A stretch of 64,000 bases of DNA from Flavobacteriales bacterium (GTDB lineage: Bacteria > Bacteroidota > Bacteroidia > Flavobacteriales_D > Sanyastnellaceae). Where the stretch lies: contig JAKVAX010000002.1 of NCBI GenBank assembly GCA_022447625.1, positions 186,001 to 250,000 on the forward strand. Direction: 5' to 3'. A program made the translations under genes and the position numbers. Of the stretch, positions 1 through 64,000 are shown one piece after another; positions within the stretch are counted from its first letter, which is position 1; each line of letters starts with the position of its first letter. The notes beneath the pieces are model-generated. The model saw nothing but the letters and a program-made list of their open reading frames with translations. It had not been told where the DNA came from and did no database searches.

Positions 1-109
1 CATACAGGGGAACCTCAGACTCTGTGGGTTGATTTTCTGTTTGCGGAGAGGACGTTTCCGCGCATTGCGCGAAAAGAAGCAGGATAAATGATAAATACAG
101 CAGGCGCAT
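1..109 (-). CDS. N-terminal part of a probable lipoprotein (cut by window edge)
   Basis: An ATG at 109 on the minus strand opens 36 codons that run off the left edge. The product begins with a basic residue, a hydrophobic stretch (LLYLSFILLLFA) and a cysteine at residue 16, then a Ser/Thr/Pro/Glu-rich linker. This is the layout of a Bacteroidota lipoprotein signal peptide, although the FAQC lipobox is loose. It lies downstream of the tryptophan dioxygenase gene on the same strand, with a gap of 88 bases. The mature domain is outside the window, so no function can be given. Confidence 0.55.
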   Translation of the reverse strand, partial: MRLLYLSFILLLFAQCAETSSPQTENQPTESEVPLY

Positions 110-197
110 GCTTTTCCTAGGTTTCAAATAGGAAGCGTAATGTGGTTAAAAATAAGGCGGGCAGAGACTAAAAAATGTTAGCGCTTACGTTTTGAAT

Positions 198-1169
198 TCA
201 CTTTTTGAGGTTAACAATCACAGATTCTACCCATCCACGACCCCAATTATCGATTTCTTCTGCTGACCAAACTTCTTCAAAGAAGATCCGTTTTTGGAAG
301 CGAGGTGGTAGATACTTCTGCCAGTTTGTACCTCCTGTTGCTGCGATGTCTTCTGGAGCACGTTGCAGGTAGCGAACCGCAGATTTGTAGTGTGCCAGTG
401 GCCAGTTCACATTGACATTGGTATCCAGCCATTTCAAGCCCTCAATCAATGCCGGATCTTGTTGGTCGGCCTCTGGAAGTCGGCAAACCTGATCAATCAA
501 GGTGTTGCCGTATGCACGCTCAGCGAGCTCTATAAGGTCTTTGCTATACTTGATTTCGAATTGCTTCAGTGTCAACGTTTTTTCTCCAGACTGAAGCTCA
601 GTTGCTCCACGCTTCCAGTAAATGTGCTCGTACATCTGTGCAATGTTTTCTGCCTTGAAGTCAGCATTGTAACGATGACGTTCATCCTTGGCCACTAGGC
701 GATCAAAGCTGGTTGACCAAATCTCGATCATCCGGTATTGAGCCGATTGGAATCCACTGGCTGGCAGCAATGACATGCGGAACTTCAAGAACTGTTCGCG
801 CTCCATTCCATCAACCATAATGTCAAAGCTCTTGGTGAGGGCTTCAAAGTAACGGTTGATACGCTGTACACGCGCAACAAGGAACGCTTTGTCTAGATTT
901 TCACGGGATGCAATCTGTTCAAATTCATGCAACGTTAGCTTGAAATAAAGCTCCGTAATCTGATGGTACATGATGAAGATCTCCTCGTCTGGAAACGGGG
1001 TAATCGGACTTTGAAGACTGAGCAGGGTGTCTAGCTTGATGTACTCCCAATAAGTGAGGTAATCAGCATACAGTAAGCCGTCGAGGTACGACTCAAGGTC
1101 TTGCCCCATGGCGGCATATTTCGCCTGAAGCTGTTTAACCTTGTCAATGATATCAGGATTGAGTTCCAT
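198..1169 (-). CDS. kynA: Tryptophan 2,3-dioxygenase
   Basis: Haem enzyme that opens the indole ring of L-tryptophan with O2 to give N-formylkynurenine, the first step of the kynurenine pathway; cytosolic. The 323-residue product carries the family pattern: YADYLTYWEYIKLDTLL around residues 34-50, then HQITELYFK around 69-77 (substrate-pocket histidine and following helix), GFQSAQYRMIE near the middle, and a C-terminal PLAHYKSAVRYL segment with the likely proximal haem histidine followed by ATGGT, matching the conserved TGG of the family. The ATG at 1169 is the natural start. A RidA-family protein resembling 2-aminomuconate deaminase, a later enzyme of the same route, is encoded 4.4 kb away on the same strand, which supports a catabolic role. 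Confidence 0.9.
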   Translation of the reverse strand: MELNPDIIDKVKQLQAKYAAMGQDLESYLDGLLYADYLTYWEYIKLDTLLSLQSPITPFPDEEIFIMYHQITELYFKLTLHEFEQIASRENLDKAFLVARVQRINRYFEALTKSFDIMVDGMEREQFLKFRMSLLPASGFQSAQYRMIEIWSTSFDRLVAKDERHRYNADFKAENIAQMYEHIYWKRGATELQSGEKTLTLKQFEIKYSKDLIELAERAYGNTLIDQVCRLPEADQQDPALIEGLKWLDTNVNVNWPLAHYKSAVRYLQRAPEDIAATGGTNWQKYLPPRFQKRIFFEEVWSAEEIDNWGRGWVESVIVNLKK

Positions 1170-1221
1170 AGCAGGGTGCCGTTAGTAGTGCACCCCGCAA
1201 TTTAGTAAAAGCCGAATGCCT

Positions 1222-2043
1222 TTACTTGATCTTCGCGATGGGATTCATCAGGTTTTCGTAATCAACGACCTGCATCTTAACTGATCCCACGAGTAGGTCA
1301 GACTTCACTAAGATCGGAATCTTGTTGGCATCGTCTGTAATCCACACATGTAGATCGTCTTCTTCTTCCCAGATGCGTCCTTCCTGAATCACGGGCACGA
1401 ACTTCATACAACGGAATGTTCCTTTACGAAGCTTAATTTTCTCCGTCCCCACATACTTGATCTTCAATGGGTACACTTCACCGTCAACGAAGGTTTCGAT
1501 TTCGAAGGTGTCACCTTTGCGTACGTCGGATAAGTCGAGTGTACGCGCATAGTAGAAGGCTGAAAGCAAGTCTTGAATGAATTCAGGCGTGAAGTATTCC
1601 TCCTTCTCATGCGTGCGCAGGGCGCGTTTCTCAGGATGGAATTCATAGTCTTGGAAGATCTCATACCCTCCTTCGCTCACGTTGCGAATGAAGCGGTAAG
1701 GGAAGAGACCATTTTTATCTACATAAGTTTCATAACGGTCACGCACCTTAAACACCCAATCAAAGGCACCCAGGCTACGACCTGTTCCCACGATGTGGTA
1801 AGCAGGACGTCCGTTAAAGTCCCATTTCGAGTCTTTGACTTCGAGCACAGCCTCACCGGCATCTACGAATCCGTAGTGCACGCGATAGGTGAGTTTTTCT
1901 CCGGTTTGAAATGCTTGGTTTGTGACAGAACGCAGTTCGCCATTCTCCAAGGTGTCTAAATTTACCTTCGGTGGTTTCACGCCTTGAGCTGCTGCCAGCA
2001 ATGACATGAGTATAAAGGATGTAAGGGTTAAAAGCGTTTTCAT
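1222..2043 (-). CDS. DUF3108 domain secreted protein
   Basis: A 273-residue protein with a signal peptide (MKTLLTLTSFILMSLLAAAQ) followed by one DUF3108 domain. Recognisable family features are the opening GEKLTYRVHYGFVDAGEA strand pair, the VRDRYETYVDKNGLFPYRF segment and the closing VWITDDANKIPILVKSDLLVGS. Proteins of this family are periplasmic or outer-membrane-associated beta-structures of unknown function. The gene ends 52 bases before the dioxygenase start and may be co-transcribed with it, but nothing ties the two functions together. Confidence 0.8.
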   Translation of the reverse strand: MKTLLTLTSFILMSLLAAAQGVKPPKVNLDTLENGELRSVTNQAFQTGEKLTYRVHYGFVDAGEAVLEVKDSKWDFNGRPAYHIVGTGRSLGAFDWVFKVRDRYETYVDKNGLFPYRFIRNVSEGGYEIFQDYEFHPEKRALRTHEKEEYFTPEFIQDLLSAFYYARTLDLSDVRKGDTFEIETFVDGEVYPLKIKYVGTEKIKLRKGTFRCMKFVPVIQEGRIWEEEDDLHVWITDDANKIPILVKSDLLVGSVKMQVVDYENLMNPIAKIK

Positions 2044-2121
2044 AGTTCACTAGAAGCAAATGGTGTGCCACGTTTCTTATTCCACTAACGTGGGAACGGG
2101 CTTCGCCCTTATGTCTCAACA

Positions 2122-2147
2122 AAAAGAGGGGCCGAAGCCCCTCTTTT
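2122..2147 (-). terminator. Rho-independent terminator of the large T9SS repeat gene
   Basis: A perfect 10-bp stem (AAAAGAGGGG with CCCCTCTTTT) and a 6-base loop lies just beyond the stop of the 1102-residue protein gene and, on the minus strand, ends in a T-rich tract. Confidence 0.85.
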
Positions 2148-2161
2148 GATCTTATGCTCGA

Positions 2162-5100
2162 TTACTTCAGTTGTAATTCAATTGTCGCCTCTTCGCCTGT
2201 GGTCATGCGCTTCACTTTCAGCACATAGCCTCCAGCGGCAAGGTCTCCACGATTGAAAGTCCATTGATTATCTGTGTAGCTGTCAACGTTGATTACCTGG
2301 CGACCTGCTCCATCAAAGAGCGTGATCGACCAAGGACCGTTATCAGGGAGTTGCAATTCCGCGCTAGCGAAAACAGGATTAGGATAGAAGTTAGCCGAAA
2401 GCCCATCAACACCTAAGATGTTCGACGCTTGCACCCAGTCTTCATCAGAGAGAGCCATACAACCGTTGTCATTCGTTACTTCAACGCTGTAGTTGCCGTC
2501 TTCAACCGCCATGTAGGTCATGTCAGTTGCACCATCTATCGGCGCACCATTTAGGTACCATTGCCAAGCCGTTCCCGCGCTAGCGGTCAATTCAGGACCA
2601 TTCGAAGTGAAAGTAGCTTCAGGCAATTCGTAGACTTCTATTTGAAGCGACTGTTCCGTTTCACATAATGGATTCCCAGCCGTCAAGGTCAAGTTGAAGT
2701 TGCCTGTGAACTCAGGAGCGTAAACAACACTACCATCCGTACCAATCTCTTCGCCGTCGTAATTCCAGCTCCAGTATGTCACGTGTGGGTGATCAGCCAC
2801 TGCAGTGAACTCATCACCTAGACAGATGCTTGGGTTCGCCGCGAAGATGGCCTCTTGACCACACTCGTAAATCGTGTGAACGTAGGTATTCGTTACGATG
2901 GCTGGATTAGAGTCGAAGAAGATGTGCGCAGTATTTTCAAGCGTTGTATTCGGCGCCAATTCAGGAAGCGGGATGATTCGGTAAGTCACGAAACCAATCG
3001 AACCTACAGGGTCACTTGCCGAATCAGGAAGCTGGATATTCTCGAAGGTGAAGGTCAACTCACGTGACACGGGATCAAGTACCGTCATCATGTCGTGAGA
3101 GTGCGCTACTACGTCGAATGAAGCCAAATCAAAGTCGATATCCAGTGTATCCACCAAGGTCACCAAACCAGCAGGGGCATTTCCTGTGTTCTGGAAACGA
3201 ATGGTGTAATCAATTGGTGTTTCATTCAGGATGAAGTGCTGATCTGTGTAGCCTTCAGGCATCGCCTGCTTGTCGTTCGGATCGTATGCACAAGTCACCT
3301 CGTCAGTCGTAGAATCGGTACCGAAAGCTACTACTTCTTCTCCTTCAACCGCCAATGCAGTCACGTTGTTGGTAACGAATTCATCGATGTACTCAACCGC
3401 AGGTCCGTTCAAGGTGAAGAAGAATGACATTGATTGCCAGGCAGCAAGGTCTGTGTAGTTGATCAAAACAACGTTGTCGGTTACTTCAGCATCAAAGCCA
3501 ATTGGAGAGAACCCTTGGTAAAGTGGGTCAAACTCCAATTCAACCGTGCCGTTCAGCACTTGATTACCAGTGTTGTAAATCGTAATCCAGTTAAACTCTT
3601 CGTCACCGTTACACGGAACACCTCCGAAAGAGGTCATATAGACATCAATTTCGGTAACAGCATCATCGTTGGACACCCCAAAGTCAATGTTTGAAGATCC
3701 ATTAGAGTCAAATAAATCGGTGGTTACAGGGTTTGCGGTTGTGTTTATTGGGAAAGCCTCTAAGTATTCTAGGGTTAGCGTGTAGGTCATAGACTCTACC
3801 TCACCAAACGAGTAGTAGCCGTTGGCATCAGTAATAGCAATCAACCCTCCTGGCTCCAGCGTAACCAATACGCCCTCTATACCGTAGTCGAACATCGAGT
3901 CGAATTGACCATTCGCATTGGCGTCGTAGAATACAGATCCATCCATTTCGTAAATACAGCTGCCATCATCACTATTCGCTTGTGGATCGTAGTTGTCTCC
4001 TTCAGGGTCAGTACAACCGCTGTAGATACAATCAGTGGTGAAGGTCGCATCAGGATTGTAATTGTCAGCATTAGGATCATCACACCCAGGGATGCAGTCT
4101 TCACCTTCAGAAACCTCGAAATCAAGTGCTCCAGCACCCTCAATGAAGACGATTTCACCACCTGTACATTCGATTGAAGTGATATTCTCCATATCGAACA
4201 TTCCACCACCGGTGTTGATGATGTATGTTCCATTTGGCAAACAGTGGAAGTTGTATCCAAAGGAGAACCCATCTCCAAATTGTGCGTTGTCTAGACCCCC
4301 AAAAGCAACAAGGTTGTCGTCTGCATCGTGGATAGTATAGGTAGCTCCGTTCCAACCGTCACCAAAGGTGTCGACCATGTTCACGGCGATGATTTGTCCG
4401 TCACAGTCGTACTGACATGAACCGTCGTCATCGGTTGATTGCGGGTTGTAGTTCCATGCTTCAGGGTCAGTACATCCGAAGTACTCACAGCTGCCATCGT
4501 CTTCTACAACTTCGGGGTCATAGTTTCCTGCAAATGGATCCATACATCCGGCGTATTGACAAGACTCGTCGTCAACCGTTGCGTCTTCATCGTAGTTGAT
4601 TGCTTCTTCGTCCATGCATCCCGGACATAGATCAGCACACGAACCATCACTAATCGTTGCGTCTTCATCGTAGTTACAGGCTTCAGGATCGGTACATCCG
4701 GCACAAGTATCATAGTTACAAATCGCGTTGTCGTAGACTTCCGCATCAGGGTCGTAGTTACACGCTCCCTCTTCTCCACAAGCGGCACCTTCATAGACGA
4801 GGCCAATTTCTGGAGCTACGATGTTCTCCATGAGCCCATCGGTACAAGTTAGGTCGTCGTTCCAGAGGTAGAGGGTAGATGTGTTGAATAACCCTCCTGA
4901 ATTTACCTGGATGTTGATGCGGAACGACAGCACCCCGTCAGTGGTAAATTGCCCAAGAAGGACACGATTGTCGATTCCCGTAGGGAAAGTGGCGGGTGAA
5001 GTTTCATTGGCAAACCAAGCTCCGTCTTCGATTTCAAGGTTGGTTCCGTTCGGATCCTGAAGTGAAGGAGTGAAAGGGTCAAGCGGCAACGAAGCCACGG

Positions 5101-5470
5101 TGTTGACATCTGCTGATCCAGCGCCTTCTGAATTATCAGCACCTATTGTTACCCATGAATCAGCTTCAAGCGATGGGAATAGCTGGTATAACAGCGGCTG
5201 GACAACGGCGCCATTAAACCCCCCGAGCGGGTCGTTATAAAAGGAGGTGGTTGTGGATACATCAAGAGGTGAGCACTCTACTGCAAACACAGCTATAATA
5301 CGATCTGCGGGATTTTGTGTACGAGCGAAAACTCGATAAATCGTGTGCCCTTCAGGCACTGTAGATGTTTCTAGGGTTGGAGTGTACTCTTCAACAATGA
5401 CATCCTGTAATTGCGCTGTAGAAAAGAGCGCACATAGGCATGCTATTAAAGACAAATAGTACTTGGTCAT
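2162..5470 (-). CDS. Large secreted GCTDP-repeat protein with SdrD-B, DUF7619-like and T9SS type A sorting domains
   Basis: An 1102-residue surface protein. In order: signal peptide ending in STAQ (1-20); an N-terminal domain to about 230; five Cys-bounded repeats of the GCTDP...NYDP...DDGSC type (about 235-355); one DTFGDGWNGA module (about 356-460); two more repeats; an SdrD-B-like segment (SVFYDANANGQFD, about 512-600); a DUF11-like region; the YDPNDKQAMPEGY module seen in Bacteroidota surface proteins (DUF7619-like, about 735-870); Ig/PKD-like segments with a QWYLNGAPIDGAT motif; and a T9SS type A sorting domain (NFYPNPV... to the C-terminal ELQLK). It should be exported by T9SS and anchored or released at the surface. 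The stop-interrupted protein at 21-25 kb shares the second half of this architecture. Two copies of the TTCCGCGYTAGCGAA motif (2357, 2573) fall in its C-terminal part. Ligand unknown. Confidence 0.85.
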   Translation of the reverse strand: MTKYYLSLIACLCALFSTAQLQDVIVEEYTPTLETSTVPEGHTIYRVFARTQNPADRIIAVFAVECSPLDVSTTTSFYNDPLGGFNGAVVQPLLYQLFPSLEADSWVTIGADNSEGAGSADVNTVASLPLDPFTPSLQDPNGTNLEIEDGAWFANETSPATFPTGIDNRVLLGQFTTDGVLSFRINIQVNSGGLFNTSTLYLWNDDLTCTDGLMENIVAPEIGLVYEGAACGEEGACNYDPDAEVYDNAICNYDTCAGCTDPEACNYDEDATISDGSCADLCPGCMDEEAINYDEDATVDDESCQYAGCMDPFAGNYDPEVVEDDGSCEYFGCTDPEAWNYNPQSTDDDGSCQYDCDGQIIAVNMVDTFGDGWNGATYTIHDADDNLVAFGGLDNAQFGDGFSFGYNFHCLPNGTYIINTGGGMFDMENITSIECTGGEIVFIEGAGALDFEVSEGEDCIPGCDDPNADNYNPDATFTTDCIYSGCTDPEGDNYDPQANSDDGSCIYEMDGSVFYDANANGQFDSMFDYGIEGVLVTLEPGGLIAITDANGYYSFGEVESMTYTLTLEYLEAFPINTTANPVTTDLFDSNGSSNIDFGVSNDDAVTEIDVYMTSFGGVPCNGDEEFNWITIYNTGNQVLNGTVELEFDPLYQGFSPIGFDAEVTDNVVLINYTDLAAWQSMSFFFTLNGPAVEYIDEFVTNNVTALAVEGEEVVAFGTDSTTDEVTCAYDPNDKQAMPEGYTDQHFILNETPIDYTIRFQNTGNAPAGLVTLVDTLDIDFDLASFDVVAHSHDMMTVLDPVSRELTFTFENIQLPDSASDPVGSIGFVTYRIIPLPELAPNTTLENTAHIFFDSNPAIVTNTYVHTIYECGQEAIFAANPSICLGDEFTAVADHPHVTYWSWNYDGEEIGTDGSVVYAPEFTGNFNLTLTAGNPLCETEQSLQIEVYELPEATFTSNGPELTASAGTAWQWYLNGAPIDGATDMTYMAVEDGNYSVEVTNDNGCMALSDEDWVQASNILGVDGLSANFYPNPVFASAELQLPDNGPWSITLFDGAGRQVINVDSYTDNQWTFNRGDLAAGGYVLKVKRMTTGEEATIELQLK
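2357..2371 (+). repeat. Dispersed 15-bp motif, copy 1 (exact)
   Basis: TTCCGCGCTAGCGAA, a full match to the consensus. It lies inside the T9SS repeat gene, antisense to it, and is read there as Phe-Ala-Ser-Ala-Glu. Confidence 0.8.
2573..2587 (+). repeat. Dispersed 15-bp motif, copy 2 (degenerate)
   Basis: TCCCGCGCTAGCGGT keeps the 11-base core CCGCGCTAGCG and differs at three outer positions. It is read in the gene as Thr-Ala-Ser-Ala-Gly, the same codon frame as copy 1. Confidence 0.6.
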
Positions 5471-5550
5471 AGCTTAAGGTGTTGATGTTGAGCATCTAAG
5501 CTAATCTTTTTCCACGAGTCGTCAACCGCTTGTTACGGAAAATTGAAGCT

Positions 5551-5979
5551 TTATACCGTTGCGACGCACTTCAGCTCAATCGCAATCGGCGTAGGAAGAC
5601 TGTTGATTTCAACAGTGGTGCGGCACGGTTGATTCTCCTTGAAATATTCGGCGTAGATGCGGTTGAATGTTTTGAAGTCGCGTTTCATGTCGACGAGGAA
5701 AACGGTCACATCCACAAGCTTATCCCATGACGAGCCTGAGGCTTCGAGAATCTTCTTGACATTGTTGAACACCGAATGCACCTGCGCTTCGAAATCAAAT
5801 TCCTCAAAATTTCCGTTGTGGTCAAGTTTCAACCCAGGCACACTGCTGTCGTGAGTTCCAGAACCAGCTTCACGTGGTCCAACACCTGATAGAAATAGCA
5901 AATCACTAACACGACGTGCATGTGGGTATAGGCCTACGGGTTTAGGGGCGTCTGAAGTATTGATTTTTTCGTTGCTCAT
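5551..5979 (-). CDS. RidA family protein, probable 2-aminomuconate deaminase
   Basis: A 142-residue cytosolic protein of the RidA/YjgF/UK114 fold. The match is to the branch containing 2-aminomuconate deaminase of bacterial tryptophan and nitrobenzoate catabolism: SDAPKPVGLYPHARRV at the start, then FLSGVGPREAG, the VFLVDMKRDFKTFNRIYAEYF segment, and the end CRTTVEINSLPTPIAIELK with the conserved family arginine. That enzyme hydrolyses 2-aminomuconate to 4-oxalocrotonate and ammonia. With the tryptophan dioxygenase at 198-1169 it suggests a full kynurenine breakdown route whose other genes lie elsewhere. General RidA enamine/imine deaminase activity remains the alternative. A copy of the dispersed motif lies 10 bases upstream of the ATG. 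Confidence 0.85.
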   Translation of the reverse strand: MSNEKINTSDAPKPVGLYPHARRVSDLLFLSGVGPREAGSGTHDSSVPGLKLDHNGNFEEFDFEAQVHSVFNNVKKILEASGSSWDKLVDVTVFLVDMKRDFKTFNRIYAEYFKENQPCRTTVEINSLPTPIAIELKCVATV

Positions 5980-5988
5980 AATGCTTTT

Positions 5989-6003
5989 CTCGCTAGCGCG
6001 GAA
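5989..6003 (-). repeat. Dispersed 15-bp motif, copy 3 (intergenic)
   Basis: On the plus strand the sequence is CTCGCTAGCGCGGAA, so the consensus reads on the minus strand with 14 of 15 matches. It sits 10 bases upstream of the RidA-family start codon, in the leader or promoter region. Confidence 0.75.
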
Positions 6004-6142
6004 TCGGTTCCGCAGGGTTGACGAAGGAAATAAGAATAGTTGTACAAAGCAATTTCAAAGGGAGATATTCATTTACGTAAGACATTTCCTACAAGAATAC
6101 TTACTTGCTAGACTACGGCGAATCCTAGGAATTTAATCGAAC

Positions 6143-6160
6143 TTAGGGTCGGCACCCTAA
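6143..6160. promoter_or_regulatory. Perfect palindrome in intergenic region, possible operator
   Basis: TTAGGGT-CGGC-ACCCTAA is a perfect 7-bp inverted repeat with a 4-base spacer, placed between two divergent units (RidA-like protein and the micro-ORF/aminopeptidase). An A-rich run follows on the plus strand, so on the minus strand the hairpin is preceded, not followed, by Ts; it is not a normal terminator for either direction. An operator or 5' leader hairpin is the better guess. The rest of the 357-base gap 5980-6336 holds only the motif copy at 5989 and the micro-ORF at 6186. Confidence 0.35.
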
Positions 6161-6185
6161 AATTGTAAGAAAAAAAAGCACCAGC

Positions 6186-6272
6186 ATGTTTAGAATTCTC
6201 AACGTTTTGAGGGAAGCTGACCAATGGTTCAATTCTCGTTTTGGATGGTTCTTCACCAACGGGAATAAGTAG
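6186..6272 (+). CDS. Candidate 28-residue microprotein
   Basis: ATG at 6186 to TAG at 6270-6272 encodes a short amphipathic, tryptophan/phenylalanine-rich peptide beginning MFRILNVLREADQWF and ending RFGWFFTNGNK. An A-rich tract lies immediately upstream, where Bacteroidota ribosome-binding regions usually are A-rich. The gap to the aminopeptidase start is 64 bases. The composition (one charged helix, then an aromatic FGWFF segment and a polar tail) is not what random intergenic DNA would give and resembles very small membrane-associated proteins. I do not recognise a named family, so this is a candidate only. Confidence 0.45.
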   Translation: MFRILNVLREADQWFNSRFGWFFTNGNK

Positions 6273-6336
6273 TATCGCCTCCAGAAAAGTTTCCTGATCC
6301 GTGTGGCATGTGTAACTTAGCCCAAAACCAAGTTAC

Positions 6337-7626
6337 ATGCGCTATCAAATCCTGCCATCGGATCTATATATCCATAACCGCCAACGGTTCGTCAAAGAAA
6401 TGAAGCCGGGTGGTCTTGCTGTCTTCTTTAGTAACGACATCATGCCTACCAGCGCAGATGGAACCATGCCATTCAAACAAGCCACTGATATTCTTCACCT
6501 CACCGGAGCTGATCAAGAAGAAAGTATTGTGATCCTCTTCCCTGGAGCGCACAATCCTCGCCACCGTGAGATTCTCTTCGTTCGCGAAACGAATGAAGAA
6601 ATCGCGATTTGGGAAGGTGCCAAACTAACCAAGGAGCAAGCACGTGAGCTATCAGGTATTCAGTCTGTACACTGGACTACCGACTTTGAAAAGATTCTAC
6701 ACACCCTATTGGCAGAGGCTTCAAGCGTCTACTTAAACAACAATGAGCACACGCGTGCCTCGATTGAGGTAGAGACACGCACAGCACGTTACAACAAGTG
6801 GATTCGCGAAACTTACCCTAACCACGAAATTGACCGCAGTGCCCCAATTATGCACCGCATTCGTGCAGTGAAGCACCAGCATGAGATCGATCAAATGCAA
6901 CGCGCATGTGACATTACCAAAGCTGGATTTGAGCGTGTGCTGAAGTTTGTGAAGCCTGGTGTCATGGAATATGAAATTGAAGCGGAGTTTGCACACGAAT
7001 TCTTGCGCAACGGTTCTCGTGGCTTTGCTTACACGCCAATTATCGCCAGTGGTTTCAACGCCTGTGTGCTTCACTACATCGAGAACGATGCGAAGTGCCA
7101 CGATGGAGATGTAATCTTGATGGATGTTGGTTGTGAGTACGGAAACTACGCCTCAGACATGACCCGCTGTATTCCAGTAAGCGGACGATTCACAGACCGT
7201 CAGAAAGCAGTATATAACTCGGTGTACAGCGTAATGCAAGATTGTATGAAGCTGTTACGTCCAGGCGTGTCACTGCATGATTACCACCGAGAGGTAGGTG
7301 AGCTGATGACGAAGCAGCTACTTGACCTTGGGTTGATCGACAAGCACGACGTAGAAAAGCAAAACCCAGATTGGCCAGCATACAAGAAGTACTTCATGCA
7401 CGGTACAAGCCACTTTATCGGACTAGACGTTCACGATTACGGGCTATGGCATGAGCCAATTCAGGCAGGAAATGTGTTTACTGTGGAGCCAGGTATCTAC
7501 ATCCGTGAAGAGAATCTCGGAATTCGATTGGAAAATGACATCGTGATTACCAAAGACGGATACCACGATTTGATGAGCAGCATTCCGTTGGAAGCTGATC
7601 ACATTGAAGAGATCATGAACAGCTAA
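6337..7626 (+). CDS. pepP: Xaa-Pro aminopeptidase (aminopeptidase P, M24B)
   Basis: Cytosolic dinuclear-metal peptidase that removes an N-terminal residue preceding proline. The 429-residue protein has an AMP_N domain (about 1-150) and a pita-bread M24 catalytic domain. The five metal ligands are visible in order: Asp in ILMDVGCEYGNYA and Asp in SDMTRC, His in MHGTSHFIGLDVHDYG, Glu in VEPGIYI, and Glu in IRLENDIVIT. The length matches the aminopeptidase P family. The ATG at 6337 gives the expected AMP_N start. It is convergent with miaE, and a hairpin terminator follows the stop. Confidence 0.92.
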   Translation: MRYQILPSDLYIHNRQRFVKEMKPGGLAVFFSNDIMPTSADGTMPFKQATDILHLTGADQEESIVILFPGAHNPRHREILFVRETNEEIAIWEGAKLTKEQARELSGIQSVHWTTDFEKILHTLLAEASSVYLNNNEHTRASIEVETRTARYNKWIRETYPNHEIDRSAPIMHRIRAVKHQHEIDQMQRACDITKAGFERVLKFVKPGVMEYEIEAEFAHEFLRNGSRGFAYTPIIASGFNACVLHYIENDAKCHDGDVILMDVGCEYGNYASDMTRCIPVSGRFTDRQKAVYNSVYSVMQDCMKLLRPGVSLHDYHREVGELMTKQLLDLGLIDKHDVEKQNPDWPAYKKYFMHGTSHFIGLDVHDYGLWHEPIQAGNVFTVEPGIYIREENLGIRLENDIVITKDGYHDLMSSIPLEADHIEEIMNS

Positions 7627-7652
7627 AAATCAGCTGAAACCATATTGAAGGG

Positions 7653-7686
7653 AACGATACGTTTAACCGTGTATCGTTTCTTTTTT
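7653..7686 (+). terminator. Terminator of the aminopeptidase gene
   Basis: AACGATAC and GTATCGTT form an 8-bp stem with a 10-base loop, followed on the plus strand by a run TTTCTTTTTT. The structure overlaps the stop codon of the convergent miaE gene. Confidence 0.75.
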
Positions 7687-8265
7687 GCCGTAATTCTCCA
7701 TCAAGGCTCCTTCAAAATCAAGGAACTCTTGCCAGCGCTTATCCACGTCAACGCCTTCTCCGTACTTGCGCGCGAAGGTGATGAAGGTCGTGTAATGGTT
7801 TGCTTCGCTGATCATCAATTCGCGGTAGAATTCGCGTAGATCCTCATCTTCCATTTCTTCGCTCAAGATGCGGAAACGCTCACAGCTACGTGCTTCAATC
7901 ATAGCAGCAAAGAGCAGGCTTTCTACGAGCTGCTGCGGACGTGAGCCGCCTGTCTTGATAAATTTAGCCAGGTCGCGTACGTAAGGGTCTTTGCGCTCAA
8001 ACCCGAGCTGTAGTCCGCGCTCTTTGATCTTGGCGTGTACCATTCCAAAGTGCTCCATTTCCTCTAGAGAAATCTTAGTGAGCTCCTCCACTAAGTCTTC
8101 GTGTTCTGGGAAGCGTACAATGGTAGAAATTGCATTCGAAGCCGCCTTCTGTTCGCACCATGCGTGGTCAGTAAGGATCTCAGAAATATTCTTCTCCACA
8201 ATGTTCACCCATCGAGGGTCAGTAGCGAGCCTCAATCCGAGCATGACTTTTTCTTGCTTTTCCAT
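7663..8265 (-). CDS. miaE: tRNA-(ms2io6A)-hydroxylase MiaE-like
   Basis: Non-haem diiron monooxygenase of the MiaE family, which hydroxylates the isopentenyl side chain of ms2i6A37 in tRNA. Ferritin-like ligands can be seen: Glu in the first helix (VEKNISEILTDHAWCEQKAA), the EEMEHF pair (Glu and His), Glu in AAMIEARSCERF, and a second E..H pair in SEANHYTTF. The reading frame stays open to 8298, but the upstream ATG lies inside the terminator hairpin of the neighbouring gene, so the ATG at 8265 (MEKQEKVMLGL, 200 residues) is chosen; it also fits the family's usual MLGLRL...DPRWV opening. Confidence 0.88.
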   Translation of the reverse strand: MEKQEKVMLGLRLATDPRWVNIVEKNISEILTDHAWCEQKAASNAISTIVRFPEHEDLVEELTKISLEEMEHFGMVHAKIKERGLQLGFERKDPYVRDLAKFIKTGGSRPQQLVESLLFAAMIEARSCERFRILSEEMEDEDLREFYRELMISEANHYTTFITFARKYGEGVDVDKRWQEFLDFEGALMENYGKKETIHG

Positions 8266-8282
8266 AGCTGCAAAATTAGTAC

Positions 8283-8309
8283 AAAAAAAGCCCCGCATTT
8301 GCGGGGCTT
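8283..8309 (-). terminator. Terminator of the 8334-9155 gene
   Basis: A 9-bp GC-rich stem (AAGCCCCGC with GCGGGGCTT, loop ATTT) at 8288-8309 is followed on the minus strand by a T run at 8283-8287. A smaller hairpin (GAGCC...GGCTC type) lies just before it. Confidence 0.9.
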
Positions 8310-8333
8310 GAATGAGCCGAAGCTCAGAAAGTC

Positions 8334-9155
8334 TTACTTCTGTACGATCACGCGCTGAGTGAATTTCTCACCGTTTACGTTTACCTCGATAAGGTAAAGA
8401 CCGTCTTGAAGGTCTGCAGTTTCTAATGTGAAAGTGCGGTTGAACACGTCTGAAAGATTGTTCTCGATCACGACTTCACCTGCGAGGTTGTAAAGACGTA
8501 CCACAGCATCTCCTTGTGCAGCAGCACCGAACTTGAAGTTCACTACTTCGTTCGCTGGGTTAGGGAATACAGTGATAGCTTTCTCGTTATTCAAGATATC
8601 GTTCACGTTTGTTGCGTCGTTTCCGTCAACAGTCATAGAGATCAAGTCAACAAGGAAGTTCGAAGGAACCTCAGTTGTCTGGTAACCGAAGATACCGATA
8701 GAGTGGCTTCCACCGTCAGCGTAAGCTGAGATATCGATGTTCACCTGAGTGTACCCATCGTAAGCAGAAGAATCAGTTGCAGCAGCGCTCCAAAGAGCAT
8801 CACCATCAACGAATACTGCCACACCATCCTCAGCAACACCAGCTCCTGCAGTGGCGATGTCGAAGTAGAAAGAAAGTGTTGCGGTGTTTCCTGAAGGAAT
8901 GTTTACGTTCTGAGTAACGGAACCTACCTCGTCAGCAAGTGCACCACCGAACCAAGCGTACCAGTCACCGTCGAAAGCAGCACAATTACCACCACAATTA
9001 CCACAGGAAGCCTCTGTGCAAAGAGGAGAACCAAAGTTTGTACTTGACTCACCCCATACACCTGTGCCAGCACCAGCTTCGAAGCTGCCATCAACTAGCT
9101 GTGCGTTCGCACCGTATGCAAGAAGCATTGCAAAAAGAAAAGTAAAATGTTTCAT
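8334..9155 (-). CDS. Secreted T9SS type A protein with a jelly-roll-like domain
   Basis: A 273-residue exported protein. The signal peptide ends in YGANAQ (residue 19). Residues about 20-175 form a beta-rich domain (NVNIPSGNTATLSFYFDIATAG, then SIGIFGYQTTEVPSNFLVDLISM) like the carbohydrate-binding or MAM-type sandwiches common on Bacteroidota secreted proteins, with a cysteine cluster near its start (CTEASCGNCGGNCAAF). Residues about 190-273 are a T9SS type A sorting domain (VFPNPANEVVNFKF, then GLYLIEVNVNGEKFTQRVIVQK). No enzyme motif is present, so a binding or adhesive role is the most that can be inferred. Confidence 0.8.
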   Translation of the reverse strand: MKHFTFLFAMLLAYGANAQLVDGSFEAGAGTGVWGESSTNFGSPLCTEASCGNCGGNCAAFDGDWYAWFGGALADEVGSVTQNVNIPSGNTATLSFYFDIATAGAGVAEDGVAVFVDGDALWSAAATDSSAYDGYTQVNIDISAYADGGSHSIGIFGYQTTEVPSNFLVDLISMTVDGNDATNVNDILNNEKAITVFPNPANEVVNFKFGAAAQGDAVVRLYNLAGEVVIENNLSDVFNRTFTLETADLQDGLYLIEVNVNGEKFTQRVIVQK

Positions 9156-9179
9156 GTTATGGATGTGTTTGATATTTCG

Positions 9180-10055
9180 TTACTTCCAAGAGCGAAGGCA
9201 ACTGCCAGTAGCTAGCTTCCTCATGGAACCTGAGTGCAATATTAGGTCACCGCAAGCGGTATTCGAAGGGGGGAAGGAGGTTTTTATTAAAGTCTCAAGC
9301 GTTGAATTCGCTAATCCACTGTAGGTGTTGAGGATTAAAAAGTACTCTTTTTCAACGATTTCAGCGGTTGATTCAATGAGTTCCACCAACTGATCTTCCA
9401 GCTTCCACTTCTTCTTGCCCTTCCCCGGGGAGATACCCCAAGACGGCGGATCCATGATCACTCCATGGTATGTGTTTCCTCGCTTAGCCTCCCGCTGTAC
9501 AAAGCGCAGCGCGTCTTCAACCACCCATCGGATGTCGGTTAAACGAGAAGACTCCATATTCTCTCTTGTCCAGTCAATCACGGCGCGAATGCTGTCAACA
9601 TGGGTCACCTCAGCACCTGCCGCACGAGCAGCCAAGGAGGCCCCTCCGGTGTATGCAAAAAGATTCAGCACTCTTGGATTGGGAAAGCGTTGAACTTGGT
9701 CAATAATGAATTCCCAATTCGCGGCTTGCTCTGGAAAAACGCCGATGTGCTTAAACTGTGTAAAGCGAAGGTTAAATGTGAGCTTTCCTTTGCTTGATGG
9801 ATAGCTGATTTGCCAGTGGTCAGGACACTTTTTAAAGCGCGTCCACTTCCCTGATCGAGATCCGTCTTGTACGAATTCCGCGTTAGCGAGTTGATGCCAT
9901 TCTTTATCAGAAAGCCCTGGAGACCAGATCGCTGTGATTTCCGGACGAATCGTCACCACCTCACCCCATCGCTCAAGCTTTCTTCCATTGCCAGAATCGA
10001 TCAATGAATACTCACGCCATCCGTTCGGCTCAAAACGTTCCCACGCAGATTTCAT
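9180..10055 (-). CDS. Class I SAM-dependent methyltransferase (RlmI/RlmK-like)
   Basis: A 291-residue Rossmann-fold methyltransferase of the COG1092 type. SAM-binding motif I is VLNLFAYTGGASLAARAAGA (about 135-154), the acidic ribose-binding residue follows in VTHVDSI, and motif IV is VIMDPPSWGI, the NPPF/DPPSF signature of RNA-modifying enzymes. There is no PUA domain at the N terminus, unlike E. coli RlmI, so the substrate (probably rRNA) is an inference. It is divergent from rnr with only 27 bases between the start codons, so the two share a promoter region. One copy of the dispersed motif is at 9876. Confidence 0.82.
   Translation of the reverse strand: MKSAWERFEPNGWREYSLIDSGNGRKLERWGEVVTIRPEITAIWSPGLSDKEWHQLANAEFVQDGSRSGKWTRFKKCPDHWQISYPSSKGKLTFNLRFTQFKHIGVFPEQAANWEFIIDQVQRFPNPRVLNLFAYTGGASLAARAAGAEVTHVDSIRAVIDWTRENMESSRLTDIRWVVEDALRFVQREAKRGNTYHGVIMDPPSWGISPGKGKKKWKLEDQLVELIESTAEIVEKEYFLILNTYSGLANSTLETLIKTSFPPSNTACGDLILHSGSMRKLATGSCLRSWK
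9876..9890 (+). repeat. Dispersed 15-bp motif, copy 4
   Basis: TTCCGCGTTAGCGAG, 14 of 15 matches with T at the variable position. In the methyltransferase it is read as Leu-Ala-Asn-Ala-Glu. The match to copy 5 extends beyond the consensus (both continue TTGATGC). Confidence 0.75.
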
Positions 10056-10082
10056 TTGCGAAAGGTAGGATTCTAGTCAGGA

Positions 10083-12236
10083 ATGCCCAACTTGCATGTA
10101 ATGTCTAAGAAGAAGAAAAAGGGAGGCTCATTCCAACGTGATCTGCGTAAGGAAGTCCTCGCCATCTTCCGCGCTCAGCCGCGGAAGCCTATGAATTATA
10201 AGCAAGTCTCAAGCAGCCTCGGTATTCAAGATGATTCATTGCGTCAATTGATCGCAGCCATTATTGATGAGGAAACTGAGAGAGAAAGTCTACAAACGGT
10301 GGGCAAAGGAAGATATGTGTGGGCTGGAAAATCATCGGGAGACGTGCTTCAGGGGAAAATCGAAATCACTCGCTACGGGCGAGGATTCGTTATTGTTGAA
10401 GGGAGAGAAAACGATATCGCAATCAGTAAAGGCTCTACGGGCAATGCTCTTTGGGGTGACATTGTAGAGGTAAGCATGCTGGCGGGAAGAAGGTCAAAAG
10501 GTCGTGTAGAACGCGTGGTTAAACGTGCAAGGGACCTCTATGTGTGCGTCTTCCAGAAAGAAAAGAACTTCGCATTTGGTCTTCCGACCGACCCCAAAAT
10601 GCACGTTGACTTTTTCCTTCCACCAAGCTATCACGCTAATGCGAAAGACGGTGATAAGATCATCGTGGAAATGATGAGTTGGGAGTCTGGTGATGACAAC
10701 CCCATCGGAAAAGTACACGAGGTATTAGGAGCTCCCGGAGATAACGATGTAGAAATGCACGCGATCATGGTGGAGTATGGCTTGCCTTACCACTTCCCCG
10801 AAGAGGTGGTGCACGAAGCAGACCAAATCCCCAAGGAGATCACAGAAAAGGAAGTCAAGAAACGACGCGATATGCGAGACATCTTGACCTTCACTATCGA
10901 CCCGCACGACGCGAAAGACTTTGATGACGCACTTTCGCTGCAACAACTAGAAAATGGCAATTGGGAAGTCGGGGTTCACATCGCCGACGTAACACACTAC
11001 ATGCGCCCAGGCACCTTGTTGGAAGAAGAAGCCTTTAATCGCGCCACTTCGGTGTACTTAGTTGACCGCACCGTGCCCATGCTTCCAGAGGTTTTGAGTA
11101 ACGAGCTTTGTTCTCTTAGTCCGAATGAAGATAAGCTGTGTTTCTCAGCTGTTTTCGAAATGACCGATAAAGCGGAGATCAAAAACCAGTGGTTTGGTCG
11201 CACCGTGATTCACAGTGACCGTAGATTCACCTATGAAGAGGCGCAAGAGGTCATTGAAACAGGAAAGGGCGACCACAACGACGCGATTCTGACGCTTGAC
11301 CGCTTGGCTAAGATTCTTCGCGGCGAACGTTTTAAACGCGGGGGTATCGATTTCAACACAGAGGAAATCAAATTCGAATTGGGCGAAAACGGAAAGCCTG
11401 TGGGTGTGTACGTGAAGGTGATGAAAGACGCCAACAAGCTCATTGAAGATTTCATGCTTCTTGCGAACGTAAAAGTGGCTGAGCGCATTGGAAAGTCGAA
11501 GATAAAAAACGCTCCAACCTTTGTTTACCGTATCCACGATTTACCTGACGTGGATAAGCTGCGCAACCTACGTGACTTCGTCAGCCGTTTTGGTTACCGC
11601 ATGCCAAAGCCAAGTCGTGATAACGCTGAACATGTGATCAAAGACCTGCTCGCGCAAGTCAAAGATTCAGCCGAAGAAGACGTGATCAAGACGATGGCCA
11701 TTCGTTCGATGGCCAAGGCTGAATATAGCACGAACAACATTGGCCACTACGGCTTGTCATTCGACTTCTACTCTCACTTTACTTCGCCTATTCGTCGATA
11801 CCCTGACGTCATGGTTCACCGCTTGTTGCAGCACTACTTGGATGGTGGCGAAAGCGTGAATGCTGATGATTACGACATGAAGTGCCGTCACAGTTCTGAG
11901 CAAGAAAAGAAAGCTGCAGATGCAGAACGCGCGTCGATCAAATACAAGCAAGTAGAGTTCATGTTGGCGCGTATCGGGCAGACCTTCAAAGGCATCGTTT
12001 CTGGTGTGACATCATGGGGTCTGTACGTTGAAGTTCACGAGACCAAGTGCGAGGGAATGGTGGCCAAAGACAGCATGAAAGACGACTTCTACATTTATGA
12101 TGAAGAGCATCATGCGTACATCGGCAAGCGCACCGGACAGGAGTATCATTTTGGTGATGAGGTGACGATTACCGTCGTGGGTGCTGACTTGTTGAAGCGT
12201 CAACTTGATTTTGAGTTGGTTCACACGATGGCATAA
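10083..12236 (+). CDS. rnr: Ribonuclease R
   Basis: Processive 3'-5' exoribonuclease for structured RNA; cytosolic. The 717-residue protein has an N-terminal winged-helix-like region, cold-shock/OB segments (KIEITRYGRGFVIVEGRE), the RNB catalytic core with DPHDAKDFDDALSL carrying the four magnesium aspartates and HFTSPIRRYPDVMVHRLL, and a C-terminal S1 domain (FKGIVSGVTSWGLYVEV). A second ATG at 10101 (MSKKKKKGG) gives a more typical lysine-rich N terminus and may be the real start. The lysine-rich C-terminal tail of E. coli RNase R is absent. A perfect 8-bp inverted repeat with a 6-base spacer lies within the coding region at 10167-10187. Confidence 0.93.
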   Translation: MPNLHVMSKKKKKGGSFQRDLRKEVLAIFRAQPRKPMNYKQVSSSLGIQDDSLRQLIAAIIDEETERESLQTVGKGRYVWAGKSSGDVLQGKIEITRYGRGFVIVEGRENDIAISKGSTGNALWGDIVEVSMLAGRRSKGRVERVVKRARDLYVCVFQKEKNFAFGLPTDPKMHVDFFLPPSYHANAKDGDKIIVEMMSWESGDDNPIGKVHEVLGAPGDNDVEMHAIMVEYGLPYHFPEEVVHEADQIPKEITEKEVKKRRDMRDILTFTIDPHDAKDFDDALSLQQLENGNWEVGVHIADVTHYMRPGTLLEEEAFNRATSVYLVDRTVPMLPEVLSNELCSLSPNEDKLCFSAVFEMTDKAEIKNQWFGRTVIHSDRRFTYEEAQEVIETGKGDHNDAILTLDRLAKILRGERFKRGGIDFNTEEIKFELGENGKPVGVYVKVMKDANKLIEDFMLLANVKVAERIGKSKIKNAPTFVYRIHDLPDVDKLRNLRDFVSRFGYRMPKPSRDNAEHVIKDLLAQVKDSAEEDVIKTMAIRSMAKAEYSTNNIGHYGLSFDFYSHFTSPIRRYPDVMVHRLLQHYLDGGESVNADDYDMKCRHSSEQEKKAADAERASIKYKQVEFMLARIGQTFKGIVSGVTSWGLYVEVHETKCEGMVAKDSMKDDFYIYDEEHHAYIGKRTGQEYHFGDEVTITVVGADLLKRQLDFELVHTMA

Positions 12237-12258
12237 AAAAACCCCGAATGAACGGGGT
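12234..12258 (-). terminator. Terminator of the CAU tRNA
   Basis: ACCCCG and CGGGGT pair around a 6-base loop at 12241-12258. On the minus strand a run of seven Ts follows, three bases downstream of the tRNA CCA. The T run overlaps the rnr stop codon. Confidence 0.85.
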
Positions 12259-12260
12259 CT

Positions 12261-12337
12261 TGGTGCGCCCACCAGGGCTTGAACCTGGGACCTACGGATT
12301 ATGAGTCCGGCGCTCTAACCAACTGAGCTATAGGCGC
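12261..12337 (-). tRNA. tRNA with CAU anticodon (Met elongator or Ile2)
   Basis: A 77-base cloverleaf: acceptor GCGCCTA with TGGGCGC, D stem GCTC/GAGC with loop AGTTGGTTA, anticodon loop CTCATAA, T stem CCAGG/CCTGG around TTCAAGC, and an encoded CCA. The outermost anticodon-stem pair is a C-U mismatch. A CAU anticodon serves elongator Met, or Ile when the first base becomes lysidine. The acceptor lacks initiator features (the first pair is a normal G-C), so it is not tRNA-fMet. Met and Ile2 cannot be told apart safely by eye. Confidence 0.93.
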
Positions 12338-12370
12338 AATTTCGGATGCGAAAATAGCAAATTTCAATGG

Positions 12371-15300
12371 CTAAAAAGGCGTATTGACCGTGTCTTCTTT
12401 TATCACTAGTGCGGAAGTGGCCAATACCTTCCCTGAAGAACGGATGTATTCTATCAATGCCTGGTACTCTTCATCTTCCTTTAGAAGCTCTTCATTTCCA
12501 ATGAGTATGAACTGCTTACGGGCTCGCGTAAAGGCTACATTGAGCTTGCGATCTACTACTTGATTTTCGTCTTCGTTTCGGTGCGAAGCTAGGAAGCGAA
12601 GTTGAGTCCAGTTAGAGATAGTGGTTCCGTAGAGGATGTGATCTTTTTGTCCACCCTGGAAGCGTTCCACGGTATCAACAACAACCTTCGAGGTGTCGTA
12701 AGAGAGCTGATTCAGTTGACTTTTAATCGCTACTACTTGTGCTCGGTAGGGCGCAATCACCCCAATTTGAGCCTCGGGTACATCTTGTTTAATCAGCTCC
12801 TCAACAAGGTGGCTGATGGTGTGTACTTCGATCGGATTGTGCTTACTATCGGAATGGGCATCGGAACGCGAATCGACAAATAGCAGGCGATGGTCAAGTG
12901 GGGCTGGTAAGCTCAGGCGATCAGGTTCAAGCTGATGACTTCTTTGAGCAATGCGCAATCGCTGACCATACCATCTTTCGTTTGGGAATTCCATTAAGCT
13001 TGGGTGCATTCTTCCTTGAAAGTTGAGCTGACCCCAAGCATGATCCCACCCTTTAGTCTGGGCTTGAATGAGCAATCGTTCGAACAATGAGTTTCGGAGA
13101 TCAGTCATTCCAATTTGCTCTAATTCTTCTGTGAGCATGGCTTTCGTATCTCCCTTATGTGTTACCACGGCAGGGAGCTGCTTGTGATCACCAATCAGAA
13201 CAAACTTTGGTGCACGGCGAAGCAAATTGATCAACATCGGCTCCAAGACTTGAGCGGCTTCATCTACAATGATTCGGTCAAACTTCAGTAGTTGAAAGAT
13301 CTGCGGTCGGTTCAACATCGACGACACTGTAGAAACAATCACGCGCTTCTCGAGCACTCGTTGTGTGAGCTCTTTTCGGTTTCGTGATTCACCAGCGATG
13401 CGGTGCATTAGGAAAGGTTCAAATTGCGGTGCACAGCCGATGCCACTACCCACACGCATAAATGAACCGTCATCGCAAAGGTCAAGTACGGCCTGAGAAA
13501 GCTCATCCACTGCGCGATTGGTGTAGGCTAGCAAAAGCAGACGCTCACCACGCACGAGCGCATTGTGGACCAAGTTTCTCAAGAAGAGTGAAGTCTTTCC
13601 TGTTCCTGGAGGGCCAATGAGTAGAAAGTAGTCTTGGGCATGAATGGCCTTGGTCAATTGACTGCGCAGCTCTTGCACACTCGAGTCCACTGCCATTTCA
13701 TGAGGCAGTAGTTCGATTCCTCCTTCTGCGGCCATTGAAACAGGTTCTTCTTGTTCAAGAATCAGTCTACGCAACGAACTTGGTTCAGTGCAAAAGGAGA
13801 ACAACTCGCGTTGCATCACTTGGAAGGTGTGGTCCATGTAATCATGCTCGATCGCCCAGTAGGAGAATTGCTCGAAATAGTCATGACATTGCTGAGGATA
13901 TCTGAACCCTAGTGTAATATCTCCACCTGCATTGAATTCTTCTGCGATATAACCTTTGATGACCTGCTGATCGGTCGCTTTTGAGTTGGAATCAGCATAA
14001 GGATAGAGCACAATAATGTCTCCTTTTCTGAAATCAGATTCTTTTAAGTCAACCTTGTCACCATTGAGTGTCAAGGATGGCTTTTGTGATGACAGATCAT
14101 TGCTCACAATCTCAAGAGGGGCAATAATTCCAGTGCTATCGTTCTCTGTTGTGTCTTCGCGATTCCAGAGGGTAGAATGTCCTTTTCTATGTTGTCCATC
14201 ACCCAATCTGGCGGTCCATTGTTCCTTTACAATGAAGCTTAAGTATGCGGCGAAGTAGTCCTTGACCACCCCTGTTGACAAGGTGTGGATCGCGTGCTCG
14301 AAGGATTTGAATTTTCCGATGAAAAACCCTGGAATTCGAGCGTTTTCTGGAATGTTGCAGCTAGCATAGTTCCATTCCAGCATGATATCAATGATTTCAT
14401 CTGCCGATTCCGCGCTAGCGAGTTGATGCTCGTAAGCCACAATCTCGTTTCGAACATCCATCATTTGCTGTTCGAATTCAGCGTAACGAGCTACGAATCT
14501 CAGGTTACTGCCCGAGTGCATGGCCGAGGAGTAGAGGACATAAACTTGAGATGAATCCGGCCTCACACCCAATACCTCTTGAAGGATCATGCGGTAAAGG
14601 CGTGCCTGTGCACTGTGGTTTTCGCCCACAGCATCAAGGTCTTCTGGAGGCCATGGTACCTTCCCAGATTTCAATTCAATGATTACTGCTTTGTTGCTTC
14701 GGAGATAAAGCAGGTCGAGTCGTCCTTGAAGCCCCAGGTCAGGAGACATAAAGCTTGGTTCCAGCATTGCCTTCGACGGAACCACAGGAGGCGTCAAACG
14801 CGAAAGGTCGTCGCTGACTACTCTTTTGAGGTTGGCGTATTGCGGAAACGCTCTGGAGCGCATGAAGGAAAGTAGGGCCTCGTCGGTTTGGAACAAGGTG
14901 ATATACTCCAAGGGAAAGTCGCCAAATGACTCACGAAAGAAATCTTTGAACTCACGATTGTCTTGATCGTGCAAGATCTTATCGAGCAGACTGTTGATGA
15001 GGTTTCCTAAGAAAAGCGGTTCGCTGGTTTGACGCTGGCTGAATCGGTTGATGAAGTACAGAGCGGGTGCACCGATGTTCTTGAAAGCCAAACGTTGAAA
15101 GCACTCAGCTAGCGATGATACGTCGACCAAATAATCAGGCATCAACACGATCAATCGAGCCACGGCTTTTCCGTCATCAAGCCGAACATCCACCAATGAT
15201 AGGAGATGGTCTTCGTTGACCTGTTCCCAGGTACGTTCGTATTGCGGGTGATCTTTCCGTGCTAGCGAAAATGAACCGAACGCTTCATCCTCAGCTACCA

Positions 15301-15748
15301 CCATGAGTACTTCGTTTTCAATGCTCACTACCTGAGCCCTGAGTTTTGGAATGTGCTGTCCTTCAGGAACCACAAAGGTGATTTCAGGAATTTCAGTCAG
15401 CGCTAAGGTGGCCGGTGGAGCGCTTTGCGTGGCTGCTTGAATTAAGTAGGCTAACGCCGAAGCAAAGATCTTGAACTGCTCTTCGGTTTCGTTTTCATCG
15501 TCAGGATGAGACCTTCGGAGTTGATGCAATTGTTGCCTCACCTTGTTGGGCAGATGGAATCTTCGGCACAGGAATTCGATGCGGGCGAAGACATTCGGGA
15601 ACCGCACTTTACTCTTACTCACCAGCTCAGCTGTAATGTACGAGAGCTCCTTGCGCAATGAAGCCACGCCCAAAGCCGGTAAGCCTTGAGTGATCAAGGA
15701 TTGTGATCTTTCTAATCCATTAAACAACGGAGACTCCTGCTCAAGCAT
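12371..15748 (-). CDS. Dna2-like nuclease-helicase (PD-(D/E)XK plus SF1 helicase)
   Basis: A protein of 1125 residues counted from the ATG at 15748; the frame is open to a TTG at 15769. The middle third holds a PD-(D/E)XK nuclease core (QGRLDLLYLRSNKAVIIELKSGK, giving GxxD, ExK and a following hydrophobic helix). The C-terminal half is a UvrD/Upf1-type SF1B helicase: Walker A GPPGTGKTS, motif II IIVDEAAQVLEP, motif III GDHKQLPAVV, motif IV GVIAPYRAQV, motif V VDTVERFQGGQKD, motif VI NVAFTRARKQFILIG. This is the order in eukaryotic and archaeal Dna2 and points to DNA end or flap processing in repair. The four-cysteine Fe-S pattern of Dna2 and AddB is not evident. Motif copies 5 and 6 lie within the gene. 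Confidence 0.85.
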   Translation of the reverse strand: MLEQESPLFNGLERSQSLITQGLPALGVASLRKELSYITAELVSKSKVRFPNVFARIEFLCRRFHLPNKVRQQLHQLRRSHPDDENETEEQFKIFASALAYLIQAATQSAPPATLALTEIPEITFVVPEGQHIPKLRAQVVSIENEVLMVVAEDEAFGSFSLARKDHPQYERTWEQVNEDHLLSLVDVRLDDGKAVARLIVLMPDYLVDVSSLAECFQRLAFKNIGAPALYFINRFSQRQTSEPLFLGNLINSLLDKILHDQDNREFKDFFRESFGDFPLEYITLFQTDEALLSFMRSRAFPQYANLKRVVSDDLSRLTPPVVPSKAMLEPSFMSPDLGLQGRLDLLYLRSNKAVIIELKSGKVPWPPEDLDAVGENHSAQARLYRMILQEVLGVRPDSSQVYVLYSSAMHSGSNLRFVARYAEFEQQMMDVRNEIVAYEHQLASAESADEIIDIMLEWNYASCNIPENARIPGFFIGKFKSFEHAIHTLSTGVVKDYFAAYLSFIVKEQWTARLGDGQHRKGHSTLWNREDTTENDSTGIIAPLEIVSNDLSSQKPSLTLNGDKVDLKESDFRKGDIIVLYPYADSNSKATDQQVIKGYIAEEFNAGGDITLGFRYPQQCHDYFEQFSYWAIEHDYMDHTFQVMQRELFSFCTEPSSLRRLILEQEEPVSMAAEGGIELLPHEMAVDSSVQELRSQLTKAIHAQDYFLLIGPPGTGKTSLFLRNLVHNALVRGERLLLLAYTNRAVDELSQAVLDLCDDGSFMRVGSGIGCAPQFEPFLMHRIAGESRNRKELTQRVLEKRVIVSTVSSMLNRPQIFQLLKFDRIIVDEAAQVLEPMLINLLRRAPKFVLIGDHKQLPAVVTHKGDTKAMLTEELEQIGMTDLRNSLFERLLIQAQTKGWDHAWGQLNFQGRMHPSLMEFPNERWYGQRLRIAQRSHQLEPDRLSLPAPLDHRLLFVDSRSDAHSDSKHNPIEVHTISHLVEELIKQDVPEAQIGVIAPYRAQVVAIKSQLNQLSYDTSKVVVDTVERFQGGQKDHILYGTTISNWTQLRFLASHRNEDENQVVDRKLNVAFTRARKQFILIGNEELLKEDEEYQALIEYIRSSGKVLATSALVIKEDTVNTPF
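14408..14422 (+). repeat. Dispersed 15-bp motif, copy 5
   Basis: TTCCGCGCTAGCGAG, 14 of 15 matches, within the Dna2-like gene and read as Leu-Ala-Ser-Ala-Glu. Confidence 0.75.
15255..15269 (+). repeat. Dispersed 15-bp motif, copy 6
   Basis: TTCCGTGCTAGCGAA, 14 of 15 matches, near the 5' end of the Dna2-like gene. It is read as Ser-Leu-Ala-Arg-Lys, a different codon frame from copies 1-5. Confidence 0.75.
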
Positions 15749-15945
15749 GGCACAAATGTACGGGCTCAATCACTGCCTTCGAAGCTTAGTTGATAAGTGT
15801 TGGCCTCAACTTTATGAGCGTTGAAATCGGCCCCTACTCCGCGCGGGCAAATAAATCGTTAATTTTTGTTAGTAGCTAAGACCATTACGAACGATGCAGG
15901 TATTTAACCTAGCCAAGCGATCAATAAAATATGCCTTTTTGAACT

Positions 15946-17697
15946 ATGAAAATTCGTGCTGCCTTTTTCGTCTTAATGTGTGCCATACCCAGCCTGATTT
16001 GGGCTTATCCGGGGTGCACTGATCCTCTAGCCAATAATTATGACCCTTTGGCTACGGAGGATGATGGGTCGTGTGTGTTTTCGCCAGTTAATGACCTGCC
16101 GTGCGATGCGCTGGAGTTGGTAATTGGAGCTGGGTCTGCGCAGTTTTCCATTTGCAACACGACACCCTCAGGTGAACCAAATTTTGCCGCTAACGGGGAA
16201 ACGGCTTTTGATGCATTTTTCAGTTTTAATTCTGGTGAATTTGACTCCCATGTATTTTCTGTGACCAACATTAATGGTTCTGAAATCGGGTTTATATTTT
16301 ACGAAGGCAGCTGTGACGCCTTGGTAGACATTACGGGGTGTTTGGTTTCAGAAGTATGTTCGGGTGACTTAGATGATTTCTACACATTCGAGGACAACAC
16401 GACCTATTACGTGGCGATCTTCACTACAGACCCTGACAATTGCGGTGACTTCGAGATTTCGATTGAAGGAGGACTATTAGGCTGCACCGACCTCAACGCC
16501 ACAAACTACGACCCTAATGCCACGGTTGACGATGGAAGCTGTCGGGTAGTAATCATACCAAACGATCTTTGTGTCGAAGCAGAGTGGCTCACTTGTGGGT
16601 CCAGTGTCACCGGCATTAACGACCACGCTACCCTAGAGGGAACCCCAATGGGAACAGACTGCGACCCAAATCCGAACGGGGGTGTTTGGTATGCCTTCGA
16701 AGGAGGAGGTGAGTTGGTCAATGTTTCAACTTGTGGAAGCCCAATCGATACCAAGTTGACCGTTTGGCAAGCACCAAGTTGCGAAGGGCCGTTTGAGTGT
16801 GTACCAGACGCATATGACCCAGCGCTGTACGCTACGAATAGCGATAGTTTCGACGGTTGTGGCTTTTTTGACCAAGACGATGCTTTTGTTTCATTCAATG
16901 CAGAAATTGGAACGACATACCTCATCTATGTCTCATATGAAGAGTCAGATGGGAATCCCGACACAGAAGATTGGGGGCTTTTCGATATTTCTGTTTCATG
17001 TGAGATCGTCAACTTCGGATGTACTAATACAGCGGCGTATAACTATGATGCGAACGCGAATATTGATGATGGAACTTGCGACTATTACTCTTTGTCATGC
17101 GAAACAGGAGAAGGCACACCTTTGGTCATCAATATGTATGACGCATTCGGAGACGGTTGGAACGGTGCTACCTATGAAATCTCAACGTTTGATGGAACAG
17201 TTGCCGCGAGTGGCTCTCTTGATTCAGCTGATTATTCAGAAGAGAACAACGAATTTGTTGGACCAGATTTCGGCTTTGACCTTTTCTGCCTTGACGATGA
17301 TTGCTACATGATGACCATTGGAGGAGGAACATTTGACGGTGAGATCATTTGGAACATCGTGGATGAAAATGGAACAGAAATCCTTTCCGGAGGAGCAACT
17401 CCATCAGACGAACCCATCGTTTTCAGCACCGGAGCAGGAGAGTGCATTCCTGGATGTACCATTCTTTCGGCGTACAATTATGACCCTGCAGCTCAGGTTA
17501 ATGACGGCAGCTGCATCTTCGGAAATCCTGAATGCGCAGGAGACTTTAATTTCCATGGGGTTGTTGGCATCGGTGACTTACTCATTTTCTTGAGTGATTA
17601 CGGGTGTACCTTCCAATGTGCAGGTGATATGGATGGAAATGACACCGTGACTTCAGCCGATCTCTTAAGCGCACTTGGAATGCCTTGTCCTGAGTAG
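15946..17697 (+). CDS. Secreted GCTDP-repeat protein ending in a dockerin-like segment
   Basis: A 583-residue exported protein. The signal peptide ends near IWAYP (residue 22) and is followed at once by a GCTDP...DDGSC repeat. Four such repeats alternate with larger beta domains: a PPC-like domain (DLPCDALELVIGAGS), a second one opening NDLCVEAEWLTCG, and a DAFGDGWNGATYEI module. The last 60 residues lack a T9SS sorting motif. Instead they contain two calcium-loop-like segments (GDFNFHGVVGIGDLLIFL and GDMDGNDTVTSADLLSAL) resembling a dockerin type I pair. The gene may therefore be secreted another way, be held through the dockerin-like tail, or have lost its sorting domain. It stops at TAG, so TAG is used as a normal stop in this genome. 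Confidence 0.8.
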   Translation: MKIRAAFFVLMCAIPSLIWAYPGCTDPLANNYDPLATEDDGSCVFSPVNDLPCDALELVIGAGSAQFSICNTTPSGEPNFAANGETAFDAFFSFNSGEFDSHVFSVTNINGSEIGFIFYEGSCDALVDITGCLVSEVCSGDLDDFYTFEDNTTYYVAIFTTDPDNCGDFEISIEGGLLGCTDLNATNYDPNATVDDGSCRVVIIPNDLCVEAEWLTCGSSVTGINDHATLEGTPMGTDCDPNPNGGVWYAFEGGGELVNVSTCGSPIDTKLTVWQAPSCEGPFECVPDAYDPALYATNSDSFDGCGFFDQDDAFVSFNAEIGTTYLIYVSYEESDGNPDTEDWGLFDISVSCEIVNFGCTNTAAYNYDANANIDDGTCDYYSLSCETGEGTPLVINMYDAFGDGWNGATYEISTFDGTVAASGSLDSADYSEENNEFVGPDFGFDLFCLDDDCYMMTIGGGTFDGEIIWNIVDENGTEILSGGATPSDEPIVFSTGAGECIPGCTILSAYNYDPAAQVNDGSCIFGNPECAGDFNFHGVVGIGDLLIFLSDYGCTFQCAGDMDGNDTVTSADLLSALGMPCPE

Positions 17698-17704
17698 CAA
17701 CCCA

Positions 17705-17719
17705 TTCCGCGCTAGCGCA
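17705..17719 (+). repeat. Dispersed 15-bp motif, copy 7 (intergenic)
   Basis: TTCCGCGCTAGCGCA, 14 of 15 matches, seven bases after the stop of the preceding gene and 22 bases before the next start. Confidence 0.75.
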
Positions 17720-17741
17720 AAACGATAAAACGCTAGAAGCC

Positions 17742-18014
17742 ATGTTGAACAGCCCTGAAATGAAGGTGGAACAACGTCGAATAAAGTGGCAGAAGAAGTC
17801 GTACGACAAATCAGTCAACGAAGGAGAAAAAATGGCGGCTTCGATTGAGAAGAACATAGGGAACATCAGCGATGTTGGAAACGACGTTACCAACAAAACG
17901 CAGGAGATGAAAGACCTTAAGGCTGAGATTGAAAATCTGAAAAGTGAAACCCAACAATTACAGCGTAACCAAGAGTCGAATGTCAAGGCGCAAGAGACGA
18001 AAAGAAAGCTGTAG
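17742..18014 (+). CDS. Small charged coiled-coil protein
   Basis: A 90-residue protein with no cysteine and no signal peptide. It is strongly charged, and residues about 50-85 (NKTQEMKDLKAEIENLKS and onward) show heptad-like spacing of leucine, isoleucine and valine, as in a coiled coil. It sits between two GCTDP-repeat genes on the same strand, 44 bases after the first. A second ATG at codon 7 is possible. I do not recognise a family. The low-complexity composition would also be compatible with a spurious frame. Confidence 0.5.
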   Translation: MLNSPEMKVEQRRIKWQKKSYDKSVNEGEKMAASIEKNIGNISDVGNDVTNKTQEMKDLKAEIENLKSETQQLQRNQESNVKAQETKRKL

Positions 18015-18150
18015 AAAAGTAAAAGCGGAAAGTCAGCAAATTTCGTCGAGTGGCAGACGGACTCTATCGTTAAACAGGATTGCAATAATTGCAGATTGGC
18101 GTGGTTTTAAACTAGAAGAGTCTGCTTACCTTCTGGAAACCAATACAACT

Positions 18151-20706
18151 ATGAAGAAACATTTTACTCTGTTGATGGGAATCCTGCTGTCAGTGTCTGG
18201 CGCTTTTGCTCAGATTGATTGTGACGGCACTGAGGTTCTTGTCAACATCGATTACGGAACATTCCCGGGAGAAATAGGCCTGACTATTACCAATGATGAC
18301 GGCGATGTGCTTTTTGACCTTTCAAACGGCCTCGGGGGTGTATTCAATGAAGAAACCGTTGTGCTTTGCGCAACTGACGGATGCTATGAACTTGTTCTAA
18401 CAGACTCTTTTGGAGATGGTTGGAACGGAGGTTCTGTGACCATCTCTTACGGAGATTACATGGCAGAATTCACCCTTGAAGAAGGTGAATATGGTGTGTA
18501 TGCTGTCGGAATTAATAGCGAAGACTGCATCACTGAAATCGAAGGATGTACTGATCCTGAAGCCTTGAATTACGAGTCATGGGCCAACGTTGACGATGGT
18601 TCATGCGAATATCCATTCACGTGTGAAGAAGGCATTGCGGCCAATCTTTACGTTTGTACGTTCTCGAATGGAGAGAATGTGGAGATGCAGATCACAGATA
18701 GCGAAGGCAATGAGTTAATCTACGTTTCAGGTCTTGGAAATGGAGCCATCGAATATTTCGAGCTCTGTATTGATCCGAACGAATGCTACACTGTGAATAT
18801 GATCAATGCTGCCGGCGATTCAGGCTGGTCTGGTGGCTACTACTGGATCAACGTAGGTGGCGATCAAATCAGCAATGATTCCCTCGATGACAACACCACT
18901 GAAGAGACTGTTTACTTTACGGTAGACGGTGATTGTCCTTCGCCTGGTTGTACTGACCCTGAGGCTTACAACTACGATGAAAACGCAACAGACGACGATG
19001 GTTCTTGTGAGTACTACGAAGACTGTGAGGCTGCAATTGTCGTTGTCAGCTTAACTACCGGAGCATTCGGTGAGGAGGTGTCTTGGTCTATCGCAGACGC
19101 TGACGGAAACATTGTGGCTGATGGCGCAGGTTATGCTTCTAATGAATCATACATGGAAGTAGCTTGTCTTGACGACGGTTGCTACACCTTTAACGGATAC
19201 GATTCATTTGGTGACGGCTGGAATGGCGCTATCGCGGAATTGAATGTCAATGGAGTTGATCTTGAAGGATTCACTTTCGACCAAGGAGAATTTGGTGGGT
19301 TTGTATTCGGAGTGAATGCAGATGAATGTGCTGATCCTTTCGGTTGTACTGATCCAGACGCACTCAACTTTGATGATACAGCCACGGTTGACGATGGCTC
19401 ATGTGAGTACCCAATCTATGGATGTACTGATGAAGAAGCAAGCAACTACATGCCATGGGCAAATACAGATGACGGATCGTGTGTATACCCTGTAGACTGT
19501 GGTGATGCTACCTTGGCCAACCTTTACGTATGCACCTTTGGAAATGGAGAAGAAGTTTCATTGACCATCACAGATAGTGAGGGCAACGAAGTAATGGCCG
19601 TGAATGAACTTTCAAGCGGTGCTATCGAATACTTCGAGATCTGTCTAGAAGCAGGCGAATGCTATACTGTAGAAATGTCTAACTCAGCTGGAAACACCGG
19701 TTGGTACGGAGGTTACTACTGGATCAACGTTGGAAACGATCAGGTGAGCATCAACGAATTGGATGATGACATGACTGTGGAGTTGACGAACTTCTCTATC
19801 GATGGTTCTTGTGATGATGAAATCGTTTACGGCTGTGCTGATGAAGAGGCGTCAAACTACAATCCAGACGCGACGATGGACGACGGATCTTGTGAATACG
19901 AAATGGACATCATGGGCTGTACCGATTCAGCGGCATTGAACTACAATCCAGACGCTACGATCGATGACGGATCTTGTATCTACTTCGAAGAATGTGATGG
20001 ACAAACAGCATTGATTCTGTTGACTACAGAAATGTGGGGTGCTGAAATAAGCTGGGACATCACAGATAGCGAAGGCAATGTCATTGCTTCTGGTCAAGGC
20101 GAAGGAAACGATATGATCTCAACTTCTACAGCATGTCTAAACGAAGGTGAGTGTTATACCTTGAACATGTACGATTCATTCGGTGACGGATGGAACGGAG
20201 GGTTCATCAGCATCCTATTAGAAGAAGACCTATTGGTGCTTGGAACGCTTGACCAAGGAGACTTCGAATCAGTGAACTTCGGAATCAATACTGATTGTGG
20301 AGACGAACCAATCGATGTAATCGGATGTACTGACCCTGTGGCCTTGAACTACAACCCAGAAGCAACACTTGACGATGGGTCATGTATCTACGAGGATGAC
20401 AACGAGGGTCTTTACGAAGGACCTATGTACTCGTTGACAGAGCAGGAAACGGCAATAGCATTGATGTTGATGCCGAACCCGGTAATTTCACATGCGAACT
20501 TGAAGTTGACTGAGCTCAACCCAGAAGCAACAATTCAAGTGGAAATCCGTGATGTATCGGGTCGTCTGTTATTCAGCCAGAACTACGGAGAAGACCAGAC
20601 GCAGTTGAATGAGGTCATCGATGTATCGAACTTCGCAGCCGGCATTCACTTCGTAACGGTAACGAACGGAGAATATAAAGAGGTGATTCGTTTGATCAAG
20701 CAATAA
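18151..20706 (+). CDS. Secreted GCTDP-repeat protein with T9SS type A sorting domain
   Basis: The ATG at 18151 gives an 851-residue protein with a clear signal peptide (KKHFTLLMGILLSVSGAFAQ); the frame is open further upstream, but that part overlaps the coiled-coil gene and reads as noise. The mature protein is a regular mosaic: seven Cys-bounded GCTDP...NY...DDGSC repeats separated by two kinds of about 90-residue modules, one with DSFGDGWNGG and one with GNTGWYGGYYWINVG. The last 80 residues form a T9SS type A sorting domain (LMPNPVISHANLKL, then GIHFVTVTNGEYKEVIRLIKQ). The repeated, near-identical modules at DNA level make recombination between copies likely. Probably a surface adhesin or filament component; ligand unknown. 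Confidence 0.85.
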   Translation: MKKHFTLLMGILLSVSGAFAQIDCDGTEVLVNIDYGTFPGEIGLTITNDDGDVLFDLSNGLGGVFNEETVVLCATDGCYELVLTDSFGDGWNGGSVTISYGDYMAEFTLEEGEYGVYAVGINSEDCITEIEGCTDPEALNYESWANVDDGSCEYPFTCEEGIAANLYVCTFSNGENVEMQITDSEGNELIYVSGLGNGAIEYFELCIDPNECYTVNMINAAGDSGWSGGYYWINVGGDQISNDSLDDNTTEETVYFTVDGDCPSPGCTDPEAYNYDENATDDDGSCEYYEDCEAAIVVVSLTTGAFGEEVSWSIADADGNIVADGAGYASNESYMEVACLDDGCYTFNGYDSFGDGWNGAIAELNVNGVDLEGFTFDQGEFGGFVFGVNADECADPFGCTDPDALNFDDTATVDDGSCEYPIYGCTDEEASNYMPWANTDDGSCVYPVDCGDATLANLYVCTFGNGEEVSLTITDSEGNEVMAVNELSSGAIEYFEICLEAGECYTVEMSNSAGNTGWYGGYYWINVGNDQVSINELDDDMTVELTNFSIDGSCDDEIVYGCADEEASNYNPDATMDDGSCEYEMDIMGCTDSAALNYNPDATIDDGSCIYFEECDGQTALILLTTEMWGAEISWDITDSEGNVIASGQGEGNDMISTSTACLNEGECYTLNMYDSFGDGWNGGFISILLEEDLLVLGTLDQGDFESVNFGINTDCGDEPIDVIGCTDPVALNYNPEATLDDGSCIYEDDNEGLYEGPMYSLTEQETAIALMLMPNPVISHANLKLTELNPEATIQVEIRDVSGRLLFSQNYGEDQTQLNEVIDVSNFAAGIHFVTVTNGEYKEVIRLIKQ

Positions 20707-20729
20707 ACTGTTTACGATCATACAGAAAG

Positions 20730-20752
20730 CCCCGCATTCGCGGGGTTTTTTT
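20730..20752 (+). terminator. Terminator of the 851-residue protein gene
   Basis: CCCCGC-ATTC-GCGGGG hairpin followed by seven Ts, 24 bases after the stop codon. Confidence 0.9.
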
Positions 20753-20774
20753 CATGCTTATATTTGCCATCCTC

Positions 20775-20846
20775 GGCCCCGTAGTTTAATGGATAGAATA
20801 GAAGTTTCCTAAACTTTAGATCCAGGTTCGATTCCTGGCGGGGCTG
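20775..20846 (+). tRNA. tRNA-Arg (CCU anticodon)
   Basis: A 72-base cloverleaf: acceptor GGCCCCG with CGGGGCT, short D stem GTTT/GAAT (weak, two wobble pairs), anticodon stem GAAGT/ACTTT around loop TTCCTAA (anticodon CCT, reading AGG), and T stem CCAGG/CCTGG around TTCGATT. The discriminator base is G. The CCA is not encoded (the 3' side continues CTTTTTAG), unlike the CAU tRNA at 12.3 kb. Confidence 0.93.
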
Positions 20847-20987
20847 CTTTTTAGACTGGCGGCAAGCAGACTAAACATCAGTGGTCAACTTCTATCATTT
20901 ACCTTAAGTGTTTTGTCGGGTAGATAGGGAGTTCAGTCGGTATAAAACGCGTGTTTACAGAGCGTTTGTGTGGCACAACACCTAACC

Positions 20988-21071
20988 ATGATTTTTACTC
21001 GACTCATCTTCGCGATGTTCACGTGCTTTTTGACATTTGCTTGTGCTGCACAATAGGAACAGCTCGGATAA
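20988..21071 (+). pseudogene. Signal-peptide stub of the following gene, cut off by TAG and TAA
   Basis: ATG at 20988 opens a 22-residue signal peptide (MIFTRLIFAMFTCFLTFACA, then AQ) that ends in TAG at 21054-21056. The same frame continues as Glu-Gln-Leu-Gly, meets TAA at 21069-21071, and then reads without a break into the 1274-residue protein (DILGVTPFDFAGQVVSISDD). The peptide between and after the stops matches the repeat unit seen later in the same protein (W.QLGQDI.G), so the lost codons were probably Trp or Gln and Gln. The intended gene is therefore 20988-24992 with two nonsense codons just after the export signal. Confidence 0.8.
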
Positions 21072-21167
21072 GATATTCTGGGAGTTACCCCATTTGATTT
21101 CGCAGGACAGGTCGTCAGTATAAGCGACGATGGTTGTACGGTAGCGGTCGCTGCTCCAGAGAATGAT

Positions 21168-24100
21168 GTGAATGGGAACAAGTCTGGACACGTGCACGTT
21201 TTTCGATTGGAGGCTGAAGAATGGGCCCAAGTGGGAAGTGATCTGAATGGTATTGCAGAACTCGATCAGTTTGGATGGTCTGTCAGATTGGACGCCAATG
21301 GCGACCGTATCATTGTTGGAGCACCCTATCATGAAGGACCATTCTTTGAAAGTGGTCAGGCGCGTGTCTTTGAGTTTGATGGCGCCGACTGGAATCAGAT
21401 CGGACAAGCCATAGACGGAACAGGCGAGGAAGAACAATTTGGGTACGACGTAGCCATCTCAGATGATGGGTCGATCATATCGGTGAGCAGCATCAGGGCG
21501 TATTTTCTACGCGGAACAGTTCGTTCGTATCAATTGATTGGCGGAGTTTGGACACAATTGGGTTCAGACCTTATTGGACAGAGCACATCGGATGCGATGG
21601 GAGAGTCTATCGATATGGTTGCAGACGGGTCACGAATCGTCGTCGGGATTACAGGAGAAGACCAAGGAACGATGAACGCCGGAAAAATAAGAGTATATGA
21701 TTTTCACGGAGTTGATTGGAATCAAGTAGGAAGTAACATCAACGGAGAGAACAGTTTCGATGCTTTTGGAAGAGGAGTGGACATTAGTGCAGATGGATCT
21801 ACCATTGCTGCTGGTGCGCCCAATCAGTTCAATTCCCAAAGTAACGCCAGACAAGCGAAAGTTTTCAGCTGGGACGGCAACGCCTGGGTCCAAAAAGGCG
21901 CTACCATCGAAGGGAATGATTTCTCTGAATTGTTAGGGTATGATGGCTCGCTAAATGCAGGCGGATCTGTGTGGGCCGTGGCTTCCATTAATCATGATTC
22001 GCCGTCAGCACAAGGGGCTGGAAGATTACAATTGTTGCAATGGGATGGGGCAGCATGGCAATCGGAACTTGACCTTGTAGGTGACAACCCAGGAGTAAAC
22101 ATGGGCAGCGATGTGCAGATTAGTCAAGACGGACGTACGTTCATGGTCGGTGTTCGAGGAAGCGATATTGGCATTAATCAAAGCGGTAAGGCTGAGGTTT
22201 GGTTAGACGCTATTTGTTTGGGAGATTTTGATGATAACGGAACGAGAGATACGTCAGACCTGTTGTTATTCCTATCCCAGCTCAATTGTACTTCTAAGTG
22301 CATCGCAGATTTGAACGGCGATGGAGAGGTCACCATTATTGGAATTAACACAGATTTTCCAGCGAATGAATCTGGTCTTTGGGCTGGAATCGGTCAAACG
22401 AGTTCGACAGCCTGGGAAATTCAAGACATCCAGCAGGTATCAGCTACTGAATTGAACGGTACACTATCGATCCCCGTCGAGGCTATTAGCGGACCTTACA
22501 ACGTTTATCTGAGCGGCACTTGGCAAGGAATGGTGCTAGATGACGGGTGCTTTGTGGTTTGTCCTGAAGACCCAGGGTGTAATGATCCTGACGCATGTAA
22601 TTTCGACAGTGGAGCGGCTTGTAACGATGGTTCTTGTACCTATCCTGGTTGCACGGACCCTAACGGTTGTAACTACGATCCTGATGCCGGTTGTGAAGAC
22701 GGATCCTGCACGTATCCAGGTTGTTCTTGGTCAAATGCGGAAAACTACGATCCTGATGCCGGTTGTGACGATGGTACATGCACGTATACCTTATCAGGAA
22801 TGGTCTGGTACGATGAGAACGAAAATGGTATCATCAGCGGCGGTGAATACGGATTACCTTTCCAGGAAGTGATCCTGAGCCCAGGAAATATTTTAGCCAT
22901 CACGAATGATGCCGGTGAATATCAATTCACTGGAGTGCAAGCAGGACAGTATACGCTGGAGGTTGTGAATACAGATCTCTACCCATATACATCTACTCAG
23001 AACCCGGTGAATGTAAACTTGAATAATGGTGGATTCAATACAACATACAATTTCGGCTTAAGCGAAGAGTTGCCTCAGTACGCTATCTGTGTCGATTATT
23101 ATCCTCCAGGGGCTGGTTACCCTTGTAATGACTGGGTGAACCATAACATCTGTTACCGAAATATGGGTAATGTCCCAATCGATGGATATATCGCAGTAGA
23201 GATGAATCCATTGTTCCAAGATTATCAAGAGGTTACCCCAATTGACTCGGTAGTTGACCTGACGATCTACATGGGCTTTGAAGGGTTACAACCAGGTCAG
23301 ATGTTCTTCTATGATGTCAAGTTCTTGACCCCTAGTGTTGATTACATTGGAGAGTTCATTACTTCAAACGCTACAGCTGTTGGGTTCAATAATGGCGAGC
23401 AGGTTGCCATTGGTGTTGAGGAACTCACCGTTGAAATGACGTGTGCCTATGACCCGAATGACAAGCAAGTATTCCCGAATGGATATGAAGAACCTCATTA
23501 CGTGCTTCCGGAGACCGAGCTGGAATACCTCGTTCGTTTCCAGAACACAGGTAACGCACCAGCAACGAACGTAACGATCTCCGATACGATCTCGGAATAC
23601 CTTGACCTGGAGACTTTCGAATTGATGGCGAATTCACACTCGGTGATGGTTCAAATTGATCCGAATACACGTATCGTTGATTTCGTCTTTGAGAACATCA
23701 TGCTTCCAGACAGCTTCTGCTGTGAGCCAGAAAGTCATGGGTTGGTTTCGTATATCATCAGACCATATGCAGACCTCGCTCCAGAAACAGAAATCAATAA
23801 CACGGCTTACATCTTCTTCGATAACAACCCACCAATCGTTACAAATACAACATGGACTACCATCTACGATTGTAACAATGGCTTGGCAACCTTTGAAATG
23901 TCAACAGAAGAATCCTGTTCAGGAGAAGAGATTGACTTCTTAAACGAGCAAAACTACGTTGAAGAGTATAGCTGGTTAATTGACGGTGAAAGCGTTGGTG
24001 TCGATGATTTGATCTCACTAGACCTTGACCCAGGTGAATATGAGATTGAACACATTGCAATGAATCCGCTTTGTGAGGCGACGCAATCAGATAGCTTCAT

Positions 24101-24992
24101 TGTGAACCCTTCTCCAGAGGCTGAAGCCGGAGATGATCAAGCAATCTGTTTTGGCGAGGCAATTGACCTGACTGCTTCAGGTGGATTCATGTACGATTGG
24201 GGTGATCTTGGACAAGGAGCGACACAAACAGTAGAGCCAGAAGAAACGACGACGTATGTGGTTACAGTGATCTCTGAAGAAGGTTGTTCTGATACTGATG
24301 AGGTAGAAGTCATGGTTAATCCGCTTCCTGTGGCTAACGCCGGAATGGATCAAGCGATTTGTGAAGGCGAGACGGCCAATTTGATGGCTTCTGGAGGTGA
24401 ATCTTACGAATGGGAAGACCTCGGCTCTGGCGCTAATCAAGATGTGACTCCGGATGAAACAACAGTTTACGTTGTGACAGTAGAAGACGCCAACGGATGT
24501 TCTGATTCGGATGAGGTAGAAGTCGCGGTGAACCCACTACCTACAGCTGAAATCACCGAAAATGGCCCTGAACTCACAGCTTCAGCTGGAGAGTCTTACC
24601 AGTGGTACATCAACGGAACGCCAATCGATGGTGCTACTGATCAAAGCTACACAGCAGAAACAACAGGAAACTACTCTGTTGAGGTGACAAACATTTACGG
24701 ATGTTCAACCATTTCAGAAGAGGTGGATGTAATCATCATTTCAGTTGAAGAGCAAGAAGTAGCCATCTTGACCTACCCGGACCCGACGCATGACATCCTA
24801 TATATCCAAGTGGAAGCAGGATGGACCTATGAGATGAGCCTGTTTGATGCCAGCGGACGCCTGGTAGCGCAGCAATCAAACATCGTTGACTCTCTCTTCG
24901 AATTGGATTGTACGCAGTTTGGAACGGGAACCTACAAATTGGCACTTCGAAATGGAGACCAGCGAATTACGAAAACGATCATTGTGAAGTAA
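21168..24992 (+). CDS. Giant T9SS protein with propeller, dockerin-like, GCTDP, SdrD-B and PKD-like modules (5' end disrupted)
   Basis: The longest open part of the gene, 1274 residues from a GTG at 21168, with the true signal peptide cut off by upstream stops. In order: six or seven propeller-like repeats (DWNQIGQAIDGTGEEEQFGY type, about 1-345); a dockerin-like segment (GDFDDNGTRDTSDLLLFLSQ) that switches abruptly at DGEVTIIGINTDFPANE into another domain; three GCTDP-type repeats rich in Cys; an SdrD-B-like module (SGMVWYDENENGIISGGEYG); a DUF11-like region; the YDPNDKQVFPNGY module; two or three Ig/PKD-like segments (ANAGMDQAICEGETANL); and a T9SS type A end (YPDPTHDILYIQV... IIVK). The second half is paralogous to the 2162-5470 protein. 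Without its signal peptide it cannot be exported, so it is probably a pseudogene unless stop read-through occurs. Confidence 0.75.
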   Translation: MNGNKSGHVHVFRLEAEEWAQVGSDLNGIAELDQFGWSVRLDANGDRIIVGAPYHEGPFFESGQARVFEFDGADWNQIGQAIDGTGEEEQFGYDVAISDDGSIISVSSIRAYFLRGTVRSYQLIGGVWTQLGSDLIGQSTSDAMGESIDMVADGSRIVVGITGEDQGTMNAGKIRVYDFHGVDWNQVGSNINGENSFDAFGRGVDISADGSTIAAGAPNQFNSQSNARQAKVFSWDGNAWVQKGATIEGNDFSELLGYDGSLNAGGSVWAVASINHDSPSAQGAGRLQLLQWDGAAWQSELDLVGDNPGVNMGSDVQISQDGRTFMVGVRGSDIGINQSGKAEVWLDAICLGDFDDNGTRDTSDLLLFLSQLNCTSKCIADLNGDGEVTIIGINTDFPANESGLWAGIGQTSSTAWEIQDIQQVSATELNGTLSIPVEAISGPYNVYLSGTWQGMVLDDGCFVVCPEDPGCNDPDACNFDSGAACNDGSCTYPGCTDPNGCNYDPDAGCEDGSCTYPGCSWSNAENYDPDAGCDDGTCTYTLSGMVWYDENENGIISGGEYGLPFQEVILSPGNILAITNDAGEYQFTGVQAGQYTLEVVNTDLYPYTSTQNPVNVNLNNGGFNTTYNFGLSEELPQYAICVDYYPPGAGYPCNDWVNHNICYRNMGNVPIDGYIAVEMNPLFQDYQEVTPIDSVVDLTIYMGFEGLQPGQMFFYDVKFLTPSVDYIGEFITSNATAVGFNNGEQVAIGVEELTVEMTCAYDPNDKQVFPNGYEEPHYVLPETELEYLVRFQNTGNAPATNVTISDTISEYLDLETFELMANSHSVMVQIDPNTRIVDFVFENIMLPDSFCCEPESHGLVSYIIRPYADLAPETEINNTAYIFFDNNPPIVTNTTWTTIYDCNNGLATFEMSTEESCSGEEIDFLNEQNYVEEYSWLIDGESVGVDDLISLDLDPGEYEIEHIAMNPLCEATQSDSFIVNPSPEAEAGDDQAICFGEAIDLTASGGFMYDWGDLGQGATQTVEPEETTTYVVTVISEEGCSDTDEVEVMVNPLPVANAGMDQAICEGETANLMASGGESYEWEDLGSGANQDVTPDETTVYVVTVEDANGCSDSDEVEVAVNPLPTAEITENGPELTASAGESYQWYINGTPIDGATDQSYTAETTGNYSVEVTNIYGCSTISEEVDVIIISVEEQEVAILTYPDPTHDILYIQVEAGWTYEMSLFDASGRLVAQQSNIVDSLFELDCTQFGTGTYKLALRNGDQRITKTIIVK

Positions 24993-25013
24993 TCTACTTC
25001 CGATTGAAATAGA

Positions 25014-25042
25014 AAAGTCCCGCAACCGCGGGACTTTCTTTT
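25014..25042. terminator. Bidirectional terminator between convergent genes
   Basis: AAAGTCCCGC and GCGGGACTTT pair around AACC. T-rich tracts follow on both strands, serving the T9SS giant on the plus strand and the O-antigen ligase on the minus strand. Confidence 0.85.
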
Positions 25043-25046
25043 TGCT

Positions 25047-26828
25047 CTAATTTCTAAAACGATCCTTCTTTCGGAGATGCTCAATGAAGTCTTCGTTCGC
25101 ATTGGCTGCATCTCGGAAGGTGTCGATTAAATAGTCTGTTCGAGTAAGAAGCGAATCCATCATGTGATGACTGACGGCAGGGTATTCTTCCTCTTTCATT
25201 TGAGCGAATTTGCGCTTCAGAATCGCGAGAGCAAAAGGCTCATAAGTAGGGGGTAAGAGGTGATCATTTTGCGCAGGGCAAGTTAAGATGGTCTCGTAAG
25301 CCTCTTCATTGCGCCCAAGGTTGTAGTACACGGCACTCAGATTGCAAATAATCTGTGTATAACGCGGAGAAAGCACGAGGCCCTCCTTGTATACTCTAAT
25401 GGCGTTTTCATTGTCACCAATTTGCACGTAAGCGCTCCCCAAGTTGTTCAGGGTTCGGATGTGGTATGGGTTGAACTCAAGGCCTCTTTCGAAGGCTTCA
25501 ATTGCTTCTTCTGGTTTCCCTTGCTCATATAGACCAACGCCAGCGTACCAGGGAATTGGAGTCGAGGCATTGTCAATATTGAAGTACTTATTCGTCGCTA
25601 ATTCAGCCGCTTTGACTACACCGCGGTTGTTATTCTTAGCGTCTTGGCGATACACTTCTGCGGTGAGTGCTTCTCCTTCAATTCGCTTCCAAGATACCCA
25701 AGCAGTATAGGTACTTCCCCAAGTGACTATCGCCACCAAGATCATCATTACTGTCTTCGGAAGGCGCATCATTCGCTTCGTTGATTCAGATTCAACGACG
25801 CCGTAAGCCATGATTAGCATCAAGATTACTTGAAGCAGAATGCGTTCCTTCGGAAAGGAAAAAGAAGCAATGACCAAGTAACCCGTCAAGGCAAAGATCC
25901 ATCCCAGCATTCGGCGATCACCAGTGGTGAAATAGCCCTTGATCATGAAGCCTAGCGTTAACAAGAAAAGGGCTAAAAAAGCCATATATCCGCCGAATCC
26001 AGTCTCTGACAAGACCCATAGGAAATCATTATGTGGGCGCTGGGCAAAACGCAACCCTTGTTGACCTTCTTCGCTCACATGTCCGTAGGTAGGCAAGAGA
26101 ATCTTCCAAGAGGCTAAGCCTTTTCCTTGCCACGGTGATTCTTCGATCATGCGTGACGTATGGTACCACATGTGAATCCGCTTGTTCACAGATGACTGAG
26201 CCATTTCATTGATCTTGTCGGCGCGGAGCTCAGTAGAAGCACTTTCGAGTCCATTTCGGATGATGCCCGGATTGATGGCGACGGGAATCACCAAGACTGC
26301 CCAAATCAGAACCAAGCCCCATTTAAAGTGCTGCTGCAACACTTGAATATTCTTCCTTCGAATGAGCAAACACAAACCGACAACAGCAAGACCGATTAGC
26401 ATCCCTAATTGCACGCTTCGGGTTTGGATGAGCATCGCCATCGCTATGGCCAACACTACATAGGTTACGAGTAAACGCTTCCGCGCTAGCGAAACGCTGC
26501 TTAATAGCCAGAAAGCAAAAGGTAGGCTCAAGAAGAGGTAAGAGGAAAAGAGGTTCCTGTTCGCCATGGAACCACTGATTCTTCCACGCCTGAACAGCGG
26601 TCTGTCAGGGTCAAGACGCCATTGGAGCAGGTCTTTGATTCCCCAGACCAACATGATGAATCCACCAAGAACAAGGCACCAGGCGACCCATTTTCGCGCT
26701 TCTTTCACCTCAGCGAGTATCATTACAGAGACGGCCCAGAAAAGGAAGATTAAGCCCACTCTCAGGAAGTCAAAAAGACCCTCGGCTGCGTTCACCGAAT
26801 GAACAAGGGCAATTCCTGAAAAGAGCAC
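25047..26828 (-). CDS. O-antigen ligase-like membrane protein with TPR tail (main part of an interrupted gene)
   Basis: A 593-residue open part, starting directly after an in-frame TAG that separates it from 26829-27029. About ten hydrophobic membrane segments fill residues 1-370. The RPHNDFLWVLSETGFGGYMA segment is the periplasmic signature of the Wzy/WaaL O-antigen ligase family, whose members join undecaprenyl-linked glycan to lipid A core or to proteins. Residues about 430-560 are tetratricopeptide repeats (GVGLYEQGKPEEAIEAFERG, LNNLGSAYVQIGDNENAIRV). This ligase-TPR fusion is common in Bacteroidota. The first codon would be GTG, but the two parts together make the expected length of about 660 residues. 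Motif copy 8 is at 26479. Confidence 0.8.
   Translation of the reverse strand: MLFSGIALVHSVNAAEGLFDFLRVGLIFLFWAVSVMILAEVKEARKWVAWCLVLGGFIMLVWGIKDLLQWRLDPDRPLFRRGRISGSMANRNLFSSYLFLSLPFAFWLLSSVSLARKRLLVTYVVLAIAMAMLIQTRSVQLGMLIGLAVVGLCLLIRRKNIQVLQQHFKWGLVLIWAVLVIPVAINPGIIRNGLESASTELRADKINEMAQSSVNKRIHMWYHTSRMIEESPWQGKGLASWKILLPTYGHVSEEGQQGLRFAQRPHNDFLWVLSETGFGGYMAFLALFLLTLGFMIKGYFTTGDRRMLGWIFALTGYLVIASFSFPKERILLQVILMLIMAYGVVESESTKRMMRLPKTVMMILVAIVTWGSTYTAWVSWKRIEGEALTAEVYRQDAKNNNRGVVKAAELATNKYFNIDNASTPIPWYAGVGLYEQGKPEEAIEAFERGLEFNPYHIRTLNNLGSAYVQIGDNENAIRVYKEGLVLSPRYTQIICNLSAVYYNLGRNEEAYETILTCPAQNDHLLPPTYEPFALAILKRKFAQMKEEEYPAVSHHMMDSLLTRTDYLIDTFRDAANANEDFIEHLRKKDRFRN
26479..26493 (+). repeat. 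Dispersed 15-bp motif, copy 8 (exact)
   Basis: TTCCGCGCTAGCGAA, a full match, in the O-antigen ligase-like gene. It is read as Ser-Leu-Ala-Arg-Lys, the same frame as copy 6. Confidence 0.8.
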
Positions 26829-27029
26829 CTACGCGGCCCAAGCGCTGGCTACCGGCCAATGCAATTGGAAGGTTTTCTTCTGCATCGCCAAGCTAAGCGC
26901 AGCGAGTAACAGCGCAATCGACAAGAACATCGTACGCGGAGCCAACACCGGGTCAATGATGCTGGTTGAAAACGTGACCGTTAATAGCAAAGGGATGGAA
27001 GCAAGCAGTATAGCTGGTAGTTTCTGCAT
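26829..27029 (-). pseudogene. N-terminal fragment of the O-antigen ligase-like gene, ended by in-frame TAG
   Basis: ATG at 27029 starts 66 codons with two hydrophobic segments (LPAILLASIPLLLTVTF and TMFLSIALLLAALSLAM) that stop at TAG, 26831-26829. The next codon continues in the same frame into the 593-residue ligase part without any other change. This is one gene with a single nonsense codon, not two genes. The disrupted position sits in a hydrophobic segment (SAWAA, stop, VLFSGIALV), so TGG or CAG was the likely original codon. Confidence 0.8.
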
Positions 27030-27111
27030 GTATCGAAGATAAGGGAAGAAAGAGAATGAGAGGAAGTGTGAGAATTAGAGACCTGGGAGGATATTTGACC
27101 GTTAATCCTAT

Positions 27112-27513
27112 ATGAAGGCGTATTTCTTTTCTTCCTTTTTGGTTTTGTCCTCTCTTTTACCTGAATACTTATGTTCCCAGGAATTAAAACTGGATTCGGC
27201 GGTGGTACGGATTAATGCTCATTATTCCTCTCCAGATGCGGAGCCTCTGTGGATTTACAGAGCACGATTCCTGGGTGCGGAGGTAAGCGATAGTTCCTTA
27301 GCCCTGATCAATTAGGCTTTGTTGACCCCAATACCTAATGCAGATCAAATACTAGAAATGACTCGCTTTCGATCGGATATCTTCGGTTGGGTCGAGGGAC
27401 ATCTGGTACATTTCACTTGTACTGACGCTTATAATGCTCTTTGGATACAAGTAGCACGAACAGGGTGCATTTACGTCCTTAAAAAGGATGTTCCAGAAGA
27501 ACTGATAAGGTGA
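27112..27513 (+). pseudogene. Small secreted protein interrupted by one in-frame TAG
   Basis: ATG at 27112 starts a signal peptide (KAYFFSSFLVLSSLLPEYLC) and a short domain that runs to TAG at 27313-27315 after 67 codons. The same frame then continues for 65 more codons (from ALLTPIPNADQILEMTRF to KKDVPEELIR). Reading the stop as Gln (CAG) gives LALINQALLTPIPN, a smooth sequence, and a 133-residue product. I do not recognise the family. It is divergent from the ligase gene and convergent with the T9SS propeller gene, ending 4 bases from that gene's stop. Confidence 0.65.
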
Positions 27514-27517
27514 CACC

Positions 27518-28603
27518 CTATCTCACCACAAACCGCTCTGCCGAGGTCACACCATCAATAGTAGTCTCAAGAAGATAATTCCCCGTTGGAAGATCGAACC
27601 CAGCGAAAGAGACTTTGTGTTTGGCAGCAGGCATGGCTTCATCAAGGAGGATGGCAGCGACCTTTCCGTTCATGTCAATCACGTGAAGCTGGCAGTTTGC
27701 TGCTTTATCGAGTTCAAATTGAACGTATGAAGCTTCAGAGACCGGGTTCGGGTAAATCGTCAATTCGCGTGCAGCCTCTTCTTCTGAAATGCCCACAGGG
27801 TCACCGAAGTACAAGTAGGTGATGGTGTTATTGCCTGAGTTGGCAATAGCCAAAGTGTCAGTCTGCACAGCGTAACTGATGTCTGCAGGTTGTGAAAGTC
27901 CAGAGGTGGTTACGGTTTCTTGAACTGTAAAATCGCTTGCGAGCAGCGTGATACGTGTTGGAGACCAGCTTGAGATGTAGAAGTTTCCGTCTTCATCGTG
28001 ATCAACACCATCAATTTGATTGAGTCCGGTATCAGTGATTTCAGAGGTGCTGTAGTCAGCGAGATCAACGGTACGGACACCGCCACCTGACCAACATACG
28101 TATACCAATCGGTTGTTCGCTTCATCATAAGTGATGCCGTTAGGAGTGCAGCTCGTATTGGTAACCACTTCATTGATGACGAAGTTGCTATCGTCTGTAA
28201 CGTCAATCTCGTAGATAGAATTCGCACCGAAATCAGTCACCCAGATACGATTATTCGCAGGGTCTGAAGCCATTCCGTTGAGGAAGTCACTCCCTGAAAT
28301 GGTCGTCGACCCCAGTTCTGCTTCAGTGCTTAGGTCGTGCACCTTGATTGATTGCGTAAAGCCACCAGAAATGGTGTAGAGCTTATTGCCAACAACCTCC
28401 ATTCCATAGTCAGCGTCTTCGTCTCCGAAGAATGAGAGTTCATCAGAACCACTGGCCTGTTGAAGGATCGAACTTCCGTTGGAAATGATGTATCGATTTT
28501 GCGTTGGGTCGTATTCAACGGCTTCAGTTCCCGTGATATTCTGGGCGCTAGCGGCAGCAGAGATAAAAAGGAGTAAGAATGTACAAAGTTTCATGATTCG
28601 CAT
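27518..28603 (-). CDS. Secreted beta-propeller protein with T9SS type A sorting domain
   Basis: The ATG at 28603 (or 28594) gives about 361 residues; the frame is open to a TTG at 28618. After a signal peptide ending in AAASAQ, residues about 22-275 are a six-bladed SMP-30/NHL or YncE-like propeller with recurring blade motifs (LNGMASDPANNRIWVTDFG, NGITYDEANNRLVYVCW, IDGVDHDEDGNFYISSWS). The last 75 residues are a T9SS type A sorting domain (LTIYPNPVSEASYVQF, then GNYLLETTIDGVTSAERFVV). No catalytic residues are obvious, so binding or a scaffold role is likely. Confidence 0.82.
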   Translation of the reverse strand: MRIMKLCTFLLLFISAAASAQNITGTEAVEYDPTQNRYIISNGSSILQQASGSDELSFFGDEDADYGMEVVGNKLYTISGGFTQSIKVHDLSTEAELGSTTISGSDFLNGMASDPANNRIWVTDFGANSIYEIDVTDDSNFVINEVVTNTSCTPNGITYDEANNRLVYVCWSGGGVRTVDLADYSTSEITDTGLNQIDGVDHDEDGNFYISSWSPTRITLLASDFTVQETVTTSGLSQPADISYAVQTDTLAIANSGNNTITYLYFGDPVGISEEEAARELTIYPNPVSEASYVQFELDKAANCQLHVIDMNGKVAAILLDEAMPAAKHKVSFAGFDLPTGNYLLETTIDGVTSAERFVVR

Positions 28604-28682
28604 GGTGTTGGGCCGCAAGGTATCTTTTTAGTTCTGCCTGAACAGCGGAAGGAGGGTTAAAATGGGAGGAAGGATTGGAATC

Positions 28683-28708
28683 AAAAAGGACACCGAACGG
28701 TGCCCTTT
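28683..28708 (-). terminator. Terminator of the hybrid histidine kinase gene
   Basis: An 11-bp, nearly perfect stem (AAAGGACACCG with CGGTGCCCTTT) four bases beyond the stop, ending on the minus strand in Ts. Confidence 0.85.
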
Positions 28709-28711
28709 GAA

Positions 28712-31700
28712 TTAGCTTTTACTTTGCGCTAGTGCTTGAAGTAACTCTTGTGGTCGGAAAGGTTTCGTGACGAAGTTGTCCATTCCGGCGGCCATTACTT
28801 TTTCGCGTGATTGGGTGAGCGCGGAGGCGGTCAAAGCGATGATTGGGGTGTATGCGCCGCTTAATCGCTCTCGATTTCGGATCGTTTGGGTGGCGGTGAG
28901 ACCGTCCATGATTGGCATTTGAAGGTCCATAAGGATCACGTCGAATTGTTGCTCCATGTGGAGATCCAGGGCCTCTTGACCGTTTCGCGCGATGGTGAAC
29001 TCTACTTCCCACAACTTCAAGAAGCTACTGGCTACCATGATATTCATCTCGTTGTCTTCCGCAACCAGTACTTTGAGTCCTTGAAGAATATCTTTGGCGT
29101 TTCCGTTTGGTCCTGTTTCGAAGATTTTTCCATCTTGAATATCCATCCAAAGTTCGAAGTAGAAGGTAGTTCCTACCCCCGGAGTACTTTTGAGTTGGAT
29201 TTGGCTACCCATGATTTCAAGGAGGCTCTTAACAATGGTTAATCCGAGACCGGTTCCACCAAATTCGCGGGTGGTAGAAGAATTCGCTTGCGTAAACGAC
29301 TTGAAGATGTCTTGCTGTTGCTTAAGTGGGATTCCGATTCCGGTATCCTTCACTGAAACTCGAATGTGCGCTTTATCATCTTCTCTAGACAGGAATTCGA
29401 GATGACAGTCAACAGAACCTTTATTCGTAAACTTGATAGCGTTGCTCATGAGGTTAACCATGATTTGGCTCAATCTCGTCGAGTCACCAATCACGAGCTG
29501 AGGAATTCGTTCATCGATGTGGTAGTTCAGACCAATGTCTTTTTGACGGGCGCGTGTGTCCATTCCTGTATGGAGATTTCGCATGAACTGACGTAGTCCG
29601 AATACACGGCGTTCCAACTCCAATTTCCCAGATTCAATCTTGTTGAAGTCGAGAATGTCATTCAAGATTTCAAGAAGGTTGTTCGCTGAGAAACGCAACG
29701 ACTCCATTTTGTGTCGTTGATCTTTGCTAAGTTCTTCTTCGAGCATCAAATGAGCGATACCGATTACTGCATTCATCGGCGTTCTAATCTCGTGTGACAT
29801 GGTGCTTAGGAACTCACTTTTGGCGTGTGCTGAAGCCAATGCCTGTTCTTTTGCGTTTTCCAGTTCTGATGTGCGGTCAGCGACCATCATTTGCAGCAGC
29901 AATTCCTTTTCTCGTGCTCTTCGTTTGTCAAAGCGCACTAAGTAAGTAAACAGAGCCAAGGTCAATAGAATGCAGATTTCGATGCAGACAGCGGTTTTAT
30001 ACCAAACGGTTTCGCTAGTGATAGAGACAAAACATGACTCAGACCATAGGTAGTTTCCGTTTTTACGTGCTTGAATTTCGTATTCATGAGGCCCCTCGGT
30101 CAAGTTGTTCAAAAGGAAACCAAATCCAAGATCTGGAGTTTTCCACTCTTTAGACCCCGCTGTTTTCCAACGATAACTGACCTGATCAGCGGGGAACTCA
30201 GAGGTGGTAAAGTCAACCCGAATAAGATCATCGTTGTATACCCTTATTGTTGGTGTAATTGGAGCTGGAGCTCCATTGATAGACAGGCCTGTGAGCACCG
30301 GGGTGCTTGTTTTTTGCGGATCCGAGTCCTCTGTGAGGTGGGCTAACCCATTAGCGGTACCGATCCAAAGTTCATTTCCAAGTGCTTCCAGCACACGGTA
30401 ACTCAACGTTTTTGTAGGAAGCCCTTGGCGCGAATCAAAGATGTTATATCCATTTGTATCGTAGCGTACCAAGCCAGCGCTCAATCCGAACCAAACGGCT
30501 TCATTTGTAGCAGAGATAGCCTTTATATCCTCGTTGGCCAAAAGACCAAGGTCTACTTTTGTAAAGGTTTTCCCATCGAAGGTGTAAACACCAAAATCAG
30601 TGGCTAAATATAGAAGCGAATCTGTAAAAGCTAGATCGTTCGCACCAAGGTTATTGTTGTAATCGAAGCTCATTCCATCCGCGAGGTTGACGAAGCGATT
30701 CAAATCTGGTTTAAATTGATATAAGAAACTGGCATCACCTTCCCCACAAGCGTAAATTTCACCGTGTTTGCTTTGTCTAATTGAGGTGATAGAGCTTACG
30801 ATACCTTTTTCTGCGTTATACACAGAGAGTTCACCCGCTGGGCTTTCTCGAATGATTTCTTCACGATGGCGTTGAGAGTACCAGACATTTTTCTCTTTAT
30901 CTAGGATCATGAAGAATACTCCCCCACCTTTTTTCGACCAATCATGGGTAAGGTTGGCATCTTGTCCATTGAGGTCATAGATATAACCTGAGGCGTCGGT
31001 AAAGCGAAGTGTTTCACCAATGGCTACTACTTGAAGAATGACGTCGTCATGGTAATAAATAACTTCACCTGAATTCAGGCCATTGAAGCGAATCAGTTTG
31101 TTTTCATGAGCGATGATATTGCCCCCAGGATGGAAAGCTATATCTTGTGTATATCCAGGGTTTAACTCGTTTACAACCGTATGGAACGTTTCTTTTTCAC
31201 AGAAAATCATACCGTTATCAGAGCTAATCCAAAGATTTTCGCCATCCCGATAAATATGATTGATTGAACCAACGCCGCCATTGTTTACGGACACTGTTGC
31301 TAGGGTTCCTTGCCTATCAAGCCTATAGATTCCGTTTCGCCAAGTTGCGATTAAGATTTCGTTGGGATTACTTGTCTCAATCCAGCTGATATTTTTGACT
31401 GCTGGATTCAAATCCATTGTTTTATGTGCCGGGTCGAAGTAAACAAGACCATCATCTGTTCCTAGCAATATATACTGGCTGTCAAAGCGAGCAGCAGCAT
31501 TTATCCGAGTCAGTTTGTAGTCGAGCTTGAGCGGAATGAAATCGTCGTTTCTTTCGTCATATCTAAAGATGTGACCTGCATGGGTGAACGCGTAAAGGTG
31601 ACCGTTCATTTCAGCGAAACTTACGGCACGTTGGAAACAGTCTGGAGCATTCGTCTTGCCGAAATAATACCCCCGCCAAGACCCATTGGATATGCGACTG

Positions 31701-32134
31701 ACTCCAAAGTCATCTCCGATCCAAATATCACCACTGCTGGATTCGTACATCCCTTTTGGGTAAGCAGAAGCACCATCATGGAATTGAGAGATTCCGCTCA
31801 TCAATTTTGTGATAGACACCTCGGTTTGGGTGTAGTCTGCTTTGAAAACCCCAGCATCACATGAGATATAAATTTGGCCTGAAGAGGCTTGGTGAATCCA
31901 TTTGAGATAGTTTGTTTCGAACTCCTCAGCGAAATTAACGAATGAGGTGCCGTTGAATCGTGTCAGACCACCATCAGTGGCTGCCCAAACAAATCCTAGG
32001 GAATCAACTACTATGCACTTAACTAACTCATTTTCGAGCCCGTCTTTATTATTCAAGACGTGTGCGGCGTACTGAGCGTTTGTTTGAAGGGAGGTGCTCA
32101 GCAATGTTAGAAGTATTAGGAGGGAATGCTTCAT
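28712..32134 (-). CDS. Hybrid two-component sensor kinase with periplasmic propeller
   Basis: An 1140-residue inner-membrane regulator. Signal peptide to about 20; two-component-regulator propeller repeats over about 21-640 (GLVYFDPAHKTMDL, LWIGTANGLAHL type blades); a Y_Y_Y domain (about 650-720) ending before one membrane helix (CIEICILLTLALFTYLV); a coiled linker; a HisKA domain with the phospho-accepting His in MSHEIRTPMNAVIG; an HATPase domain with N box (NLMSNAIKFTN), G1 (DTGIGIP), F box and G2 (GGTGLGLTIV); and a receiver domain with the acidic pair in AEDNE, the Asp in ILMDLQMPIMDG and the Lys in KPF. Unlike the usual SusR-type hybrids it has no AraC-type DNA-binding domain, so it needs a separate output partner. 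The upstream T9SS protease is on the same strand. Confidence 0.9.
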   Translation of the reverse strand: MKHSLLILLTLLSTSLQTNAQYAAHVLNNKDGLENELVKCIVVDSLGFVWAATDGGLTRFNGTSFVNFAEEFETNYLKWIHQASSGQIYISCDAGVFKADYTQTEVSITKLMSGISQFHDGASAYPKGMYESSSGDIWIGDDFGVSRISNGSWRGYYFGKTNAPDCFQRAVSFAEMNGHLYAFTHAGHIFRYDERNDDFIPLKLDYKLTRINAAARFDSQYILLGTDDGLVYFDPAHKTMDLNPAVKNISWIETSNPNEILIATWRNGIYRLDRQGTLATVSVNNGGVGSINHIYRDGENLWISSDNGMIFCEKETFHTVVNELNPGYTQDIAFHPGGNIIAHENKLIRFNGLNSGEVIYYHDDVILQVVAIGETLRFTDASGYIYDLNGQDANLTHDWSKKGGGVFFMILDKEKNVWYSQRHREEIIRESPAGELSVYNAEKGIVSSITSIRQSKHGEIYACGEGDASFLYQFKPDLNRFVNLADGMSFDYNNNLGANDLAFTDSLLYLATDFGVYTFDGKTFTKVDLGLLANEDIKAISATNEAVWFGLSAGLVRYDTNGYNIFDSRQGLPTKTLSYRVLEALGNELWIGTANGLAHLTEDSDPQKTSTPVLTGLSINGAPAPITPTIRVYNDDLIRVDFTTSEFPADQVSYRWKTAGSKEWKTPDLGFGFLLNNLTEGPHEYEIQARKNGNYLWSESCFVSITSETVWYKTAVCIEICILLTLALFTYLVRFDKRRAREKELLLQMMVADRTSELENAKEQALASAHAKSEFLSTMSHEIRTPMNAVIGIAHLMLEEELSKDQRHKMESLRFSANNLLEILNDILDFNKIESGKLELERRVFGLRQFMRNLHTGMDTRARQKDIGLNYHIDERIPQLVIGDSTRLSQIMVNLMSNAIKFTNKGSVDCHLEFLSREDDKAHIRVSVKDTGIGIPLKQQQDIFKSFTQANSSTTREFGGTGLGLTIVKSLLEIMGSQIQLKSTPGVGTTFYFELWMDIQDGKIFETGPNGNAKDILQGLKVLVAEDNEMNIMVASSFLKLWEVEFTIARNGQEALDLHMEQQFDVILMDLQMPIMDGLTATQTIRNRERLSGAYTPIIALTASALTQSREKVMAAGMDNFVTKPFRPQELLQALAQSKS

Positions 32135-32211
32135 GCTCCGAAACTACACAAGACTGTCTACAGATGAAATAAGATAGCAGCGGAACTTTCTGTAGGACGT
32201 TCCCGACAAAG

Positions 32212-32239
32212 AAAAAGCAGACCCTGGGGCCTGCTTTTT
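32212..32239 (-). terminator. Terminator of the M43 protease gene
   Basis: AAAAAGCAG and CTGCTTTTT form a 9-bp stem around a 10-base loop, 28 bases beyond the stop, with A/T tracts at both ends. Confidence 0.75.
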
Positions 32240-32266
32240 CTCTTTAGGTTTAACGTTGCTTCCTCT

Positions 32267-34651
32267 CTATCGGAAGATGACAAATCGTTTCGTTGATTTA
32301 CCGTCTGCCGCTACTAGATGAAGTAGGTAGGTTCCGGAATCAAGATCCGTTGTGTTCAGTTTGACAAGTTGTTGTCCTGCTGTACGTTCGAAGATTGTAT
32401 TGCGAACTATTCGTCCTTGCATATCAGTAATCATCAATGTGAACTCTGCATCGGTAGTTAAGTCGAAGCTTACGTTCAAGGCCTGATCTGTTGGGTTAGG
32501 GTAGAGATTTAGGTTCGTGAATAGATCTGGAGTAACAGTCAGCGCTGGCTGAATATCAACAGGCAGATCAACAATCTCTTGACCATCAATTCTTCCACCG
32601 TTGAGACATCCTGTGATGTTCACATCGTCAATGTAAATCCAGTCTGAGTTTCCAGAAGCGTCACAACGGAAACGCAGGCGTGTGTTCGACGAGAATGGCC
32701 CGTTGATCACCACTTGATCTCCATAGAATCCATTGTTTGAGAAGCTTGTGCCTTGTGCATACGATGCTACTGTTGAGTAACTCGAACCGCCATTTGTAGA
32801 GATTTGGAGCCAGAAGTCTTCGTTCGTTTCCATGCTGCGAGCGTAGAATACGAAGTCAACTGTGAGTTCGTCGTAAGCGCTGAGGTTCAAGTTGTCTGTA
32901 GTCATGACAGAAGTGCTGGTGTTGTCGCGTAAGCGAACACAGTAATTTCCGCTGAACGCGTATGCAGCGTCTCTGCTGCTACGACGACAATCAGATCCGC
33001 CGTCGTTCCAGATACCCCAACCGCTTTCGAAGTTGTGGTTGTTTACTGTGACGTAGCTACATCCACCAGTATCACACGGTGCACATGAACCACCACAGTC
33101 AACACCCGTTTCGTCACCATTTTGGATTCCGTCATCACATGTTGGACAAGCATCACAAGAGCCACCGCAGTCTACGCCAGTTTCGTCACCGTTTTGTACT
33201 CCATCATCACATGTTGGGCAGTCAGGACAATTGCTTCCTCCACAATCGACACCTGTTTCATCTCCGTTCTGGATTCCATCATCACACGTTGGCGTTGGTC
33301 CACCACCAGAAGAATCAACACAGAAGTTCGTGGTTTCAGATCCTCCGAAAGACCCACCACTTGCTAGGGTGTTTCCTCCTTCGTCAGTTACTGAGTAAGA
33401 TCCATTTCCGTAGCTACAGCAGATTCCATCTCCATAGCTGTCGTTGATTGTGAAATCATAACAACCATCAGGAAGACATTCTGTAATTGTAACTGTAGAA
33501 CCATCTGGTTGGCTGGCGTATGTGCCGCCTGAAGCGACTACCGAACCTCCACTTGAGATAGTCCATGAAGTTTCTTCTGGGTAGTTGTCTAGGGTAATTG
33601 ATACTGTTACTTCAGTTCCGTTACAAACACATTCAGGACAATTGCTACCACCACAATCTACGCCTGTTTCGTCTCCGTTTTGGATACCGTCATCACAAGT
33701 TGGAGGTGTTGCTTGTCCGCAGGCTTGAGAAGCGAGTAGGCTGGCACGGTAACCTCCGCTTTCGAATAGTGCGCGCATGCGGTTCTTCTGTCCTTCGGTG
33801 AAGAGGTTCATGCAGGCGTCGTCTGAGTAGTCCATGTAGTTCTGAACCATGTCAGTAGACGAACAAGAAACATGTCCGACCGCACATCCGTAGTTTGCTG
33901 CGTCAGAAGTTGGAGTATCAGAAACGAAGTCATCAACATTACAGTTTCCATCACCCCAGATGTGGCGGAGGTTCAACCAGTGTCCTACTTCGTGTGTAGC
34001 TGTACGGCCCAAATCAAAAGGAGCCGTAGCTGTTCCAATCGTACCGAAGTACTGGTAATCCATCACCACCCCGTCAGTAGCTGCGCTACCACCAGGGAAC
34101 TGCGCGTATCCGAGGATACCGCCGCTGATATCACATACCCACATGTTCAGGTATTGATCAGCTGGCCAAGCATCCTTTCCACCGTTCGCGGTGAACTTCA
34201 TTTGGTCGTTCGTACCAAAGGCAGTGACAGAAGTAGATGTGCGTGTGATACCATTGGTTGGGTTACCGTTGGGATCAGTTGACGCCATACAGAATTCAAT
34301 CTCTGTATCTGAAGCTTGTGACCAGGTGTTGTCTGCATCATTGTTTGTACGACGGAAGTCATCGTTCAATACTGTGATTTGAGACATGATTTGGGCATCG
34401 GAAATGTTTTCTGTGCTGTTGTTATATATAACGTGTACAACAACGGGGATGGTTACTACGCCATTCACGGCGCGTGTGCCCGCCTCATCGAGCTCTTCAA
34501 GGTGGCGTTCTATCGCCTCCATTTTAGCTTCTCGTTTAGGGTCTTCTTGGATTTGGCTCTCGAGGTATTCCATCGAGCCGCAATTTCTCTGCGCGTGCAG
34601 AGCGCCCACTGCCAGAACGGCAAGCAGGAGCGCAAGCATTTTTGCTCTCAT
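32267..34651 (-). CDS. Secreted M43 (pappalysin-like) metalloprotease with T9SS type A sorting domain
   Basis: A 794-residue exported zinc protease. Signal peptide ending in VGALHAQ (about 20); a pro-segment; the M43 catalytic domain with the extended zinc motif HEVGHWLNLRHIWG (HExxHxxGxxH) at about 220 and the downstream Met-turn MVQNYMDYSDDACMN. Then four Cys-rich repeats of the CDDGIQNGDETGVDCGGS type (one before and three after a NDSYGDGICC module); a MAM/jelly-roll-like domain (SGWGIWNDGGSDCRRS, about 560-690); and a T9SS type A end (NLNLYPNPTDQALNVSF to KRFVIFR). It should cleave peptides outside the cell. The Cys repeats may be linkers or calcium sites. Confidence 0.9.
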   Translation of the reverse strand: MRAKMLALLLAVLAVGALHAQRNCGSMEYLESQIQEDPKREAKMEAIERHLEELDEAGTRAVNGVVTIPVVVHVIYNNSTENISDAQIMSQITVLNDDFRRTNNDADNTWSQASDTEIEFCMASTDPNGNPTNGITRTSTSVTAFGTNDQMKFTANGGKDAWPADQYLNMWVCDISGGILGYAQFPGGSAATDGVVMDYQYFGTIGTATAPFDLGRTATHEVGHWLNLRHIWGDGNCNVDDFVSDTPTSDAANYGCAVGHVSCSSTDMVQNYMDYSDDACMNLFTEGQKNRMRALFESGGYRASLLASQACGQATPPTCDDGIQNGDETGVDCGGSNCPECVCNGTEVTVSITLDNYPEETSWTISSGGSVVASGGTYASQPDGSTVTITECLPDGCYDFTINDSYGDGICCSYGNGSYSVTDEGGNTLASGGSFGGSETTNFCVDSSGGGPTPTCDDGIQNGDETGVDCGGSNCPDCPTCDDGVQNGDETGVDCGGSCDACPTCDDGIQNGDETGVDCGGSCAPCDTGGCSYVTVNNHNFESGWGIWNDGGSDCRRSSRDAAYAFSGNYCVRLRDNTSTSVMTTDNLNLSAYDELTVDFVFYARSMETNEDFWLQISTNGGSSYSTVASYAQGTSFSNNGFYGDQVVINGPFSSNTRLRFRCDASGNSDWIYIDDVNITGCLNGGRIDGQEIVDLPVDIQPALTVTPDLFTNLNLYPNPTDQALNVSFDLTTDAEFTLMITDMQGRIVRNTIFERTAGQQLVKLNTTDLDSGTYLLHLVAADGKSTKRFVIFR

Positions 34652-34735
34652 AATCTGTTTTTAGAAAGTTTTACTTAGGGTTTGTTCTCAACAACGGTCA
34701 TGAAGCTAGGGTTTTTCAAACGGGAATACAAGAAT

Positions 34736-34822
34736 TGACACGCTTGTGTCACAAACTTTACTGTATGCAAAACATAGTATTACAAGCATACAAGTAGCGT
34801 GTAACATGCACACTATGTTTTG
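34736..34822. other. Nested inverted repeats in the 308-base gap, candidate structured RNA or operator cluster
   Basis: Three inverted repeats lie within 87 bases: TGACAC-GCTT-GTGTCA at 34736-34751; TGTATGC at 34762-34768 with GCATACA at 34786-34792; and CAAAACATAGT at 34768-34778 with ACTATGTTTTG at 34812-34822 (11 bp, perfect). The second and third overlap, so in RNA they would be either mutually exclusive or form a pseudoknot. The gap carries the promoter side of the M43 protease and the 3' side of ftsX, both on the minus strand. No coding frame or other signal is seen in the rest of 34652-34959. Confidence 0.45.
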
Positions 34823-34959
34823 TTTAGCTGGTGAATCAGGAGAGCTGTTGAAGGCGCAGACATTCCAAAGATGGGAATGGAAAACACGAGAATCGTTCCT
34901 TGATGGAATACAATAATTTAGTCTTCTGTGAATTAGGGGAGAAGATGGACCCGCCTGGC

Positions 34960-35832
34960 TCAGTAAAGCTGATCTTGTTTCAAGCGGATGTATTTATTCA
35001 CCGCGAAGTAGGTTGAGATCCAGGCAATGAGAATCCCCAAGGCAACCACGATTCCGAAAAGCTGCGCAAAAGTCATGATCTCCAAAGAGTCAAGCAACTC
35101 GCTGTTCATTCGACGGAAGAGGGCCAGCAAAGAAACGATCATTCCAAAGGCCAATAGGCCGCTTAGAATGCCGAACCAAATACCTTTCAGCATAAAGGGT
35201 CTACGGATGAAGCCACGCGTAGCGCCTACAAGTTGCATACTCTTAATGATGAATCTTCGAGAGAAGATAGACAGGCGAATCGTATTATTAATCAATGCGA
35301 TGGCGATCAAGAGTAACAAAGACGCCAAGATGATCAACGGCAGACTCAATTTGCGGATGTTCTCTTCAAGTCTTCCAAGGAGCACCTTCTGATATTCCAC
35401 TTCGGTGACTCCGTCTATCGACGAAATACGGGATGAGATCCACTCGAGGCTATCTAGCGAAGCATAGGCAGGGTCTAACTGCATATCAATACTCGGGGGA
35501 ACCGGGAGGTAACCAAGGAAGTCAACGAACTCTTCCCCGAGTTCGTCTTCCATTTCTTCGCTGGCTTGTTGAGCGGTGATGTATTTCGTTTCACGACTAT
35601 AGGCTTCAGCCTCCAGTTCTTTCTTGATACGTGAAATGCTCGCTTCGTCAAGCTCCTTGTCGAGGAATACTTGCACCATCACTTGTTCCCGAAGTTGTTG
35701 CTGCCATTGTTTACCAAAGAGGAACAACAAACTCAGTAAGCCCAACATAGTCAAGGTCAACGTCATTCCCACGATAGTGGAAAGCGAAGTACTCCAATTG
35801 GAGCGAGTGGTCTTAAAAGGCGAGCGCGACAT
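34960..35832 (-). CDS. ftsX: Cell division protein FtsX
   Basis: A 290-residue inner-membrane permease-like subunit that works with the ATPase FtsE and, in other bacteria, controls EnvC-type amidase activators at the septum. The N-terminal membrane segment (MTLTLTMLGLLSLLFLFG) is followed by the periplasmic FtsX extracellular domain (MVQVFLDKELDEASI, YLPVPPSIDMQLD) and three more membrane helices with the conserved MQLVGATRGFIRRPFMLKG coupling segment. FtsE is not adjacent. An EnvC-like gene lies about 18 kb away at 53684-54919. Confidence 0.92.
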   Translation of the reverse strand: MSRSPFKTTRSNWSTSLSTIVGMTLTLTMLGLLSLLFLFGKQWQQQLREQVMVQVFLDKELDEASISRIKKELEAEAYSRETKYITAQQASEEMEDELGEEFVDFLGYLPVPPSIDMQLDPAYASLDSLEWISSRISSIDGVTEVEYQKVLLGRLEENIRKLSLPLIILASLLLLIAIALINNTIRLSIFSRRFIIKSMQLVGATRGFIRRPFMLKGIWFGILSGLLAFGMIVSLLALFRRMNSELLDSLEIMTFAQLFGIVVALGILIAWISTYFAVNKYIRLKQDQLY

Positions 35833-35924
35833 ACTGCTGAATTCAGATTCAATATTCCTTAATCCAGCAATAAAACGCTAGTAGGTGCCCATGAAGTATT
35901 CAACGATAGAACATGAACAACCTG

Positions 35925-36758
35925 CTATTCCTGAATCACGGTCGACTTTGTGCTCACTCCGGCAGCGCCGAAATAGCCCAACGCACCATTCGAAAGGTTC
36001 GTTTCTACATTGGCTGGAGGCGCATCAAACAGGCCGCCATTCCATTCCGTTTCGTTCATGATACCGATGAAGATGTTATACGCGTCTTCTCCAATATTGA
36101 ATTGCTCGATGTACACCGTATCACCTGCAGTTGCCTCGTCTTCAATGTCTAGGTAATCTACCTCTACATCTTCGACGTATACGCCGTCGTAGAACTGATC
36201 ATCAATGAAGGTGAGCTCACGCAAAGTATCGCGTACTGACTCTCCATTCACATAAGTTCTCCACATGTAGTAGTCACCTGTTCCTGGAAGTTCTTGAGTC
36301 CAGATACGAACACTGTAATATTCGTCTCCTGGGAAGCCAAATTCTTCTTCAGGATCGAGCACACGGACATGAAGAGAATCAATAGGCGCCACAGGGCGCA
36401 TGTAGCTGCTCGCTTCGTAAAGCTGATCGTTGTGATCGATTTGCAGCGTGTAGGTGGTTCCCGGTGTACCTGCCACTGTAGGAGTGCGGTAGATACCTGG
36501 AGATTCTTCTATTAGATCGATCGTCGTTTCGCCATCTGTGATGCTCAAAACGGCTCCTTCCACCGGAGGTGCAGCTTCATTAAAGAAGTAGCTCGTGGTC
36601 CATGTGAGGCGGATTTCATGTTGCTTTTCTTCATCGGTGAACCAACCGTCAACAACAATACGTTGTCCGTCTTGGTCATTGAGATCAAGATCGATGCGCT
36701 CAGTACAAGATGACAGAGCGAAAAGGGCAAAGAGGATATATATGGTGTGCTTATTCAT
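35925..36758 (-). CDS. DUF4249 lipoprotein
   Basis: The ATG at 36758 gives 277 residues; the frame extends to a TTG at 36767 that overlaps the upstream stop. The lipoprotein signal peptide ends in ALSSC. The rest is the DUF4249 beta-sandwich: IVVDGWFTDEEKQHEIRLTW near the start, then VEGAVLSITDGETTIDLIE, and a C-terminal DAYNIFIGIMNETEWNGGLFDAPPANVETNL. Such lipoproteins are encoded next to TonB-dependent receptors, as here, and are thought to form the outer surface lid or binding partner. The substrate is unknown; no glycoside hydrolase or metal-uptake gene is nearby to suggest one. Confidence 0.85.
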   Translation of the reverse strand: MNKHTIYILFALFALSSCTERIDLDLNDQDGQRIVVDGWFTDEEKQHEIRLTWTTSYFFNEAAPPVEGAVLSITDGETTIDLIEESPGIYRTPTVAGTPGTTYTLQIDHNDQLYEASSYMRPVAPIDSLHVRVLDPEEEFGFPGDEYYSVRIWTQELPGTGDYYMWRTYVNGESVRDTLRELTFIDDQFYDGVYVEDVEVDYLDIEDEATAGDTVYIEQFNIGEDAYNIFIGIMNETEWNGGLFDAPPANVETNLSNGALGYFGAAGVSTKSTVIQE

Positions 36759-36763
36759 GGCGA

Positions 36764-39097
36764 TCAAAATTTGAAGTTGTAGGTAACTGCAGGCACTATT
36801 GGAAGCAGGTAAGTCTGCTCAGCGTAGGTTGTATTTGGATCGTTTTCGTCTTGCACGAAGTTGATCGAGTAAGCGTTGTGGCGGTTGTAAGCATTGTAGA
36901 TGCTAAACACCCATTCGCCTTTCCATTTTCTTGTTTCGTTCTTTTTCGGTGTTAATGTAGCCGAGAAGTCGAGACGGTGATAAGCTGGCATGCGCTCTCC
37001 GTTTCGATCAGAATACACTGGAACAATCATCCCCATGTATTCGAATCGTCCGGTTGGCATGGTTACCGCGTTACCGGTGCTGTACACCCAGTTCATACCG
37101 AAGCTCCATTTCTTATTGAGTTCGTAGGCCACAACGACAGAGACATCGTGCGTACGATCGAAGTTACTTGCATACCATTCAGACTGAATCTCTGGGATCA
37201 ATCGCTCACTACGTGCCAATGTGTAGCTCGCCAATCCAGTAATCTTTCCGGTTTGCTTACGTACCAAGAACTCAACTCCATAAGCTCTGGATTCTCCTAC
37301 CCGAAGCTCTCCTTCCAGATAGCGGTTCAGCAACAACTGTGCGTGATTCGCGAAGTCGATTGTATTTTGCATTTGCTTGTAGTAAGCTTCCACTGAGGCC
37401 TCTAGCTTGTTGTCAAGGAAGTTGCGGAAGTAACCGATCGCGTATTGATCTGCAATCTGCGGCTTGACATTCGGACTAGCCGAGAACCAAACATCCAGGG
37501 GAGATGACGAGGTTGAATTAGTAGCCATCTGAATGAACTGCTGTGTGCGGTTGTAGCTCGCTTTGATCGAACTGCGCTCGTTTAAGCGATAGTTCACCCC
37601 TACCCGTGGTTCGAAACCGCCGTAGGTTTGGTACACTTCTCCTTTACCATACACCGCAGAGTCAACTACGTTGTATTCGTTATCGAACTCGAAGATGGTT
37701 CCTTCTCCAACGTTCTGGAAGAGTGCGTAGCGAAGTCCGTAACTCACCGTGAATTTCTCTCCAAATCGCTGCTCGTTGCTGATGTATAGTGCGTAGTCTC
37801 GAGAACGTGTGATTGGCATTCTCAGTTCACCTAGGAATGAATCTTCTCCAGTTCCGCGTGCAAACCCAGGGTCTAACTCTCGCCACGTTACAGATCCTCC
37901 AAACTGCAGTGTATTCTGGGGATTGATGAAGTAGTTGTAATCAACCTTCCCTGTCAAGTCTGTGATGTTCGACTCCCACAAGAAGCCAAATTCATCACTC
38001 ACCTGTTCGAGCTTGTAGTCGTAATCTGAGTATGTCAGCGTCACATTACTGAAAAGCTTGCTGTTGTAAATGTGGTTCCAACGGGCTGTTCCTGTTGAGT
38101 TACCCCATCCGAAGCTAAACTGATCTCCAAAACCAAAGACGTCACGACCGTTGTATCCACTCAAGTAGAGTCGGTTGTTTTCGTTGACCTTGTAGTTTGC
38201 TTTTAAGTTGATGTCATAGAAGTAAAGCTTCGTCTGACGCGTTGTAGGGTCACTGCTCGCTAGCAAGAAGATGTCTGCATATGAACGTCTTCCAGCCAGC
38301 AGAATGGAGCCTCGATCTTTCACGATCGGTCCTTCCAATGTGAGTCGTGAAGACACACTTCCGATTCCACCTTCGGTATGCCATGTTTTATTGTTTCCAT
38401 CCTTCATTCGGATATCAAGGACGGACGCCAAACGACCTCCATAACGTGAAGGAATACCTCCTTTATAGAGCTGCATCTCTTTGATGGCATTGCTGTTGAA
38501 TACCGAGAAGAACCCGAGAAGGTGTGAGGCGTTGTAAACTGGTGATTCATCAAGAAGGATGAGGTTCTGATCCACCGATCCACCACGAACGTGGAAACCA
38601 GATGAACCTTCACCGGCAGCTTGCACCCCTGGTAGCAATTGAATGGCCTTGATAACATCAACTTCTCCCATGAAAGCGGGGATCTTCTTGACCATCTCCA
38701 TTTGCATGTTGACGGTTGACATGTTGACTGAGCCTATGTTTTCTTCCGCAGTGCTTTCTCCTTCGATCACGGCTTCGTTCACTAAGATTCCCTGAGGCGA
38801 CAATCGAAAATCTTGTCGAGTATCGCTGTCAAGCGTGACCACTTGTTCCGTTGGTTCATATCCGATGAAGGAAACCTTCAAGGTGTAAGTTCCTGGGTCG
38901 AGTGTAATGGAGTAGAATCCGTAAATGTTGGTGGCTGTTCCGAGCGAGAGCTCTTTGACAAATACAGTAGCCCCGATCAATGTTTCCCCATTCGATTCAT
39001 CGGAGATCTCACCACTGATCGTGATCTTGTCCTGCGCAGAGAGAACACTCGGTATAAAACAGAATGCCAGTAGCAGAACCTTCAGGTAAGAAGACAT
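36764..39097 (-). CDS. TonB-dependent receptor with N-terminal carboxypeptidase-like domain
   Basis: A 777-residue outer-membrane receptor. Signal peptide ending in SVLSAQ; a CarboxypepD_reg-like domain (ISDESNGETLIGATVFVKEL, about 25-110); a plug with the IKAIQLLPGVQAAGEGSSGF and RGGSVDQNLILLDESPVYN segments; then a beta-barrel ending in the aromatic YNFKF C terminus expected for BAM insertion. It pairs with the DUF4249 lipoprotein that follows in the same unit. It imports a substrate energised by TonB-ExbBD; the ligand cannot be read from the sequence. The 209-base upstream gap holds the promoter region. Confidence 0.9.
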   Translation of the reverse strand: MSSYLKVLLLAFCFIPSVLSAQDKITISGEISDESNGETLIGATVFVKELSLGTATNIYGFYSITLDPGTYTLKVSFIGYEPTEQVVTLDSDTRQDFRLSPQGILVNEAVIEGESTAEENIGSVNMSTVNMQMEMVKKIPAFMGEVDVIKAIQLLPGVQAAGEGSSGFHVRGGSVDQNLILLDESPVYNASHLLGFFSVFNSNAIKEMQLYKGGIPSRYGGRLASVLDIRMKDGNNKTWHTEGGIGSVSSRLTLEGPIVKDRGSILLAGRRSYADIFLLASSDPTTRQTKLYFYDINLKANYKVNENNRLYLSGYNGRDVFGFGDQFSFGWGNSTGTARWNHIYNSKLFSNVTLTYSDYDYKLEQVSDEFGFLWESNITDLTGKVDYNYFINPQNTLQFGGSVTWRELDPGFARGTGEDSFLGELRMPITRSRDYALYISNEQRFGEKFTVSYGLRYALFQNVGEGTIFEFDNEYNVVDSAVYGKGEVYQTYGGFEPRVGVNYRLNERSSIKASYNRTQQFIQMATNSTSSSPLDVWFSASPNVKPQIADQYAIGYFRNFLDNKLEASVEAYYKQMQNTIDFANHAQLLLNRYLEGELRVGESRAYGVEFLVRKQTGKITGLASYTLARSERLIPEIQSEWYASNFDRTHDVSVVVAYELNKKWSFGMNWVYSTGNAVTMPTGRFEYMGMIVPVYSDRNGERMPAYHRLDFSATLTPKKNETRKWKGEWVFSIYNAYNRHNAYSINFVQDENDPNTTYAEQTYLLPIVPAVTYNFKF

Positions 39098-39263
39098 AGG
39101 TGCAGTTTGATGTGGTTTTGTTCAAAGGACAACAACTTCTCAAGAGGTTGCATCTGTCCGCAAAGCAGTCGAACAAGGGCATCAAAATGTTACAGCTTTC
39201 GCAAAAGATTTTTTTGAGCCATGTTCTGGTTGCAAATCTGAAACGAAAACGCACAATAATAAG

Positions 39264-39276
39264 GGGCATTATGCCC
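39264..39276 (-). terminator. Probable terminator of slyD
   Basis: GGGCAT-T-ATGCCC hairpin followed on the minus strand by TTATTATT, 31 bases after the slyD stop. Confidence 0.5.
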
Positions 39277-39306
39277 TACGGAGATAAATGATGGATGAAC
39301 GGTGCG

Positions 39307-39789
39307 TTACTCGTGGATTCTTGACCACTCTTCTTCTGATGGCTCGCGTACTTCAAGGACTTCTCCGTCGAAGTAAAGATCTACTCCAGCAAGCGGGTGA
39401 TTCAAGTCGACAACAACCGTATTCTCATTGTTCTCAGCGATCACCGCCAAAATCTCATTTCCATCTTCATCTTGCAATGGAACAACTTCCCCTTCTGCGA
39501 TCAATTCTTCGTCTAATTCGCCATCAACCACGAACATCGACTTCTCCATTTCAACAAAGGCGTCTTCTTGCTCTGGTCCGTATGCATCCTCAGCTTTGAT
39601 CAATACAGAGAAGGCCTTACCAGCTTCCATGCCTTTCAGCGTCTCCTCGAACTTGTCGAGCATTGATTCGTGACCATAGATGAATTCAAACGGCTCCTCA
39701 GCCGTCGTTTCTTCAATCAATTCACCATCAGGACCATCAGTGTACAAGCTGTAGTCCATTGAAACGAGTTTTCCTTTTTCAATCTTCAT
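39307..39789 (-). CDS. slyD: SlyD-like FKBP-type peptidyl-prolyl isomerase
   Basis: A 160-residue cytosolic chaperone and prolyl isomerase. The FKBP half-domains flank an inserted-in-flap chaperone domain: YSLYTDGPDGELIEET, then FIYGHESMLDKFEETLKGM, KAEDAYGPEQEDAFVEM, and the C-terminal VVVDLNHPLAGVDLYFDGEV, which is the classic SlyD/SlpA signature. The histidine-rich metal-binding tail of E. coli SlyD is missing; the protein ends EWSRIHE. Confidence 0.9.
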   Translation of the reverse strand: MKIEKGKLVSMDYSLYTDGPDGELIEETTAEEPFEFIYGHESMLDKFEETLKGMEAGKAFSVLIKAEDAYGPEQEDAFVEMEKSMFVVDGELDEELIAEGEVVPLQDEDGNEILAVIAENNENTVVVDLNHPLAGVDLYFDGEVLEVREPSEEEWSRIHE

Positions 39790-39857
39790 GACGAAAGGGG
39801 TTAGATGAGATTTGGGTGTAAAGGAAATTCCTTTTTCGACGATAACCTAGAAGGGGA

Positions 39858-39885
39858 ATCGATAATCGATAAACTATAATCTATA
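39858..39885. repeat. Period-7 array A, left inverted repeat of the DUF2199 segment
   Basis: Four consecutive heptads: ATCGATA, ATCGATA, AACTATA, ATCTATA. The 21 bases at 39868-39888 are the exact reverse complement of 40906-40926 on the other side of the DUF2199 gene. Confidence 0.8.
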
Positions 39886-39917
39886 ACTCTTTGGTAGCGG
39901 CATTATTGAGGTCACTA

Positions 39918-40769
39918 TTACCCAATGTTTTTCATCGTTTCGTCAATTCTCTTTTTCGCTTCTTTTTGTGAAATTCCATCGTAGTAATCTCTTACAAATG
40001 GATGGTCAAAATTCTGATGAGGAAAAATTTCAGGTCGACTATTCCCTTTCTTGGTCATGACATCACAGGGAATTGACATGGTGTCTCCATATTCTGGAAT
40101 GTTGTTGCATAACCAGCCAAAATACCCAGTTTCGTGATCCTCGTTATCGAAATTTGATTTGTAGTCTAAGTAACTGTTTTCGATTAACGATACCCAAAGT
40201 CCGTAGTCTAGGTTTTGGCAATTGTCGTTCACTTTTTGTGTGAGTGTGACCCTTATAAACCGGTCTACTTGGCCATCGTGACGAATTTCACAGAAGTCAG
40301 AGTTCAGTGTTCCGAGTTCAGACTTGTCTTGTTCGGTAAGGCAGTCATAGTTCGCTGGCGACTTGAAGGCTAAAGATGGCCAGTCTGAATGAGCTATTCC
40401 GCACTCGGTGCAATGAAAGTGGTTTTCATTTTCAGCTTTGCTGAACAATATCGTCTCGTTTCTTTCGAAAGGCGGTTGAGCTATGATTCCTTCCCAATTT
40501 TCTTCTATTTCAGGGAGTTCGCTCATTAATGCGTTTACAAAAAATCTCCATCCACTAAAGCTCTCCGTGAGAATTGCGAATTTACTTTGCGCTTCGATTT
40601 TCAGACAAATTTCATCGAAGGTCAATCTATCAATCTTGAATCCCGTTAGACAAGTGATTTCACTCCAATCGAAATGGGTGACAAGTCCATTATGATTGAT
40701 GACAAACCCGTTATCGGTTAATTCAACCGTTTCAATTTGAGTTTTCTTTTTCCATTTATTCCAGAACAT
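39918..40769 (-). CDS. DUF2199 protein with an extra N-terminal domain
   Basis: The ATG at 40769 gives 283 residues (open to a TTG at 40784). Residues about 1-115 form a small domain (DNGFVINHNGLVTHFDWSEI, LTFDEICLKIEAQSKF, ending QPPFERNETILF) that occurs as a stand-alone protein in Bacteroidota. Residues about 118-283 are a DUF2199 domain with the zinc-like CTECGIAHSDWPSLAF opening and GYFGWLCNNIPEY. Both families are often near toxin or defence loci, and I suspect an immunity-like role, but the sequence does not show it. The gene is AT-richer than its neighbours and is bracketed by an exact 21-bp inverted repeat, which hints at acquisition as a cassette. Confidence 0.75.
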   Translation of the reverse strand: MFWNKWKKKTQIETVELTDNGFVINHNGLVTHFDWSEITCLTGFKIDRLTFDEICLKIEAQSKFAILTESFSGWRFFVNALMSELPEIEENWEGIIAQPPFERNETILFSKAENENHFHCTECGIAHSDWPSLAFKSPANYDCLTEQDKSELGTLNSDFCEIRHDGQVDRFIRVTLTQKVNDNCQNLDYGLWVSLIENSYLDYKSNFDNEDHETGYFGWLCNNIPEYGDTMSIPCDVMTKKGNSRPEIFPHQNFDHPFVRDYYDGISQKEAKKRIDETMKNIG

Positions 40770-40905
40770 TTTGTTGTTATTCAAATATTAAGCAACTGAA
40801 TTTGAAGCTCTGGTTATGGGTTATGCTAACAGAACACAAATTCTGTTAGGCGTCGACTGTGTTTAGAACAGATAACCAGTAATCCATAGCTGACACGTCG
40901 TCTTC

Positions 40906-40940
40906 AGTTATAGATTATAGTTTATCAGTTATAGTTTAAG
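40906..40940. repeat. Period-7 array B, right inverted repeat of the DUF2199 segment
   Basis: Five heptads: AGTTATA, GATTATA, GTTTATC, AGTTATA, GTTTAAG. The first three are the inverted copy of array A. The array runs to within 6 bases of the superoxide dismutase stop codon. Confidence 0.8.
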
Positions 40941-40945
40941 CTTGC

Positions 40946-41710
<765 letters not shown>

Positions 41711-41766
41711 CGGTTCTAGGGTTTTGGTATGTAGGTAACACGAATGTAGGGAATTGGTTCGATTTA

Positions 41767-41896
41767 GGCCGGCGTCAGCATCCGGCGTCCGGCGTCCGGC
41801 GTCCGTTTGGTTTCGGTCTTTTTGAACATGCATGTCATGTGCGGTTAATCCGCGTACGCCGTATTCCGGTTAACCCTCAGACGCCTGACGCCGGAA
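41767..41896. repeat. Period-7 arrays C and D in the SOD-AsmA gap
   Basis: 41767-41808 reads in heptads GGCCGGC, GTCAGCA, TCCGGCG three times, TCCGTTT. 41841-41896 reads GCGGTTA, ATCCGCG, TACGCCG, TATTCCG, GTTAACC, CTCAGAC, GCCTGAC, GCCGGAA. The end of D is close to the reverse complement of C (GGCGTCAGG against GGCGTCAGC), so the pair is loosely inverted about a 32-base spacer. Nothing else is seen in the 302-base gap 41711-42012. Confidence 0.7.
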
Positions 41897-42012
41897 GAAA
41901 ACAACAACAACCCCCAATTTACCGTTGAATAAACACCGCCTTGTTCAGAGCTTCTTCCTGCCGGGTATACGTCCAAGGTGTTTTGGCCTACTTTATGCAG
42001 TTCTATTGACGC

Positions 42013-44727
42013 ATGCGGAAGCTCATTAAAATAGCCCTCAGAATATTCGCGGTGTTCGTCGTGGCGATCGTCGCTTTGCTTACGTGGGCCTACGTGAACG
42101 AAGATGAGTTGGAGCAAGAAGCCGTGCAGGCCCTGGAGGCAGGGTTGCTCACAGACATGAGCGTTCAAGAGATTGACCTCTCCGTCATTCGACGTTTTCC
42201 GAATATTTCACTCGCATGTTCCGATGTTTTCTTGACCGATACTTTCGGTGAGGGAGATACGCTGCTCTGGGCTGACGAAGTCAGCTTTGAACTCGGACTT
42301 TTTTCCGCATTAAGCGGGAATTATAGCTTTAAGCAAGTCAGAATCTCAGACGGCGGGATGCATCTCATCCGAGATGAAAAAGGGAGAGATAATTACCATT
42401 TCTGGAGGGCTTCAGAATCGACTGATAGCACCAACGCCACCCTTGATATTAGTAAGGTGAAGCTACACAACATCCATTTCAGAATGGTGGATGATTACTC
42501 CAAAGTGTACGTTGAAACGCTGCGTTTAGCGGCAACCGTAGATGGCGCAATCCAAGGCGATACAGTTAGGTTAGTTGGAGACCTTCAAACCCCACACGCA
42601 TACGTGGATGTTGAAGGTAAGAACTGGGTGCCGGGCATTGATGTAAGCGGACAACTCGAGACTGTCCTCGCGATTGAAGCCCAAGATTATCAGTTTACCA
42701 ACGTTGATCTTCAAGTGGCCGACTTTGACATAGAAGGGGATGCTAGATTTCATAGCAATGAATTAGGTGTTTTGTGTGATATGGAAGCAGATTTGGAACG
42801 CGTTGACCTGAGTCGCCTACGCGCACTTTTGCCTCCTGCTGAAGCTCGGGTGCTGAATGAGTATCAAGCCCAAGGGATGGCTCGCGGACATCTTTCTTTG
42901 GCAGGCCTGGCCGGCCAAAATCAAATTCCTGCATGGTCTTTCAACGGGGAGTTAAAGAACGGCTTGCTTACTGAACAAGAGCAGAACATCGAACTTGACG
43001 ACATCCGTTCGCAATTCGAAGTTTCTGGGGGAGGAGAGAATGCTGGTATCTTAGAAATTGCAGCCTTCAAAGCATCGCTTGAAGGAGGGAAAATTAGCTT
43101 GAACGGGCAGCTCAATGACTTCGAAACTCCAGTGGTGTTGGCAGACATTGATGCTTCGTTTGATTTAGGAGACCTCCAACGCTTCTTGCAATTAGATTCT
43201 ATTGGTGCTATTACCGGCGAATTGGAGCTGGAGGCGCGTTTCTCAGGAAGCATTCCAATGCGTTCCGCCAATGGCGGGAATGAAATAGACCCCGCAGCCT
43301 TGAGAAGTGCAAAGTTGAATGGAAAACTTGAACTTGACGACGTCGGTATCGCACTCCACGAATTGCCTCGTCCGCTTGAGCGAATTAACGGTGAGTTCGA
43401 ACTGGAAGGTGAGATTGGACGGATCAAAGAAGCCCGAGTCTCCATCGGTGATACCGATTTAGAACTGACCGGAGAAATGCGAAATCTCTTGCCATGGTTG
43501 GTAGTCAAAGGAGAGGTGTTAGACATTCAAGCACGTTGCGAAAGTGATGCCTTTGATTTGGCTTCTTTCCTGACAGACGATGCCACGAGCGAAGAAGCGG
43601 CCAGTGAATACGAAGTGTTCCTAACGGAAGATCTGCACGTCACTGTAGATGTTGAGTTTGATCATTTTACCTTCCGTGAGTTCATTGCCCATGACGTGAA
43701 GGGCGAAGCAAGTTTGAGTTCGAAAGGAATCTTCTTTGATCCCTTGCACTTGAATACGGCCGATGGCGAACTTGATCTTCAAGTGAGTTTAACGCCGAAT
43801 CAATCGGGTTACTCTATTGTCGCTAACGCGGGAATGAAACAAATGGACGTCAAAGAGCTGTTCCTTGAGTTTGAGCAGTTCGGTCAAGACTTCATCACTT
43901 CCAATAATGTTCGAGGTGATTGTACCGCGACTGCGACATTCCGAGCGTATGCGAGTAAGTCATTAGAAATAGACGCTCAAAGCATTGAAAGCAACATTGA
44001 CCTCAAGGTAGAGAACGGAGAGTTGATCGGCTTGAAAAGCATGAAGGCCATCAGTGATTTCATGAGGGAGAATAAACTGATCAATCCATTTGTACGCGCA
44101 GATGAGTTGGAAGGGAAAATGGAGCACATCCGGTTCGCGACCTTGGAGAATCAAATTCGAATCGACAACGGGAAAATCTACTTCCCTACGATGGATATCA
44201 AGTCGAGCGCCATGGATATCACCATTAGCGGAACCCACTGGTTTGACCAGAAGATCGATTATAGCTTGTCGCTTTATCTACGCGACATTCTAATTCAGAA
44301 GAATCAGACAGAGTTTGGAGTGGTTGAAGATGACGGACTGGGAAACCGTTTCTTCTTATCGATGACAGGAACTACGGACGACCCGAGTTTCGGATATGAT
44401 CGACTGGCGCGGAAAGAACAGCGCAAAGAAGAACGGAGACAAGAACGCGAAGACTTCAAAGATGTGTTACGTGAAGAATTGGGCATCTTCAAAGGTTCAG
44501 CTGACACCACTAAAAAGGCAGAGAAGAAGCCGGAGCCTAACGGTAGCACCATCACTGTGCATTGGGGAGATGAAGGGGAAGAGAAGTCAAGTTCTTTGAA
44601 GGAATCAACCTCAAGTGGTTCTTCAGACGATGGAAAGAAGAAAAAGAAGAGGTGGCGTTTGTTGAACGACGATGACGAAGAGGAGACAGAAGACGCCCCT
44701 GAAATTGACGACGACGACGATTACTAA
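42013..44727 (+). CDS. AsmA-like envelope protein
   Basis: A 904-residue protein anchored by one N-terminal helix (LIKIALRIFAVFVVAIVALL), with a long periplasmic beta-rich body of the AsmA/TamB-like bridge type. The N-terminal AsmA signature (SVIRRFPNISLACSDVFL) and the C-terminal AsmA_2-like part (MDIKSSAMDITISGTHWF, KIDYSLSLYLRDIL) are visible. The last 90 residues are low-complexity and strongly charged (REERRQEREDFKDV, then DDDEEETEDAPEIDDDDDY). Related proteins carry or control phospholipid transport to the outer membrane. The stop codon overlaps the start of the next gene (TAATG), so the two are translationally coupled. Confidence 0.85.
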   Translation: MRKLIKIALRIFAVFVVAIVALLTWAYVNEDELEQEAVQALEAGLLTDMSVQEIDLSVIRRFPNISLACSDVFLTDTFGEGDTLLWADEVSFELGLFSALSGNYSFKQVRISDGGMHLIRDEKGRDNYHFWRASESTDSTNATLDISKVKLHNIHFRMVDDYSKVYVETLRLAATVDGAIQGDTVRLVGDLQTPHAYVDVEGKNWVPGIDVSGQLETVLAIEAQDYQFTNVDLQVADFDIEGDARFHSNELGVLCDMEADLERVDLSRLRALLPPAEARVLNEYQAQGMARGHLSLAGLAGQNQIPAWSFNGELKNGLLTEQEQNIELDDIRSQFEVSGGGENAGILEIAAFKASLEGGKISLNGQLNDFETPVVLADIDASFDLGDLQRFLQLDSIGAITGELELEARFSGSIPMRSANGGNEIDPAALRSAKLNGKLELDDVGIALHELPRPLERINGEFELEGEIGRIKEARVSIGDTDLELTGEMRNLLPWLVVKGEVLDIQARCESDAFDLASFLTDDATSEEAASEYEVFLTEDLHVTVDVEFDHFTFREFIAHDVKGEASLSSKGIFFDPLHLNTADGELDLQVSLTPNQSGYSIVANAGMKQMDVKELFLEFEQFGQDFITSNNVRGDCTATATFRAYASKSLEIDAQSIESNIDLKVENGELIGLKSMKAISDFMRENKLINPFVRADELEGKMEHIRFATLENQIRIDNGKIYFPTMDIKSSAMDITISGTHWFDQKIDYSLSLYLRDILIQKNQTEFGVVEDDGLGNRFFLSMTGTTDDPSFGYDRLARKEQRKEERRQEREDFKDVLREELGIFKGSADTTKKAEKKPEPNGSTITVHWGDEGEEKSSSLKESTSSGSSDDGKKKKKRWRLLNDDDEEETEDAPEIDDDDDY

Positions 44728-46049
44728 TGGATCATTCGTTACCTACCGCCTTCGTTTCACGCCTTGAACGACAGTTTCCTGACCATGCAGCTCAGATCAT
44801 TGAAGCCATGCATGGCGTTCCGCGAACAGCGATAAATTACAACACCCAAAAGCCAACAAATCAACGGATTGGGGAGCCATTGGCTTGGAACCCTCATGGG
44901 AGGTTTGTGGATGCTGAGAAGCAGTTTGCCTTGGACCCACTGTGGCATGCAGGCGCGTATTATGTGATGGAGCCTGGTTCACAGAGCTTGGCGAGTATGC
45001 TTTCGTTGTTGTCATTGGAAGAAGGAGCATGGCGAGTGCTCGATTTATGCGCCGCACCAGGAGGGAAGACGACCGTGATTTTGAATCACTTGAATGACCA
45101 AAGCTTGTTGGTGTCGAATGAAATTCACCGTCAGCGCTCTCAGATTCTACTCGAGAACAGCATTAAATGGGGTCGGTCAAATCACCTGGTCTCGAACGCT
45201 AGTCCGGATGACTTCACGAAATCAGGAGCTTCCTTCGATTTGATCGTCATTGATGCGCCTTGCGGGGGCGAAGGAATGTTCCGGAAAGACCACAACGCTC
45301 GCACTGAATGGTCAGAGGAAAATGTGGCCATGTGCGCTGCTAGACAAGAAGATATTCTCGATGCCGCGAAGCAGTTATTGGCTCCTGACGGTGTGATTAT
45401 TTATAGCACGTGTACACTGGCTAGCGCCGAAAATGATAACCAGTTGAAGCGCTTGTTAGACTCAGGAGAGTTCGAGCTCTTGGAAGGTTGGGATCAACTT
45501 TCATTTGCTGAAGCCGGAGCCCTTCAAACAGAATGTGGATGGCAATTCGCACCGGGATTGACCGAGAGCGAAGGTCTTTTCATCTCGGCCATCCAACTCA
45601 AAAAAGGAGGGAAGCAGGAACGTCCGGCGAAGGAACGGTATCAACGCTGGAAAGGTGAGAATACCTGGTTCGATCACTTGGATGCATCGCACGTTTTTGA
45701 TGTCAAAGGCAACCCGCGATTCATTGAAGAAGACGTGCTATTGACCTTGGAACAACTTCAAGGGGCAAAGATTCCGGTGTTGAAGGCAGGCATTGGTCTG
45801 GCCCGCGCAAAAGGAAAGCATCTCGTTCCTGATCATGAACTGGCGATGTGGTCTCAGCAGCAGAAAGAGTCCATTGAACTCGATGTAGCCGCTGCCTTAG
45901 ATTATCTCCGTGCGCAAAGCGGGAGGGCGGCCTATCCTAAGGGCTGGCAGCTCGTAAGTTTTGAAGATGTACACCTCGGTTGGATGAAAAGCGTAGGCGA
46001 CCGATGGAACAATCACTACCCTGAGAAATGGAAACTTCGCCTGCGATAG
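44727..46049 (+). CDS. rsmF: RsmF/RsmB-type rRNA cytosine-C5 methyltransferase
   Basis: A 440-residue NOL1/NOP2/Sun family enzyme that methylates C5 of a cytosine in 16S rRNA with SAM. Motif I is VLDLCAAPGGKTTVIL (about 108-123). Motif IV is IDAPCGGEGMFRKD with the catalytic-release cysteine in the Pro-Cys pair, and motif VI is YSTCTLASAEND with the nucleophilic cysteine. The usual TCTxxPEEN is altered to TCTLASAEN here. The C-terminal 150 residues are the RsmF-specific domain. It starts in the stop codon of the AsmA-like gene. Confidence 0.88.
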   Translation: MDHSLPTAFVSRLERQFPDHAAQIIEAMHGVPRTAINYNTQKPTNQRIGEPLAWNPHGRFVDAEKQFALDPLWHAGAYYVMEPGSQSLASMLSLLSLEEGAWRVLDLCAAPGGKTTVILNHLNDQSLLVSNEIHRQRSQILLENSIKWGRSNHLVSNASPDDFTKSGASFDLIVIDAPCGGEGMFRKDHNARTEWSEENVAMCAARQEDILDAAKQLLAPDGVIIYSTCTLASAENDNQLKRLLDSGEFELLEGWDQLSFAEAGALQTECGWQFAPGLTESEGLFISAIQLKKGGKQERPAKERYQRWKGENTWFDHLDASHVFDVKGNPRFIEEDVLLTLEQLQGAKIPVLKAGIGLARAKGKHLVPDHELAMWSQQQKESIELDVAAALDYLRAQSGRAAYPKGWQLVSFEDVHLGWMKSVGDRWNNHYPEKWKLRLR

Positions 46050-46180
46050 ATGCATCTACAAAGTAATCACCAACACAGGCAAAACGCTTGTCAGACAATC
46101 GTTTAGACCGCTTACATTCGTTGCGAACAGTGCGCACCCAACGCGGTGTGTTGGTTCTGGTAACTGTTAGAGGTAATAGA

Positions 46181-46212
46181 AAAGCGGCGGGTCTACTCGC
46201 TGCTTTTTTATT
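46181..46212 (+). terminator. Terminator of the rsmF-like gene
   Basis: A 12-bp stem with two G-T pairs (AAAGCGGCGGGT with ACTCGCTGCTTT) followed by TTTATTTTT on the plus strand. It lies between convergent genes. The rest of the 178-base gap has no clear signal. Confidence 0.75.
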
Positions 46213-46227
46213 TTTCGGATTGGAGAT

Positions 46228-47346
46228 CTAATCTTCGAGTACTTCAGACGCTCGTTCAACGTAGAAGCCATTTTTCGCGATGATTTCTTGGAGGAGTGTT
46301 TCGGCCTGTTCGACCTCACCCATTTCTTTCCAGGCAAGCGCAAGGTAGAACTCACTCTCTTCACGGAACGTGTTGATCGCGAGATCACGTGAATCATTTA
46401 AGCGTTCTGCAGCCAAAGCGTAGTCCCCTTGATAGAAAGCGGTGAGACCGCCATAGAACAGTCCGTTTGCGTCATATGGGAAGTGCAAAAGAATCTCTTT
46501 GAACCCTCGTTCAGCTTTTGAATAACGCTCTTCGGCAAACCGCTCCATGGTTTGTTCTAAATACTCGACGTAAGCCACCTGAGTGTATTGTTGACCAATG
46601 AGCGGTTCCTCTGAAGAGTCGCTGACAGCAGCATTCGTTCCAGTCAATAGCTCGCGTTTTTCCCAGCTTTCTTCTCGTTGACCTCGGTAATCCACCACTT
46701 TGTAATTCAACAGGTGGTAAATCGCGGCCCCAGGAACCATCACATCACGTTCTTCTTCTTCAGGTGCGTCAACAGGAGACACCTCTTCCGGCTCTTGGGG
46801 TGCCACCGGAGCAGGAGCTTCTACACGCTCTACAAAGCGCTCAACAGGAACCTCTTCTACAGCTTGAGTAGCATCTGCAACTTCAGCCATGGTCTCACGA
46901 ATGGTAAAGGTCATACTACTATCGGTCTGTGATTGATCCACCACCTCAATATGACTCTCTTCCAATTCTACTTCTCCTTCTAATTCTTCCTCTAATTCTA
47001 AGTCTCCTTCTAACTCTTCCTCTATCACCGTTTCCACGAGGGCATCTTCCTTTTCTTCTGGAATAGCTAGCCACACGCCAGCAACGACCACCAAAACAGC
47101 AGCCACACCCAACAACCAAGGAGTCATTCCGCGAGTTGGCTGTGTTGCCGAGTGGATTTGCTGCTTCAAAGCGGTACTAGCCTCTGGATTGACGCCGGCG
47201 GCTTCAAATCCCTCCATAGCCTCCGCTAGGAATGGATCTTCCATGGCCTGCATTTCTAGCGCATGCGCTTCCTCTGCACTTAGAGAGCCATTGAAATAGG
47301 CCTCCAGCAACTGTGGATCGTATGTGTTATTCGGCTTCGCCATCAT
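46228..47346 (-). CDS. Membrane-anchored TPR protein, probable anti-sigma partner
   Basis: A 372-residue single-pass membrane protein. The cytoplasmic N terminus (YDPQLLEAYFNGSLSAEEAHALEMQA) resembles the anti-sigma helical domain of Bacteroidota regulators in that it is an LLxxYLxGxLSxxExxxxE motif, without a zinc-finger HxxxCxxC. One membrane helix (WLLGVAAVLVVVAGVWLAI) follows at about 75-95, then an acidic low-complexity stretch, and then TPR repeats over about 260-370 (AERGFKEILLHFPYDANGLFYGGL). Its start overlaps the sigma factor gene by 20 bases, so co-translation is likely. I infer that it sequesters the sigma factor at the membrane. Confidence 0.75.
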   Translation of the reverse strand: MMAKPNNTYDPQLLEAYFNGSLSAEEAHALEMQAMEDPFLAEAMEGFEAAGVNPEASTALKQQIHSATQPTRGMTPWLLGVAAVLVVVAGVWLAIPEEKEDALVETVIEEELEGDLELEEELEGEVELEESHIEVVDQSQTDSSMTFTIRETMAEVADATQAVEEVPVERFVERVEAPAPVAPQEPEEVSPVDAPEEEERDVMVPGAAIYHLLNYKVVDYRGQREESWEKRELLTGTNAAVSDSSEEPLIGQQYTQVAYVEYLEQTMERFAEERYSKAERGFKEILLHFPYDANGLFYGGLTAFYQGDYALAAERLNDSRDLAINTFREESEFYLALAWKEMGEVEQAETLLQEIIAKNGFYVERASEVLED

Positions 47347-47890
47347 TCATCATTTTTAACGACAGGTTTCGCTTGCCGTTCTGTATATGACTCTTGACCT
47401 TCTTGAGTTCCATGTTCAGCTCATCTGAGATTTGCTGGTAACTCTTCCGTTCAAGATAAAAGGCGGTGATGCATTTTTGCTGATCGTCACTCAGCTCATT
47501 GATCACCCGCTCTAATTGGTTCAGTTTCGCTTCTTTCAACAGCAACTCGTGCATGTTACTCTCTGCCACGAATTGTGATTCATTCACCTCAGTCACTTCA
47601 GGGTGTTGCTTTCGAAGCTGCATAAGGCAGTGGTTTCTGGTCACCGACCATAGCCACGATTTAAAGTTGGAGATCTCCGCCTTCTTCAGTTTTTCCATCA
47701 ACTGCTCGAAGACCTGCATGGTCGCGTCTTCCGCGTCTTGTTGGTTCTTCAGGTATTTGAGACAGACCCCAAGAACGAGGTCTACGTAGCGCTCGTAAAG
47801 GGTGCCCACCAGCGCGTTGTCACCGCTGCGCTGATATTCGCGCACCAATGCCAAATCGTCGAGTTGCTTTTTCTTCCATCTCAATCCCAT
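47327..47890 (-). CDS. ECF-type RNA polymerase sigma factor
   Basis: The ATG at 47890 (MGLRWKKKQLDDLAL) gives 187 residues; an upstream GTG at 47908 lies inside a hairpin and is unlikely. Region 2 is visible as GTLYERYVDLVLGVCLKYLKN with DAEDATMQVFEQLMEKL, and SNFKSWLWSVTRNHCLMQLR (region 2.4). Region 4 is ELSDDQQKCITAFYLERKSY with the helix-turn-helix YQQISDELNMELKKVKSHIQ. It is encoded between a plug-only TonB-like protein and the membrane-anchored TPR protein, the layout of a surface-sensing regulatory unit. Confidence 0.88.
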   Translation of the reverse strand: MGLRWKKKQLDDLALVREYQRSGDNALVGTLYERYVDLVLGVCLKYLKNQQDAEDATMQVFEQLMEKLKKAEISNFKSWLWSVTRNHCLMQLRKQHPEVTEVNESQFVAESNMHELLLKEAKLNQLERVINELSDDQQKCITAFYLERKSYQQISDELNMELKKVKSHIQNGKRNLSLKMMNDGEAE

Positions 47891-47901
47891 GTCATACAAG
47901 A

Positions 47902-47929
47902 GCCTCACCAGAAGAATTTCCGGTGAGGC
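47902..47929 (-). promoter_or_regulatory. Hairpin just upstream of the sigma factor start
   Basis: GCCTCACC at 47902-47909 and GGTGAGGC at 47922-47929 form a perfect 8-bp stem with a 12-base loop, lying between the plug-only gene and the sigma factor ATG (47890). No T run follows, so it may act as an mRNA processing, attenuation or translation-control hairpin rather than a full terminator. Confidence 0.5.
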
Positions 47930-47941
47930 TGAAGGTAAGGT

Positions 47942-48658
47942 CTATTCTTGACTGTACAACCATTCGTTGTAGAGGTCGAAGTAATTTTTTGATTCGATCA
48001 CCACGACACCACCTGTGGTATCTCCGTATTTCGCCGGAACCCCTCCTGTGTACACAGACACGGATCCAATTCCTGAGGCTGGGATACCACCGAAGTTTCC
48101 AGTGACTTTCATTCCATCAACAAAGGTGATCACCGTTCCAGCACGCGCTCCACGAAAGTGAAGTTCTTGTGTTGTTGGGTCAACGTACACCGCAGGCGTC
48201 ATCGTTGAGATGATTCCTTTGATATCACGCTTCACCGGGCTGTGCTCCAGTTCTTCTGAACGGATGGTTGCAATAGTGACACCGTCCCTTTCTATTAGGT
48301 CGTTTTGGAAAGCTTCAATAACTGCTTTGTCAATCATTACAGGGTTCTCGCCCATGGCTATCTTGTCCAGGAATGTGATTTTATCTGGATCGACCTTAAC
48401 TCCTGTAAGTACGTAGTTTGCCATTCCCACAAAAGAAACTTTAATTGTGTAAACACCTGAGTTCAGCGGTTTAAGCTTGAACTTACCGTCCAAATCTGTC
48501 GCAACACCGAACTGATTATCTCCAGCTTCCGCAACGACATAGGCATTAGGTAACGGTGTACCCAATTCATCTTTCACTGTTCCGTGGATTTCTCCCCACT
48601 GCTGTGCGCTGAGTGCTCCTGAAATCAAAAGCCCTAGCAGGATCAATAGATTTTTCAT
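47942..48658 (-). CDS. Carboxypeptidase-like/TonB-plug protein without a barrel
   Basis: A 238-residue protein. Signal peptide ending in GALSAQ (18); a CarboxypepD_reg-like domain (IHGTVKDELGTPLPNAYVVA, about 22-105); then a TonB receptor plug (VDPTTQELHFRGARAGTVIT, then FVDGMKVTGNFGGIPASGIG and GGVPAKYGDTTGGVVVIES) ending at residue 238 with YNEWLYSQE. There is no 22-strand barrel and no trace of one downstream in any frame, where the sigma factor follows after 33-51 bases. This is a complete small protein rather than a broken receptor. I infer a periplasmic sensor or adaptor that works with the sigma/TPR pair. Confidence 0.78.
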   Translation of the reverse strand: MKNLLILLGLLISGALSAQQWGEIHGTVKDELGTPLPNAYVVAEAGDNQFGVATDLDGKFKLKPLNSGVYTIKVSFVGMANYVLTGVKVDPDKITFLDKIAMGENPVMIDKAVIEAFQNDLIERDGVTIATIRSEELEHSPVKRDIKGIISTMTPAVYVDPTTQELHFRGARAGTVITFVDGMKVTGNFGGIPASGIGSVSVYTGGVPAKYGDTTGGVVVIESKNYFDLYNEWLYSQE

Positions 48659-48813
48659 GTCAAATTAAATTATGCGTTGGATGCAGCTGCGGTTCCTCGG
48701 CGGGTTATTTGACTACTTGATGCAGGGGAGTTAACAATTCCATAACGTGGGAGGGGGATTTTCTTGGGTAGGCGTGTAACAACATGAAAAACAGTGGTAT
48801 AGGGTGTGGGTCT

Positions 48814-48869
48814 GAATGTGGAATGTGGAATGTGGAATGAGGAATGCGGGTTACGGATCGCGGTGGGTG
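48814..48869. repeat. Period-7 array E
   Basis: Eight heptads in phase: GAATGTG three times, GAATGAG, GAATGCG, GGTTACG, GATCGCG, GTGGGTG. The first and last base of the unit stay G while the inner five drift. It is the first element of the 687-base gene-free stretch 48659-49345. Confidence 0.75.
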
Positions 48870-48870
48870 A

Positions 48871-49063
48871 GGCGCAAAATTGCGCCGCTAAAGGACCGGG
48901 TTCCCCTAAGAGGTAAATGTAGGGACGCATGAAATGCGTCCTCGACCGGGTTCTTCCTTAGCGGAGAGGTGCCCTTGAAACCATACGTTGGAGTTGGATG
49001 GATTTCATCCAGCCCTACAATGACGTCTGTTAGACGAGATGTTCAAGGCGTTTTCAAACGCCT
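48871..49063. repeat. Island of four short hairpins with a direct repeat
   Basis: Four perfect palindromes occur in under 200 bases: GGCGCAAAATTGCGCC (48871-48886), GGACGCAT-GAA-ATGCGTCC (48923-48941), TGGATG-GATTT-CATCCA (48995-49011), and AGGCGTTT-TC-AAACGCCT (49046-49063). The block GACCGGGTTC occurs twice 50 bases apart (48894 and 48944), and TGTAGGG (48918) is inverted as CCCTACA (49013). It looks like a mosaic of REP-like intergenic elements. No coding frame is convincing here. Confidence 0.7.
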
Positions 49064-49093
49064 CAATACATGCGGAAAGCAAAGTGTTCCTAT

Positions 49094-49108
49094 TTCCGCG
49101 CTAGCGTA
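49094..49108 (+). repeat. Dispersed 15-bp motif, copy 9 (intergenic)
   Basis: TTCCGCGCTAGCGTA, 14 of 15 matches, between the hairpin island and array F. Confidence 0.75.
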
Positions 49109-49165
49109 TATAATGCCTCTACACACATCTTCATTGAATATACCCCCTAGGTCTACCTCAACTCC

Positions 49166-49249
49166 AGTTATAGTTTATAGTCTATTGTTTATCGATTGCC
49201 CTAGTCCCTCGACCCTAGTCCCTCGACCCTCGTCTTTAGTCCCCGAGAT
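49166..49249. repeat. Period-7 array F, twelve heptads
   Basis: Reads in one unbroken phase: AGTTATA, GTTTATA, GTCTATT, GTTTATC, GATTGCC, CTAGTCC, CTCGACC, CTAGTCC, CTCGACC, CTCGTCT, TTAGTCC, CCGAGAT. The first part is the same family and orientation as array B at 40.9 kb; the second part is a different GC-rich family. It ends 97 bases before the start codon of the gliding-type giant. Confidence 0.8.
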
Positions 49250-49345
49250 AGGATTACAGCAATTGCATTAACTTATTATCACCAAAACTCACTCATATAC
49301 AACCATTTGGTCTTCGTCTATGTCTTATACGAACACTGCACGGGT

Positions 49346-52300
49346 ATGAAACGATTTGCTCTACTACTTATCCTGGCTTCGATCTCGGTGTCACTGTTTG
49401 CACACAACGGGAGAAAAGCTTTCAATTTCCGTGAAAACCTTGGCCAATGGCACGATAACGTGAAGTATCGTGTGGCGATGGGCAACGCTACGCTCTTCCT
49501 TGAAGAGAATGCGATGACGTGGAATATCGTTCACCCTGAAGATTACGACTTGATACATGAAAGCTCCGAATGGTCGCGCCAAGAACTGTTGGCCTGGCAA
49601 CTGCGCGGACATGCCTACAAGGTGATTTTCGAGAATGGGAATACACAGAACATTGTAGGGCAAGAGCAAGAAAGCACTTACTACAACTACTTCCTGGGCA
49701 ATGACCAATCGAAGTGGGCAAGTAATGTGCATGGTTTCAATGCGGTGCGCTACTCTCAAATCTGGGATGGTGTCGGCATGCGTATTTACAATTCTGCAGA
49801 TCAGTTGAAGTATGATTTTATCGTTAACGCTAACGCGGAAACGGATCAGGTTGTCTTGCGCTATGAAGGCCTAGAAGGAATGTCGATAGTAGACGGCGTT
49901 CTTTACCTCGAAACAAGCGTAGGTCAGATTACGGAGTTGGCACCTTACGCCTACCAAATGAATGGAAACTCTATGGAAGAAGTTGTCTGTGAATACGTGC
50001 TTTCAGGTGACAAGATTAGTTTTTCATTCCCTGAGGGATACGACACTTCACGGCAGTTGATCATTGACCCGATTGTCATTGCCTCAACGCTTTCTGGAAC
50101 GACAGGAGATAGCAACTACGGGCACAGTGCTGCCTATGATATTGCAGGGAACATTTACACTGGAGCTCGCGCTTTCGGTGCTGGTTACCCTACAACTACA
50201 GGGGCATATCAAGAAAATTTCGCTGGAGCAGGATTCGCGGTAGATATGGCGATGTCGAAGCTCAACCCAGAAGGAACAGACCTCCTATGGGCGAGCTACC
50301 TTGGAGGTACGGATACAGATTACCCACACTCGTTGATCGCTAATGATTTTGAGGAGCTGTACGTGTATGGTTCTACTTCGTCAAGTGATTTCCCAGTTTC
50401 AGACGACGCTTATCAACCAGATTACGGCGGAGGCACAGATATCGTAGTCTCTCACTTCTCTGCTGATGGTTCCGAACTGATCGGATCAACCTACATGGGT
50501 GGGTCAGACCAAGATGGTGTGAACGCCGCAAGTGTAAACTACGGTGATACCTACCGCGGTGAGATTGTACTTAACGGTGACCAAATCCCATACGTCGCAT
50601 CGTTCTCTACGTCAACGGATTTCCCAACAACAGGTGGTGTCTACCAGCCGGCCAATGCCGGGGAACAAGACGCGGTCATCTTTACGATGAACGAAGAACT
50701 GAGCTCACTTACTTGGTCGACATACTTAGGAGGTACGGCGGCGGATACAGGCTACGGTTTGCGTGTAACAGTTGATGGGAATGTCTTTGTTGCTGGTCAA
50801 GCTGGATCGGATGATTTCCCAACGACAGCAGGTGCCTACGAAACAACCTTCCAAGGTGGAGGTGGCGGAGGATGGGGTCCTGAAAAGGACGGATTCCTAG
50901 CACGTCTTTCTGCCAACGGAGCCGATCTTCAAGCATGTACTTTCTACGGAACAACAGAAGAAGATCAAGCATTCTTCGTAGACCTTGATAACGATGAAGA
51001 CCCCTTCATTTACGGACAGTCACAAGGAGATATTCCTGTAACCGGCAATGTTTACTCGGAGGAAGATGGCTCACTCTTCATCGCTAAATTTAACTTCGCC
51101 CTCACCGAGTTGCTCGCGGCTTCCCGTGTGGCTTTATCAACTTGGGGTGGTTATGCCGGGGTACCGGTAGCCTTCTTGGTTGATCGATGCGATAATATTT
51201 ATATCTCAGCTTACAGCGCGGGAACTGGCCTTTCATTGACTGATGACGCTGTGTACGATACGGGTGGTTTCTACCTCGCAGCTTATGGTGAGAATATCTC
51301 TACCCTAGAGTTTGCTTCATACTACGGAGCCAATCACGTAGATGGAGGAACTTCTCGATTCGATAAGAATGGAATCATCTACCAAGGGGTGTGTTCTGGA
51401 GGAGACTTCCCAACAAACGCTGACGCTTATGCGACCGGCCAGTCTATTGGTTGGGATATCGGTGTATTTAAAATGGACTTTCAGGTTTCTGGGGTCAATG
51501 CTGCCCTCACAGCAAGCGCTGATGCCTTGAATGGTTGTGCGCCGCACACGATCGAATTCAACAACTACTCAGTAGGTAACATCTTCACATGGGATTTCGG
51601 TGACGGATCTCCGTTGAACAACGAATTTGAGCCAGAGCACACGTACACAGAACCTGGGGTTTACGAAGTGAGTCTGATTTCTCTTGACTCATTGTCATGT
51701 AACCTAGCAGATACGGCGTACTTGGAAATCATGATCTCAGAGCCCACTGATTTCTTAGCGGCCTTCGAAGTACAGCTAGACTGTGAAGACCTGGGTATTG
51801 TTACGGATAATCAAACAGGAATTGAGTGGCTAGAATATCAATGGGACATGGGTGACGGAACCATCCTCGAAGGCTTTAATGTGGAGCACTTCTACGTTGA
51901 GGAAGGTGACTATACCATCACATTGAACGCAGTAGATAATGGTTGTGATGCAGATGATGAAGCGTCGCAAGATGTGCAGATTGTTGGCAGTGTTTTAGCC
52001 AGTACCGACGCGAGTTCCTATGAAGGGTGTGGTGAGCTCACCATTGACTTTGCGAACACCAGCAACGGATTGACCTATGAATGGGACTTTGGTGATGGTT
52101 CTCCAACGACCACAGATGAAAACCCAAGTCACACCTTCCAGCCAGGCGAATACACAGTGACGCTGACTGCTTTCCACCCAGAGAGCTGTAACCTCGAAGA
52201 TGACACCACTTTAACGGTTGTGGTGGGTCCAGATCAGATGATTGACGCGGCGTTCCAGCTGCTGCAAACTGATTGTGAATCATTCCTGGTAGAGGGAACA

Positions 52301-53683
52301 AACCAAAGTATTGGAGAATCCCTCGTATTTGAATGGGATATGGGTGATGGAACTATTTATGATATTCCAGACATCTCGCACAACTACGCGGCGATGGGTG
52401 AGTACCAAGTTTCATTAACGATCACAGATACATTGTGTGACGCTTCAGATACAGAAGTACTGAACATTACAGTGCTTGATGAGGTCACGGCCATCATCGG
52501 AAACGATGACCTTGAAGGATGTCATCCGTTCGTCGCCTTGTTTGAAAATAACAGTGCAGGAACGAACTTCTACTGGGACTTTGGTGACGGCTCACCTGTG
52601 GTTGATACTCAATTGGCAGAGCATGAATACGCAGAGCCAGGTGTATATACCGTGACGCTCACTGTAGAAGGCGTTGGAAACTGTGGAGGTACAGATGTTA
52701 CCGAAGCCATTGTAACGGTGGTGGAAACGCCGGAGATCGAAGCCCTGTTCGAGATGGAACAAACGGGTGCGTGTGAAGCTATGACGGTTGACTTCGACAA
52801 CCTAAGTACAGGCGATGGCCTAGAATATGATTGGTCAGTTGACGGCACAACCTATTCGGTAGCTGAAATGGAACACATATTCAGTGGACCTGGAACCTAC
52901 GATATCGTCTTGAATATCACGGAACCAGTGTGTGATGCAACGGATAGCTTTAGCCAAACAATTGAAGTGCTTGACGGCATCGATTTGATTGCTCCTAATG
53001 ATGTGTACATGTGCTACTATGAATTCACTGAAGACATCGCTATTACTGGTCCGGCTGAAGCAGCATACGAGTGGAACACTGGAGAAACAGAACAAGCAAT
53101 CACCATTACTGAACCAGGAATTTACACGGTTACAGCCACGTTGAATAACTGTACTGACTCCGAAGGATTGGAGGTGATTGGGGTAGAGAAATTGATCTTG
53201 CTAGACAATCCAACGGCTTGTGAAGGCATTCAGACCATGCTCGAAATCCCATATGACAACGGTACAAATTACCAGTGGTGTGACGGCTCAGAGCTAGATT
53301 ACATCTATGCGTCAGACCCAGGCGAGTACTGCTACCAGTTCACGGATATTTTCGGATGTCAACAAGAGGGGCTAGTGATTTTAGATCAAGTTGATCAAGA
53401 CGGTGCTCTCTATATTCCAAATGCGTTCACACCGAACAACGATGGAATTAATGACGTCTTCAAAGCAGAGGGAGTAGATATTCGTTCATTTGAATTGTCT
53501 GTGTGGAACCGGTGGGGAGAAGAGGTGTATCGTTCAGAATCGATTGATCAATTCTGGGATGGATCATACCATGGAAGCGAATACTACGTGCAAGACGGAG
53601 TCTATACTTGGCGTGTAGAATACAACAGCACTTGTAGTTCAGAAAAAGTATTGGAAATGGGCACTGTGCTCATCATGCGATGA
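49346..53683 (+). CDS. Giant SBBP/PKD surface protein with T9SS type B (gliding-type) sorting domain
   Basis: The ATG at 49346 starts a signal peptide (KRFALLLILASISVSLFA) and 1445 residues; an upstream TTG at 49307 only adds leader noise. Residues about 20-240 are the DUF7948 domain (FRENLGQWHDNVKYRVAMGN). SBBP-type propeller repeats follow to about 700 (DLLWASYLGGTDTDYPHSL, SLTWSTYLGGTAADTGYG). Six PKD domains occupy about 720-1230 (WDFGDGSP or WDMGDGT cores with HTY/HEY...PGVYTVTL ends). The C terminus is a gliding-motility type B sorting domain (IPNAFTPNNDGINDVFKAEG, WNRWGEEVY, DGVYTWRVEY). It is exported by T9SS and may act in adhesion or gliding. The stop directly abuts the convergent EnvC-like gene. 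Motif copy 10 is at 49826. Confidence 0.9.
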   Translation: MKRFALLLILASISVSLFAHNGRKAFNFRENLGQWHDNVKYRVAMGNATLFLEENAMTWNIVHPEDYDLIHESSEWSRQELLAWQLRGHAYKVIFENGNTQNIVGQEQESTYYNYFLGNDQSKWASNVHGFNAVRYSQIWDGVGMRIYNSADQLKYDFIVNANAETDQVVLRYEGLEGMSIVDGVLYLETSVGQITELAPYAYQMNGNSMEEVVCEYVLSGDKISFSFPEGYDTSRQLIIDPIVIASTLSGTTGDSNYGHSAAYDIAGNIYTGARAFGAGYPTTTGAYQENFAGAGFAVDMAMSKLNPEGTDLLWASYLGGTDTDYPHSLIANDFEELYVYGSTSSSDFPVSDDAYQPDYGGGTDIVVSHFSADGSELIGSTYMGGSDQDGVNAASVNYGDTYRGEIVLNGDQIPYVASFSTSTDFPTTGGVYQPANAGEQDAVIFTMNEELSSLTWSTYLGGTAADTGYGLRVTVDGNVFVAGQAGSDDFPTTAGAYETTFQGGGGGGWGPEKDGFLARLSANGADLQACTFYGTTEEDQAFFVDLDNDEDPFIYGQSQGDIPVTGNVYSEEDGSLFIAKFNFALTELLAASRVALSTWGGYAGVPVAFLVDRCDNIYISAYSAGTGLSLTDDAVYDTGGFYLAAYGENISTLEFASYYGANHVDGGTSRFDKNGIIYQGVCSGGDFPTNADAYATGQSIGWDIGVFKMDFQVSGVNAALTASADALNGCAPHTIEFNNYSVGNIFTWDFGDGSPLNNEFEPEHTYTEPGVYEVSLISLDSLSCNLADTAYLEIMISEPTDFLAAFEVQLDCEDLGIVTDNQTGIEWLEYQWDMGDGTILEGFNVEHFYVEEGDYTITLNAVDNGCDADDEASQDVQIVGSVLASTDASSYEGCGELTIDFANTSNGLTYEWDFGDGSPTTTDENPSHTFQPGEYTVTLTAFHPESCNLEDDTTLTVVVGPDQMIDAAFQLLQTDCESFLVEGTNQSIGESLVFEWDMGDGTIYDIPDISHNYAAMGEYQVSLTITDTLCDASDTEVLNITVLDEVTAIIGNDDLEGCHPFVALFENNSAGTNFYWDFGDGSPVVDTQLAEHEYAEPGVYTVTLTVEGVGNCGGTDVTEAIVTVVETPEIEALFEMEQTGACEAMTVDFDNLSTGDGLEYDWSVDGTTYSVAEMEHIFSGPGTYDIVLNITEPVCDATDSFSQTIEVLDGIDLIAPNDVYMCYYEFTEDIAITGPAEAAYEWNTGETEQAITITEPGIYTVTATLNNCTDSEGLEVIGVEKLILLDNPTACEGIQTMLEIPYDNGTNYQWCDGSELDYIYASDPGEYCYQFTDIFGCQQEGLVILDQVDQDGALYIPNAFTPNNDGINDVFKAEGVDIRSFELSVWNRWGEEVYRSESIDQFWDGSYHGSEYYVQDGVYTWRVEYNSTCSSEKVLEMGTVLIMR
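49826..49840 (-). repeat. Dispersed 15-bp motif, copy 10
   Basis: On the plus strand AACGCTAACGCGGAA, giving 13 of 15 matches on the minus strand. It is read in this plus-strand gene as Asn-Ala-Asn-Ala-Glu, so relative to transcription it has the same orientation as copies 1-6. Confidence 0.65.
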
Positions 53684-54919
53684 TCACTTACGACGGATCC
53701 AAAGTTCTGGGTTTTGAGGTGATGGACTCTTGCTGTTCATCTTCCATATTTCAAAGTGAGAAACAGATTTGTTGTTGACTGTCAAAACGGTTCCAATGCG
53801 TTCGCCCATTTCTATTTGATCACCCTTTGCGAAGGTTACGTCTGTTAAACCGGTGTATACCGTTTTGTATGCCCCATGGGTGATAATGACGTTCTGACCC
53901 GCCCCTGGTATCGAGAATAATGATGTTACCGTACCACCGAACACCGCGAGTACACCTGAACCAGCCTCTGTGCTGATATCAATTCCGTTGTTTTCAATGG
54001 TAATTCCTGGAATAGTAGGGTGTGGTTGCGTTCCAAAACGAGATGTGATCACCCCTCGAAGTACTGGCCATGGAAAATTCCCTTTGTTCTTTTCAAATTC
54101 TGCTGAGATGATCTTTCCTGCAGGAGTGAGTTCGTACTTACCGTCGTTCTTCTTTTTCTCAGCGGCCAATTCTTCTTCGATAATGCGGCGAATGGCTGCG
54201 TTGATACGCTGACGTTCTTGCTCTTGCTGCTGCTGCTTCTTTTTGAGCTTGTCCTCCTCGCTCTTCAATTGGGCGATGACCTGCTCGATCTCTTGCTTAT
54301 TATCACGTAAAGAGGCTGCCTCAGCGGCTTTTTCATCTAACAGCACCACTTTACTCGCTTTGTCTGCTTCGAGGCTTACAATGCGCTCCTCTAGCTTTGC
54401 TTGCGTGTCTTTGATTTCGTTGGCTTGGCGCTTACGGTAGTCAGCGTATTCCTGCAGAAATTTGAATCGTTTAAAGGCCTGATTAAAGCTAGAAGCCGCG
54501 AAGATGTACATCAACTCGTCGTGGTTCTGACGGTTTTTGTACGCCTGATAAATCATGGCTGCGTACTCTTCCTTCATCACAGCGATCTTACGCTCCAGTT
54601 CCACAATCATCTGTTCTGACGTGCTGATGTCTGAGTTGATCGTACGGATTTCCTTTTCGTAGCTATTGAGAAGTTGTTGTCGGTAGCGGATTTGCTCCTT
54701 TAACATGCGGAGTTGTTCAAAGCTCACCTCTTGATCAGCTTTCGAGGCCTTGATCAACTTTTGAGTGTAGGCAATCTTCTTGTTGAGTTCATTACGCAGG
54801 GCTTGTAAGTCTGCTTTGCTCTGGGCTAAGAGACTTCCGCCGAACGCGATTAAAAGAACCAACAGACTAAGGCGTAAGCTTGCGCTCAAAACTGTCGGGT
54901 ATGTCGAATGGAAAATCAT
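53684..54919 (-). CDS. EnvC-like murein hydrolase activator (degenerate LytM/M23)
   Basis: A 411-residue periplasmic protein. Signal peptide ending in GGSLLAQ; a long charged coiled coil (about 35-265, with KADLQALRNELNKKIAY and many Gln/Glu/Lys heptads); and a C-terminal M23 fold (VLRGVITSRFGTQPHPTIPG to SVSHFEIWKM). The zinc ligands are lost: NNGIDIS has Asn where active LytM enzymes have HxGxD, and SHFEIW replaces the HxH motif. Such proteins do not cut peptidoglycan but activate N-acetylmuramoyl amidases at division sites, under FtsEX control in E. coli. The start overlaps the DUF4292 gene by 53 bases. Confidence 0.88.
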   Translation of the reverse strand: MIFHSTYPTVLSASLRLSLLVLLIAFGGSLLAQSKADLQALRNELNKKIAYTQKLIKASKADQEVSFEQLRMLKEQIRYRQQLLNSYEKEIRTINSDISTSEQMIVELERKIAVMKEEYAAMIYQAYKNRQNHDELMYIFAASSFNQAFKRFKFLQEYADYRKRQANEIKDTQAKLEERIVSLEADKASKVVLLDEKAAEAASLRDNKQEIEQVIAQLKSEEDKLKKKQQQQEQERQRINAAIRRIIEEELAAEKKKNDGKYELTPAGKIISAEFEKNKGNFPWPVLRGVITSRFGTQPHPTIPGITIENNGIDISTEAGSGVLAVFGGTVTSLFSIPGAGQNVIITHGAYKTVYTGLTDVTFAKGDQIEMGERIGTVLTVNNKSVSHFEIWKMNSKSPSPQNPELWIRRK

Positions 54920-55790
54920 ACTCCTTGTTCGTTTTCAATCGATTGATCTCGTAATTGAACTCCGTATTCCCGTCAATACTCCCTAAAGTCAAAATGGTTA
55001 ATTCCGGATAATATTGCCCATCGTACTCTTTATACTCTGAGTGTTCAATGGTCAACGATCGCTGGTAGTACAAGTCGTCAAATACAGTTTTAGCAAGCTG
55101 ATAGGTGTACCCATCAAACCAATAACGCTTGATCATAAGGTCTTCCTCGTCTGCCTTTCGTAAGATTCGGCGATACTTCTTATCCGTTGTCTCAATCTCC
55201 AACGAATCGTCGGGATTGATGTCTCGTTCATCCACTCCAACCACCTTTTTGAGTTTGCGGTTGTACTTTGAAATCAAGAGATAGTCTTGTTCGTCAACTC
55301 TAGAGATAAACTTGTCTTGTTGCTCGTCTAAGTCAACGGCATTTCCGAGTAGAATGCTCTGAAGCATTTCAAAGCTGATCTCGGTCTTCGTGATGTTCAC
55401 GATTTCTTCCAAGGAACCAACAAAATAATGCTTGTCGTTCGGCACTTTTGAGATGTACTTCAACGAATCCGGAGTGATCATCACACGAGCAACTTCAACA
55501 CCCAGTAGCGGTGAAATACTCATCCAAATCACGCTGTCGCGACGCATGCGAATGTTCGCCTTAAAGCTTTGCTTGGTCTCAGCATCTTTCAGTTCGGCTG
55601 AGATCTTCATCCCAATCCAATCGGCATCGAATTCTGTCTTGTAGTATCTGTTCAGAATGGCGCCTGAAGAACGATTCTTCAAGGGCTTGCCTTGCGCTAA
55701 TCTGCGCTCGTTCGAACATCCTGAAGCTAGTACCAATAGAAGAAGTGGTAAGGTCAGGAGAAGTGGATTTCTACTGATCAGTTTCTTCAT
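54867..55790 (-). CDS. DUF4292 lipoprotein
   Basis: A 307-residue lipoprotein (LLLLVLASGC signal, Cys 25) of the DUF4292 family, which resembles the LolB/LppX-type half-barrel fold. Visible family parts are FKANIRMRRDSVIWMSISPLLGVE near residue 80 (hydrophobic-binding sheet) and SLTIEHSEYKEYDGQYYPEL with NTEFNYEINRLKTNK near the end. It is the middle gene of a tight minus-strand run (TPR lipoprotein, DUF4292, EnvC-like), overlapping both neighbours (20 and 53 bases). The conserved linkage to an EnvC-like gene suggests a role in envelope assembly. Its exact function is unknown. Confidence 0.88.
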   Translation of the reverse strand: MKKLISRNPLLLTLPLLLLVLASGCSNERRLAQGKPLKNRSSGAILNRYYKTEFDADWIGMKISAELKDAETKQSFKANIRMRRDSVIWMSISPLLGVEVARVMITPDSLKYISKVPNDKHYFVGSLEEIVNITKTEISFEMLQSILLGNAVDLDEQQDKFISRVDEQDYLLISKYNRKLKKVVGVDERDINPDDSLEIETTDKKYRRILRKADEEDLMIKRYWFDGYTYQLAKTVFDDLYYQRSLTIEHSEYKEYDGQYYPELTILTLGSIDGNTEFNYEINRLKTNKEYDFPFDIPDSFERKLTP

Positions 55791-57507
55791 AGTACTGTTG
55801 GTTATCTACTTTCTTCTGCAATTGAGAAGAACCCTCTCCAATCTTCAAGGCTTCTTGCCAAGCTTCAACGGCATCGGCTTTTCGGCCAAGGTGCCACAAG
55901 ACATCACCCAAGTGCTCAAACAAGGTAGCATCGAGTACTGCACTCGCTGCCTGATTAATCCAATCAAGAGCTTCGTTGTACTTTCCTTGTTTGAAGAGAA
56001 TCCACCCGTAAGTGTCTTGGAACGACGGTGTGTTCGGAAGCAAGTCATTGCTTTTCTTAGAAAGCTCCGCAGCACGCTCTAATTTGACCCCACGCACTGA
56101 TAGGTAGTACGCATAGTTGTTCATGACAAATGGGTCGTCTGGAATCAGCGAAAGTGATTTTTCAAAGGCTTCGTCTGATTTCTTGAATTCTTTCGTGTTG
56201 TAATAAGCCTCCCCCAAATTCGATTGGAAGCTTGCAGCTAGCGGCACATCTTCAACAACAAATGCCTTCCCTGTAAGGAACGAAGTAATCGCATCGGTAT
56301 ACCGATCTGTACGGGTGCGTGCAATTCCCTGCATTAAGTAGAAATTCGCTTGTGTTGGGTAGAGCTCTACGGCTTCATTTGCACGCTCCAGCATGGTCAT
56401 CCAATCTCCTAAAGCGGCATCAATTTCTAGCAACTGGTACCAAATCAACGGACGCGCCTTATCGAGTTCGATAGCACGTGTGAAGTTCTCCTGAGCGCCT
56501 TTAAGGTCATTGTCTTGCATGTTGAAATCACCCGCAATCGAATAACTGCGAGGATCTTCTGGATGCGCCTCTTGAAGGATTTCAATCAATCGATCTCCAC
56601 GGCTGGCTGCCTTTGAATCCATCAATCGAAGGTTGAGGTACATCAAGAGAATTGACACCTTCTCGTCAATGTTTACTTCCGGATCTGCAAAGGCTACTTG
56701 AATTGCTTCCCATGAATCACCATCGTTGCCTTCGGCAGCATAAATACGGCTTAATTCGAGATGGGCGAGGCCGTTTGTCGGGTCTTTAGCAGTAAGCTCT
56801 TTAAGCGTTTCCTTGGCTTCATCGATACGTCCTTGCTCAAGAAGAATACGTGCTTGCTCTGCATAGACTTCCGGACCAGCATAAACGCTCATCAATGCAT
56901 CCAATTCGGCGATAGCCTTTTCAGGCTCACCCATCAGAAGGAAGATGCGCTGCTTTTGGAATGAGAGTTCAGGATTTTTACCAGTCTGTCCTTCAAGCAG
57001 GTCGTAGGCCGCAATGGCGTTTTTCCCGTCTTCTTCGTAGAGGTATGACGCCGCCAGGTCATAATATGAACTCAAGTCTTCTGGCTTGTTGTCGATCATC
57101 CACTTGAGCTCTTTGCGAGCGTCATCGTATTGACCAAACTCAAGCAAGAAATCAGCATGTAGTCTGCGGTACCAGAAGTTTTCGTCATTCAACTCAATAG
57201 CTCTAGCGATGTTGGTCATCGCTGCATCTTTGTTGTTGCGATCAAATTCGATGCGTGCGAGTTCGTAGTGCACGGCATCGTTTTCTGGTGAGTAGGTCAG
57301 CGCTTCTTCGAACATCGCATAAGCACCGTCGATGTCGCCGGTTGACTTCAATTGCTGTGCTTCGAAGAATGCTTGTTGAAAGGCAGCGGATTCTCTTTCA
57401 TTCGCTAACGCGGAATCACTTCCCTGTGATTTGGAAGTGCTTTTTGTACCTCCACAACCTACGGCGAAGAGGGCACAAAGTGATATGATGAAAATCCTAA
57501 CCTTCAA
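55771..57507 (-). CDS. TPR-repeat lipoprotein
   Basis: A 578-residue protein made almost wholly of tetratricopeptide repeats (about 14 copies; for example AMFEEALTYSPENDAVHYEL and ALDWINQAASAVLDATLFEH). The signal peptide ends at LFAVGC, so it is a lipoprotein. No ATG precedes the signal peptide: the start is TTG at 57507, placed directly after the TAA of the upstream nucleotidyltransferase gene, which implies coupling. It is probably a protein-interaction scaffold at the outer or inner membrane. Motif copy 11 is near its 5' end. Confidence 0.85.
   Translation of the reverse strand: MKVRIFIISLCALFAVGCGGTKSTSKSQGSDSALANERESAAFQQAFFEAQQLKSTGDIDGAYAMFEEALTYSPENDAVHYELARIEFDRNNKDAAMTNIARAIELNDENFWYRRLHADFLLEFGQYDDARKELKWMIDNKPEDLSSYYDLAASYLYEEDGKNAIAAYDLLEGQTGKNPELSFQKQRIFLLMGEPEKAIAELDALMSVYAGPEVYAEQARILLEQGRIDEAKETLKELTAKDPTNGLAHLELSRIYAAEGNDGDSWEAIQVAFADPEVNIDEKVSILLMYLNLRLMDSKAASRGDRLIEILQEAHPEDPRSYSIAGDFNMQDNDLKGAQENFTRAIELDKARPLIWYQLLEIDAALGDWMTMLERANEAVELYPTQANFYLMQGIARTRTDRYTDAITSFLTGKAFVVEDVPLAASFQSNLGEAYYNTKEFKKSDEAFEKSLSLIPDDPFVMNNYAYYLSVRGVKLERAAELSKKSNDLLPNTPSFQDTYGWILFKQGKYNEALDWINQAASAVLDATLFEHLGDVLWHLGRKADAVEAWQEALKIGEGSSQLQKKVDNQQYYEETDQ
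57401..57415 (-). repeat. Dispersed 15-bp motif, copy 11 (exact)
   Basis: On the plus strand TTCGCTAACGCGGAA, a full minus-strand match (Y = T). It is the only coding copy with the consensus on the sense strand; it is read Ser-Ala-Leu-Ala-Asn. Confidence 0.8.
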
Positions 57508-58515
57508 TTACTTTCCTTGGGTTGAGTAGTCACTGATGCTCAATTGCTCAACCTGTCCGTTGAACTCTACGAAGTTACCTAGCATAGAATTGTCAATATT
57601 GGCATTTTTAACAGTGCTCGACTCTTGAATAATACTGTTCTTCACAATGCTATTCTCGATGGTACAATGACTTCCAATAGAAGCGTATGGCCCTACGATC
57701 GCGTTGCGAAGTGTTACGTTTTCTCCGATGTAACAAGGTTGAATGATAAGGCTATTTTCTTGGCTTAGCCCGCCATTCATCAAGTCAGCATCGTCTTTGT
57801 GATAACCAAGAATGCGTTGATTCGTTTCAACTGTTGCGTTTTTATTTCCGCAATCCATCCAGTCATCGACTTTACCAGGGACAAACTTCATGCCTTTTGT
57901 GGTCATGTTCTTCAGTGCATCTGGCAACTGGTACTCGCCACCTTTGATGATGTTGTTATCAATCAAGTACTGAAGTTCCCCTTTCAGCGTAGCGCCGTCT
58001 TTGAAATAGTAGATTCCAATCATGGCGAGGTCTGAAACGAATTCTTTCGGCTTCTCCACGAAGTCAACGATGTGCCCTTCAGCATCCATCTTCACTACTC
58101 CGAAGGCCTCTGGATTCTCGATCTGTTGAACCCAAAGAACGCCGTCTTTTGATGGGTCTAAGTTCAACTCAGCTTTCACGAGTGTATCAGCGAATGCAAC
58201 GATCACTTTCCCGTCGAGGGCGCTTTGTGCGCATAAAATGGCATGTGCAGTTCCGAGCGCTTCCTCTTGGTAGTGGATGCTGCCTTTGGCTCCGAACTCT
58301 TCCGCGATAGCGATGAGACGCTGCTCAACCGCATCACCGAAATGACCAACAACGTAGGCGATTTCTTCAATGGGCTCATCACTGATGGAAGCGAGTTCTT
58401 CCACCAATCGCTGAACGATCGGCTTTCCAGCAACAGGAATAAGTGGTTTAGGAACGGTGAGTGTATGAGGACGCATGCGTTTCCCCATTCCAGCCATTGG
58501 CACAATGATCTTCAT
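57508..58515 (-). CDS. NDP-sugar pyrophosphorylase / sugar-1-phosphate nucleotidyltransferase
   Basis: A 335-residue cytosolic enzyme joining a sugar-1-phosphate to an NTP. The nucleotide-binding start IVPMAGMGKRMRPHTLTVPK (with GxGxRxxPxTxxxPK) and PLIPVAGKPIVQR are characteristic, as are the acidic FADTL metal site and VEKPKEFVSD. The C terminus carries hexapeptide left-handed helix repeats (IGENVTLRNAIVGPYASIGS, IENSIVKNSIIQESSTV), as in GlmU or glucose-1-phosphate thymidylyltransferase-related proteins. Substrate choice cannot be fixed from sequence alone. Confidence 0.88.
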   Translation of the reverse strand: MKIIVPMAGMGKRMRPHTLTVPKPLIPVAGKPIVQRLVEELASISDEPIEEIAYVVGHFGDAVEQRLIAIAEEFGAKGSIHYQEEALGTAHAILCAQSALDGKVIVAFADTLVKAELNLDPSKDGVLWVQQIENPEAFGVVKMDAEGHIVDFVEKPKEFVSDLAMIGIYYFKDGATLKGELQYLIDNNIIKGGEYQLPDALKNMTTKGMKFVPGKVDDWMDCGNKNATVETNQRILGYHKDDADLMNGGLSQENSLIIQPCYIGENVTLRNAIVGPYASIGSHCTIENSIVKNSIIQESSTVKNANIDNSMLGNFVEFNGQVEQLSISDYSTQGK

Positions 58516-58518
58516 TCG

Positions 58519-58953
58519 TTAGTTTTTTCCAGTACTTCCGAAACCGCCTTCCCCTCTAGCAGTTTCGTTTAAGGTTGTTACTTCTGTCCATTCAGCCTGG
58601 GTCATCTTGGCAATTACCAACTGAGCCACGCGTTCGCCATCATTAATGGTCACGGCCTCATTTGATAGGTTCACCAGAATTACTCCCACTTCTCCGCGGT
58701 AATCGGCGTCAATGGTGCCGGGTGCGTTGAGAACGGTAATCCCCTGCTTGTATGCTAATCCCGAACGCGGACGAACCTGTGCTTCGCTTCCTGGAGGGAG
58801 CGCCATGAACAATCCGGTTGGAATCAATGCTCGTTCCAACGGCTCCAATGTGACTGGGGCGTCAAGGTTTGCGCGCAAATCCATTCCGGCACTTTGGGGT
58901 GTTTCGTAATGGGGTAAAACGTGCTTTGAGCGGTTGATGACCTCTATTTTCAT
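58519..58953 (-). CDS. dut: dUTP diphosphatase
   Basis: The ATG at 58953 ([20 protein letters not shown]) gives 144 residues, the usual length for this trimeric enzyme that hydrolyses dUTP to dUMP; the open frame further upstream is not conserved. All five dUTPase motifs are present: [10 protein letters not shown] (I), [11 protein letters not shown] (II), [17 protein letters not shown] (III, with the catalytic Asp), GERVAQLVI (IV), and the Gly-rich [13 protein letters not shown] (V). It ends 3 bases before the nucleotidyltransferase start, so co-transcription is clear. Confidence 0.96.
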
Positions 58954-59026
58954 CGTGTGCAAATTACGGTGGGTCAGTGCTGCATCAACAGACACCGATG
59001 AAAGGTGTTCACGGAACACTGTTGAT

Positions 59027-59803
59027 TTAGGCTCCTTTGAATTCTGGCTTACGTTTTTCCATGAACGCTGTGGTGCCTTCTTTGAAATCGTCCGTACCGA
59101 AACACGCTCCGAAAGCATCAATTTCTGCTTGGAATCCGCCTTCGTTTGCTTTGACAGAAGCACGCACAGCGTCAAGTGCAAAACCAATAGCCGTTGGCGA
59201 CTGCTTCGCCATTTTCGATGCCATCTTATTTGCCGCAGCCATCAACTCTTCTTGCGTGTAAACCGCATTAACCAAGCCCCAAGATTTCGCGTCTTCTGCG
59301 TTTGTCATACCTGCTGTACAGATCATTTCAAGTGCTTTACCCATACCTACAAGGCGAGCAAGACGTTGTGTTCCTCCGTATCCTGGAATGACTCCGAGGC
59401 TTACTTCTGGAAGGCCTAACATGGCATTGTCACTTGCCAAGCGAACATGTGCACTCATAGCAAGCTCTAGTCCACCACCGAGGGCGTAACCATTTACTGC
59501 CGCAATTACAGGCTTTGACATGTTCTCTACTTTGTTGAAGAGTTTGTTATGCCCATCCGCGCTCAAGCGCTTGCCTTCCTCGATAGAGAAAGAGGCAAAT
59601 TCTTTAATGTCAGCGCCTGCTACAAATGCTTTTTCACCACTTCCGGTGATGATGACCACACGCACCTCATTGTTGCCATTCAAATCATCAAGTGCATGAC
59701 TCAATTCTTGAATCGTTGCGGTGTTTAGTGCGTTCAGTTGTTTTGGGCGGTTGATCGTGATGGTAGCCACGTGCCCATCTATAGTGAGAAGAATGTTTTC
59801 CAT
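59027..59803 (-). CDS. Enoyl-CoA hydratase/isomerase family protein
   Basis: The ATG at 59803 gives 258 residues (a TTG at 59824 is also in frame). Crotonase fold: the oxyanion-hole segments [15 protein letters not shown] and [18 protein letters not shown], and both catalytic glutamates in the expected places (the second in [20 protein letters not shown]). The C terminus holds [17 protein letters not shown], typical of short-chain enoyl-CoA hydratases that hydrate 2-enoyl-CoA to 3-hydroxyacyl-CoA in beta-oxidation or in butanoate-type routes. The gene is single, with no other fatty-acid genes in the window. Confidence 0.92.
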
Positions 59804-59876
59804 GGTCAGAATATCTTGGGTCAAAGGTAGAAAAAGGCAGCTATTGAAGAGGTTAAAAGAACTGATCAGATCGCAA

Positions 59877-59907
59877 GAAAAAGGCCGTCCCCAACAGGAG
59901 ACGGCCT
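59877..59907 (-). terminator. Terminator of the right-edge T9SS gene
   Basis: AGGCCGTC and GACGGCCT form an 8-bp stem around a 10-base loop, ending on the minus strand in five Ts. Confidence 0.9.
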
Positions 59908-59929
59908 CGGTATTCTGATGAATGAAATC

Positions 59930-62900
59930 TTACTTCACAAAGCGTAGTGTTTGTAGGCTTTGTCCGTTGGCGTTAATCTCAACGAGGTAAGTTCCATTAC
60001 TTAGTTCTGATGTGCTGATCTGAGTTTGATCGGCTAGCGCCGGAATCGATGTCTGGTAAACGAGCTTACCGTCTACGCTGTACACATTGAATTCCGCGTT
60101 AGCGTAGCTCTTCTGAGTTTGAACGATCACTGCATTGCCGTTGTAGAACAAGGCAACTTCCACTTCCGCGTTAGCGACGTCAACCACTTCGTCAACAATC
60201 ACTGTAGTTATATCTGCAGTTGAACACTCACCTCCGTAAGCCACTACGTGAACCTCGTACTCGCCTTCTTCAGTGAATTCCAAGTTCACCACCTCTCCAG
60301 TAGCTACCGGACCGTCAACAACTGTCCATTCGACCAGGTCAGCGTTGCTTACTTCAGCAACCAAGGTCAATTCAGCCAAACCATCAATCAACTCGGCGGT
60401 AACTAATTCGTTTGTTTCTAGCGTCACCATATCAGCGTCGATCAAAACAACCTCGTGCGTTTCATCAATACAAGCTGAGCTGATTTCAACAGTGTATGTT
60501 CCGTTTGCAAGCTCGTCAAGGATAAGCTCGTCAAGTGAAGAGCCTTCAGCAAGGAAATCGTCTCCAGTCACCGTGAATTCGAAGATGTCTGCGTGGTCAA
60601 CATCCAACTGAATCCAACCCTGGTACCCAGCATTACATGCGTTTTCTTCTTTGTCGATCATGACTTCGTGAACCTGAGCTTCATCGATGCTCACTACCGT
60701 TTCAACTGCTTCACATGCAAGGGCATCATTGCTCAACACCACTTTGTAGTTGCCCATGCCTAGCCCGCCTAACACTGTAGTTCCAGTGAAGTCTTCAGTA
60801 ACTAATACGAGGTTGTCTAGTTCATCGTACCACGAAGCTGTCCAGTTACCCATGTCAGGAGTGTTCACTTCAATCATGGCATCATTTGCACCGAAACAAG
60901 TGATGTCATTCACTGTCACTGTTGCTGGAGCAGATAGGTGAACGATGAAACGATCAGACACCATATCTTCTTCCAAGGCTACTTCTAGCATGAGGTTTTC
61001 ATTCACCACGTAAATCTCACCCGTTTCTGTGTCTTCTAAAGTCACACATGACATTGATGGAATTCCAGAAAGGTCAGTTGCTTCAAGTGCATAAGTACCT
61101 GAGTTATCAGCGCTCAATTGAAGTGGGATGCTAATGCTTTCTTCTAACGAAGGAAGCGTATTCTGCCCCATTCGAACGCCATCAACGTCAAGGCTAGCAA
61201 TGCTTACCCATCCGTTGTCAATTGATCCCAATTTGTAAGCGTCGAAGTCGTTCTCGTAAGCTGTAGTTGCTTCTGGAAGGAAGCCGATGTACGCTGCATC
61301 CTGCGAGAATTCATTTGAAAGTGTCAGCTCGATATAATCAGCTGCTTCAGTCGAACGTTCGAATGCTTGACCTGAAGAAGACTTAATCGCCTCGCTCCAT
61401 TCTAAAGAAGCTCCAGCAGCGTCAGCCTTCACCCAGAATGATTGTCCGGGAGCAATGTAACGCGGTGCTGTACCTACCTGGGTAATACCGTTACGGCTTA
61501 GGTAAGAAGCGCTTTCCGCGTCGTATACGTAGTAAGTAGATACTCCAGGAGAAGCGTTGGCAAGTGCATCCCAATCGATTTCACTTGGGTAGCGGTTGGC
61601 AACCAGGTTCCAACCGTCAATGGTACCACCGACGAATGGGTTGTATGAAATTGGCTGGCTAATATCTCCTTTCTGGATTCCTCCAGTCATGTCAAGATCT
61701 TGCGTTGCAGCGAGCATGAGGATCATGTAACCGCGATCATTCAATAGCGCTTCGCCAACACCTGTTGTTTCTTCCCATCCGTCGTTTAGACCGCCATTTA
61801 CAGATTCGTCGTACTTCTGGATGTTGTTCTGTGGGTAAGCATCAAAATCAGAACCGGGGAAACCAGTGGTGATGATGTCATCATTCCAATCTGCGATAGT
61901 CAATCCAGTCAATGGAGCCCCAACGTTCGCCCAGCTCTGTTCACCGGCAGGGATGTGACGTTGCATTGTGATGTTTCCAGTAAGGTCAGAATCGTCATTG
62001 AACGCGCCAATGGATGCTGTTCCACTCGCGTCTGAAAGTAGTGTGAATACGTTTCCATTCACGTCAAGTGTTCCTTGGTCTGGGAAGAAAATGTTGGTCA
62101 TGTTGACATCCGCATTCATGGTTACTCCTGTTCCCCGGTTATCCATGCGAAGGTTGTAGAAGCTACTGGCTCCCGTACCGTTGATGTTCTGACCGGCAGC
62201 ACCTTTCAGCGTTACGCTTCCCGTCTGTGGGTCAAAGCTACCGTCGTTGGTCCAGTCAACATATACTTTAATGTCTCCAGACGCACCGTTCAGTGTTCCG
62301 CCATTTTCTACCGTTAGGTTTCGAGCGATGACGTCATCTGTAAGAGTCACCGTGTTGGTGTTTTGAATGATTACGTTCTTGAATCGTCCGAAAACAGCCG
62401 TTGTGCCAGCACCCATTGGATCATTCAATGACCAAATCGCGTCAGTAGAGTTTCCGTTTCCAACAGAGTAGTAGTCTTCGAAACATCCGTACTGAACAAC
62501 ACTGATGTCGTCAATACGACACTTATTTACATTCCCTACTGTCACTTGGCAAGCGTAGCTGAAGTAATCTGCTACCACATACTGAGTGTCATTGGCTGTT
62601 CCGGCAGAAGTCATGGCGTCGAATCCACCGTTCTCCTGGTACTTTAGTTCCCAGTTTCCGTTTTCATCGCGTACAACTTCAATTCCAAGTGTGATGTTTG
62701 TGTTCCAATCATAGCTAGATGTTACAATGTCAGTAAACGCGCCGTTATCGATGCGCACGAGACGAAGGTTATCCGTTGGTGTGTCGAAGTTGATACCCAC
62801 CGCATATCCGTCAAGTGTTGCGCTCCAAGCGTCTTCTTCGCTACCTACGATTACGGCCATTAACCAGTTGTTTGAAGAGCTTTCAAACCCACCATTCTTA

Positions 62901-64000
62901 ATATTGAATCGCCATGTAGTTTCTACACCGCGTAGCTCAAGGTTGTCAAGTGTGTGGCTGATGAAGTCGCTCGCTGCGGCTACGTTCGTGTGACGAAGGT
63001 CAAAGGAACCACCGATGGTTGCTACAGAACTGATGACATCCCATTGGCTTGTGTTTGACCAACCATTAGCGTTTCCGTCTTCAAAGTCTTCTGCGAACAT
63101 GATTTCTTTACCACTTTCATCGTCTTCTAGATGCAGTGTGAAGGTGTCGATCAAACCAGGCATAGCGTCGCAACCTCCAGAAACGTTCTGGATTCCGAAG
63201 ATGAGGTCTTCATCTTCTTCACAGAGGTCGTTTCCGTTGATCGTGATGCTTACTGTTTGTGCCGTGTTGTCTCCAGCGGCAAAGCTTAATGATTGCGTAG
63301 TGTAGTTGTCGATACGAGTGGCATCACCACTGATCAGTACTACTTCGTAATCCGTTCCACAACGATCGTCTTCATCGTTGATGTTCACAGTGATGTCGTA
63401 GGTTGTGTTCATATCAGCCTCTTCTACCGTCGCTTCCGCGCTAGCGAAAGACACTTCTGTACCTGCGCCAAAGAGCAAGTTGTCAAAGTACAGACGACGT
63501 GCATCACTTGCGTTCGTGATGTTCGTACTTACTGCGAAGTAGCTGCTTGAAGTGATATCATTATCACGTACTGTAGCGCGAGCAGTTGAAGCATCTACAT
63601 TGTCAAATCCTTGATCTGCGTAGAGTGTCCAATCACCGTCTGTGGTGCGAACTACTTTAAGTGTGTATCCGAGGTTAGCGTCAAAAGTTAGAGGGTAGGC
63701 AAGGTCAATCAATTCTGTTTCAGTCATTCCTTCTTGTTTGAAGAGACCGAATGAATCTCCAGCTGGATCGCTTTTCCATTTGATGAAGTAGCCGTTGAAA
63801 TCAAGGCTTCCTATCTGCAGGTTCGCTGGTGTATTGTCATCAGACATCAAGATCACAGCAAAGTTATTGGTGTTACTCGGCAGCCAGTTATCACCGGTTG
63901 CTACTGAGAATTCCCAAACGCCATACGCTTGTGTGCTCGGCAATGTTAATGCAGCGTCGCCAGTTGAGGCGTTACTCACCAACACGTCAGCATTGCGTCC
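59930..64000 (-). CDS. Giant secreted T9SS type A protein (5' end beyond the window)
   Basis: At least 1356 codons, open to the right edge (GRNADVLVSNASTGD), so the start lies outside. In order from the edge: a lamin/LamG-like domain (VWEFSVATGDNWLPSNTNNF), a Calx-beta-like segment (SFASAEATVEEADMNTTYDI, then NDLCEEDEDLIFGI), a second LamG-like domain, a parallel-beta/polymer-binding region (VIIQNTNTVTLTDDVIARNL) that resembles autotransporter-type repeats, a middle region typical of Bacteroidota secreted proteins (GNITMQRHIPAGEQSWANVG), SprB-like segments (VNDITCFGANDAMIEVNTPD) and a T9SS type A sorting domain (GTYLVEINANGQSLQTLRFV). Motif copies 12, 13 and 14 are within it. Binding or adhesion is the likely role. 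Confidence 0.82.
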   Translation of the reverse strand, partial: GRNADVLVSNASTGDAALTLPSTQAYGVWEFSVATGDNWLPSNTNNFAVILMSDDNTPANLQIGSLDFNGYFIKWKSDPAGDSFGLFKQEGMTETELIDLAYPLTFDANLGYTLKVVRTTDGDWTLYADQGFDNVDASTARATVRDNDITSSSYFAVSTNITNASDARRLYFDNLLFGAGTEVSFASAEATVEEADMNTTYDITVNINDEDDRCGTDYEVVLISGDATRIDNYTTQSLSFAAGDNTAQTVSITINGNDLCEEDEDLIFGIQNVSGGCDAMPGLIDTFTLHLEDDESGKEIMFAEDFEDGNANGWSNTSQWDVISSVATIGGSFDLRHTNVAAASDFISHTLDNLELRGVETTWRFNIKNGGFESSSNNWLMAVIVGSEEDAWSATLDGYAVGINFDTPTDNLRLVRIDNGAFTDIVTSSYDWNTNITLGIEVVRDENGNWELKYQENGGFDAMTSAGTANDTQYVVADYFSYACQVTVGNVNKCRIDDISVVQYGCFEDYYSVGNGNSTDAIWSLNDPMGAGTTAVFGRFKNVIIQNTNTVTLTDDVIARNLTVENGGTLNGASGDIKVYVDWTNDGSFDPQTGSVTLKGAAGQNINGTGASSFYNLRMDNRGTGVTMNADVNMTNIFFPDQGTLDVNGNVFTLLSDASGTASIGAFNDDSDLTGNITMQRHIPAGEQSWANVGAPLTGLTIADWNDDIITTGFPGSDFDAYPQNNIQKYDESVNGGLNDGWEETTGVGEALLNDRGYMILMLAATQDLDMTGGIQKGDISQPISYNPFVGGTIDGWNLVANRYPSEIDWDALANASPGVSTYYVYDAESASYLSRNGITQVGTAPRYIAPGQSFWVKADAAGASLEWSEAIKSSSGQAFERSTEAADYIELTLSNEFSQDAAYIGFLPEATTAYENDFDAYKLGSIDNGWVSIASLDVDGVRMGQNTLPSLEESISIPLQLSADNSGTYALEATDLSGIPSMSCVTLEDTETGEIYVVNENLMLEVALEEDMVSDRFIVHLSAPATVTVNDITCFGANDAMIEVNTPDMGNWTASWYDELDNLVLVTEDFTGTTVLGGLGMGNYKVVLSNDALACEAVETVVSIDEAQVHEVMIDKEENACNAGYQGWIQLDVDHADIFEFTVTGDDFLAEGSSLDELILDELANGTYTVEISSACIDETHEVVLIDADMVTLETNELVTAELIDGLAELTLVAEVSNADLVEWTVVDGPVATGEVVNLEFTEEGEYEVHVVAYGGECSTADITTVIVDEVVDVANAEVEVALFYNGNAVIVQTQKSYANAEFNVYSVDGKLVYQTSIPALADQTQISTSELSNGTYLVEINANGQSLQTLRFVK
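60092..60106 (+). repeat. Dispersed 15-bp motif, copy 12
   Basis: TTCCGCGTTAGCGTA, 14 of 15 matches, read in the gene as Tyr-Ala-Asn-Ala-Glu. Confidence 0.75.
60164..60178 (+). repeat. Dispersed 15-bp motif, copy 13
   Basis: TTCCGCGTTAGCGAC, 14 of 15 matches, 72 bases from copy 12 and in the same frame (Val-Ala-Asn-Ala-Glu). Confidence 0.75.
63434..63448 (+). repeat. Dispersed 15-bp motif, copy 14 (exact)
   Basis: TTCCGCGCTAGCGAA, full match, read as Phe-Ala-Ser-Ala-Glu in the right-edge gene. Confidence 0.8.

Follow-up and report, generated by a model that had tools for sequence, protein, structure and literature searches.

Heptameric arrays of changing unit sequence between genes of a Flavobacteriales bacterium and its sister species

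Described heptamer repeats and the array studied here

Heptamers are reported to be the commonest class of long repeats in bacteria, and polymerase slippage has been offered as the reason for the unit length of 7 (PMC4679880, PMC4692102); the first of these articles relays the slippage idea together with a finding of Mrazek 2007, by which heptanucleotides form the most frequent class in the majority of genomes. Direct repeats of the heptamer TAACTGA were described in Beggiatoaceae, Cyanobacteria and Bacteroidetes (MacGregor 2015, PMC4679880), in an article that also reports larger heptamer-repeat assemblages in Elizabethkingia, heptamers other than TAACTGA in Gramella forsetii and A. sublithincola, and close relatives with shorter intergenic regions without obvious repeats. 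The heptamers GGGNATC and GGGGAYT of Xanthomonas and Nostoc are G-rich and quadruplex-forming (Rehm 2015, PMC4692102, where a Calothrix STRR case is also cited). Further described systems are prokaryote satellites derived from heptamers, such as (GATAGRA)n in Chloroflexus (PMC6749651), and REP/BIME, the bacterial interspersed mosaic elements (PMC3733652), while the available part of PMC4060949 adds nothing on heptamers.

The arrays studied here resemble the TAACTGA repeats in being heptameric, intergenic and patchy among lineages; they differ by forming several degenerate families instead of one strict unit, and by not being concentrated just upstream of start codons. Three tandem copies of TAACTGA were found in none of five genomes, and tandem pairs were absent from 684 kb of the genome holding our locus (G000) and 1.285 Mb of its sister species (G002). 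With the G-rich repeats they share degenerate heptads with fixed and free positions, intergenic placement, and variation of length and sequence at orthologous sites, but in contrast to those quadruplex units many families occur here; GGGAATC, GGGGATT and GGGGACT, in these forms, yielded no tandem pair in the same 684 kb and 1.285 Mb, and neither did GATAGRA. Heptamer units are scattered through the genome as in Chloroflexus, whereas a single unit is described there. The likeness to REP/BIME lies in dispersed extragenic mosaics of short modules with palindromes, although the modules here are mainly heptad arrays. Heptamer assemblages in Bacteroidetes have already been published, and what looks new here is the multi-family mosaic form. 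No description of ordered multi-family heptad mosaics was found at the level of titles and abstract beginnings, in a coverage outside which most subscription journals fall, and this absence is weak evidence of novelty.

The locus lies in a window of 64,000 nucleotides, bases 186001-250000 of contig C12 of G000, which is a 3.9 Mb draft in 76 contigs. An earlier note had described a period-7 array at 49166-49249, and the array is real: at 49168-49241 it reaches a lag-7 score of 24.1, above all 2000 first-order shuffles of its own 84 bases (best 18.5), and 2000 shuffles of the 687-bp intergenic region gave a best score of 11.3. At other lags from 4 to 15 the region scores at most 6.5, except for the harmonic lag 14 (18.7). 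The array reads TTATAGT, TTATAGT, CTATTGT, TTATCGA, TTGCCCT, AGTCCCT, CGACCCT, AGTCCCT, CGACCCT, CGTCTTT and AGTC. Chance or an assembly artefact might be suspected from the draft state of the 76-contig assembly, in which several arrays lie near contig ends, but with no shuffle out of 2000 reaching the score, and with an ortholog in the single-contig genome of G002 that already refutes it, this explanation is practically negligible.

The genes on both sides of the array are divergent (Table 1). A 100-aa ORF over the array in the first greedy gene calls was dropped by the codon model and is taken as spurious; protein coding was rejected for the arrays generally, which lie mostly between genes and run in sevens. 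Helical phasing was likewise rejected as the cause of the period, 7 bases being no helical repeat of DNA. Rfam gave two tRNAs across the window and nothing else, a search of the plasmid collection with the array gave no match, and predicted folds near the array are weak (raw energies of -14.0 and -26.8 for 120 nt). The site shows no sign of a function.

Table 1. Features of the window (positions within the window; scores are lag-7 scores; gene limits are codon-model calls)
Feature	Positions	Strand	Score or remark
Family B array (AATCGAT / reverse TTATCGA)	39857-39886	-	14.9
Period-7 stretch within DUF2199 gene, exception to intergenic placement	40291-40325		13.3
Family B array (TTATAGT)	40908-40938	+	9.9
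Family G array (CCGGCGT), N-terminal extension or 5' region of superoxide dismutase ORF	41776-41805	+	16.3
Weak degenerate period-7 stretch	41853-41897		8.6
Gene for protein with carboxypeptidase-regulatory-like domain and TonB plug	47942-48658	-	neighbour of focal array
Family D array (GAATGTG to GATCGCG), sharing the divergent intergenic region of the focal array	48814-48863	+	24.3; longer and split in two in G002
Palindrome GGCGCAAAATTGCGCC, opens dispersed repeat adjoining the D array	48871-48886		
AT-rich heptads of focal array, family B (TTATMGW), with bridge TTGCC	49168-49200	+	first 32 array bases identical in G002 ortholog (L070)
GC-rich heptads of focal array, five family A (CTMGWCY) units and a sixth, TTAGTCC	49201-49242	+	four in G002 ortholog
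Gene for 1445-aa PKD-domain protein with type IX secretion signal	49346-53683	+	neighbour of focal array

Number of period-7 arrays and their spread among relatives

Regarding the five other arrays named in the earlier note, those beginning at 39857, 40908, 41776 and 48814 are clear, whereas the one near 41841 is weak. That such arrays always lie between genes proved too strict, given the stretch inside the DUF2199 gene and the array at 41776-41805 inside the longest superoxide dismutase ORF, where it precedes both the domain and the start chosen by the codon model. Next to the D array, a dispersed repeat at 48871-48941 consists of the palindromes GGCGCAAAATTGCGCC and TAGGGACGCATGAAATGCGTCC joined by GCTAAAGGACC; some copies of it in G002 carry a second hairpin (CCCGAAGNNCGGG) within the first palindrome.

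For a wider survey, lag-7 segments scoring at least 10 were counted as arrays. Counts refer to 684 kb of the 3.9 Mb of G000 (contigs with hits; 40 kb of C23 taken for hits) and to 1.285 Mb of the 4.1 Mb of G002, with 10 kb masked (two stretches chosen by synteny, one from the contig start). G002 is a sister species about 92% identical to G000 and largely syntenic with it over the compared stretches. G000 holds 47 lag-7 arrays in 279 intergenic regions (60,545 bp) and five in genes, compared with a mean of 0.7 and a maximum of 2 in 20 runs of first-order Markov shuffling. Other lags from 4 to 20 gave 0-10 arrays, except the harmonic 14 (24 arrays), and lag 21 gave 17. In G002 we found 131 arrays in 540 intergenic regions (118,168 bp), with a shuffled mean of 1.95, six arrays in genes, and 0-19 arrays at the other lags from 4 to 20 except 14 (107 arrays). 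By these counts the intergenic lag-7 excess that had been predicted is present, and the outcome named as refuting it, no such excess in other intergenic regions of the same genome, did not come true. The raw peak, however, is less sharp than predicted: over all intergenic bases the autocorrelation is 0.2728 at lag 7, 0.2644 at lag 6 and 0.2605 at lag 8, and lags 9 and 21 rival lag 7 (0.2716 and 0.2729, with a cruder gene mask). The averaged lag-7 peak is weak; the arrays are a small share of intergenic DNA.

The congener G001 contains 25 period-8 versus 14 period-7 arrays in 116 regions (32,848 bp). At its loci L110 and L113, period-8 arrays of type TTTCCCGG occur alongside period-7 ones, e.g. 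CGATCCC. Small samples of further relatives showed arrays in G013, partly chosen for its hit, and in G032, and none at score 10 in G007 (40 kb), G008 (20 kb) and six loci from named MAGs. In G013, a member of another genus of the bacterial family, long one-heptad arrays with a two-state part extend up to about 55 units (L030/L117, L118 and L119; heptads TAGTCAC / TAGTCGT and GACTAGT / GACTAAC), three cases being located at contig ends. A strict four-unit pattern of family A (CTMGWCY) was found in 6 of 114 genomes of the bacterial family, representing 4 of 21 genera, and its reversed control in none of the 114. It occurs at 23 places in G000 and 43 in G002, four genomes from other genera carry it at one to three places apiece, and it is absent from the congener G001. 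As a rough estimate, a heptad array has a chance of about 1 in 150 of fitting A in some rotation and strand, so that the few A arrays in other genera may or may not share ancestry. The four-unit pattern of family E (GTRGACN) was present only in G000 (88 places) and G002 (228), with three places for its reversed control, in G078 (overlapping places counted in each case).

Families, register and change between the two species

About eight degenerate heptad families were named by eye: A CTMGWCY, B TTATMGW, C TTRGTYN, D GYGGAWY, E GTRGACN, F TADGGCN, G GTCCGGC and H GTTCGTR. Family J (AATTCAT) matched too loosely, and its rows were left out of the counts. A universal N-Y-N-G-W core behind all families was dropped, since with seven rotations and two strands it fits almost any heptad.

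The earlier note considered family switching within one array unusual, but family change along the array is the rule here: the ends are unlike (consensuses at most 3/7 alike) in 67 of 87 arrays with at least eight units (19/22 in G000, 48/65 in G002), a count that is partly inflated because the lag-7 rule fuses neighbouring arrays. Cyanobacterial STRRs are tandem heptanucleotides, and the likeness to them that had been pointed out holds at the level of unit length. The arrays are above chance, mainly intergenic and variable in copy number by whole units, as in bacterial heptameric STRRs and long simple repeats, but they do not keep one unit sequence per array; because of the unlike ends we file them as a variant of the heptameric STRR class, the criterion being our own reading.

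Families follow each other in a preferred order. B stands before A in 19 cases and A before B in 5 (G000/G002 8/11 and 2/3), and the order is uniform for C before A (8:0; 3/5), C before B (6:0; 2/4) and D before C (5:0; 0/5), in counts that add 18 hit-bearing pieces and include orthologs of both genomes. The claim that the families change without loss of register did not survive for the focal junction type; lag 7 alone is no test of it. With the G of TTATMGW and the G of CTMGWCY as marks, the B-A junction of the focal array is 3 bases out of phase (offset 5, both here and in the G002 ortholog), and the 19 B-A copies show all seven offsets: offset 2 eight times, 3 and 6 three times each, 5 twice, and 0, 1 and 4 once each. 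Offset 2, at which the G is in phase, lies above 1/7 (p 0.003). Phase is thus free at the focal junction type and kept at others, being fixed in 5/5 D-C (all in G002), 6/6 C-B and 7/8 C-A junctions and mostly so in A-B (4/5). This fixed phase at D-C, C-B and C-A needs shared ancestry or in-phase drift.

On a larger scale, a composite block recurs at four distinct places in G002, all in a 560 kb piece, and at one in G000. Its parts, some of which are missing at times, run from D/E through spacer hairpins, H and a stretch rich in AATCATT to inverted E or D and then inverted F. At the G002 loci L107 (6700-18970) and L105 (11324-11575), a recurring mosaic block has inverted heptad arrays on both sides of conserved spacer hairpins, GTTGCGC/GCGCAAC and AGATTGCCC/GGGCAATCT. 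In G002 there are also four tandem copies of an intergenic unit of about 305-330 bp (L033, 1617-2720), and every copy carries E, G and D heptad arrays whose lengths differ from copy to copy.

Comparison of orthologous sites showed steps of whole units. The GC-rich part of the focal array is exactly 14 bp, i.e. two heptads, shorter in G002, the D array beside it grew and was interrupted there, and next to a tRNA-His gene a D array of 4 units in G000 corresponds to one of 11 units in G002. Two syntenic stretches of 330 and 325 kb (644 kb of letters) were aligned between the genomes. Substitutions amount to 14.6% in array columns, compared with 7.4% in coding columns and 6.6% in the remaining intergenic ones, and part of the array excess may be misalignment. 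Gaps are eight times denser in arrays: 68 lie within or next to arrays (2,224 array columns) and 176 in the remaining intergenic DNA (45,996 columns). When gaps shorter than 4 bp are set aside, a length divisible by 7 is found for 15 of 43 array gaps and for 7 of 46 others (Fisher p 0.048, marginal). Identity within arrays falls with distance, in G000 from 0.67 at lag 7 through 0.55 (14), 0.48 (21), 0.39 (28) and 0.35 (35) to 0.29 (70), and in G002 from 0.71 down to 0.31, the lag-7 values being inflated by selection of the segments on lag 7; neighbouring units are the most alike, as local duplication gives. Of 48 arrays in the syntenic stretches of G000, 30 aligned over at least 80% of their length, one over half and 17 under 20%, although 8 of these 17 lie outside the covered G002 counterpart and are not evidence of absence. 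Among 17 breaks of synteny that were inspected between the two genomes, seven include array bases on the side of one genome or both, but none is a clean array insertion, so there is no empty site that would define the end of an element.

We put a probability of about two in three on the reading that many intergenic heptameric satellites, among them the focal array, occur in this genus and change by 7-bp mutational steps within dispersed mosaic blocks copied between sites. Replication slippage or unequal exchange would add and remove units, and out-of-phase slippage between adjacent units would shuffle the variable positions, of which each unit has two or three. Ectopic conversion or a mobile element would carry the blocks from one intergenic site to another; if nearly neutral, the blocks would survive best where no promoter is disturbed. 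The period would persist since the mutational step is one unit, and not through selection on spacing. An earlier suggestion, a process conserving spacing rather than sequence, is borne out in so far as arrays can lengthen and shorten by 7-bp steps and so keep their spacing; yet with free phase at the focal junction and a congener of mostly period 8, 7 is not a protected spacing.

Against a slippage satellite, 28 of the 43 longer array gaps are not multiples of 7, the excess of multiples is marginal, the averaged lag-7 peak is weak, and three junction types keep their phase. In a crude simulation of slippage and point mutation at four mutation rates, the lowest rate gave unlike ends in 4 of 20 long arrays and the next in 1 of 3, while at the two higher rates no array was long enough; most arrays died, with 34, 23, 7 and 4 survivors out of 150, and 11 out of 300 in a previous run. 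Compared with the real arrays, slippage alone does not explain the mosaic, which is a gap in the explanation and not proof of another process. No carrier of the mosaics was found. G000, G001 and G002 have one Y1 transposase match each, that of G002 being weak (E 3e-4); in its surroundings G001 has one array (19.4), G002 a palindrome and a weak stretch (8.0), and G000 no array scoring at least 10.

Placement by gene orientation and what the arrays may be

Regarding the orientation of the neighboring genes (codon-model calls), arrays were found in 8/35 convergent, 15/195 tandem and 5/60 divergent regions in G000, and in 21/65, 33/376 and 14/130, respectively, in G002. Convergent regions are enriched over the rest in both species (8/35 vs 20/255, p 0.011 in G000; 21/65 vs 47/506, p 2e-6 in G002), and among regions of 120-600 bp the fractions are 8/17 convergent, 12/86 tandem and 4/36 divergent in G000 and 14/27, 23/148 and 12/80 in G002. 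In tandem regions 54 of 85 arrays are nearer to the upstream stop. Within convergent regions the blocks, several of which may belong to one region, are sense to the nearer gene in 15/17 cases for F, 9/10 for H, 19/29 for E and 2/15 for A. Counted by distinct region halves, sense:antisense in G000 and G002 is 4:0 and 11:2 for F, 1:0 and 8:1 for H, 1:3 and 1:8 for A, and 2:3 and 15:6 for E. When every neighbouring gene within 400 bp is counted, all families come out nearly balanced between sense and antisense. The polar order together with the mirror-image orientation in convergent regions hints at selection or element structure.

Some convergent regions contain inverted E arrays flanking a spacer, with long predicted hairpins. 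A possible though unlikely explanation is worth setting out, in which inverted arrays of one family (GTGGAC... to ...GTCCAC) around conserved spacers would act as terminators or insulators, folding and stopping transcription from both sides, so that heptads would be kept for pairing and not for their letters. The excess between convergent genes is in line with such a role, and so are the repeated spacer-hairpin block at its four places in G002 and one in G000, and pairs of E+ followed by E-, which occur six times within 300 bp, with the reverse order not among the 60 commonest pairs listed. Predicted RNA folds in three hand-chosen regions have raw energies of -78.3 kcal/mol over 100 nt at L071 14916-15015, -110.7 at L105 11321-11575 and -115.2 at L107 18651-18975. 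The convergent excess would, however, also be given by plain tolerance outside promoters, the even sense and antisense balance over all neighbours within 400 bp argues against it, and the focal array itself lies between divergent genes, where its predicted folds are weak.

The placement bears also on the idea that each heptad is the footprint of a protein, the 7-base spacing being kept and the letters tolerated. Cold-shock or S1 proteins were proposed to bind the TAACTGA repeats (PMC4679880), and some positions hardly vary within families such as CTMGWCY and TTATMGW. Binding sites are nevertheless very improbable, as the families differ widely in their letters, the congener has mostly period 8, phase is free at the focal junction type, and enrichment is found between convergent genes instead of upstream of genes, with the tandem arrays tending towards the upstream stop.

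A more far-reaching reading, which we regard as doubtful, is that the heptad families would be modules of one polar, dispersed, intergenic mosaic element whose inverted arms in convergent regions serve as length-tuned bidirectional terminators. In such an element the order (GTGGAC or GCGGAT)-TTGGTT-TTATCG-CTAGAC would be inherited, while unit number and free positions would churn by 7-bp steps. If true, satellites would be the building material of a mosaic element in bacteria that keeps the pairing frame and not the letters. Two close species with orthologous heptads of many families and a third with mostly octads provide a natural test of how a repeat length is chosen, and the contrast between G000, G002 and G001 also tests how satellites change their sequence without dying.
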